NCBI GenBank assembly: GCA_029934515.1
Contig: JAOZMB010000020.1
Location: 1-33,908 of the forward strand
Reading direction: 5' to 3'
DNA: 33,908 nucleotides
DNA from: Bacteroidales bacterium
GTDB lineage: Bacteria; Bacteroidota; Bacteroidia; Bacteroidales; JAADGE01
This document shows, in pieces, positions 1 to 33,908 of the stretch. Positions within the stretch are counted from its first letter, which is position 1; the number at the start of each line of letters is the position of its first letter. The translations under genes and the position numbers were made by a program. The notes below the pieces were generated by a model, which was given only the letters and a program-made list of their open reading frames with translations, was not told where the DNA came from and searched no databases.

Positions 1-87
1 TTCGAGGTCGCCACGGTAGGCATGTTCTCTCGAAATTCCAGACTTCAAACGTTTACTTATACTTTTTATATATTTTTCAATTGTCAT
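1..87 (-). CDS. N-terminus of a type IIG/ISP-like restriction-modification or DNA methyltransferase protein (partial)
   Basis: Reading leftwards from an ATG at 85-87, 29 codons stay open to the window edge. The peptide ends in REHAYRGDLE. A short helical N-terminus followed by 'EH(T/S/A)YRGDL' is, from general knowledge, typical of the start of large single-chain restriction-methylation proteins (type ISP/IIG, about 1000 residues). No catalytic motif lies inside the window, so function rests on this N-terminal signature only. It is divergent from the gene at 344, with 256 bp between them. Confidence 0.5.
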   Translation of the reverse strand, partial: MTIEKYIKSISKRLKSGISREHAYRGDLE

Positions 88-258
88 TTTTCTGATTTAT
101 TTATTAATATTTATGCAATACGAAATATTGTTTATTTAATCATGACACATTGCAATTTGCCACGATAATTATTATGTTTATTCTATCTTAATCTTATTTA
201 TTTCTTTTTCTTTTACAAAAAGGACAAAATTCTTTTTTATTAAAAAAAAAAATTTTAG

Positions 259-266
259 TATCTTTG
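259..266 (+). promoter_or_regulatory. Bacteroidota -7 box (TATCTTTG)
   Basis: TATCTTTG fits the Bacteroidota -7 consensus TAnnTTTG and sits 77 nt before the start codon at 344. No clear TTTG is found at the -33 distance; that stretch is poly-T/poly-A. The likely target is the exported repeat protein gene. Confidence 0.4.
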
Positions 267-343
267 CAAAGATATAAAATTTTACAAAAATTAAAGAAGA
301 TTTAAACTTAACCAGTTTCTATTATTACTTAATACATAATTAA

Positions 344-1069
344 ATGAAAAAAATATTTATTATTTCAACCTTATTATTTATTTGTTGTATATACATCAGT
401 ATTTGTAAATCACAAAATTTTTCAATAAATAATATAAATTTGCTAAAAAATGAACTTGATACTATTTCAAAAAAAAAATTATCCATCAATTCAGTAGCAG
501 TTAATGAAAAAGGAGATTGGATAATTTTTTTTGGTGATATGGGGTTTTCATTTATTGATATGCCAGATAAACTTACAAAAAAAATAACAGAGTTAAACAA
601 ATCTGAAAAAAATCTTAAAGATATTGATTTTTTTGGCAATGATTCATGGCTTATAATTGCAGAAAAGAATGATTTTTTTGGACATCTATTACCACAAAAT
701 ATAACAAATTCATTAAAAAATATTAATTCGCATCGAAGAAATATTACAAATGTATGCTCTTCAAAAAATAAAAATATTATACTCTTTGACAAAAATTCGT
801 ATTACAAATATGGTATATCAGAAGGAATCAAGAAAAAATTGAAATCACTAAGAAAAAGAAATCAACATATTAAAGATATTGCAATCACAAACAAATATTG
901 GGTTATTTTGTATGCCAAAAATGGTTTGGCATACTATAACATTCCTGATGATTTATCTTCAAAAATAAAAGAAATAAATAATGCTGGAAAGGAAATAAAT
1001 AAAATATTTTTCTTAAAAGATAAATGGATATTAATTTTTGATATATACAAATATGAATGTAACTTTTAG
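344..1069 (+). CDS. Exported protein with about four ~42-residue repeats, function unknown
   Basis: 241 residues. The N-terminus (MKKIFIISTLLFICCIYISICKSQ) is a signal peptide, so the protein is exported. From about residue 56 the chain repeats a ~42-residue unit of the form 'xWxIxF...G...(I/M)P..L..KI.E.N.....I.dI.F...': four units plus the first strand of a fifth (DKWILIFD) before the stop. Alternating strand-turn-helix spacing suggests a beta-propeller-like or solenoid fold, but I cannot place it in a named family. The protein may be truncated, because the last unit is incomplete. It converges with the gene at 1090-2070 with only 20 bp between stops. Confidence 0.7.
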   Translation: MKKIFIISTLLFICCIYISICKSQNFSINNINLLKNELDTISKKKLSINSVAVNEKGDWIIFFGDMGFSFIDMPDKLTKKITELNKSEKNLKDIDFFGNDSWLIIAEKNDFFGHLLPQNITNSLKNINSHRRNITNVCSSKNKNIILFDKNSYYKYGISEGIKKKLKSLRKRNQHIKDIAITNKYWVILYAKNGLAYYNIPDDLSSKIKEINNAGKEINKIFFLKDKWILIFDIYKYECNF

Positions 1070-1089
1070 AAAAATATTTTGTCAAAATT

Positions 1090-2070
1090 CTAATAAAAAA
1101 ATTTCTTATTTAAATTAGTGTTATTAGATAATAACATTGTAAGCTCTATTGGAGTTGGGTCTATTGTGTTTAATATCATATCATTAGCAAATTCCATATA
1201 TTCTTTTTTTGTCATCTCAGGTCTTTGTTTGCGTTCTTCAATATATTTTATTATTACTTCATTTTTTGTAGTATAAAAATGTTCCCAAGCGTCTTTATGG
1301 TCGTCTAACTGGCTAACAATATCTAAGAAATTTTCGTACATATGTTTATACCCCCAAGCTCCTATAATACCATTTTCGCTTGTTATTTTATCAGCCATAC
1401 TAATAAGATAATTAATATAAAATAAGAACTTAAAATTTAAATCGCCCCATGTATCGAGATATACAGTATCAAATTTTTCAGTTGTATTTTGCATAAAATT
1501 TTCAATAGTGTCATAAACTATTTTAATTTTTTTGTCTTTAAAATTATCCAACAATATCTTACCAATAACATCAACAATATCTTTATCGTTATCAACAATT
1601 GTAATGCTTTCTACAGGACGATCCAATGCGAAAATATACTGCGGATAAATACCAAGACCAAGACCACCAGCAAGTACATTTCCTTTTGCAATTTTTGCAA
1701 CATTGTACATGTTAGTTATTTCATTTATGTTATTTGACATCCATACTCTTGGTGGAAATATAAACTCGTAAAGTTCTTTTGGCATTTGTTGGTTTATATA
1801 TTCACCACTCGATGATTGTTGTATAAAATTACTTATATTCTTGTAATCAGGAGGTCTAACAACAGAAGTCAATGTTTTCCCATGTATATTTGATACCTTT
1901 TTTGTTGTATCTTTATCAACAATAAAATACTCATCAAAAATAGTTCTTTTATCTACCCAAAAGCTAAGACCTTCGCTCCTATAAATTTCAGGAGGCATAA
2001 TTAAATCAATATCTTTAATTTTTTCATTAAAAATTTTGTCTTCAAAACGTGGATTAAATTTTTTTGTCAT
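1090..2070 (-). CDS. Spermidine synthase-like / class I SAM-fold protein
   Basis: 326 residues, no signal peptide. The centre shows a Rossmann methyltransferase core: motif I GNVLAGGLGLG (about 130-140), an acidic end of strand 2 in ITIVDNDKD (157-163, D160), and FDTVYLDTWGD (200-210) at the position of the catalytic/motif IV strand. This arrangement is that of spermidine-synthase-fold proteins, in which an Asp-rich loop follows strand 4. The family can act as aminopropyltransferase or methyltransferase; substrate residues cannot be judged here. The N-terminal ~100 residues are not recognised. Upstream are a possible -7 box (2293-2300) and a copy of a short repeat (2193-2214) shared with two other gene leaders. 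Confidence 0.6.
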   Translation of the reverse strand: MTKKFNPRFEDKIFNEKIKDIDLIMPPEIYRSEGLSFWVDKRTIFDEYFIVDKDTTKKVSNIHGKTLTSVVRPPDYKNISNFIQQSSSGEYINQQMPKELYEFIFPPRVWMSNNINEITNMYNVAKIAKGNVLAGGLGLGIYPQYIFALDRPVESITIVDNDKDIVDVIGKILLDNFKDKKIKIVYDTIENFMQNTTEKFDTVYLDTWGDLNFKFLFYINYLISMADKITSENGIIGAWGYKHMYENFLDIVSQLDDHKDAWEHFYTTKNEVIIKYIEERKQRPEMTKKEYMEFANDMILNTIDPTPIELTMLLSNNTNLNKKFFY

Positions 2071-2499
2071 AATTTTATTAAATTAATTTATATATAAAAG
2101 AATAAAAAATAATATATTAATCGTTAAAACTCCAACAACAACATATTATCATTATTGTAAACACATCAAATTTTGAGTATTTCTTTTTACTTAGTAATTG
2201 TTAAAAAATAACTTATTATTTCTAAGTCGATTTTTTTTGGAGCATGAAAGCGAAAAATATCTTTTACTTGCTGGTAATTATCCTTAAAAAAACAAAGATA
2301 AGAATATATTTGAATTTATAATAATTTTTTTGCAAAAAGTTAAGTCTCAAATTAATATAATGATAGAAAAGTGTTGTAAAACATTAAATTATGTTCATTT
2401 CGAACAAGTTTTTTTAATTTTGGTGTGTTTTCTTTAAAATATTAAATTACTTTTCTATAAATCAAGACAATAGCAATTTACTGAAACTCTCGAATTAAT
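2071..2499. other. Intergenic region (429 bp) with a partial leader repeat and possible promoter
   Basis: No gene is seen. On the minus strand, toward the gene starting at 2070, there is a possible -7 box TATCTTTG at 2293-2300 without a good -33 box. At 2193-2214 lies a 22-nt stretch (core GTTATTTTTTAAC on the minus strand) identical to part of the 68-bp element upstream of the PP2C gene and 21/22 identical to the one before the nuclease array, in the same orientation relative to the downstream gene. The rest is A+T-rich. Confidence 0.45.
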
Positions 2500-3960
2500 T
2501 TATAATATAGATTTTATTTTATTCTTTTTTGACATTATAAGTAAACCCATAAAAGTGAACAATCCATTTACTATAAGTATTTCAAATCCAAACTTATAAC
2601 CCCAAAAGATTTGCTCTGAGTACATATCTAACAAAAACGACAGCAAAGGTGCAAGTATAGCAATTATTGGAATATATTTGTCTGTTGATTCTATTTTTGT
2701 AAATAATCCAAAAGCAAACAAACCTAGAATAGGTCCGTAAGTAAATGCAGCAACTTTAAATACAGCATTTATAACACTGCTATTGTTAATAGATTTAAAA
2801 ATTATTATTACAAAAAATAACAAAATAGAAAATCCTATATGTACAAGTCTTTTTTTTAATTTTGTTTTGCTTCCGTTGTCATTAATATTTAAGTTTAAGA
2901 AATCAACACAAAATGATGTTGTAAGAGCTGTAAGGGCGGAGTCGGCACTTGAAAAAGCGGCTGCCGTTATTCCAAGCAAAAAAACAATTCCTGCAAATAA
3001 TGAAAAATGTTCTAAGGCAAGCATAGGATAAAGTTCATCGGTACTGTCTGGCAAAACAATCCCTGACCGAGCCGCATAAATATAAAGCAAAGCACCAAGC
3101 GAAAGGAAAATAAGATTTACTGGAACGAGTATAATGCTGAACCAAAACATATTTTTACGAGCATCTTTTAAGTTTTTGCAAGTCAGATTTTTTTGCATCA
3201 TATCTTGGTCAAGACCAGTCATTACTATTGCAATAAAAGCGCCAGAGAAAAATTGTTTAAAGAAATTTGTTTTTGATTTAAAATCCCAGTCAAAAATTTT
3301 TGAATGTTCGCTTTGACTTATTAAATCAAAAAGACCTACAAAATCTGTATTTAATTCATTTAATATAATAAAAATACTGATAACTACCGCTGAGAGCATA
3401 AAAAATGTTTGTAAAGTATCAGTCCATACGATTGTTTTTATTCCTGCTTTGAATGTATATATCCAAATTAAAGAAATAGTTATGATTACAGTAACAGGAA
3501 AAGGAATATTAAAACTGTCAAAAAAACCAGCCTGTAATACTCCAGCGACAAGAAACAAACGAAAAGAAGAGCCAGTAACTCTTGATAATATAAAAAAAGC
3601 GGAGCCTGTTTTGTATGACCTGATTCCAAATCTTTTTTGTAGATAAGTGTAAATAGATACCAAGTTTAAACGATAATAAACTGGTAATAAAACTGTTCCG
3701 ATAACAAAATATCCAAGCAAATAGCCCAAGACCATCTGGAAGTAATAAAAATTTGAATTTGCAACTTCTCCGGGCAAAGAAATAAAAGTTACACCAGATA
3801 AAGAAGCACCTATCATACCAAAAGCAACAAGAAACCATGGAGATTTTTTATTAGCAGTAAAAAATGATGCCGTATTAGCTTTCCTGCCTGTTATGTAAGA
3901 AATAATAATTAGTAAGGAAAAATATCCAGCAATGACTACAAATACAGTTAATGGAGACAT
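2500..3960 (-). CDS. Sodium:solute symporter (SSS family)
   Basis: 486 residues, almost all in hydrophobic helices (about 13), the usual size and topology of the Na+/solute symporter family (SLC5-like). Early segments GMIGASLSGVTFISLPGEV and the later LGITAAAFSSADSALTALTT match the TM1 sodium-site region and the conserved 'SSADS.L.alst' TM8 motif of the family. Bacterial members import sugars, amino acids, sialic acid or similar; the substrate cannot be read here. It lies 47 bp downstream of the WD40-caspase gene on the same strand and may be co-transcribed with it, though a functional link is not obvious. Confidence 0.85.
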   Translation of the reverse strand: MSPLTVFVVIAGYFSLLIIISYITGRKANTASFFTANKKSPWFLVAFGMIGASLSGVTFISLPGEVANSNFYYFQMVLGYLLGYFVIGTVLLPVYYRLNLVSIYTYLQKRFGIRSYKTGSAFFILSRVTGSSFRLFLVAGVLQAGFFDSFNIPFPVTVIITISLIWIYTFKAGIKTIVWTDTLQTFFMLSAVVISIFIILNELNTDFVGLFDLISQSEHSKIFDWDFKSKTNFFKQFFSGAFIAIVMTGLDQDMMQKNLTCKNLKDARKNMFWFSIILVPVNLIFLSLGALLYIYAARSGIVLPDSTDELYPMLALEHFSLFAGIVFLLGITAAAFSSADSALTALTTSFCVDFLNLNINDNGSKTKLKKRLVHIGFSILLFFVIIIFKSINNSSVINAVFKVAAFTYGPILGLFAFGLFTKIESTDKYIPIIAILAPLLSFLLDMYSEQIFWGYKFGFEILIVNGLFTFMGLLIMSKKNKIKSIL

Positions 3961-4007
3961 GATTAAAGTTTTTTTGTTTATAAAAAATGTATAACAATCT
4001 GATTTTG

Positions 4008-6116
4008 TTATTTTTTCAATTTAAAAATAAAGTCTCCTCCTTCGTCGCCTACGTTAAGTATATCGCCGAACTGAGGAGTGTTAGGGCTGTTGTTGCCTAC
4101 TGGAATTTCTATTTCGCCGAACAATTCTGATGCAGACATATATTTTTGTTTATTGTTTTCTAATTTTTGTAACAGATATTTAAAAAATACGCTCTTGTTT
4201 GGAACAGTTTTAATACCTCCGCTTGTTATTGCGTTTCGGCTTTTTAAAGAATGTTTTTTTTTATAAGCAACAGTTTTTTTTTTTTGCAATTCTCTTTTTT
4301 TAAAAATACTGCCGCTGAAACAAGCATCGCTGATTAACAATGTATGTTTTGATTTAATACTTTTTATATTATTTGATAATGTTGTGTTGTAGATGTAGGT
4401 ATCAGGAAATCCGTTTTCGGCATTTGCGGGTATCCAATAACCAACAGCACTTTCTTTGTCGTAATCGCCGTGACCAGCATAAAAAATAATTAAATTATCT
4501 TGTTTTGTAATAATTTTTTTTAGTTTCAAAAATTCTCTGATAATTTGTTTTCTTGTGGGATTTAAAAGCAATGTAATATTTTCTTTTTCAAAACTGTATT
4601 TTTTATTTAAAATATTAGAAAATTTTGTTGCATCTTTTGTTGGTTCGTTTTTGAGGTCAGGAATTTCAGTGTCTTCGTACTCGCTTACGCCTATTATAAG
4701 AGCATAATATTCTCCTGTCTCAAAAGTATCTGAATTTATTTCGACCAGATTTATTTCAGCTGGCTTTTTACCAGATTTCCGTATTATTGTAAATGTTTCT
4801 GTATTTGTATTTTGTTTTATATCTGTTGCACTTACAGTAAATGTATTCTCTCCGTAAGCCAAAAAAATATTTTTTGAAAATTTATTATTTTCTACAAAAG
4901 CCTCTTCGCCGTTTACAAGGACTTCAAGTATTCCGCTTGCATCATTTACCTGTCCTTGAATTGTTATTTCTTTATTTTGAACAACTGGCTTCAAACCACG
5001 TGAAACTTCGGGAGAAGTTATTATTATTTCAGGAGGAGTTTTATCCAATATTGTCGGTTTGTGCTTTTTTTCCTTTTTAATTATTGTTATTTCAGGAGGA
5101 GTTTTATCTACTGTTATAATATTATTATTAGAACTTCCGACTCCTCTTAATTTATAAATTATTGCTGTTCCGTTCTTAAAGCCAGAAGCCAAAAATTTAC
5201 CATCTGGACTGAAACAAACATTTTTGACATAACTTGTGTTGTATAATGTAGTTTCCAGAGATTCAAAATTATCGTTGTTTTTTTTATAAATTTTTACAGT
5301 TTTATCCCACGAACCAGAAGCTAAAAATTTTCCATCTGGACTGAAACAAACACTATAAATAAAATTTGTGTGGTCTGAAATAGTTTTCAACAATCCAAAA
5401 TTATCGTTATTTTTTTTATAAATTTTCACAGTATTATCCGAAGACCCAGAAGCCAAAAACTTACTGTCTGGACTAAAACAAACGCTAAAAATCAAATTTG
5501 TATGTTCTGAGATAGTTTTCAAAAGTTCAAAATTATCTCCATTTTTTTTATAAATTTTCACAGTTTTATCATCTGATCCAGAAGCCAAAAACTTACCATC
5601 TGGACTGAAACAAACGCTTCTCACCCAATCGCTGTGTTCTGAGATAGTTTTCAAAAGTTCAAAATTATCTTCATTTTTCTTATAAATTTTTATAGTATTA
5701 TCTCTGGACCCAGAAGCAAAAAATTTTCCATCTGGACTGAAACAAACACTAAAAACCAAATGACTATGGTCTGAAAAAGTTTTAATAATTTTCATATCAG
5801 ATAAGCGAAGAATTGCTATATCATTACTGGTTTTATATCTTGAAAAAGCCATAAATTTTTCATCAGGGGAAAAACTTACAGTTCCCGCATAATTACTGCT
5901 GTTTCCTTTATGACTCCACAATTTATTAAAATTCTTGTCATATAATTCTACTGTATTATCTTCCACTGTTAAGGCAAAATAATTTCCTTTCAGCGAAAAT
6001 TCCAAATCACAAACAGGTCTTGCATATTTTAGTGTTTTATGTTTTACAGCATTAAATTGTGCCATGCTTATCATTGCAATAATCAGTAAACTTAAACTAA
6101 GAGTAATTCTTTTCAT
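4008..6116 (-). CDS. Exported WD40 repeat / Ig-like / caspase (C14) fusion protein
   Basis: 702 residues. A signal peptide (about 1-20) is followed by WD40-like repeats (about 25-323), an Ig-like beta domain similar to bacterial 'TPPEI...GxvxDxsGI..v.VNG' domains (about 338-446), and a C-terminal caspase-family peptidase domain (about 469-700). The catalytic pair is visible: His549 in FYAGHGDYD and Cys599 in ISDACFSGS. Four or five central WD units are nearly identical (unit about 44 residues containing SVCFSPDGKFLASGS), showing recent tandem duplication. The linker carries a duplicated DKTPPEI motif. WD40-caspase fusions are known in Bacteroidota and cyanobacteria; an exported one would work in the periplasm or outside. 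A probable promoter lies at 6142-6170. Confidence 0.9.
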   Translation of the reverse strand: MKRITLSLSLLIIAMISMAQFNAVKHKTLKYARPVCDLEFSLKGNYFALTVEDNTVELYDKNFNKLWSHKGNSSNYAGTVSFSPDEKFMAFSRYKTSNDIAILRLSDMKIIKTFSDHSHLVFSVCFSPDGKFFASGSRDNTIKIYKKNEDNFELLKTISEHSDWVRSVCFSPDGKFLASGSDDKTVKIYKKNGDNFELLKTISEHTNLIFSVCFSPDSKFLASGSSDNTVKIYKKNNDNFGLLKTISDHTNFIYSVCFSPDGKFLASGSWDKTVKIYKKNNDNFESLETTLYNTSYVKNVCFSPDGKFLASGFKNGTAIIYKLRGVGSSNNNIITVDKTPPEITIIKKEKKHKPTILDKTPPEIIITSPEVSRGLKPVVQNKEITIQGQVNDASGILEVLVNGEEAFVENNKFSKNIFLAYGENTFTVSATDIKQNTNTETFTIIRKSGKKPAEINLVEINSDTFETGEYYALIIGVSEYEDTEIPDLKNEPTKDATKFSNILNKKYSFEKENITLLLNPTRKQIIREFLKLKKIITKQDNLIIFYAGHGDYDKESAVGYWIPANAENGFPDTYIYNTTLSNNIKSIKSKHTLLISDACFSGSIFKKRELQKKKTVAYKKKHSLKSRNAITSGGIKTVPNKSVFFKYLLQKLENNKQKYMSASELFGEIEIPVGNNSPNTPQFGDILNVGDEGGDFIFKLKK
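5147..5783 (-). repeat. Tandem WD40-encoding repeats (~132-bp unit)
   Basis: This part of the WD40-caspase gene encodes residues 112-323 as successive units of about 44 residues. The central ones differ at only a few positions (for example ELLKTISEHSDWVRSVCF and ELLKTISEHTNLIFSVCF). Differences are concentrated in the residues just before SVCFSPDGKF, which in WD40 folds lie on the top face of the propeller. Confidence 0.75.
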
Positions 6117-6141
6117 AATACTAATTTAAAAAAAATATTTA

Positions 6142-6170
6142 CAAAAATAAAAAAAACAAACAAATACAAA
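6142..6170 (-). promoter_or_regulatory. Putative promoter of the WD40-caspase gene
   Basis: On the minus strand TTTG (6167-6170), a 17-nt spacer and TATTTTTG (6142-6149) fit the Bacteroidota promoter pattern. The -7 box lies 25 nt before the start codon. An alternative TTG at 6171-6173 gives a 21-nt spacer. Confidence 0.4.
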
Positions 6171-6200
6171 CAATAAATCGTTTTTTTTTCATATAATTTT

Positions 6201-6230
6201 TTTGCCGTTGTGTAAAAAAATGTACTTTTG
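6201..6230 (+). promoter_or_regulatory. Putative promoter of rmlA
   Basis: TTTG (6201-6204), an 18-nt spacer and TACTTTTG (6223-6230) match the Bacteroidota -33/-7 consensus. Transcription would start near 6237, giving a leader of about 110 nt that contains the repeat at 6289-6314. It is back-to-back with the promoter of the WD40-caspase gene. Confidence 0.5.
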
Positions 6231-6288
6231 TAAAATTTTAGTAAGATGCTTTTTAGTGTTTTGTTTATTATATTTTTTGCGTTAAGTT

Positions 6289-6314
6289 GCGGTGATAACA
6301 CAGCACAGGCGCAG
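6289..6314 (+). repeat. Degenerate copy of the repeat flanking the Fic gene
   Basis: Aligned without gaps, 21 of 26 bases match the repeat at 21538-21563 (shared pattern GC.GTGA.AA.ACAGCACA..CGCAG). It lies in the presumed rmlA leader. The short open frame through it (ATG at 6246) overlaps rmlA out of frame and is not called as a gene. Confidence 0.4.
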
Positions 6315-6348
6315 TTTATAACAATTTTTAAAACTTTAATAATATATT

Positions 6349-7236
6349 ATGAAAGGAATAATTCTTGCTGGAGGTTCTGGTACTCGATTGTATCCAATAA
6401 CAAAAAGTATATCAAAACAAATCATTCCAATCTATGATAAACCGATGATTTATTATCCTTTATCCAATTTGATGATTAGCGGAATAAAAGAAATACTTAT
6501 AATCTCAACGCCAGAAGATATATCTTTATATAAAAATTTACTTAGCGATGGTTCTCAGCTCGGTATTTCAATTGAATATGCAGTTCAACCTTCTCCTGAT
6601 GGACTCGCTCAGGCTTTTTTGATTGGTGAAAATTTTATCGGAAACAGTAGTGTATGTCTAATACTTGGTGATAATCTTTTTTTTGGTTATCAATTTTCGA
6701 GTGTTCTGAAAGAGGCAGCCAAACTTCAAACAGGAGCAACTGTTTTTGGTTATTTTGTTAAATCTCCTAAAAGATACGGTGTTGTAGAATTTGATAATAA
6801 TGGCAAAGTATTGACAATAGAAGAAAAACCAGAAGAACCAAAATCAAATTATGCAGTAACTGGTCTATATTTTTATGATAATACAGTCTTGGAAAAAGCA
6901 AAAAAATTAAAACCATCAAAAAGAGGAGAATTAGAAATAACAGACCTAAACCGTTTATATTTAAACGAAAACAAGTTAAATGTAAAAATACTCGGCAGAG
7001 GAATGGCTTGGTTAGATACTGGAACTCACGAGAGTTTGCTTCAGGCTTCTAATTTTATCGCAACAATTGAATATAGACAGGGTTTGAAAATTGCATGTAT
7101 AGAAGAAATTGCATACGATAAAGGATATATAGATAAAAACCAGCTAATAGTATTGGCTAATTCAATGAGAAATAATAAATATGGTCAGTATTTATTGGAT
7201 ATTGCCAGCGGAAAAATTAATACATATAAATACTGA
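6349..7236 (+). CDS. rmlA: Glucose-1-phosphate thymidylyltransferase
   Basis: 295 residues, full length for RmlA/RfbA (about 290). It transfers dTMP to glucose-1-phosphate, the first step of dTDP-sugar (for example dTDP-L-rhamnose) synthesis in the cytoplasm. The nucleotide-binding signature [11 protein letters not shown] (8-18) is followed by [18 protein letters not shown], then [10 protein letters not shown] and the sugar-site segments [20 protein letters not shown] and [13 protein letters not shown], all characteristic of the short RmlA form. The next steps (rmlB, C, D) are not in the window. It is followed after 50 bp by mgtE on the same strand. Confidence 0.95.
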
Positions 7237-7286
7237 TTATTTTTTTAGATTATAGCCAATTATTAATTATCCATTAACTTAAATTT

Positions 7287-8651
7287 ATGCGTTTTGAACT
7301 AACAAGAGAATTCCTCGATGATTTAATAGAAATTATCAACAACGAAGATTCCAAGAAGGCTTTTCAAATATTAGAAGAATTGTATGCTGCGGATATTGCA
7401 GAGATTTACAATGAATTAAATATTGAACAAGCAAAATATCTTTATCTGCTAATTGACGATGGCGAGAAGGCGGCTGATGTTATTGCCGAGCTTGACGATG
7501 ACGATAGAGAACGTTTTTTGGCTGTATTGCCAAGTGATGTTATTGCTGGAAAATTTATAGACCATATGGACAGCGATGATGCCGCTGATGTTATTGCTGA
7601 TTTACCTGAAAAAAAACAAGAAGAGGTTTTACAACATATAAAAGATTTAGAGCAGGCTGGCGATATTGTTGACCTTTTGACGTATGACGAGGACACAGCT
7701 GGTGGGATAATGGCAAAAGAATATATTGCTGTTAATATTAAGATGAACCTCGAAGAAGCAATAACAGAAATAAGAAAACAAGCGGAAGAACTTGATGAGG
7801 TTTTTTATGTTTATGTTGTGAACGATGATAATATTTTACAGGGAACATTGTCGTTGAAAAGGTTACTTCTCTCGAAAACAAATAGAGATATAAAAGATAT
7901 TCATAATTCAAATGTTATAAGTGTTAAAGCTGATATGTCTGATGAAGATGCAGCTGTTCTTGCTGATAAATACGACCTTGTGGCTTTACCTGTTGTGGAT
8001 ACAATAGGAAGACTGATTGGACTGATAACTTATGATGACCTTGTTGATGTGATGCGCGAAGAAGCTGAAAAAGATTATCAAATGATATCGGGTATAACAG
8101 AAGACGTTGAACATTCAGACCGAGTATGGGTATTGACAAGAGCAAGATTACCATGGTTGTTTATTGGTTTGCTTGGTGGTATTTTTGGAGCACAAATAAT
8201 AGGTATCTTTGAAGAAGTCTTGGCAAAACATGCCACTATGGCTTTTTTTATTCCACTAATTGCAGCGATGGGAGGAAATGTTGGAGTACAATCATCTTCG
8301 ATAGTAGTACAAGGATTGGCAAATAAAACATTAAAATCAGAAAGTATTTTTAAGAAAATTTTGAAAGAACTCTCAGTATCTTTAATAAACGCAATTGTAT
8401 TGTCAAGTTTAATATTGTTATACAACCTTGTTTTCAGCGATTCGTATGCTTTAACATTTACTGTTAGTTCGGCACTTTTTATTATAATTATATTTGCCTC
8501 CGCATTCGGAACATTTGTACCGCTTGCTTTGAATTATTTAAAAATAGACCCAGCAATGGCAACTGGACCATTTATTACAACAGCAAACGATATTATTGGA
8601 TTGTTTATTTATCTAATAATCGGAGTTGCTTTATTTGGAATTATGAACTGA
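7287..8651 (+). CDS. mgtE: Magnesium transporter MgtE
   Basis: 454 residues, the normal MgtE length. The order is the acidic helical N domain (about 20-130, with LPSDVIAGKFIDHMDSDDAADV typical of the superhelical repeats), a CBS-domain pair (about 135-260), the connecting helix and five membrane helices (about 285-454). The pore signature is visible as MGGNVGVQSSSIVVQGLA (328-345) and TTANDIIGLFIYL (431-443), with Asp435 at the place of the pore Mg2+-coordinating aspartate. It works as a Mg2+-gated Mg2+ channel/transporter in the inner membrane, homodimeric in the family. A Mg2+-sensing leader is unlikely, since only 50 bp separate it from rmlA. Confidence 0.95.
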   Translation: MRFELTREFLDDLIEIINNEDSKKAFQILEELYAADIAEIYNELNIEQAKYLYLLIDDGEKAADVIAELDDDDRERFLAVLPSDVIAGKFIDHMDSDDAADVIADLPEKKQEEVLQHIKDLEQAGDIVDLLTYDEDTAGGIMAKEYIAVNIKMNLEEAITEIRKQAEELDEVFYVYVVNDDNILQGTLSLKRLLLSKTNRDIKDIHNSNVISVKADMSDEDAAVLADKYDLVALPVVDTIGRLIGLITYDDLVDVMREEAEKDYQMISGITEDVEHSDRVWVLTRARLPWLFIGLLGGIFGAQIIGIFEEVLAKHATMAFFIPLIAAMGGNVGVQSSSIVVQGLANKTLKSESIFKKILKELSVSLINAIVLSSLILLYNLVFSDSYALTFTVSSALFIIIIFASAFGTFVPLALNYLKIDPAMATGPFITTANDIIGLFIYLIIGVALFGIMN

Positions 8652-8720
8652 TAAACAATAATTATTTTTAATTTTGTACTGTTCTTCTTACTTGGCTTGC
8701 TTATTTTTTGCAAGTCTTTT

Positions 8721-9980
8721 TTATTTCTCACCTATATTATTGTTTACATTATTTTCCAAATGTTTATCATAAGCTTTAAGTATTGCATTGAAAAGCATGT
8801 CTCCTTTTATAATGTATCCAGATGCTGTAAAATGTATTCTGTCTCTTTGCATTAGTTCTTTCTTATACCAACGTTGTGATGAATTAAAACCACCCATTAT
8901 TTCGTAAAAGTTCCAAACTCCACAATTATATTTTTTTGCAACTTCTAATATTACATCTTTTGCAAGTTCTGTGTTCTTGTTTGGATATCTTCTTCGATAA
9001 TAACTGTCATTCGGCACTGTCATAAGTATTGCTGTTTCTGGTGCAACTTTTTTTATCATTTCTATTAAATTAATATAATTATTTCTGTAATATTCTGGGT
9101 TAAATTTTAGTGTATATGTATCATTTGTGCCGAGTGAAATAATTACTAAATAAGGTTTTATCTGTTGCATTTGTTGTTCAAAAAGATTACACCTAAGAAA
9201 AGATGGAATACTTGCACCATTTACTCCTACATCGTTATATACTATTCCTGGATTATCATTTTCAAGGCTTATTCCGTAGAGAAGGAAATTGTTTTGAATA
9301 CTGTCTGTTTTATTAAATTTCATATACAAAGTATCAATATACGAATCGAACAATATCTCAGTAAATCCTTTTTCTGAAAATTCATTTATAATATAGTTTC
9401 CATTATATTTTACTGTATCAATATCAACTTTATAATATTCATTTCCGAACTGATGAAAAACTCGAACTTTATTAAAATCGTATTTTTGATATCGTTTGCG
9501 AAATACAACTTTCAAATTTGCATCTTTATCTTTTGTGCTTGCGGATATTCCAAGCAAACCAAGACTGCATGTTTTTTTTCTTTGAACATTTTTACAGCTA
9601 GTCCATTTACCTTCCCATGTAATTTTGTAATTATAAGGGTTATTTGTTTTTGCAATTCTATAAGGAAAGACCAATCCTCTGCCTCCGTTAAGACCGGGAA
9701 AGAAATTTTGCAATCGTTTACGAACTTGTCCGCTGTAAGTTCCTGCTTGAATATGCGAACCTCCAATATGAATAATATTAACTTTTCCTTTCCCATGAAG
9801 TACCAAAGAATCGAACCTGCAAAAAAGATTATCAAATTCACTGCTATCGCCTGGAAATAAAAGTTTATTTTTATCATAATTTATAAAATTATAATCGTAT
9901 CTTTTATAGGGATAATCACTCTGAGCAAAAGCATGCAATGAACATGCAAAGATTAACAAACAAAATATTTTTATTCTCAT
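8721..9980 (-). CDS. Exported SGNH/GDSL-type hydrolase (probable esterase/acetylesterase)
   Basis: 419 residues with a signal peptide ending near AFAQ (residue 20). The SGNH blocks can be traced: block I IIHIGGSHIQAG with nucleophile Ser75 (Gly replaces the usual Asp of GDS), block II Gly in VGVNGAS (251-257), block III ISLGTNDT (281-288, Asn286) and block V DRIHFTASGY with Asp380 and His383. This is the layout of Bacteroidota GDSL-like proteins that deacylate cell-envelope or dietary polysaccharides; substrate unknown. About 120 residues between blocks I and II probably form an inserted beta domain. Its 3' end converges with mgtE at 69 bp. Confidence 0.8.
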   Translation of the reverse strand: MRIKIFCLLIFACSLHAFAQSDYPYKRYDYNFINYDKNKLLFPGDSSEFDNLFCRFDSLVLHGKGKVNIIHIGGSHIQAGTYSGQVRKRLQNFFPGLNGGRGLVFPYRIAKTNNPYNYKITWEGKWTSCKNVQRKKTCSLGLLGISASTKDKDANLKVVFRKRYQKYDFNKVRVFHQFGNEYYKVDIDTVKYNGNYIINEFSEKGFTEILFDSYIDTLYMKFNKTDSIQNNFLLYGISLENDNPGIVYNDVGVNGASIPSFLRCNLFEQQMQQIKPYLVIISLGTNDTYTLKFNPEYYRNNYINLIEMIKKVAPETAILMTVPNDSYYRRRYPNKNTELAKDVILEVAKKYNCGVWNFYEIMGGFNSSQRWYKKELMQRDRIHFTASGYIIKGDMLFNAILKAYDKHLENNVNNNIGEK

Positions 9981-10017
9981 ACTTATCTTTTATTTTTTTA
10001 ATTACAAATATTGTGCT

Positions 10018-10049
10018 ACTTCTTATTTTCTGGAATAAAAATAAGAAGT
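10018..10049. terminator. 12-bp perfect hairpin upstream of the SGNH hydrolase gene
   Basis: ACTTCTTATTTT (10018-10029) pairs perfectly with 10038-10049 around an 8-nt loop. It lies 38 bp before the hydrolase start and 195 bp after the stop of the small membrane protein gene (both minus strand). No long T run follows, so it may be a terminator without a tail or an mRNA-stability hairpin. Confidence 0.35.
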
Positions 10050-10200
10050 GAAACAAAAATTTCTATAAATTTCAACTAATACTTTGGTTTTATAATATCA
10101 TATTTTTCTAATCTAATAATTTATTAGGTCAAAAGCATCAAAACATTTAAGTGTTGAAAATCAAGGAATTACTATTTTGAAAATAGTGAATTTTAATAGT

Positions 10201-10251
10201 ACTAACCACTAACCACTAACCACTAACCACTAACCACTAACCACTAACAAC
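10201..10251 (+). repeat. Minisatellite, seven copies of ACTAACC
   Basis: Six perfect ACTAACC units and a seventh ending in A (ACTAACA). The array runs up to and into the last codons of the gene at 10244-10528. A related 7-bp array (AACTAAC) lies at 22646-22670; both are followed within a few bases by CTATG. Confidence 0.85.
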
Positions 10252-10528
10252 TATGATTTATTTTTGCAAGTTTTATAAAAATCGCAATAAAAATGGTAGC
10301 AACAAACATAATCATAAATGCCGAGAAGAACTTAAAAATTGCTGTACTTATATCAAAAACAGAAATCAGACTCTGTAAAAAATTATAATTATCTGTTAAA
10401 TAATTTAACGAAAAATGTGTTATTACAGCCATTATTACATAAGTTGCAACAGTTATAAAACTCATAATTATAACTGTTAAAAATATTTTTTCAAATGTTA
10501 TTTTTCTTTCTTTGATATTTTTTTCCAT
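10244..10528 (-). CDS. Small two-helix membrane protein, function unknown
   Basis: 94 residues: a charged N-terminus (MEKNIKERK), a hydrophobic helix (about 15-38), a polar stretch, then a second helix (about 62-87). No family is recognised. Its C-terminal residues (NHSC) and stop are encoded at the edge of the 7-bp tandem repeat, so the true end may have been altered by repeat expansion. No other frame here looks coding, but a gene this small could be spurious. Confidence 0.5.
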   Translation of the reverse strand: MEKNIKERKITFEKIFLTVIIMSFITVATYVIMAVITHFSLNYLTDNYNFLQSLISVFDISTAIFKFFSAFMIMFVATIFIAIFIKLAKINHSC

Positions 10529-10646
10529 ATTAATATGTATTTTCTTATAAAAAAACGTTTATATAATTGTTTACTGATTTTTACAAATAATTTGGTGACA
10601 CAAGATTTTTAATTAAAATTTTCAAATTTAAAAAAATTACAAGATT

Positions 10647-13600
10647 ATGAAAAAAAAGATTTTTATTTTTATTTTTATTCTATTTATTTCGTCGTTTTTC
10701 AACAAAATTTATTCACAGAGTAATTATATTTTTAATGACTCTACTTATGTTGATGGTTTGTATAAACTTTACAGCGATTTACCTTTGAAGAAGAAACTTG
10801 ACAAAAATTCTAAAGAAATTAGTCGTGAAGAGGTTTATAATTTTATTGTCGATTTCAAATCATTTTGGGATTCTTCCGAATTTGATACAGGGACGAGAGA
10901 AGATATAGTGCATCTGACAAATTATTTTACTCTAAAAATGAGGCTTAATAAAAAATCAGAAATATTATCATTTCTTAAACTAGTAGTTATGTTGCCCCAA
11001 AAATCAGAGAAAAATTTTAATACTTGGTTGTTTAAGTTAAACAAAATGTCAAAATCAAAACGTACATCTATCAGTTCTTTAAAAATAATTATAAATAGAA
11101 CTTTTGTATTGATTAACGACAGTTGTATTTACAAATCAAAAATTTGCAGGTGGAAAATTACTAATGACGATTTTGAATTTAAAATTGGCATAAATGATGA
11201 GTTTGAAATAGAAATTCCTAAAACAGACCTCATCGGTGAATATACAGTTAAAGATACTGTATTTAGTTCTGTAAAAATAAAAAATACAGGTGGAAGATAC
11301 AATCCTGAAACAAATAAATGGAAAGGAAGAAAAGGACTCGTAACATGGGAAAAATATAATTTAGAAAAAGAAAAAGTTTCAGCTAATTTAAATAATTATA
11401 ATATTCTTCTTAAAAATGTAAAATATGAAGCCGATTCTGTTGTTTTTAATTATAAAGGTTTGGTGGATGATAATATACTTGGAAAACTTTCTGACCAGGC
11501 TTCGATATGGGCTGAAAAAAATCCAGTATTTCCTAAGTTTGTTTCTTATAAACACAATTATTCTATTAAATCATTAATTAAAAATGTGAAGTTAAAAGGT
11601 GGTATAAAGATGCAGGGCGAAAGATTGCACACAGGTGGTACGGCTGCTAATCCAGCTGTTATAAAGATTTTTAACAAAGGAAGACTATTTGTAAGAGCCG
11701 AGTCAAAATCGATATCTCAAAGAAGTGATAACCTAATGTCGAAAAAAACAAAGATTGCAATGTATAATACAGAGAACGATTCAATAACACATCCAGATGT
11801 GAAACTTGAAATGAAAAGAGGAATTTTAATATTAACAAGAAATGAAGAAGGTGTAGGTCGCGCACCTTTTGTTAATTCATATCAGGAGATGGACATGTCA
11901 GTCGACCAACTCATCTGGTATACAAAAGAAGATAAATTAAAATTGTATTCCGAAAAAAGTAGCAAAGCATACTTTAATTCTACAAATTTCTTCTCCAAAG
12001 CAGATTTTGAAAGTCTGCAAATGCAAGACGATAAGAACCCTCTTTTTTTAATAAAACATTATATAAGAGTTATAAATAGAGGAAATGATAATACAAAAAC
12101 ATGGAAAAGAAAGTTCTACGCAAAAGACTTCTCTGCTTATTTAAAAAAAGACCCAACAGCTGTAAGACATAGGTTAATGGGTTTATGGTATCAGGGTTTT
12201 CTTGATTATAATACTGAAACAGAACTTGTTAAAATAAAACCAAAACTTTATAATTATATAAATTCGTTTCATGGTAGGAAGGATTATGATAAGATTTTAA
12301 TCAGGTCGAAAGGTGAAAAAGAAACAAATAAAAAAGGATTATACAAAATATTAAATGCTGTATATAATCTAAAAACCAATGACTTAGATATTAAAGGTCC
12401 TGGAAAAACTCTTTTAAGTGAACCAAGAATGGTCGCATTTGTTCCAAATGGAGAAATTAGAATCAAAGAAAATAGGAACATGGAATTCGATGGCAAATTA
12501 TTAGTTTTTTGGAGTATTTTTCATGGTAAAGGATTTCGAGTAGATTACGAAAATTTTAATATTAGTTTTGATAATATAGACTCTATAAACTATGCAGTAA
12601 CAAGACAACCGAAAAAATTTAAAAAAGAAAATGTTACTTCAACAGTAGAAAATGTCTCTGGAGTCTTACAAATAGACAAAAAAGGTAACAGGTCGGGTAA
12701 AGAAAATAATAGTAATTATCCAATTTTTACAAGCAAAACAGATTCTTATGTTTACTACGACAAAAAAAATAAAGCTTATGACCGTAAAAGTTTTTATTTT
12801 AAATGTTATCCTTATCAGATGGACAGTATGTCTTTTTTACATAAGAACAGTTTAGCGTTAAAAGGTTTTATGAAGTCGGGAGGTATTTTTTCAGATTTCG
12901 AAGATACGCTAATAGTGCAAAAAGATAATTCGCTTGGTTTTGTGCATAAGTTAAAAGACGGAGAAGAACTTTACGGAGGATTAGGAAAAATATATGCTGG
13001 TGGACTTGAAAGAGCATTTGTTAGTCTTGATAATGACGGATTTAGCGGTGGAGGAGATATAAAATGGAGAACAGCAACAATCTCTTCTGATTTATTTAAA
13101 TTCCTTCCAGATATGGCAAAAGCAAAAGCAAGAAAATTTAAAATAGAAAGGAACAACGGAGAGTTCGGCGATGCAGAATATCCAGATTTAGAAGCTTCTG
13201 ATGTAGATATTGTTTGGGATACAAAAAATGAATTTATTAAATGTGATACAGAAAAATCACAGGCTTTTATATATGATAAAAAAGTGAAAATGAATGGTCG
13301 TCTTATTTATGATGAAATAGGTTTGACAGGTAATGGAAAGATACTTTTTGAGGAAAGTGTTATTAAATCTGAAAAAGATTTTAACTTTAACGAAAATTCT
13401 TTTTTCAGCGAACTAAGCGATACAAAATTAAAAGACCCTGAAAATGAAATCGTTCTTAACGCATACGGAATGAAAACTTATGTAGATATAAAAGCTGAGA
13501 AATCTGTATTCCAGTCAAATTCAAAATCTGCAAAAATTAATTTCCCGAAAAATAAATACGATAATTATTCAGACCATTTTATTTGGCATCATGGAAAATA

Positions 13601-15323
13601 TAAAGCTGATATAAACAATAATGTAGAAAATTATACAGACCCTACAAAAACTGAAGACAATAAATTGCTTAATCGTTCAGAACTTGTTGATAGATACGAT
13701 TTTAGTGAAGTTTTATTTTTTCAATTAGAAGAAACATCTGAATTTGTTGCTTTGCAGAAAGGAAAAGACTCGTTGAGATTTAAATGTACAAAAGCATTTT
13801 TTGATGCTAAGACAAAAGAAATTACAGTAAAAGAAGTAAAGAAAATAAGAGTTGCAGATATTGTTGTTGTGCCGTCAAGCGATGTAAAAATTAAAATAGA
13901 TGCAAAAATTGATAAATTATTTAAAACTTCGGTTACAGCAAAAGGAAAGCATAATATTGCTGATGTTGATATTGAAATAACAAACAGATACGAGTATAAT
14001 GCAAGTGCAGGAACATATTTATATATCGATGAAGTAGGGAACTCACAAAATATTTTTTTCAGTTCAATTTATTACAATAATGACAAAAAAGCATCGGTTG
14101 CCAAAGGAATAATTCCAGAGGACAGAAAATTTACTTTAAGTCCAGATTTTGATTTTAAAGGAAATGTAAGATTTAACGCAACAAACGATTACCTCGAATT
14201 TCAAGGTTATGCAAAACAGGTTCACGCATGTGAAACACAAACGCCATGGTTTAATTTTATATCTACAATAAATCCGAAAAAAGTCCAAATTCCATTAAAT
14301 AGAGAACTAAACGAAGCAGACAGCAAAACCAGAATACATGCAAATATTATAATCGCTCCTGATTCGACTAATTCAATTCGTTCATTTCCAGCTTTTATTA
14401 CAACAAATCCTAAGGGAACATCGTCTTCGATATTTTCGGTTAAAGACAGCGTATATTATATATATTGCGACAAATCGGACAAAGGACTTAAATATAAAAT
14501 AACTACAAAATCAAAAATAGACTCGGCTTCAATACCCGGAAATATGATGACTTATGATATAAAAAATTGTATTATTACAGCAACAGGTGATTTCGATTAT
14601 GCCAGAACTTTGAAGTATAACTTGGGCGCAGCAGGAAGATACAAATATAATTTGCATACAAAAGAAGCAACTCTAAATGTAATGACTTATTTTGATTTCC
14701 CGTTTCCAAACAAACTGCAAAATATAATGATTGATAAGATAAAAGATTTTTATGCCGCAAAACCAGTAGACCCTATTACTGATTCATATCAAAGAAATCT
14801 AAACAAATTGATAGGTGCCGAAGAAGGAGGTAAATTTATTACGCAACTTTCAGAAAGACCAGATAATCCAAAATTTCCAGATACATTGGAACATTCATTG
14901 GTCTTGGCTGATTTAAAAATGGTATGGGACGATGCATCTGAGTCATTCAAATCGGTTGGAAAAATTGGTGTAGGTTCAATAAGAAATAAAGTATTAAACA
15001 AATATCTTAAAGGATATGTTCTGGTTGAGCGTGAAATAGGAACTGATTTTGTTTATATTTATCTTGAAATTGATAAAAGTAATTGGTTCTATTTTAGATT
15101 TCACAATAATCAAATGTATATGTACTCATCGGTGGTTGAATTCAATGAACATATAAGTAAACTAAAAGGAAAAGAACGAAAAGATGAAAAAACTGGCTAT
15201 AAATTTGTACTAACAAATATTGATGACAAAGAAGATTTTATAGAAAATTTTACAGGAAAAAGAACAAAAAGAAAAGATGAACCACCGCAAGACGAAGAAG
15301 AAGAAACAGAAGAAGATTATTAA
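10647..15323 (+). CDS. Giant exported protein, probably envelope-associated, function unknown
   Basis: 1558 residues with a signal peptide (about 1-23, ending near IYSQ). The rest is mostly short beta strands with many 'xGxxxFDxxx' and 'FDAKTKEITVKEVKKIRVAD' type segments, as in long beta-solenoid or jellyroll envelope proteins. The C-terminus is strongly acidic (PPQDEEEETEEDY). Proteins of about 1500 residues with this character occur widely in Bacteroidota as uncharacterised proteins; I recall no experimental role, and the resemblance to LptA/OstA-like strand repeats is an impression only. No transmembrane helix beyond the signal is evident. It stands alone on its strand and is closed by the hairpin at 15370-15403. 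Confidence 0.75.
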   Translation: MKKKIFIFIFILFISSFFNKIYSQSNYIFNDSTYVDGLYKLYSDLPLKKKLDKNSKEISREEVYNFIVDFKSFWDSSEFDTGTREDIVHLTNYFTLKMRLNKKSEILSFLKLVVMLPQKSEKNFNTWLFKLNKMSKSKRTSISSLKIIINRTFVLINDSCIYKSKICRWKITNDDFEFKIGINDEFEIEIPKTDLIGEYTVKDTVFSSVKIKNTGGRYNPETNKWKGRKGLVTWEKYNLEKEKVSANLNNYNILLKNVKYEADSVVFNYKGLVDDNILGKLSDQASIWAEKNPVFPKFVSYKHNYSIKSLIKNVKLKGGIKMQGERLHTGGTAANPAVIKIFNKGRLFVRAESKSISQRSDNLMSKKTKIAMYNTENDSITHPDVKLEMKRGILILTRNEEGVGRAPFVNSYQEMDMSVDQLIWYTKEDKLKLYSEKSSKAYFNSTNFFSKADFESLQMQDDKNPLFLIKHYIRVINRGNDNTKTWKRKFYAKDFSAYLKKDPTAVRHRLMGLWYQGFLDYNTETELVKIKPKLYNYINSFHGRKDYDKILIRSKGEKETNKKGLYKILNAVYNLKTNDLDIKGPGKTLLSEPRMVAFVPNGEIRIKENRNMEFDGKLLVFWSIFHGKGFRVDYENFNISFDNIDSINYAVTRQPKKFKKENVTSTVENVSGVLQIDKKGNRSGKENNSNYPIFTSKTDSYVYYDKKNKAYDRKSFYFKCYPYQMDSMSFLHKNSLALKGFMKSGGIFSDFEDTLIVQKDNSLGFVHKLKDGEELYGGLGKIYAGGLERAFVSLDNDGFSGGGDIKWRTATISSDLFKFLPDMAKAKARKFKIERNNGEFGDAEYPDLEASDVDIVWDTKNEFIKCDTEKSQAFIYDKKVKMNGRLIYDEIGLTGNGKILFEESVIKSEKDFNFNENSFFSELSDTKLKDPENEIVLNAYGMKTYVDIKAEKSVFQSNSKSAKINFPKNKYDNYSDHFIWHHGKYKADINNNVENYTDPTKTEDNKLLNRSELVDRYDFSEVLFFQLEETSEFVALQKGKDSLRFKCTKAFFDAKTKEITVKEVKKIRVADIVVVPSSDVKIKIDAKIDKLFKTSVTAKGKHNIADVDIEITNRYEYNASAGTYLYIDEVGNSQNIFFSSIYYNNDKKASVAKGIIPEDRKFTLSPDFDFKGNVRFNATNDYLEFQGYAKQVHACETQTPWFNFISTINPKKVQIPLNRELNEADSKTRIHANIIIAPDSTNSIRSFPAFITTNPKGTSSSIFSVKDSVYYIYCDKSDKGLKYKITTKSKIDSASIPGNMMTYDIKNCIITATGDFDYARTLKYNLGAAGRYKYNLHTKEATLNVMTYFDFPFPNKLQNIMIDKIKDFYAAKPVDPITDSYQRNLNKLIGAEEGGKFITQLSERPDNPKFPDTLEHSLVLADLKMVWDDASESFKSVGKIGVGSIRNKVLNKYLKGYVLVEREIGTDFVYIYLEIDKSNWFYFRFHNNQMYMYSSVVEFNEHISKLKGKERKDEKTGYKFVLTNIDDKEDFIENFTGKRTKRKDEPPQDEEEETEEDY

Positions 15324-15369
15324 GAAAATTATAAAAAATCCGTGAAAAATCTGTATAATCAGTGTTTGT

Positions 15370-15410
15370 CCGTGTTCCTATTTATCAGATAACAGGAACA
15401 CGGTTTTTTT
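15370..15410 (+). terminator. Rho-independent terminator of the 1558-aa gene, overlapping the moaC end
   Basis: CCGTGTTCCT (15370-15379) pairs with AGGAACACGG (15394-15403) and is followed by seven T. The T run overlaps the moaC stop codon (15409-15411). The hairpin serves the plus-strand gene and possibly moaC in the other direction. Confidence 0.75.
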
Positions 15411-15879
15411 AATAATTGTAAGCCATCTTAGTCTTTTCTGTTAAAAAAATATTATCAATTTTCATATTTTTATCAACAGCTTTGCACATGTCGTATATTG
15501 TTAGCAAAGCAACACTTACAGCAGTTAGAGCTTCCATCTCTACGCCTGTCTGTCCGATACATTTTACTTTACTGATAATTTTTACACCGGTTTTGTCGAT
15601 AGAAGCATTTACTGATATTTTTGTTATTAACAGATTGTGACACAATGGAATAAGTTCGCTTGTTCGTTTTGTCGCTTGGATTCCAGCTATTTCGGAAACA
15701 GTAAGAACATCTCCTTTTTTCATATTATTTTCGCTAATAAGTAGGCGCGTTTTTTCATCCAAAGATATGTGACCTTGAGCTTTCGCAATTCTCAACTGTT
15801 GAACTTTGTGACCTACATCTACCATTTTTGCTTTACCTGAATTGTCAATATGACTTAATTTTTTATCGGTATGTTTCAT
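15409..15879 (-). CDS. moaC: Cyclic pyranopterin monophosphate synthase MoaC
   Basis: 156 residues, normal for MoaC (about 160). With MoaA it makes cyclic pyranopterin monophosphate, the first intermediate of molybdenum cofactor, in the cytoplasm. Diagnostic segments are SHIDNSGKAKMVDVG near the start, ATKRTSELIPLCHNL in the middle and GVEMEALTAVSVALLTIYDMCKAVDK at the C-terminal part, which carries the conserved Asp and Lys of the active site. It diverges from the molybdate/tungstate binding protein gene at 16055, a sensible pairing. A -7 box TATATTTG lies at 15942-15949. No other moa or moe gene is in the window. Confidence 0.95.
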   Translation of the reverse strand: MKHTDKKLSHIDNSGKAKMVDVGHKVQQLRIAKAQGHISLDEKTRLLISENNMKKGDVLTVSEIAGIQATKRTSELIPLCHNLLITKISVNASIDKTGVKIISKVKCIGQTGVEMEALTAVSVALLTIYDMCKAVDKNMKIDNIFLTEKTKMAYNY

Positions 15880-15904
15880 AAATATTAATGTATTAATTAA
15901 AATT

Positions 15905-15937
15905 ATTGCTTTTTTTTTTTTTTTTTTACTACCTTTG
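15905..15937 (+). promoter_or_regulatory. Putative wtpA promoter with an 18-T tract in its spacer
   Basis: A TTG within ATTG (15905-15908) and TACCTTTG (15930-15937) fit the Bacteroidota -33/-7 pattern with a 21-nt spacer. Eighteen of those spacer bases are one uninterrupted T run (15910-15927). Length change in the run would change the -33/-7 distance. Confidence 0.45.
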
Positions 15938-15941
15938 TCCT

Positions 15942-15949
15942 CAAATATA
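15942..15949 (-). promoter_or_regulatory. Putative moaC -7 box (TATATTTG)
   Basis: On the minus strand TATATTTG matches TAnnTTTG, 63 nt upstream of the moaC start. No good -33 element is seen. It lies only 4 bp from the wtpA -7 box on the other strand, so the two promoters would face each other and overlap. Confidence 0.35.
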
Positions 15950-16054
15950 TTACTGACATTTGAGTATTATTAATATTTTCATATTACAAAAATACGCTCT
16001 TTTGTCTTTATGTACAATAATTATATTATTAATAATTTATATTAAAATAAATTT

Positions 16055-16978
16055 ATGAATAAAATTTTATTTTTTGCTACATTTTTCATTTTCTCTTTTC
16101 ATGCCTGTAATAATATCAATAACAAAGAAACTGCAAAAAAAACTGTTCAAGATTCGGAGTTGAGTGGTAATGTTACTGTTTTTCTTGCTGGTAGTTTGTT
16201 TGTTCCTTTTAAAGAAATGAAATCAGAGTTCGAGAAGTTACATCCTGAGGTTAAAATTTTACTCGAACCAGCAGGCAGTGTTACATGTGCAAGAAAAATT
16301 ACAGACCTAAAAAGGAAATGTGGAATAATGGCTTCCGCAGATTATACGATAATAAATAAAATGTTGATACCAGAATATGCGGATACATGTTATAATTTTG
16401 CATCAAACGAAATGGTTATTTCTTATAGTGATTTTTCTAAATACTCTGAATATATAAATTCAAATAACTGGATGGATATTTTATCTAAGGAAGATGTTAT
16501 ATACGGTAGAGCCGACCCTAACAGTGACCCATGCGGATACAGAACTGTTTTATTATGGAAACTAAGTGAAAAATTTTATAATAAACCCAGCTTCTGCGAT
16601 TCTCTTTTATTAAAGGATATAAGATATATTCGTCCAAAAGCAATTGATTTGATTGCATTACTTGATGCAAAAGCTCTGGATTATATTTTTGAATATCGCT
16701 CAGTAGCAGAGCAACACAATCTAAAATATATCAAACTAAATGACAGTATAAATTTAAGTAATCCAGAACTATCAGAATTTTATAATACAGTAGAAGTGAA
16801 AATTAAAGGAAACAAGAATAATAATTATATCAAAATCAGAGGAGAATCTATGATTTATGGAATTACATTGCTTAAAAATGCAGATAACAAAAAAACAACA
16901 AAAGAATTTTTTAACTTTGTTCTATCTGAACGAGGTTCACAAATATTGAAAAAAAATGGACAAAGAACAATAAAATAA
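16055..16978 (+). CDS. wtpA: Molybdate/tungstate-binding lipoprotein (WtpA/ModA family)
   Basis: 307 residues. A signal peptide ends at a lipobox-like site FHAC with Cys18, so it is a lipoprotein. It is the binding component of a molybdate/tungstate ABC importer. VFLAGSLFVPF, EPAGSVTCARKITDL and especially IYGRADPNSDPCGYRT are signatures of the WtpA type, in which acidic residues complete octahedral oxyanion binding. No permease or ATPase gene follows; the next gene, 25 bp away, is a porin-like protein, so the partner ABC genes must be elsewhere. The divergent moaC gene supports the molybdenum assignment. Confidence 0.85.
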   Translation: MNKILFFATFFIFSFHACNNINNKETAKKTVQDSELSGNVTVFLAGSLFVPFKEMKSEFEKLHPEVKILLEPAGSVTCARKITDLKRKCGIMASADYTIINKMLIPEYADTCYNFASNEMVISYSDFSKYSEYINSNNWMDILSKEDVIYGRADPNSDPCGYRTVLLWKLSEKFYNKPSFCDSLLLKDIRYIRPKAIDLIALLDAKALDYIFEYRSVAEQHNLKYIKLNDSINLSNPELSEFYNTVEVKIKGNKNNNYIKIRGESMIYGITLLKNADNKKTTKEFFNFVLSERGSQILKKNGQRTIK

Positions 16979-17003
16979 TCTATTAATAATAAATCTTATA
17001 ACA

Positions 17004-17723
17004 ATGAAAAAATCTAAACTATTTTTAATTATTACAACAATTGTAACGATTGTATTTTTCACAAATGAACTGAAAGCGCAAGAGACAGAAGAGCAAGCAG
17101 GAAAATTATCTTTTGGTGCGGATATAGTTAGCAACTACATCTGGCGCGGGATAGACGGACCGACACTAAGTTTCCAACCAGCTGTAAATTACGAAATTAA
17201 TAATTTTAGTATAGGAGCTTGGGCTTCGAGTGATATTTTGCTGTTGACAAAAGAAATTGATTTTAGTATGTCGTATTCCCTAAGTGGTTTTACTGTAACT
17301 TTGTCTGATTACTTTTTTGCTATGAACAAGAAATATTTTAATTTTAGCGATTCAACGGGACACGATATAGAAATAGGACTTACTTATGAAAATGAAAATT
17401 TCCCTTTGAGAATATATGCTGGAACAATGATTTGGGGTGATGATAAAAAAATAATGTATGATATAGACGAAACAGACATAAAAAAAAGTAATTATTCAAC
17501 ATATTTTGAGTTAAGTTATACTTTTAAAAATTCATTAAATATTTTTGCTGGAGCAACACCTTTTACGGGAATGTATGGTAAAGATTTTGCTGTTGTTTAT
17601 ACTGGATTTACTGTTTCAAAAGAAATTAAAGTAACAGATAATTTTTCTTTACCTATTTTTGGAACTTTTTCTGTAAACCCACAAAACGAAAACTATTTTG
17701 TAATATTTGGTATTAATCTTTAA
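17004..17723 (+). CDS. TorF-family putative porin (outer-membrane beta-barrel)
   Basis: 239 residues. The signal peptide ends near LKAQ (about residue 23). The mature start SFGADIVSNYIWRGIDGPTLSFQP is the typical opening of the TorF/'gcw' family of small outer-membrane proteins ('d.vSrYvWRG'), followed by about eight amphipathic strands and a C-terminal aromatic strand (ENYFVIFGINL). It sits directly behind wtpA and 5 bp before prmC, so it is probably co-transcribed and could help oxyanion or other small solutes cross the outer membrane; that role is inferred from position only. Confidence 0.75.
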   Translation: MKKSKLFLIITTIVTIVFFTNELKAQETEEQAGKLSFGADIVSNYIWRGIDGPTLSFQPAVNYEINNFSIGAWASSDILLLTKEIDFSMSYSLSGFTVTLSDYFFAMNKKYFNFSDSTGHDIEIGLTYENENFPLRIYAGTMIWGDDKKIMYDIDETDIKKSNYSTYFELSYTFKNSLNIFAGATPFTGMYGKDFAVVYTGFTVSKEIKVTDNFSLPIFGTFSVNPQNENYFVIFGINL

Positions 17724-17728
17724 TTTAT

Positions 17729-18583
17729 ATGACAATTCGTTCTGCCAAGTTATATGCTAAAAATAGGTTAAAATTTCATTATGATTATAATGAAATTACT
17801 GGATTGCTTAGGATTATTTTTGAAGATGCTTTCGATATAAATCAAATAAAACTTATCACTGATTCAGAATTTGAGTTTAGTCAATTAAATTTTTTACGAT
17901 TAAAAAAAATATTAAATCGTTTAGAAAATAATGAACCTATTCAATATATAATTGGATTTACTTATTTTTACGAATCTTTGTTTTATGTAAACAGAGATGT
18001 TTTAATTCCTCGTCAAGAGACGGAAGAGCTTGTAGAATTAATATTGAACGAATTAGACAGCGATAGAAAAAAAATTAGTATTATTGACATCGGTACAGGT
18101 AGCGGATGCATAGCTGTTTCACTATCCAAAAATATTAAAAATTCTGATATTTACGCATTGGATATAAATAAAAAAGCACTTGCTACTGCTTCCAAAAATG
18201 CAAAATCAAACAATGTAAAATTATCTTTTATACAAGCCGATATATTGCGTTTTATTGATTTTGATTTTCCCCAAAAATTTAATATTATTGTATCAAATCC
18301 TCCTTATGTAAAGGAGTCAGAGAAACGAATATTAGATAGTAGAGTTGTTGAATATGAGCCAAGTAATGCAATATTTGTTTCTGATGATAATTACCTTATT
18401 TTTTATAAAGCGATTTCAGATTTTGCTTTAAAAAATTTGTCTAAGCGAGGTAAATTATATGTTGAAATTAATGAGGAACACGGCGATGAAACAGTAAATT
18501 TATTTAAAAATAAAGGTTTTCTTAATGTAATATTGATTAAAGATATTAACGGCAAGAATCGTTTTATTAGTTGTAACATATAA
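17729..18583 (+). CDS. prmC: Release factor glutamine methyltransferase PrmC
   Basis: 284 residues, normal for PrmC/HemK. It methylates the glutamine of the GGQ loop of peptide-chain release factors. Seen: an N-terminal helical domain with EPIQYIIGFTYFY (69-81), VLIPRQETEELVE (91-103), SAM motif IDIGTGSGCIAVSL (119-132) and the catalytic NPPY (190-193) in IIVSNPPYVKESE. It is the last gene of a plus-strand run with wtpA and the porin (5-bp spacing). A 33-nt hairpin element separates it from the convergent cyclophilin gene. Confidence 0.95.
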   Translation: MTIRSAKLYAKNRLKFHYDYNEITGLLRIIFEDAFDINQIKLITDSEFEFSQLNFLRLKKILNRLENNEPIQYIIGFTYFYESLFYVNRDVLIPRQETEELVELILNELDSDRKKISIIDIGTGSGCIAVSLSKNIKNSDIYALDINKKALATASKNAKSNNVKLSFIQADILRFIDFDFPQKFNIIVSNPPYVKESEKRILDSRVVEYEPSNAIFVSDDNYLIFYKAISDFALKNLSKRGKLYVEINEEHGDETVNLFKNKGFLNVILIKDINGKNRFISCNI

Positions 18584-18588
18584 AAATT

Positions 18589-18621
18589 ACTGTCGGTATG
18601 GTTTGAATCCGCGCCGACAGT
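18589..18621. repeat. 33-nt near-palindromic element, copy 1 (between convergent genes)
   Basis: The element starts ACTGTCGGTATGG and ends CCGCGCCGACAGT; its arms pair over 8 bp, then through G-T and mismatched positions, around a ~7-nt centre. It fills the gap between the prmC and cyclophilin stops and may terminate both. Copies 2 and 3 are at 21113-21145 and 25748-25780, all exactly 33 nt. Confidence 0.8.
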
Positions 18622-19437
18622 TTATTTGTTTTTATTTATTATTTTAATTTTAATATCTTTAACTGGTCTATTTTCTTCTCCTGTTTCAACATCTGAAATT
18701 TTATCAATAATATCAAGTCCTTCTGTTATTTCACCAAAAATAGTATATTCTCCTGTAAAATTTGGAATTCCTCCCATTTTTGTATAAATTTTCTTATGTT
18801 TATCCAATATTTTAAATTCTTTAATATCAATTTTTTTTTCAATATCTGCAATTAAAGAGTCCATTTCATTAAAATTTTCTTCGTATTGTAGTTGCTCGAT
18901 TTTGTTTCTGAATACTTCTTTTTCTTTTATATAATTACTAATCGCTTGTTTTTTTATTGTTATATTCATTTGTTCTTCATAGTTTTTTAATTCTTTTTCT
19001 GTAAATTTTCGTCCTATAACTATAAAAAATTGCGAATAAGAAGATTCTTTGTTTGGATTTATTTCATCTGGTTCTCTTACTGCGATTAGTACACCTTTTT
19101 TACTACAAACAGTATCTATAATTTCAGCTGTTAAAGTATATTCAATTTTTTCTATGTATTTGTTTTTATTTTCTTCGGCATATTTTGAATCAGGGTTTCC
19201 GCCCATAATGATATATCCACGAATAACTTTATGAAAAATCTGGTTATCATAAAAACCTTCATTTACGAGTTTCAGAAAATTTTCTTTGTGTTTTGGAGTT
19301 TTATCATATAATTTTATTATCATATTTCCGTATTCTGTTTCTATAAACAACGAGTCTTTATCTTCTTTATTTCCGCATGAAGATAACATAGTTGTTATAA
19401 AAAAAAATAATATTGCTGTATTTTGTATATTTTTCAT
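18622..19437 (-). CDS. Cyclophilin-type peptidyl-prolyl isomerase lipoprotein
   Basis: 271 residues. The lipobox LSSC gives Cys21, so it is an envelope lipoprotein. The catalytic domain begins IETEYGNMIIKLYDKTPKHKENFLKLVNEGFYDNQIFHKVIRGYIIMGGNP, the cyclophilin core with the conserved FHRV-like segment as FHKV. A ~75-residue charged helical insertion (about 125-205) splits the fold before the C-terminal GEYTIFGEITEGLDIIDKIS. This long-insert form is common in Bacteroidota. The usual catalytic Arg of FHRV is Lys here, so isomerase activity could be reduced. It would assist folding of periplasmic proteins. Confidence 0.9.
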   Translation of the reverse strand: MKNIQNTAILFFFITTMLSSCGNKEDKDSLFIETEYGNMIIKLYDKTPKHKENFLKLVNEGFYDNQIFHKVIRGYIIMGGNPDSKYAEENKNKYIEKIEYTLTAEIIDTVCSKKGVLIAVREPDEINPNKESSYSQFFIVIGRKFTEKELKNYEEQMNITIKKQAISNYIKEKEVFRNKIEQLQYEENFNEMDSLIADIEKKIDIKEFKILDKHKKIYTKMGGIPNFTGEYTIFGEITEGLDIIDKISDVETGEENRPVKDIKIKIINKNK

Positions 19438-19858
19438 TCTATAAGATTTTAAAAATTAAGTAGTGTTATATTTATCTGATTATTTTCTATTTTGTTTGAA
19501 TTTGATAAAAAGAATTGCTTCCAAACCATTGATGTATGCAATGAGCTTTGCAGTTCTGCGGATTTTTTATTTTGCAAATAATATGAAATGTTCTATATAT
19601 TTGGACGAACTTACAATTAATGTATATCAGTAAATTTATTTTTTTAGTAAAACTCTAAAAAGTCAAACAGAAATTTTTGGCTTTTTATATAAATTACCAC
19701 GGATTTTTTATTTTAACTATAAAAATGGTGGTGATAAATAAGTAATTAAGGCTACATTATTCAATACTTAATTCTAGCTCATAATGCAAAATGATTAGCA
19801 AATAAATACAAACTATGATTTATTTTTGATGCGTCTGCCTTAACTGCGTAAGGTCAGT
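19438..19858. other. Intergenic region (421 bp), probable terminator hairpins, no gene seen
   Basis: A+T-rich. A hairpin at 19657-19686 (AAAAAGTC pairing with GGCTTTTT, one G-T pair) and one at 19835-19857 (CTG-CCTTA pairing with TAAGG-CAG, one bulge), just after the FHA gene stop, could end the minus-strand PP2C/FHA transcript. No open frame of note and no clear promoter for the gene at 19437 is found. Confidence 0.4.
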
Positions 19859-20494
19859 TTAATGTGTATTCCATTTTGCATTGCAACGTCCTCGACCACA
19901 ATATCCACGTTTTTTGATATTTTCAAAAGGTTCAATGAAACCAAAAAATTTATAACAAATTGGACAAACATAATCAATTTTAAATTGTTCGTTTAAATCA
20001 TCGAGTTGTTTTCTTACATCTATTGTATGACCTAACATTATTCCTATTGCATTACCAATAAACGGTATCAAAGCAAGAACGGCTCTCAATCCAGTTTTTT
20101 TTAATCCGCCTCCTCGCTCAATTTTACGTTTATCTTTTTTGTATTGTTCGTATATATTTTCAAGTTTATCAAATTTTGCCAAAATTTCTTTCTGTTTCAA
20201 TATTTTTGTATATTCAATTTGCTTGTTAAAATCAACTGAATCTATTTTTAATAACAAGGAATCAATGTCAATTTCAAAATCTGCAAGTTGCAATTTGCAA
20301 TCTTTTGTTAATTGGGTTTGTTTTATGCGATTATCATTTACAAAAGTTCCGTGTGTTGAGTTAAGGTCTTTTATTAGATATTCTTCTTCTCCTATTTTAA
20401 TTATTTCGGCATGTTCACGGCTTATTTTTCTATGTTCTATATCGACAATAATTGTATTCTTATTACTCCGACCTATTTTTATAATTCGTGGCAT
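19859..20494 (-). CDS. FHA-domain protein with coiled linker, hydrophobic hairpin and C-terminal zinc-finger-like motif
   Basis: 211 residues. Residues 1-78 are an FHA domain (phosphothreonine reader): IGRS at 7-10, SREH at 25-28 and DLNSTHGTFVN at 43-53, with all the phosphate-contact residues. A charged coiled region (about 90-128) leads to a hydrophobic glycine-rich stretch (AVLALIPFIGNAIGIMLG, about 138-155). The end has CPIC (177-180) and CGRGRC (199-204), a possible four-Cys zinc site. It starts 3 bp after the PP2C gene, so reader and phosphatase are made together. Likely partner: phosphorylated proteins made by the kinase at 22851-24869 (inference). Confidence 0.85.
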   Translation of the reverse strand: MPRIIKIGRSNKNTIIVDIEHRKISREHAEIIKIGEEEYLIKDLNSTHGTFVNDNRIKQTQLTKDCKLQLADFEIDIDSLLLKIDSVDFNKQIEYTKILKQKEILAKFDKLENIYEQYKKDKRKIERGGGLKKTGLRAVLALIPFIGNAIGIMLGHTIDVRKQLDDLNEQFKIDYVCPICYKFFGFIEPFENIKKRGYCGRGRCNAKWNTH

Positions 20495-20497
20495 TTT

Positions 20498-21343
20498 TTA
20501 TATTCTTAGAAAGTTATTTATTTTTGATTTTATCTTTGCAAAAAAACTTTTTTCTTTTGTTTTGATAATATATTTTGGTATTTCTACATTGTCAATCTGT
20601 ATTAAATATGCGGAATAATTATCTGTTGAGTTGGCATCGCAAAGTATGTTTATTGTTTGAATTTTTTCTTTGTTTGTCACTTCTGCTGATAATATTTCAC
20701 AAAGTTCTGTATCTGTTATACTTCCTGAAACTCCATCTGAACAAAGAAATAAATAATCATCTCTTTGTATGTCTTTTATAAAGTGAATATCTGGTTTTGT
20801 TTTTCTAATGTTTTTGCCCTGTACTGCTCTTGATATTTTATTGCGTTTGCTGTCTTTGGCTTCTTCTTCGGTCATTACTCCAGCTTTTATCAGCTCGTTT
20901 ATTACTGTGTGGTCTTCTGTTTGCCAAAGTATTTTTTCGTTTCGTATATGATAAAAACGACTATCACCACAATGCGTTACGCTTAAACCTTGTTTGTGTA
21001 TATGTACGGATACAAGCGTTGTTGCCATTCCTTTGGTTTCGGGATTTTTGTCAATATATTCATCAAAAGCTGTTTGTGTATTTTCAAATGCTTGTAAATA
21101 TATTTGGATATTACTGTCAGTGTGGCTTGAAGTCTCGCTGACAGTTTTTATATTTTTTGCAAACTCTCTACATGCCAAATCGCTTGCTGTTTCTCCTTTA
21201 TCAAGACCACCTACACCATCGCAAACAATAAATATGTTTGTATTATTATCGGCTTTATTCATGGCAGGAAAAATATTGTCTTCTTGATTTTTGCGCTTTC
21301 CTATTCCATTTAATGATAATGGTTGTTTTATTTCTATTTTCAT
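20498..21343 (-). CDS. PP2C-family Ser/Thr protein phosphatase
   Basis: 281 residues, a complete PP2C (PPM) catalytic domain without membrane segments. Metal and catalytic motifs: GKRKNQEDN (15-23, Asp22), VCDGVGGLDKGE (40-51, Asp42), GMATTL (105-110), THCGDSRFY (123-131), FLCSDGVSG in the second half and DNYSAYLIQI at the end. It would reverse phosphorylation by the neighbouring Ser/Thr kinase. Codons 67-77 coincide exactly with a 33-nt palindromic element found in two intergenic sites, so 11 residues (TVSETSSHTDS) look like an insertion in a loop. A promoter-like box and a 68-bp element lie in its leader. It is followed after 3 bp by the FHA gene. Confidence 0.92.
   Translation of the reverse strand: MKIEIKQPLSLNGIGKRKNQEDNIFPAMNKADNNTNIFIVCDGVGGLDKGETASDLACREFAKNIKTVSETSSHTDSNIQIYLQAFENTQTAFDEYIDKNPETKGMATTLVSVHIHKQGLSVTHCGDSRFYHIRNEKILWQTEDHTVINELIKAGVMTEEEAKDSKRNKISRAVQGKNIRKTKPDIHFIKDIQRDDYLFLCSDGVSGSITDTELCEILSAEVTNKEKIQTINILCDANSTDNYSAYLIQIDNVEIPKYIIKTKEKSFFAKIKSKINNFLRI
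21113..21145. repeat. 33-nt near-palindromic element, copy 2 (in frame inside the PP2C gene)
   Basis: It begins ACTGTCAGTGTGG and ends CTCGCTGACAGT. Relative to copies 1 and 3 the stem pair G-C at stem position 7 is replaced by A-T on both arms, keeping the pairing. It occupies exactly codons 67-77 of the phosphatase gene. Confidence 0.75.
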
Positions 21344-21371
21344 ATTTTCAGTATTTCGGAAATTTCAATAA

Positions 21372-21439
21372 GTAATTGTTAAAAAATAACTTTTTGATTT
21401 GTTTTTTGTAAAATACTTATTATCAGGTGTAAACCAATT
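21372..21439 (-). repeat. 68-bp leader element, copy A (upstream of PP2C)
   Basis: On the minus strand it reads from AATTGGTTTACACCTGATAA to TTAACAATTAC and ends 28 nt before the PP2C start. 66 of 68 bases equal the element at 32143-32210, which has the same orientation relative to its downstream gene. It contains GTTATTTTTTAAC, with GTTA/TAAC arms. Flanking AAGTAA and TTACTT sequences form a weak inverted repeat around it. Confidence 0.8.
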
Positions 21440-21455
21440 CGTAATTTACTTAATA

Positions 21456-21489
21456 CAAAGGTAAAAAAAATTATTAAATATAAAACAAT
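21456..21489 (-). promoter_or_regulatory. Putative promoter of the PP2C/FHA operon
   Basis: On the minus strand ATTG (21486-21489) and TACCTTTG (21456-21463), with a 22-nt spacer, resemble a Bacteroidota promoter. Transcription from about 21449 would place the 68-bp element inside the 5' leader. Confidence 0.4.
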
Positions 21490-21535
21490 GTAATAAAAAA
21501 TTATTTTGGGTAAACGGTATAATGCGCATGATTAG

Positions 21536-21563
21536 GTGCAGTGAAAAAACAGCACAAACGCAG
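21536..21563 (+). repeat. 28-bp direct repeat, left of the Fic gene
   Basis: It starts GTGCAGTGAAAAAACAGCA and matches 22609-22636 at 26 of 28 positions in direct orientation. The pair encloses the Fic gene with little else (1101 bp from repeat start to repeat end). A degenerate relative is at 6289-6314. Confidence 0.75.
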
Positions 21564-21577
21564 GATAATTTATTTTT

Positions 21578-22561
21578 TTAATTATTTTTATTTATTAAGT
21601 TTACGATTACTTTAATCATTGTGTCTTTTTCTTCTGGTTTGCTTATTGCTATCATTAAAGTTAATGCTACCAAAGCATTATCGGCAATTCTTTTTTGCCC
21701 TGTTTGTGTAAACAATAATTTATTTTTTTCAAGAAAATAAAGGAACAAAAATGCTGCAATTCTTTTGTTTCCGTCAGAGAAAGAATGATTTTTGATGATA
21801 AAGTAAAGCAAATTAGCGGCTTTTTCTTCTATGCTCGGATACAAATCAACACCGCCGAAAGTTTGGTAAATTGTTGAAACAGAACTTCTGAACGAGTTGT
21901 CTTTCTCATGTCCGAATAAATCGCTGTTGCCATATATTTGTTTGGCGAGACTGATTTTATTGATTGCCTCTTCATAATTTAAATGATAAATTTCTTTACA
22001 AGATATATTTTCTATTTTTAAAGAACGATAATCGTATTGGTCAAGAATTTCCAAAGCATAAGAATAATCCGAAATTATTTTTATTAATCCTCGACTCTCA
22101 TCGTTTGAGAGTTCTTTATATTCAAGAGCATTACCAAGTATTTTTATTGTTTGTTGCAACTCGTTAAGCTGTTCTGATTGTTTTTTGAGCTTTTCTTGAT
22201 TAAGGGCATAACCTTTTATTAAATAGTCTTTTAATAACTGGTTTGCCCAAATCCTGAATTGTGTCCCTCGTTTAGATTTTATTCTGTATCCGACAGAAAT
22301 TATAACATCAAGATTAAAAAAATCAACTTTGTAGGTTTTTCCGTCTTTGGCAGTTGTTGCAAAATTTGCAACAACTGAATGCCTTTCTAATTCTTGTTCT
22401 TTAAAAACATTATTTATATGCCTTGAAATAACAGACTTATCGCGTTCAAAGAGAACAGATATTTGATTTAAATTTAACCAAACTGTTTCTTTTTCAAGTT
22501 TTACATCTATTGTAGTTTTGCCTTCGGAGGTTTGGTATATTTTTATTTCAGAATTTTGCAT
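21578..22561 (-). CDS. RhuM-like N-terminus fused to a Fic/DOC domain
   Basis: 327 residues. The first ~115 residues (IYQTSEGKTTIDVKLEKETVWLNLNQIS, then FFNLDVIISVGYRIKSKRGTQFRIWANQLL) are the RhuM 'virulence protein' domain. The second half is a Fic/DOC domain with the active-site motif HSFSDGNKR at 259-267 (HxFxDGNKR), so the catalytic His is kept. Fic proteins usually AMPylate or otherwise modify target proteins; DOC members phosphorylate EF-Tu. RhuM-Fic fusions are widespread and often accompany restriction or toxin-antitoxin loci, but no antitoxin gene or inhibitory (S/T)xxxE(G/N) partner is recognised nearby. It lies between kinase and phosphatase genes and is enclosed by direct repeats. 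Confidence 0.9.
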   Translation of the reverse strand: MQNSEIKIYQTSEGKTTIDVKLEKETVWLNLNQISVLFERDKSVISRHINNVFKEQELERHSVVANFATTAKDGKTYKVDFFNLDVIISVGYRIKSKRGTQFRIWANQLLKDYLIKGYALNQEKLKKQSEQLNELQQTIKILGNALEYKELSNDESRGLIKIISDYSYALEILDQYDYRSLKIENISCKEIYHLNYEEAINKISLAKQIYGNSDLFGHEKDNSFRSSVSTIYQTFGGVDLYPSIEEKAANLLYFIIKNHSFSDGNKRIAAFLFLYFLEKNKLLFTQTGQKRIADNALVALTLMIAISKPEEKDTMIKVIVNLINKNN

Positions 22562-22608
22562 GTTTATTTATTTTTAGGAGTCTTAATATCATATTGAATA
22601 AAAATATT

Positions 22609-22636
22609 GTGCAGTGAAAAAACAGCATAAGCGCAG
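22609..22636 (+). repeat. 28-bp direct repeat, right of the Fic gene
   Basis: It starts GTGCAGTGAAAAAACAGCA and ends AAGCGCAG; two mismatches against 21536-21563. It lies 47 bp upstream of the Fic start codon and 9 bp before the AACTAAC minisatellite. Confidence 0.75.
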
Positions 22637-22645
22637 ATAAATAGA

Positions 22646-22670
22646 AACTAACAACTAACAACTAACAACT
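22646..22670 (+). repeat. Minisatellite, 3.6 copies of AACTAAC
   Basis: Perfect 7-bp period. The unit is a one-base variant, in shifted register, of the array at 10201-10251, pointing to a dispersed family of 7-bp arrays. Confidence 0.8.
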
Positions 22671-22763
22671 CTATGTATATATGCAAACATATAACGCATA
22701 TATGCAAAAAACTTGCCTGCGCAAGCGTGTTTTTTGTAATAGATATATATTATATCATATATA

Positions 22764-22806
22764 CAAAACTCCCTCAAAAGTTTTTCAAACTTTTGAGGGA
22801 GTTTTG
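22764..22806. terminator. 20-bp perfect hairpin downstream of the kinase gene
   Basis: CAAAACTCCCTCAAAAGTTT (22764-22783) pairs without mismatch with 22787-22806 around a 3-nt loop. It begins 44 bp after the kinase stop and is the strongest hairpin in the window. It is probably the terminator of the kinase operon. If the kinase end is a DGR variable region, it also stands where DGR targets often carry a hairpin. A weaker hairpin (TTGC/GCAA flanked by A and T runs) follows near 22709-22738. Confidence 0.7.
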
Positions 22807-22850
22807 CATAAAAAAAAAGTAAAAAGGTAAAAAGGTAAAAAACTAAAAAG

Positions 22851-24869
22851 TTAATTTGTCTCGGCAAGACGAAAGCCCACGTCGTAGTCGCTATCACTTG
22901 GCGTGTAGCCGTCACGATTAGCCGAACGACAACCCTCACTGTAGCAGTCCCAAGAGCCGCCGCGTATAACACGAAGCGAGCCGCTTCCTGCATATATGGG
23001 GTTTGTTGAGTTTTCGCTTTGACTGTAAAAATCAGATTTGTAAACGTCTTGGCACCATTCCCAAACATTGCCACTCATATCGTAAAGTCCATAACCGTTG
23101 GGACTTTTTTGACCAACAGGATGAGTTCCACTACCTGAATTTTTATCATACCAAGCTACATCGTCAATATTGTTACTACCAGAATATTTGTAATTCTCTC
23201 CTCCTTTTGCGGCATATTCCCATTCAGCTTCTGTTGGCAGTCGGTAATTATGTCCTGTCATTTTATTTAATTTTTGCAGAAATTTTTGTATATCGTTCCA
23301 GCTTACTTTTTCCACAGGGCGTTTATCTCCTTTAAAGTAGCTTGGATTATTGCCCATTACAGCTTTCCACTGTGCTTGTGTTACTTGGTATTTTCCTATA
23401 TTAAAACTGCTTAGCGTTACACTGTGTATTGGTTTTTCATCGCTATAATCGTTACTTCCCATTTGAAATGTTCCTCCTTTTACAGATACAAAATCAAAAT
23501 CTAATGCTTTTACTGTTTTTGTAATTTCTTCTATAACCTCTTCTTTAACTTTTTCTGTTATTTTTGCTTCCGCTATTAAATTATCTTCTACAACCTCTTC
23601 TTTAACTTTTTCTGTTATTTTTGCCCACTGTTGCCAAATAAAAAGAATAATTATAATAATTACTGCAATAATAGGTATTAATAGCATACTGTTTATTTCC
23701 CATGGTTGCCAAATAAAAAGAATAATTATAACAACAATTAATGCAATAATAGATATTAATATTTTGTTTTTCTTTCCCTTGTTGCTACTGTCAGTTTTGC
23801 TTGATTCTACTCTGGCATTTTTTAATTGTTCTATTTTCTTACTTGCTTGTTGTTTATATTTTCCGTTCTTGTATTTTTGCAAGTATTTTTCAAACTGCTG
23901 TATGTCTGTTTTATTTTTAATCTTGTCCCAAAGTTCTGTTTCTGGGTCGTCTATCATGGTTTCGTCTTCGTCTTGTTCTTCTTTGACAAACTTCTTATGT
24001 TTATTGTATATAATAGTTTCGTCTTCGTTGTTACTGTTTTTGTTGCTTAGAGTCTTTCTGTCACTTGTAAATGCTTTTTCAAACTCTTTGCATGTTTGGT
24101 ATCTGTCTTTTGGATTTTTAGCAGTTGCTTTTTTAATAATTTTGTTCAGTTGAGTGTGTTCTGTTAGTTCTGGCATTGGTTCGTTTACAATTTTGGTATA
24201 AATAGCAAAATTAGATAAACTTTTGCTGTCATAAGCTGGTTTTCCTTTTAGCACATAATACAATACTACTCCGAGTGAATAAATATCACTTCTTTTATCG
24301 ATATTTTTGCTATCTTTTACTTGTTCTGGGGACATATAAATAGGCGTTCCCATTTGTGCTCCTGTGTTTGTGTCGTTATCATTGCTGTCTAATAATTTCG
24401 CAATTCCAAAATCAAGAATTTTAACATTATTGTTCTTTCCTGTTTCGATGAAAATATTTGAAGGTTTTACATCACGGTGAACGACTCCTTTATTATGAGC
24501 AAACTCAAACGCATTCAAAGTCTGTTTAAATATTTTAATAGCTTCGTTCTTTTTCAGTTTACCTTTTTGTTTTATGTATCCAGTCAAACTTTTGCCTTCC
24601 AAAAGTTCCATCACTATTGCGAGCATATTTGTTCGTTTCTCAAAGTCCACAACTTTAACAATATTTTGATGCTCCAATCTCGCCATAATTTTAGCTTCGT
24701 TCACAAATCTTTTTGCAATTTTTTCTTTTCTTGTCAAAATAGGGTCAAGAATTTTTATTGCTACTTTACGGTCATCAAATGTTTCATGCTCTGCTTCAAA
24801 TACTTCTGCCATTCCTCCCTTTCCTATTAATCTAATTATGCGGTAATTTAGTATTTTTTCATTTATCAT
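22851..24869 (-). CDS. Transmembrane Ser/Thr protein kinase with C-terminal FGE-sulfatase (C-type-lectin-like) domain
   Basis: 672 residues. Hanks-type kinase (about 1-270): GKGGMAEV (16-23), VAIK with Lys39, HRDVKPSN with Asp133, DFG 153-155 and MGTPIYMSPEQ (173-183). An acidic linker holds DETIIYN (Thr285) and DETMIDD (Thr304), plausible phosphosites. Two hydrophobic helices (about 369-388 and 395-413) end in near-identical ILFIWQPW/ILFIWQQW, then KITEKVKEEV occurs twice: a tandem duplication visible in the DNA (about 23580-23760). The C-terminal ~215 residues (457-670) are an FGE-sulfatase/SUMF1 domain (GGTFQMGS, YRLPTEAEWEYAA, GLYDMSGNVWEWCQD, RVIRGGSW, VGFRLA). Cys642 and Cys647 share the spacing of the FGE active-site cysteines, but most kinase-fused domains act as binding modules. 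Its last 40 codons are compositionally odd (22863-22982). Confidence 0.93.
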   Translation of the reverse strand: MINEKILNYRIIRLIGKGGMAEVFEAEHETFDDRKVAIKILDPILTRKEKIAKRFVNEAKIMARLEHQNIVKVVDFEKRTNMLAIVMELLEGKSLTGYIKQKGKLKKNEAIKIFKQTLNAFEFAHNKGVVHRDVKPSNIFIETGKNNNVKILDFGIAKLLDSNDNDTNTGAQMGTPIYMSPEQVKDSKNIDKRSDIYSLGVVLYYVLKGKPAYDSKSLSNFAIYTKIVNEPMPELTEHTQLNKIIKKATAKNPKDRYQTCKEFEKAFTSDRKTLSNKNSNNEDETIIYNKHKKFVKEEQDEDETMIDDPETELWDKIKNKTDIQQFEKYLQKYKNGKYKQQASKKIEQLKNARVESSKTDSSNKGKKNKILISIIALIVVIIILFIWQPWEINSMLLIPIIAVIIIIILFIWQQWAKITEKVKEEVVEDNLIAEAKITEKVKEEVIEEITKTVKALDFDFVSVKGGTFQMGSNDYSDEKPIHSVTLSSFNIGKYQVTQAQWKAVMGNNPSYFKGDKRPVEKVSWNDIQKFLQKLNKMTGHNYRLPTEAEWEYAAKGGENYKYSGSNNIDDVAWYDKNSGSGTHPVGQKSPNGYGLYDMSGNVWEWCQDVYKSDFYSQSENSTNPIYAGSGSLRVIRGGSWDCYSEGCRSANRDGYTPSDSDYDVGFRLAETN
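22863..22982 (-). other. Candidate DGR-type variable region at the 3' end of the kinase gene
   Basis: Codons 630-669. G+C over 22861-22990 is 76 of 130 bases (58%), twice the surroundings. The constant block GSLRVIRGGSW has 2 adenines in 33 nt and VGFRLA none in 18. All five Arg codons are CGN. Between them surface positions read GAC TGC TAC, GAC GGC TAC and AGC GAC TAC GAC, as expected if AAC codons of a template were randomised at A. Avoiding A at positions that must stay constant is a hallmark of DGR template/variable repeats. No template copy or reverse transcriptase is in the window. Confidence 0.55.
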
Positions 24870-24882
24870 AATTTATTTTTTA

Positions 24883-24929
24883 ATTACTTTAATCATTGTG
24901 TCTTTTTCTTATGGTTTGCTTATTGCTAT
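24883..24929 (-). pseudogene. 47-bp fossil of the Fic gene 3' end
   Basis: 46 of 47 bases equal 21606-21652, the 3' end of the Fic gene, in the same orientation. The single difference turns a Glu codon (GAA) into TAA. In the Fic frame it reads AISKP-stop-EKDTMIKVI. It lies in the leader of the kinase gene, 13 bp before the start codon, and may be the remnant of an earlier Fic copy. Confidence 0.75.
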
Positions 24930-24966
24930 AAAGGCAAATATAAACAAATAAATATTATATTTAAAT

Positions 24967-25725
24967 TTATTTTAATTTACCAATTATCATATTTTTTGGT
25001 GCTTTACCTTCAATAAAAGGTGTTTGTCTGTTATTTGTAAAGTTAATAACATTTGCTTTTATGTAAGGGAATAGTTCTTTTATAGTAATAATTTTATCAT
25101 TATTTCTGTCAGCTTTACCTTGCAAACCTCTTAAAAGATAGTAAGAAAATGCTCCTTGTCTTATTTTGGGGTTTTCCTCTGATTCTTCGTTGTATTTTGA
25201 AGACATTATTATTACTATGTTTGTTTTGTTTGTTTTGTTTACTGGTTTTAGTCCTTTGTTTGTTTTTTTATAAATGCTTCCCGAATGACAAGCATCAGCA
25301 AATATAATTTTATATTTTGCGGGATATTTCTTAAACATTTTTTTAATATCGCTGTGTTTTAACATCGAGTTGTAATTACTATTTGTTTCATAAGGGCAAA
25401 ATGCTCCTTCTATTCCGTGACCGGAGAATGAAAAAATAAGCATGTCATTCTGGCTTGCTTTTGCGAATATATTATCCATTGTTTTCAATATATTTTTTTT
25501 TGTTGCTGCTTCATCTATCAAGATTCTAATATTCTCATCTTGCACACTTCCACCTTTTGTGCTTTTTAGGTAAGCATAAAAACGATACGCATCATCATCG
25601 CTGTATCTTAAATCTAAACGATTATCTTTATAATCTGCAATTCCCGCAATAACAACAAATTTTTGCTGTGCTTTTGTTTGTTGCAAAAATAATATAATAA
25701 TAATTATTATTAATTTTGTTTTCAT
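24967..25725 (-). CDS. Exported caspase-family (C14) peptidase
   Basis: 252 residues. The signal peptide MKTKLIIIIIILFLQQTKAQ is followed at once by a caspase fold: FVVIAGIADYKDNRLDLRYSDDDAYRFY (23-50), a catalytic His103 in FSFSGHG and Cys146 in FADACHSGS. It has no prodomain, WD repeats or other recruitment module, unlike the caspase at 4008-6116. Family members cleave after Arg/Lys or Asp; preference cannot be told here. It lies between the zinc-ribbon/FHA gene (64-bp gap) and the kinase gene (97-bp gap), all minus strand, and is the best effector candidate of the cluster, though the signal peptide would put it outside the cytoplasm. Confidence 0.9.
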   Translation of the reverse strand: MKTKLIIIIIILFLQQTKAQQKFVVIAGIADYKDNRLDLRYSDDDAYRFYAYLKSTKGGSVQDENIRILIDEAATKKNILKTMDNIFAKASQNDMLIFSFSGHGIEGAFCPYETNSNYNSMLKHSDIKKMFKKYPAKYKIIFADACHSGSIYKKTNKGLKPVNKTNKTNIVIIMSSKYNEESEENPKIRQGAFSYYLLRGLQGKADRNNDKIITIKELFPYIKANVINFTNNRQTPFIEGKAPKNMIIGKLK

Positions 25726-25747
25726 TTTTCTATATATTTTTTTGTTT

Positions 25748-25780
25748 ACTGTCGGTGTGGTTGTCAGTCACGCCGACAGT
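25748..25780. repeat. 33-nt near-palindromic element, copy 3
   Basis: It begins ACTGTCGGTGTGG and ends CACGCCGACAGT; an 11-bp stem with one G-T pair. It lies between the FHA gene stop and the caspase gene start and may attenuate transcription between them. Confidence 0.8.
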
Positions 25781-25789
25781 TCATTATTG

Positions 25790-26293
25790 TTAATAAAATT
25801 TTACAATAAGATTTGTTCTTCCTATACGAATATTATCATCAGATTTCAAAATAATTTTATCATATTTAGAAATTCTTTCTTCATTGTAAATCGTTCCGTT
25901 TATGCTTGGTCTTCCTGTTTCGCTTCCATCATCACTAATTATAAGTTCAAGACCCCAAGTTTGTTTTTTCATTTCAATTAGACAATGTTTTCTGCTTATG
26001 TATATATCTCCATCAATTGAAATATCTGCTTTTCTTCCAATAATATTTTTACCTATTTTCAAAATATGTTCTTTCCCTGTTTTTGTTTCAACAAGTTTTG
26101 CATTTTGAATTTTCTGGTTATTATCAGTTCCTATTTCAGTTTTTTCTCCTTCTAGTTCTTCCGCATTTGGTATTGCAAATACAATGGCATGTTTACATTT
26201 TGTGCATCTGACCATTGCTTTTTTCTTATTCTTAGGCAATTTTCTTTCTGAAATTACCAAAATATTACCGCATTTAGAACATTTTACTTTCAT
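25790..26293 (-). CDS. Zinc-ribbon / FHA-domain protein
   Basis: 167 residues. Residues 1-42 are a small zinc ribbon of the MJ0042 type, with CSKC (5-8) and CTKC (30-33). A linker with KTEIGTD (Thr52) precedes the FHA domain (about 72-167): GRK 86-88, SRKH 100-103 and SINGTIYN 120-127 are the phosphothreonine-pocket residues. A Thr-x-Ile site just before an FHA domain recalls GarA/OdhI-like proteins, where the kinase phosphorylates the N-terminal tail and the FHA domain then binds it; that is inference here. It starts 20 bp after the acidic membrane protein gene, so the two are probably co-transcribed. Confidence 0.85.
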   Translation of the reverse strand: MKVKCSKCGNILVISERKLPKNKKKAMVRCTKCKHAIVFAIPNAEELEGEKTEIGTDNNQKIQNAKLVETKTGKEHILKIGKNIIGRKADISIDGDIYISRKHCLIEMKKQTWGLELIISDDGSETGRPSINGTIYNEERISKYDKIILKSDDNIRIGRTNLIVKFY

Positions 26294-26313
26294 TTTATTT
26301 TATTTTAATTTGT

Positions 26314-27156
26314 TTATATCCAATCATTTGTATCATCAAAATCATCGTTTAATGCAATAAGGTCATCATCGTATTCATCAAGTTCTGCATCTGGTACATC
26401 ATCGGGAATGTCTTTTGACGTTTCACCATCATAGATAACTTCCTCTATATTTTCTGGTTCTACTTCTACTATTTCTTCTTCATTTTCTGGTTCTACTTCT
26501 ACTATTTTCTCTGTATTCTCATTTTTCAATTCAACATCTTCAATGTCTTCTTTTTCTTTATTTGTCTGATAATTGGAATCTTTTGTTGTATTATATTGAA
26601 TTGTTGGGTTATGATTTTCATCAACTTCGTTTTCGTAAAATGTCCCGTATAATTGTCCGTTCCACTCAAAAACTCCTCCTGCTCCGAGTTCTGTTCTTGC
26701 CGCTTCAAAGGCTTCTGAAAATGACATCTCATTTGTTACAGTTCCATCTTGTGTGTGTGGCGCTGTATCTATATTAAAACTGTTGTTGTTTGAACTCTCG
26801 TTATCAGTTTCAACTTCTTCTATTTCAGGTTCGATTTCCACGATTTCTGTTTCTGTGTCATAAATACCGTCTTTGTTTTCGTCTGTAAGAATTGTATCTG
26901 CAATATTATCATTATTTGTATCGATTAATATTTTGTCATCGTTTTTGTTTATTCCTGCTACGAATCCAGTTCCTGCAAGCAAACTTCCTCCTGTTACAAG
27001 CAAAGCTGTTTTCTGATTAATAATTTTTTCTTTCAAAGGATTTTCTTCTTCAATGTTTTCATTTTCGTTTGTTTCATATATCAAAATTTCGCTGTCTTCT
27101 ATCAACGTTTCTTTGTCTTCAAAGTTTTTTTGATTTTCTAATTTTTCTTCTTTCAT
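26314..27156 (-). CDS. Acidic one-helix membrane protein with Asp-rich calcium-site-like motifs, function unknown
   Basis: 280 residues, extremely acidic. It has an N-terminal cytoplasmic-like tail with KETLIED (Thr17), a hydrophobic glycine-rich helix (about 50-69), then DTNNDNIADTILTDENKDGIYD (79-100), two Asp/Asn-rich loops like EF-hand or dockerin calcium sites. A distinct segment FSEAFEAARTELGAGGVFEW followed by NGQLYGTFY (146-174) has the look of a recurrent Bacteroidota motif whose function I do not know. IVEVEPEN occurs twice (218-240) and the C-terminus is Asp-rich (DDVPDAELDEYDDD). It is the first gene of the minus-strand signalling run; a -7 box lies at 27214-27221. The tail motif resembles those in the kinase linker, so it may be a kinase substrate. 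Confidence 0.75.
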   Translation of the reverse strand: MKEEKLENQKNFEDKETLIEDSEILIYETNENENIEEENPLKEKIINQKTALLVTGGSLLAGTGFVAGINKNDDKILIDTNNDNIADTILTDENKDGIYDTETEIVEIEPEIEEVETDNESSNNNSFNIDTAPHTQDGTVTNEMSFSEAFEAARTELGAGGVFEWNGQLYGTFYENEVDENHNPTIQYNTTKDSNYQTNKEKEDIEDVELKNENTEKIVEVEPENEEEIVEVEPENIEEVIYDGETSKDIPDDVPDAELDEYDDDLIALNDDFDDTNDWI

Positions 27157-27541
27157 ATTATCAAATTTTTATTTTTAATAATTTTTATTGAGTTATGTTT
27201 ACACGCTTTTTTACAAAATTATATTTTTTATTAAAATAAAAAAAGAAAAATGATATAATATATTGAATAATCAAGTATGATTTTTTTTGATGTGTTTGTG
27301 ATATACAATGAATGAAAATTCTGCATCGTCATAAGAATTATTTTTTATTTTTTTTAATTGATAATTTAGACCTTAATTTTGGTAAAATTAAAATAAATAA
27401 ATATTTTTTCAATTATTTTAAATACAATATATAAAACTATATAATTAATTGATTTTGAGAGTTTTATATTTTATTTTTACAAAGATTAAATATAATTTAC
27501 AAGTTTTATAAATTATTATTTTTGAATTTTTCTAATTTTTT
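27157..27541. other. Very A+T-rich intergenic region upstream of the tRNA, no gene seen
   Basis: Apart from the -7 box at 27214-27221 (minus strand) and the tRNA promoter that follows, I see only low-complexity A/T sequence with no meaningful open frame or hairpin. Confidence 0.5.
27214..27221 (-). promoter_or_regulatory. Putative -7 box (TAATTTTG) for the signalling run
   Basis: Matches TAnnTTTG on the minus strand, 57 nt upstream of the start at 27156. No -33 match is seen in the poly-A/T stretch upstream. Confidence 0.35.
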
Positions 27542-27572
27542 TTTGGTTGTTAAAAAAAGCTTTTTACCTTTG
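27542..27572 (+). promoter_or_regulatory. Promoter of tRNA-Asn
   Basis: TTTG (27542-27545), a 19-nt spacer and TACCTTTG (27565-27572) match the Bacteroidota promoter consensus closely. It lies 21 nt before the tRNA 5' end. Confidence 0.6.
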
Positions 27573-27593
27573 CATCGCAGTTTTGAAAAAGAT

Positions 27594-27667
27594 TCCTCCT
27601 TAGCTCAGTTGGTTAGAGCACCTGACTGTTAATCAGGGTGTCCTAGGTTCAAGTCCTAGAGGAGGAG
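27594..27667 (+). tRNA. tRNA-Asn (anticodon GTT)
   Basis: The acceptor stem TCCTCCT (27594-27600) pairs with AGGAGGA (27660-27666). The D arm has AGCTCAGTTGGTTAGAGC, the anticodon arm CCTGACTGTTAATCAGG gives anticodon GTT (asparagine), and the T arm has GGTTCAAGTCC. All stems pair. The 3' CCA is not encoded. Confidence 0.97.
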
Positions 27668-27671
27668 CATT

Positions 27672-27706
27672 AAAAAAAGCCTTACTAATATGTAAGGCTT
27701 TTTTTT
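27672..27706 (+). terminator. Rho-independent terminator of tRNA-Asn
   Basis: AAAAAAGCCTTAC pairs with GTAAGGCTTTTTT around a 6-nt loop; the 3' arm runs into the T tract. It begins 5 nt after the tRNA. Confidence 0.85.
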
Positions 27707-27736
27707 ATTGTTAAATTATTGATAGGACAATAAAAT

Positions 27737-28978
27737 ATGAATAATAATATTGAAATAATGGCACCTGTCGGTTCGTTTGAATCGTTACACGCTGCAATAA
27801 ATGCTGGTGTTAATTCTATTTACTTTGGTATCGAACAACTAAATATGCGAGCCAAATCATCAAATAATTTTACTATTAACGATTTAATAAAAATTGTTGA
27901 TATATGTAATAAAAACAAAATAAAAAGTTATCTTACCGTAAATACAATAATTTATGACCACGACATAAATATTATGAAAAAAATTGTTGATACGGCAAAG
28001 AAAAGTGGAATTACAGCAATAATTGCCTCCGACCAGTCTGTTATTAATTATACTCGCTCTGTCGATATTGAATTGCATATCTCTACACAACTTAATGTAA
28101 GCAATTTTGAAACAGTAAAATTTTATGCAAAATTTGCTGATGTAATTGTTCTGGCAAGAGAACTAAGCCTAAAACAAATTGCATATATTACTAAAAAAAT
28201 TAAAGAAGAAAATATTAAAGGTCCTTCTAACAAATTATTGCAAATTGAAATTTTTGTACATGGAGCTTTATGTATGGCAATCTCTGGTAAATGTTATTTA
28301 AGCCTACACGAACAGAACTCATCTGCAAACCGTGGCGCATGCCTACAAACATGTAGGAAAGCATATTCTGTAAAAGAAAAAGAATCTGGTTACGAACTTG
28401 AAATTGATAATGAATATATTATGTCGCCAAAAGATTTATCTACAATATATTTTGTAGATAAAATAATAGAATCTGGAGTTACTATACTTAAAATAGAAGG
28501 AAGAGCAAGACCACCTGAATATGTTAAAACAGTTACAGAATGTTATAAAGAAGCTGTAAATGCCGTTTTTGAGGGAAATTATACAGAAGAAAAAATTAAA
28601 ATTTGGGAAACAAGATTAAAAACAGTATTTAATAGAGACTTCTGGGACGGCTACTATCTTGGACGTAAACTCGGAGAGTGGAGCAACAGATACGGTTCGC
28701 AAGCAACGAAAAGAAAAACATACATTGGCAAAGGAACAAATTATTTTGCTAAAATAGGTATCGGTGAATTTTTTATACAAGCTGGAGAATTAAAAATAGG
28801 TGACGAGATTTTAATTACAGGTACAACAACTGGAGTTATAAAAATGATTGTTAAAGAATTGCGTTTCGATGGAAAAAAGACAGATAAAGTATTAAAAAAA
28901 CAAACAATATCAATGCCTGTTCCAAAAAAAATTAGACGCTCTGATAAATTGTATAAATTAATTGATTGTAAAGTATAA
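27737..28978 (+). CDS. Peptidase U32-family protein (TrhP/YegQ-like RNA hydroxylation factor)
   Basis: 413 residues, no signal peptide. It begins EIMAPVGSFESLHAAINAGVNSIYFG, the TIM-barrel start of the U32 family. Four cysteines in the expected arrangement (Cys179, Cys186, Cys202, Cys206 within HGALCMAISGKCYLS and GACLQTCRKAY) probably bind an iron-sulfur cluster. The C-terminal barrel-like domain (about 330-413) is also typical. Despite the name, studied members hydroxylate RNA (for example uridine-34 of tRNAs with TrhP) using prephenate; which RNA is modified here is not known. It lies 70 bp after tRNA-Asn, separated by that gene's terminator. Confidence 0.88.
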   Translation: MNNNIEIMAPVGSFESLHAAINAGVNSIYFGIEQLNMRAKSSNNFTINDLIKIVDICNKNKIKSYLTVNTIIYDHDINIMKKIVDTAKKSGITAIIASDQSVINYTRSVDIELHISTQLNVSNFETVKFYAKFADVIVLARELSLKQIAYITKKIKEENIKGPSNKLLQIEIFVHGALCMAISGKCYLSLHEQNSSANRGACLQTCRKAYSVKEKESGYELEIDNEYIMSPKDLSTIYFVDKIIESGVTILKIEGRARPPEYVKTVTECYKEAVNAVFEGNYTEEKIKIWETRLKTVFNRDFWDGYYLGRKLGEWSNRYGSQATKRKTYIGKGTNYFAKIGIGEFFIQAGELKIGDEILITGTTTGVIKMIVKELRFDGKKTDKVLKKQTISMPVPKKIRRSDKLYKLIDCKV

Positions 28979-29394
28979 ATAGACATACAAAAAAATCGTC
29001 ATCTTTGTTTTAATAGATTGTTTTTTCAAGCAGTCGTTTTTTTTAACGTACAACCTTTTCTGGTTGTTGAATAAGCGTACTAACTACCGAATTTAACAAT
29101 AATAATACTCTTATCAATAAAGACAAAACCACCAATTTTCAAGACCAAAATTTATCTTGTTCAGAATTATGTTTTCTGGATATGCTTATATAGTTTGGTT
29201 CAAAAGTAATTGCTAAATTTCCACTTCCGTGAGATATTTATCTACTAATCAATAAATTATAATTTCAATAAAAAATATTATAATCAATAAAAGATTAGAA
29301 ACTGTTTCTATTTTAATGAAATTATAAAAAAAATAATTAAATTTGTCAAAAATTTTAAATGTAATAATAATTTTAATAAATAAAATTCAAATAT
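28979..29394. other. Intergenic region (416 bp), one weak promoter, no gene seen
   Basis: The first part has T-rich runs that could end transcription of the U32 gene. TAAATTTG at 29338-29345 matches the -7 consensus 50 nt before the gene at 29395, but no -33 box is seen. No repeat, hairpin or coding frame is evident elsewhere. Confidence 0.35.
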
Positions 29395-30393
29395 ATGAAA
29401 TTAGTAATACCTATGGCGGGAATGGGAAAACGTATGCGACCTCATACATTAACTGTTCCAAAACCTTTGTTGCCCATTGCGGGAGTTTCCATTGTACAGC
29501 GACTTGCAGAAGAAATAGCAAATGTTTCAAAATCGCAAATTACAGAAATAGCTTTTATTACTGGAACATTCGGACAGGAAGTTGAAGATAAACTGAAAGA
29601 TATAGCTAAAAATCTCGGTGCCGTGCCAAAAATATATTATCAGGAAGAACCGCTTGGCACAGCTCATGCTATTCATTGTGCCGCTGGTTCGCTGAACGAA
29701 AGAGTAATAGTAGCTTTTGCAGATACACTTTTTAAAGCCGATTTTAATCTTAACGAAGATAACGATTCTGTAATCTGGGTAAAACGTGTCAAAAATCCAG
29801 AAGCATTTGGTGTTGTTAAAATTTGTGAAACAGGAGCTATTACTGATTTTATCGAAAAACCTAAAAAATTTGTTTCAGATTTGGCAATAATAGGAATTTA
29901 TTATTTCAAAGACGGTGATAATTTAAGAAAAGAACTTAAATTTTTGATTGACAACGAAATAAAAGTAAACGGTGAATATCAGTTAACAGATGCTCTCGAA
30001 AATATGAAAAACAACGGAATAAAATTTAAAACAGAAACTGTAAACGAATGGTTAGACTGCGGAAACAAAGACGCAACAGTTTATACAAATCAAAGAATAT
30101 TGGTACACCTTGGAAATTCTGTTTCGCAAACATGTAAACAAAATAATGCAATTATTATCGAACCATGTTTTATTGATGAAAATGTTAAAATAACAAATTC
30201 TGTTATCGGACCTTATGTATCGCTTGGCAAAAATGTTGTTATTAATAGTTCTGTAATTAAAAATTCTATAATCCAAAACAATGCCTTTATAGAAAATTAT
30301 AACCTCTCAAATTCTATGATAGGAAGTTATGCAACAGTTAAAAAATCATATGGAAGTTTAAGTATAAGCGATTATTCCACGAGCCATGAATAA
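29395..30393 (+). CDS. Sugar-phosphate nucleotidyltransferase with C-terminal left-handed helix
   Basis: 332 residues. Residues 1-230 are a nucleotidyltransferase fold: PMAGMGKRMRPHTLTVPKPLLPIAG (6-30) carries the nucleotide-binding loop and the Lys of the KP motif, EEPLGTAHAIHCA the base-recognition strand, and FIEKPKKF the sugar-binding EKP. The C-terminal ~75 residues (PCFIDENVKITNSVIGPYVSLGKNV...) are hexapeptide repeats of a left-handed beta-helix. The family makes NDP-sugars; sugar and nucleotide are undetermined. In many Bacteroidota this gene precedes a TPR lipoprotein gene, as it does here, with an 8-bp overlap that implies translational coupling. Confidence 0.88.
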   Translation: MKLVIPMAGMGKRMRPHTLTVPKPLLPIAGVSIVQRLAEEIANVSKSQITEIAFITGTFGQEVEDKLKDIAKNLGAVPKIYYQEEPLGTAHAIHCAAGSLNERVIVAFADTLFKADFNLNEDNDSVIWVKRVKNPEAFGVVKICETGAITDFIEKPKKFVSDLAIIGIYYFKDGDNLRKELKFLIDNEIKVNGEYQLTDALENMKNNGIKFKTETVNEWLDCGNKDATVYTNQRILVHLGNSVSQTCKQNNAIIIEPCFIDENVKITNSVIGPYVSLGKNVVINSSVIKNSIIQNNAFIENYNLSNSMIGSYATVKKSYGSLSISDYSTSHE

Positions 30394-32095
30394 AAATAAT
30401 AAAAATATTATCTTACTCATTGTTTGTTTGACAATGATGATAAGTTCCTGTAATGTTTTAAATAGTTATGAGAAGACAATCATTGCAGATGAAAATAAGT
30501 TTAAGTTTGAATATTCTTTTGCGGAAGCAGGAAAACAGAGGATGAAAGGAAACGATAAAGAAGCTATTGATACGTATATGTACTGTCTGGAGATTAATCC
30601 CAAAAGTGCGGCTTCGAATTATTTTATATCAACTATATATGCAAATGATGGAGATTTTAGTACGGCGCTTACTTTTGCTGACAATGCAGTTAAACTAAAC
30701 GACAAAAAAATATGGTACAAGATATTGTTTGCCGATATGTTAGTAGAACAAAATATATATCAAGAAGCGGAGAACATATATAAGCAGATAATACAAAGCA
30801 ATCCAGAGATGAAATCCATATATTATGATTTGATTAATATTTACATGGAGCAAAAGAAAACAGAACAAGCTTTGAATGTTTATAAAAAGTTACAGACGGT
30901 ATTTGCATACGAAGAGACTAACGCTTTGCCCGTTTACAATTTGTTGATGACATTAAACAAAAAAGATGAGGCGCTGGAAGAGTTGAGAAAATTAAGACGT
31001 TATTTTCCAGAAAATATTAAATTTAAAGCATTGATTGCAGAGTATTATTTGGCTGTTAATGAAATGGATAAAGCTAAAAAAATGTATAAAGAGATGCTTG
31101 CCGAAGAGCCAAATAATATTTCATTTAGGCTTTCTTATGCTTCATATTCAAAGTTTTTGGGCGATGGAGATATGTTTTATGAAAATGCTATTATTATAAT
31201 CAATTCTTATGATGTTGATTTCAAAACAAAAATAAGGTTAATTATTTCCAGAGATAAAAATTTATTGTCGGAAGAGCAGTACGAAAATTTGCTTGAAAAT
31301 TTAATGCTAACAAACCCAAACGAAAGAATAACATATACTTTATATGCAGAATATTTGTTGGAAAAAGATAAAAAAAACAAAGCCGCAAAATATATAAGAA
31401 AAGCTGTAAATATTGATAACTCTAATTTTAATCTTGTACTGGTATTATTTGAAATTGATTATGAAATTGGAGATTTTAAGAACTTGTATAATGACACAGA
31501 AAAACTAAAAGATATATATCCAAATCAGTCAAAAGTATTTTTTTATAACGCTTTGGCTTTATATAATCTTAAAGATTACAAAAATGCCGAAAAAACATTA
31601 AGCTACGGAAAAGATTTAGTTATAGATGATAATAATTTAATGTCTAAATATTTGTTCTATCTTGCAGAGGTTTATAATAAACAAAATAAATACGAAAAAG
31701 CTGATTTAAGTTTTGAAAAAGCATTAAATTTAAAGAAAGACTACTGGGAAGCGGCAAACAGTTATGCTTATTATTTATCGGAAAAAAATATTAAACCAGA
31801 ACGAGCCGAGGAATTGGCTTTGGCTTGTATAAAATCAGATAAAGATTCGCCAACTTACAACAATACTTATGCTTTGGTTTTGTATAAACAGGAAAAATAT
31901 GAAGATGCTCTTAAATATATTGAAGTTGCAATTGAAAATATAAAAACAGAAAATCATAAGTTAATAGAACTATACGGAGATATATTATTTAAAAATAACA
32001 AAACGGAAGATGCTGTTATTCAATGGAAAAAAGCATACAAACTTAACAAGCTATCAAAAAAACTTGAACTTAAAATAAAAAATAAGAAACTTTAA
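30386..32095 (+). CDS. TPR-repeat lipoprotein
   Basis: 569 residues. A lipobox MISSC gives Cys22. The rest is a chain of tetratricopeptide repeats (for example FAEAGKQRMKGNDKEAIDTYMYCLEINPKS, AENIYKQIIQSNPEMKSIYYDLINIYMEQKK and KADLSFEKALNLKKDYWEAANSYAYYLSE), about a dozen helical hairpins. It is an envelope scaffold protein, probably on the periplasmic face of the outer membrane. It overlaps the preceding nucleotidyltransferase gene by 8 bp. In related genomes I recall further envelope genes following this pair; here the nuclease-like array follows instead. Confidence 0.9.
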   Translation: MNKNNKNIILLIVCLTMMISSCNVLNSYEKTIIADENKFKFEYSFAEAGKQRMKGNDKEAIDTYMYCLEINPKSAASNYFISTIYANDGDFSTALTFADNAVKLNDKKIWYKILFADMLVEQNIYQEAENIYKQIIQSNPEMKSIYYDLINIYMEQKKTEQALNVYKKLQTVFAYEETNALPVYNLLMTLNKKDEALEELRKLRRYFPENIKFKALIAEYYLAVNEMDKAKKMYKEMLAEEPNNISFRLSYASYSKFLGDGDMFYENAIIIINSYDVDFKTKIRLIISRDKNLLSEEQYENLLENLMLTNPNERITYTLYAEYLLEKDKKNKAAKYIRKAVNIDNSNFNLVLVLFEIDYEIGDFKNLYNDTEKLKDIYPNQSKVFFYNALALYNLKDYKNAEKTLSYGKDLVIDDNNLMSKYLFYLAEVYNKQNKYEKADLSFEKALNLKKDYWEAANSYAYYLSEKNIKPERAEELALACIKSDKDSPTYNNTYALVLYKQEKYEDALKYIEVAIENIKTENHKLIELYGDILFKNNKTEDAVIQWKKAYKLNKLSKKLELKIKNKKL

Positions 32096-32142
32096 AAGAT
32101 GAAATATTTTTAATAAATTAGATAAGTAAATTATGAATTATA

Positions 32143-32210
32143 AATTGGTTTACACCTGATAATAAGTATTTTACAAAAAACAAATAAAAAAGTTATTTTT
32201 TAACGATTAC
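32143..32210 (+). repeat. 68-bp leader element, copy B (upstream of the nuclease array)
   Basis: 66 of 68 bases match copy A at 21372-21439 read on the other strand. It ends 45 nt before the ATG at 32256. Contains AATTGGTTTACACC, GATAATAAGTATTTTAC and GTTATTTTTTAAC. No convincing -7 box is seen just upstream. Confidence 0.8.
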
Positions 32211-32255
32211 TAAGTTAATGAACAAGTAATAATTGCTTACAAAATCTTAAATAAA

Positions 32256-32939
32256 ATGGAACACGAAAAAAAAATTAAGAAAGTTTTTACTGCATGGAAC
32301 ATGAACGAGTTGGAGAAAGCATTTGGTTTAAAAAAAACTATTAAAAATAAATACTTAGAAAAGTTGTTAGATAATAATGTAGAGCTTAATGATTTTGAAA
32401 ATCAAAATATTAAGTATTATCAGAAGTTGTTATTTGAGAATGTACATTATTACAATGAAGCAGAATTGTCTGGTAAATTTATTACTCCGATAATTTCACT
32501 TGTTAATTTTGACACAACTGATTTTAGTTATTTTGCTGAAAGGGAGTTTTCAGCTGTTGTTGGTAATTACAAAATGTCTGGACGAACAGACGGAATGATT
32601 GCAACAGGTAAATGGGAACCAGAGATTCCTTTCTTTTTTATTAGTGAATACAAAAGAGAAGTAGAACCACGAAGAAATCCAATGGCACAAAATTTAGCTG
32701 AAATGATTGTTGCACAGAAACTTAATAATAATAAATTCCCCGTTTACGGAGTTTATATTGTTGGAAAGCAATGGCATTTTATGATACTAGAAGATAAAAC
32801 TTATACAGTTAGCAAGTCTTTTGATGCAACTGAAAATGATATTTTTGATATTTTTAAAATTCTTAAAAATCTCAAAACAACTATCATTGAAATATTAAAA
32901 AAAATGAACGCTCAAAAAGAAGAAAAAATTAAATCTTAA
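32256..32939 (+). CDS. PD-(D/E)XK nuclease-like protein, array copy 1
   Basis: 227 residues, no signal or membrane segment. The centre reads KMSGRTDGMIATGKWEPEIP then FFFISEYKRE and a downstream MAQNLAEMIVAQ: Asp112, Glu131-x-Lys133 and Gln145 have the order and spacing of a PD-(D/E)XK nuclease core, with acidic residues of NEAEL (67-71) as possible first-helix partners. Proteins of this general kind are frequent in Bacteroidota as uncharacterised, often duplicated genes; nuclease activity is inferred from the motif only. It is the first of at least three head-to-tail copies with a period of exactly 696 bp. The 68-bp leader element lies just upstream. Confidence 0.7.
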   Translation: MEHEKKIKKVFTAWNMNELEKAFGLKKTIKNKYLEKLLDNNVELNDFENQNIKYYQKLLFENVHYYNEAELSGKFITPIISLVNFDTTDFSYFAEREFSAVVGNYKMSGRTDGMIATGKWEPEIPFFFISEYKREVEPRRNPMAQNLAEMIVAQKLNNNKFPVYGVYIVGKQWHFMILEDKTYTVSKSFDATENDIFDIFKILKNLKTTIIEILKKMNAQKEEKIKS

Positions 32940-32951
32940 ATATTAAATAAA

Positions 32952-33635
32952 ATGGAAGACAAAAAAAAAATTAAGAAAGTTTTTACTGCATGGAACATGA
33001 ACGAGTTGGAGAAAGCATTTGATTTGACAGAACTAAATACTAATAAACATTTACAAAATTTGTTAAATACAGAAGTTGAATTAACTGATTTTGAAAATCA
33101 GAATTTAAAATATTATTTAAAGATGTCTGCCAATAAGATGAAACAGTGGAACGAGCAAGAACTTATAACAAAATTTATAGGTCCGATGATTTCGCTTGTT
33201 AATTTTGACACACCAGATTTTAATTATTTTGCAGAACGATATATCTCAGCTATTGTTGGAGATTACGAAATGTTGGGTAGAGCAGACGGAATGATTGCAA
33301 CAGGAAAATGGGAACCAGAGATTCCTTTCTTTTTTATTAGTGAATACAAAAGAGAAGTAGAACCACGAAGAAATCCAATGGCACAAAATTTAGCTGAAAT
33401 GATTGTTGCACAGAAACTTAATAATAATAAATGCCCAGTTTACGGAGCTTATATTGTTGGAAAGCAATGGCATTTTATGATACTTGAAGGTAAAACTTAT
33501 ACAGTCAGTAATGCTTATGTTGCTACGAGAGATGATATTTTTGATATTTTTAAAATTCTTAAAAATCTCAAAACAACTATCACTGAAATATTAAAAAAAA
33601 TGAAAGCTCAAAAAGAAGAAAAAATTAAATCTTAA
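32952..33635 (+). CDS. PD-(D/E)XK nuclease-like protein, array copy 2
   Basis: 227 residues, the same length as copy 1. Catalytic-type residues are kept: ADGMIATG (Asp112), ISEYKRE (Glu131, Lys133) and MAQNLAEM (Gln145). The first 23 residues and residues ~112-170 are nearly identical to copy 1, while the segment between (LTELNTNKHLQNLLNTEVEL and onwards) differs at about half of the positions. If the family binds DNA or a partner through this segment, the copies would have different specificities. It starts 12 bp after the stop of copy 1 and is probably in the same transcript. Confidence 0.7.
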   Translation: MEDKKKIKKVFTAWNMNELEKAFDLTELNTNKHLQNLLNTEVELTDFENQNLKYYLKMSANKMKQWNEQELITKFIGPMISLVNFDTPDFNYFAERYISAIVGDYEMLGRADGMIATGKWEPEIPFFFISEYKREVEPRRNPMAQNLAEMIVAQKLNNNKCPVYGAYIVGKQWHFMILEGKTYTVSNAYVATRDDIFDIFKILKNLKTTITEILKKMKAQKEEKIKS

Positions 33636-33647
33636 ATATTAAATAAA

Positions 33648-33908
33648 ATGGAAAAAGAAAAAAAAATTAAGAAAGTTTTTACTGCCTGGGGTATGGATGA
33701 GTTAGAAGAGGAGTTCGATTTAAAAAGAACTATCGAAAATAAAAACTTGGAAAAATTATTAAATGACAATATTGATATTAGTGATTTTGAAAATCAAATA
33801 ATTAAATATTATCAAAAATTATTATTTGAGAACGTACATTATTACAATGAGACAGAACTTATAACAAAATTTATAGGTCCTATAATTTCACTTGCTAATT
33901 TCGATACG
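33648..33908 (+). CDS. PD-(D/E)XK nuclease-like protein, array copy 3 (partial, right edge)
   Basis: The first 87 codons, open to the window edge: it begins MEKEKKIKKVFTAWGMDELE and ends IISLANFDT. The catalytic block lies beyond the window. The segment KYYQKLLFENVHYYNE (53-68) is identical to copy 1, whereas LITKFIGP (71-78) equals copy 2, showing recombination between copies. It starts 12 bp after the stop of copy 2 with the same spacer. Confidence 0.75.
   Translation, partial: MEKEKKIKKVFTAWGMDELEEEFDLKRTIENKNLEKLLNDNIDISDFENQIIKYYQKLLFENVHYYNETELITKFIGPIISLANFDT

Follow-up and report, generated by a model that had tools for sequence, protein, structure and literature searches.

The gene studied here occupies positions 22851-24869 on the minus strand of the window, which is the whole 33,908-nucleotide stretch of Bacteroidales DNA analyzed. 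Its open reading frame encodes 672 amino acids and fuses a Ser/Thr kinase, hydrophobic segments and an FGE domain; the gene is a probable target of a diversity-generating retroelement (DGR). The protein kinase domain (residues 9-260; 24090-24845, minus strand; Pfam Pkinase E 1.5e-55) contains VAIK, HRDVKPSN and DFG, read by eye, which we take to be the catalytic motifs. Two hydrophobic segments (residues ~370-387 and ~395-412; 23634-23762, minus strand) arose from a tandem duplication visible as direct repeats D18 and D20, and a charged linker connects them to an FGE-sulfatase/C-type-lectin-fold domain (residues 459-669; 22863-23495, minus strand; Pfam FGE-sulfatase E 8e-52). The duplication (D18, D20) is ~75-78 bp long, spans 23618-23761 and doubles the hydrophobic segment; a second one (D13, 23527-23567 and 23584-23624) doubles the linker. 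Given two hydrophobic segments of this origin, the lectin domain could be outside or inside the cell, and the duplication could alter the side of the membrane on which the sensor domain sits.

The closest solved structure to the FGE domain is TvpA of Treponema denticola (PDB 2y3c), itself a DGR variable protein and the best match both by sequence (E 2e-46) and by fold (Foldseek on a predicted model, E 1e-19). TvpA differs from the protein described here in that the matched chain has 294 residues, mostly aligned to the FGE domain, whereas here the domain is fused to a kinase. Mean pLDDT of the predicted model is 75, falling below 50 in parts of the gene-end variable region (VR) described below; Pfam, sequence and model all place this region in a C-type-lectin/FGE-type fold, the model with low confidence in the VR itself. 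We assume that a catalytic formylglycine-generating enzyme has two active-site cysteines in its C-terminal segment. In this domain one cysteine is constant (CRSANR), whereas alignment by eye puts the second at a variable codon that encodes cysteine in only one of four copies, which is why we rejected the assignment of the domain as an enzyme. Judging from these residues, catalytic FGE activity is probably absent.

Several neighbors on the same strand carry Pfam domains related to signaling. Upstream of the kinase gene are a caspase-fold peptidase (C14; 24967-25725, Peptidase_C14 E 3e-21), a possible effector, and an FHA domain protein with a zinc-ribbon match below its cut-off (25790-26293); on the other side are a PP2C phosphatase (20498-21343) and another FHA domain protein (19859-20494). 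The presence of FHA, PP2C and caspase neighbors on one strand suggests phospho-signaling towards a protease. Between the kinase and the PP2C/FHA genes lies a RhuM/Fic-like gene (21578-22561), which matches the PADLOC candidate system PDC-S23 (E 2e-139). No match to NACHT, STAND or MoxR was found among the 26 window ORFs scanned. Elsewhere in the window, a fusion of WD40 repeats with a caspase at 4008-6116 is the second caspase of the window, with DNA repeats of 132-bp period (D1) whose copies are 62-81% identical to the reference. At 32212-33908 a gene of ~696 bp is repeated in tandem three times; the window end cuts the last copy, and the first two gave no Pfam match. An 83-nt inverted repeat (21364-21446 and 32136-32218; 92% complementary) has its arms 10.7 kb apart.

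An earlier reading of the sequence alone had described the last 40 codons of the kinase gene as about 58% G+C in surroundings of about 29%, and measurement agrees: positions 22863-22982 have 58.3% G+C compared to 28.3% for the window. This value is reached or exceeded in 12 of 33,789 sliding 120-nt segments, all starting at 22862-22875, and the best segment starting outside 22700-23000 has 46.7%. On the coding strand, 22863-22982 consists of 18 A, 31 C, 39 G and 32 T. The last ~46 codons of the gene are the G+C peak of the window.

The assembly from which the window comes has 3,343,782 bases in 201 contigs and is 97.97% complete. Searching with 150 bases taken from the kinase gene end returned the query itself (100%) and three other full-length copies at 89, 86 and 82% identity; the four copies are the 3' ends of four genes on different contigs. 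The other three genes encode a 789-residue PEGA-repeat protein (contig C123) and two caspase-domain proteins of 631 (C141) and 598 (C11) residues, each with a C-terminal FGE domain and, by eye, an apparent signal peptide at the N-terminus. A fifth gene end, on C55, is cut by the contig end and has another core, with nearly the same 3' end and downstream sequence. All four complete genes and the truncated fifth are open to the stop codon. FGE gene ends on C165, C42, C76 and C197 share only the protein motif and lack the features of the VR. Type IX secretion (T9SS) sorting domains were found in two proteins of this genome, which points to Bacteroidota and makes a cyanobacterial origin improbable. 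On C141, a MoxR-type AAA ATPase (L051:14714-15709; Pfam AAA_3 E 7e-64, bpMoxR E 4e-13) is encoded on the other strand at a distance of 3.1 kb from the caspase-FGE gene, and an AAA/PD-DExK gene lies in the interval; MoxR ternary systems are known DGR partners according to the available part of one report (PMC10907252).

Alignment of the four copies defines a VR core of 114 nt (22878-22991, minus strand), in which variation falls on the adenines of templates from other genomes. The sequence-only reading had proposed the interval 22863-22982; the variable core is slightly longer. On average, the four copies are 63% identical over the upstream FGE coding sequence and 94% over the 45 nt that precede the core. 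VR columns facing bases other than adenine in the template of a related genome (G210) are 97% identical, those facing adenine 59%. Identity is complete from GFRL to the stop codon, and the two blocks of 100 columns that follow average 93% and 86%. The 94% identity before the core indicates that gene-end copying extends past the mutated part, and since 18 of 19 A-containing columns in those 45 nt are unchanged, the mutated stretch has a sharp start.

Within the core, 36 columns vary among the four copies and 30 of these contain A. This count is confounded as a test of adenine mutagenesis, as the same association exists in the upstream FGE sequence (odds ratio 6.8, compared to 34 in the VR); variable columns tend to contain A anyway in an A+T-rich gene, and we therefore relied on templates of other genomes. 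Used as a predictor, the G210 template has variable columns at 27 of 42 A positions and 5 of 78 others (p 1.6e-11), and the G193 template at 26 of 33 and 6 of 87 (p 1.6e-14). The G006, G005 and G036 templates give 26 of 39 versus 6 of 81, 25 of 37 versus 7 of 83, and 25 of 33 versus 7 of 87. These five templates make up the test, which left out G056, G037 and the second templates of G193 and G210. Other positions are spared: of the columns that contain C, 26 of 30 in the core show no variation, compared to 16 of 128 upstream (p 7e-15), and third-codon columns without A number 38 constant to 2 variable in the core plus invariant end, against 21 to 30 upstream (p 3e-8). Six of the 36 variable columns lack A. 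Three are at the first base of NNC codons, where a template A may have been lost in all four copies, and three are plain T/G differences (one in C141, two in C11) unexplained by A-mutagenesis.

Copies that differ almost only at template adenines and share an unchanged 3' end bear out the central proposal of the sequence-only reading, that the kinase C-terminus is a DGR variable region. Some of its details need correction. The codons that it quoted are present, yet among the residues that it called constant (GSLRVIRGGSW, VGFRLA) the L of GSL and the V of VGFRLA are variable in the four-copy alignment, and in AGC GAC TAC GAC the serine (AGC) is constant. It had named synonymous-only change between sister strains as part of a pattern against a DGR; copies within this draft genome differ mostly by amino acid, at 20 of 46 residues. 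Taken as a statement about origin, active or relic, it is almost certain that the last ~46 codons of the kinase gene are a VR written by a DGR.

The gene ends in an invariant stretch, GGCTTTCGTCTTGCCGAGACAAATTAA (22851-22877, minus strand), a candidate IMH (initiation site of mutagenic homing), with 27 of 27 columns identical in four copies and one difference in the fifth. All five gene ends are followed by similar sequence of ~190 nt comprising a T-rich repeat, a hairpin and a second conserved element; the C55 copy has a gap in the last part. The T-rich repeat, CTTTTTAGTTTTTTACCTTTTTACCTTTTTAC (22819-22850, minus strand), was identified by copy comparison as conserved downstream of the five VRs. 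Next comes a 24-bp hairpin with a 3-nt loop (22760-22810, minus strand; z = -9.9 versus shuffles, computed for single-stranded DNA). Its pairing starts at the 41st base after the stop codon, in good agreement with the strong hairpin that had been noted 44 bp after the stop. Three of the 24 pairs have changed on both sides yet kept pairing, C123 has lost one pair, one of the five copies has a different loop, and the 3' arm ends in a T run. The rest of the cassette (22656-22759, minus strand) contains GCATATATG repeats and the ACGCTTGCGC element, with 86% mean identity over untranslated columns 100-200 in four copies. A 28-nt repeat starting GTGCAGTGAAAAAACAGCA... is present at 6287-6314, 21536-21563 and 22609-22636 of the window, and its complement comes after the VR cassette of the C28 and C55 copies and, in slightly diverged form, of the C141 copy.

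The sequence TTTTTTACCTTTTTACC occurs four times in the assembly, each time behind a VR, while a reversed-pattern control gave one occurrence; the C123 copy has one mismatch. The 3' flank of the G210 VR resembles that of the kinase VR, TTTTTTACCTTTTTACC included, and this sequence is absent behind the G210 template. The VRs of the other relatives examined were not followed by it, and it did not appear in the contig that carries reverse transcriptase (RT) and template in G193 (C765). In the Bordetella phage BPP-1 system, too, an invariant VR 3' end is followed by an inverted repeat whose pairing outweighs its sequence, and BPP-1-type hairpins have GC-rich stems of 7-10 bp with GRNA loops, 4-34 bp from the VR, according to the part of that work available (PMC3240598). 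The arrangement here is IMH-like in having an invariant 3' end and a downstream inverted repeat, but its size and loop are unlike the BPP-1 type: the stem is AT-rich and 24 bp long, the loop has 3 nt, and the hairpin starts 40 nt past the stop.

From its sequence, the cassette could be a recognition tag, a terminator, both, or a passenger of gene-end copying. The hairpin may be a plain terminator, a role that it could keep beside one in the target site. One further idea is that a portable ~190-nt 3' tag, made of the invariant end, the T-rich TTTTTACC repeat, the covarying hairpin and the second element, marks gene ends as targets; one or two templates could then redirect the sensors of the kinase, two caspase-like proteins and the PEGA protein together, across the genome. 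We put this forward tentatively, as a possibility with the odds against it. The T-rich repeat would then be the target-side recognition element, as suggested by its presence behind the VR and absence behind the template in G210.

According to the sequence-only reading, the RT and the template would have to be elsewhere in the genome. A search of the assembly delivered near-identical gene ends (four 150-bp VRs); neither RT nor template was found in the draft. No RT match was obtained in the 201 contigs with Pfam RVT_1, with a profile of five DGR-RT sequences (E<=10) or with the G210 RT as query, which matched seven of seven other genomes chosen as known carriers. Searches for the template with VR DNA (E<=10) yielded nothing beyond the VRs and short fragments, and the same was true of the C55 VR among the 40 of 76 candidates scored. 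The missing template is expected to read close to GSNRVIRGGSWNNN..NCRSANRNNNTPSNSNNNIGFRLA.

Relatives possess what is missing here. RVT_1 matches were found in 30 of 60 genomes, the 60 including our genome, which had none. We take the motif IG..TSQ together with Y.DD to mark a DGR-type RT; the screen covered 30 RT loci and regions fetched by place, some RVT_1 matches having no locus and five of 13 regions no motif. The closest complete arrangement is in G210, from the same order and another family, with a VR at the contig start, an RT at 1098-2111 and a template at 2119-2247; all 14 mismatches between template and VR over 107 nt face template A. In the same family, G005 and G006 each carry a DGR-type RT that is immediately followed by an AAC-rich template; the G006 RT match contains one in-frame TAG. 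Homologous templates were found in G005, G006, G210, G193 and G036. These arrangements in genomes of the same family and order further support the DGR reading. A repeat scan for pairs differing only at A found nothing on 30 short RT loci and such pairs in three of 13 longer pieces; its silence is uninformative because a control comparison of two VRs likewise gave no pair, which may reflect mutation of both copies.

Nine of the 14 motif-bearing RTs in relatives are on contigs of at most 6.1 kb, which makes loss of the RT from a draft plausible; those on longer contigs include L033 (32.5 kb) and L041 (12.0 kb). The bin of our genome does, however, keep a contig of 3,974 bases, which makes this argument a moderate one. 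Loss of RT and template during assembly or binning looks likelier to us than loss of the system.

VR DNA was absent from the 59 other genomes at E<=0.001, and in a wider draw of the order it matched five of 392 other genomes at 68-76% identity, among the matches listed and with at most two scored per genome. A 20-base pattern of the VR end had three GTDB loci, none in an FGE-like gene, and these were set aside as chance matches; neither this pattern nor one of the VR start matched anything in IMG/VR. Five phage records and one plasmid record returned by blastn were rejected as VR copies, since they cover only bases 2-60 of the query, the FGE motif GNVWEWC. Three IMG/VR loci encode relatives of the VR with 43-60% protein identity. 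The viral contig L094 (IMGVR_UViG_3300031788_001476; stops at 3902 and 6147) has a VR-like FGE gene end (68% G+C) and, 2.2 kb downstream of it, a template-like AAC-rich stretch. Among the viral-contig relatives L114-L136, G+C is higher in the final 114 nt of the FGE match than in the match as a whole in all 21 examined of 26 found, for example 64% versus 42% in L118 and 65% versus 45% in L126, with differences of only 1-3 points in some relatives. Such G+C-rich FGE ends on viral contigs are as expected if several are DGR targets.

Our preferred explanation, to which we assign a probability of roughly 78%, is that the kinase gene is a remote DGR target whose 3'-end VR is rewritten in trans by an RT and a template located elsewhere. 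Its observed basis is the anatomy of the VR, the A-restricted variation, the shared 3' cassette, the domain fusions, and an RT with a matching template in related genomes. The RT would copy the template RNA, with AAY codons randomized at their adenines, and the cDNA would overwrite the VR at the C-terminus of the FGE/lectin domain, with the invariant GGCTTTCGTCTTGCCGAG... end as the anchor. The rewritten lectin face would recognize a different ligand, and the fused effector, a kinase here and elsewhere two caspase-like proteins and a PEGA-repeat protein, would be switched on or aimed accordingly. The protein is probably a ligand sensor for kinase/caspase signaling; we infer both homing in this organism and signaling to the neighboring FHA, PP2C and caspase genes.

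It is less probable, indeed unlikely, that the VRs are relics written by a DGR since lost from the lineage, with the five copies as frozen variants. Such a history would fit the failure to find RT and template in a ~98% complete assembly whose bin retains contigs as short as 3,974 bases, and the available part of a cyanobacterial study describes a Nostoc paralogue that retains remnants of TR-VR homology but has no RT in its vicinity, although the genome does contain DGRs (PMC7517822). However, all five genes, the truncated one on C55 included, keep an open frame down to the stop codon; in four copies, the 97% identity of non-A columns and complete identity from GFRL to the stop leave little time for drift since the last homing; and the short RT contigs of relatives make draft loss a plausible account of the gap.

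A special case of the preferred explanation, in which RT and template reside on a separate replicon such as a phage or plasmid and diversify chromosomal targets in trans, seems to us a distant prospect. The L094 viral contig, with its template-like stretch and VR-like gene end ~2.2 kb apart, suggests that such templates can be viral-borne. Against this, no copy of the VR was found outside the genome, exact patterns of its two ends had no match in IMG/VR, phage and plasmid blastn matches are limited to the FGE core motif, and the three IMG/VR relatives have just 43-60% protein identity. Scarcely credible, finally, is an explanation with no DGR at all, whereby an ordinary family of FGE paralogues was homogenized by gene conversion while its surface residues were under positive selection. 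Since the copies also have in common the 3' untranslated cassette and the 45 nt that precede the core, gene ends have indeed been duplicated or converted, and the FGE genes on C165, C42, C76 and C197 have similar ends with none of the VR features. Yet conversion does not place differences on the template adenines of other genomes (p 6e-11 to 2e-14), nor does it spare C and third-codon positions.

A remotely targeted kinase gene belongs to a known type of system, with examples in cyanobacteria and Thiohalocapsa, and is a further case of it. Cyanobacteria have DGR variable proteins in which the partner is a Ser/Thr kinase or an orthocaspase, as well as remote targets that lie away from an RT. 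As far as the available part of that report goes (PMC7517822), the proteins share with ours a C-terminal CLec domain, a 3'-terminal VR and fusion to kinase- or caspase-type domains, and many targets there are likewise distant from the RT; the genome studied here differs in that RT and template were not found and that five targets have a common ~190-nt 3' cassette. The accessible part of the work on Thiohalocapsa PB-PSB1 and other multicellular bacteria describes DGR antigen sensors of the FGE/CLec type, with some diversification in trans inferred (PMC10907252). Here, too, there are several targets per genome, and FGE/CLec sensors are associated with modules of the kinase, caspase-like and cell-death types. 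Unlike those systems, our window ORFs lack NACHT, STAND and MoxR, and the kinase has FHA, PP2C and caspase neighbors, the MoxR-type ATPase being near the C141 target. FGS domains have also been reported with DGRs in VMAP-ternary systems, in the part of that paper available (PMC7159879). In a limited literature search, no title found named kinase or caspase DGR targets in Bacteroidota.

These findings suggest that a single lectin-type sensor module is diversified on a kinase and, in parallel, on caspase-like proteins outside cyanobacteria, far from any RT. A large RT-centered metagenome survey would, by its own statement, miss such remote targets, according to the portion available (PMC8144416). 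Scanning for VRs first, as the sequence-only reading did by eye, can reveal them even when a draft has no contig with the RT. Through the common 3' cassette, a target-recognition signal becomes directly testable. With the same patch on four other proteins, two of them caspase-like, one mutator may tune several sensors in this organism.
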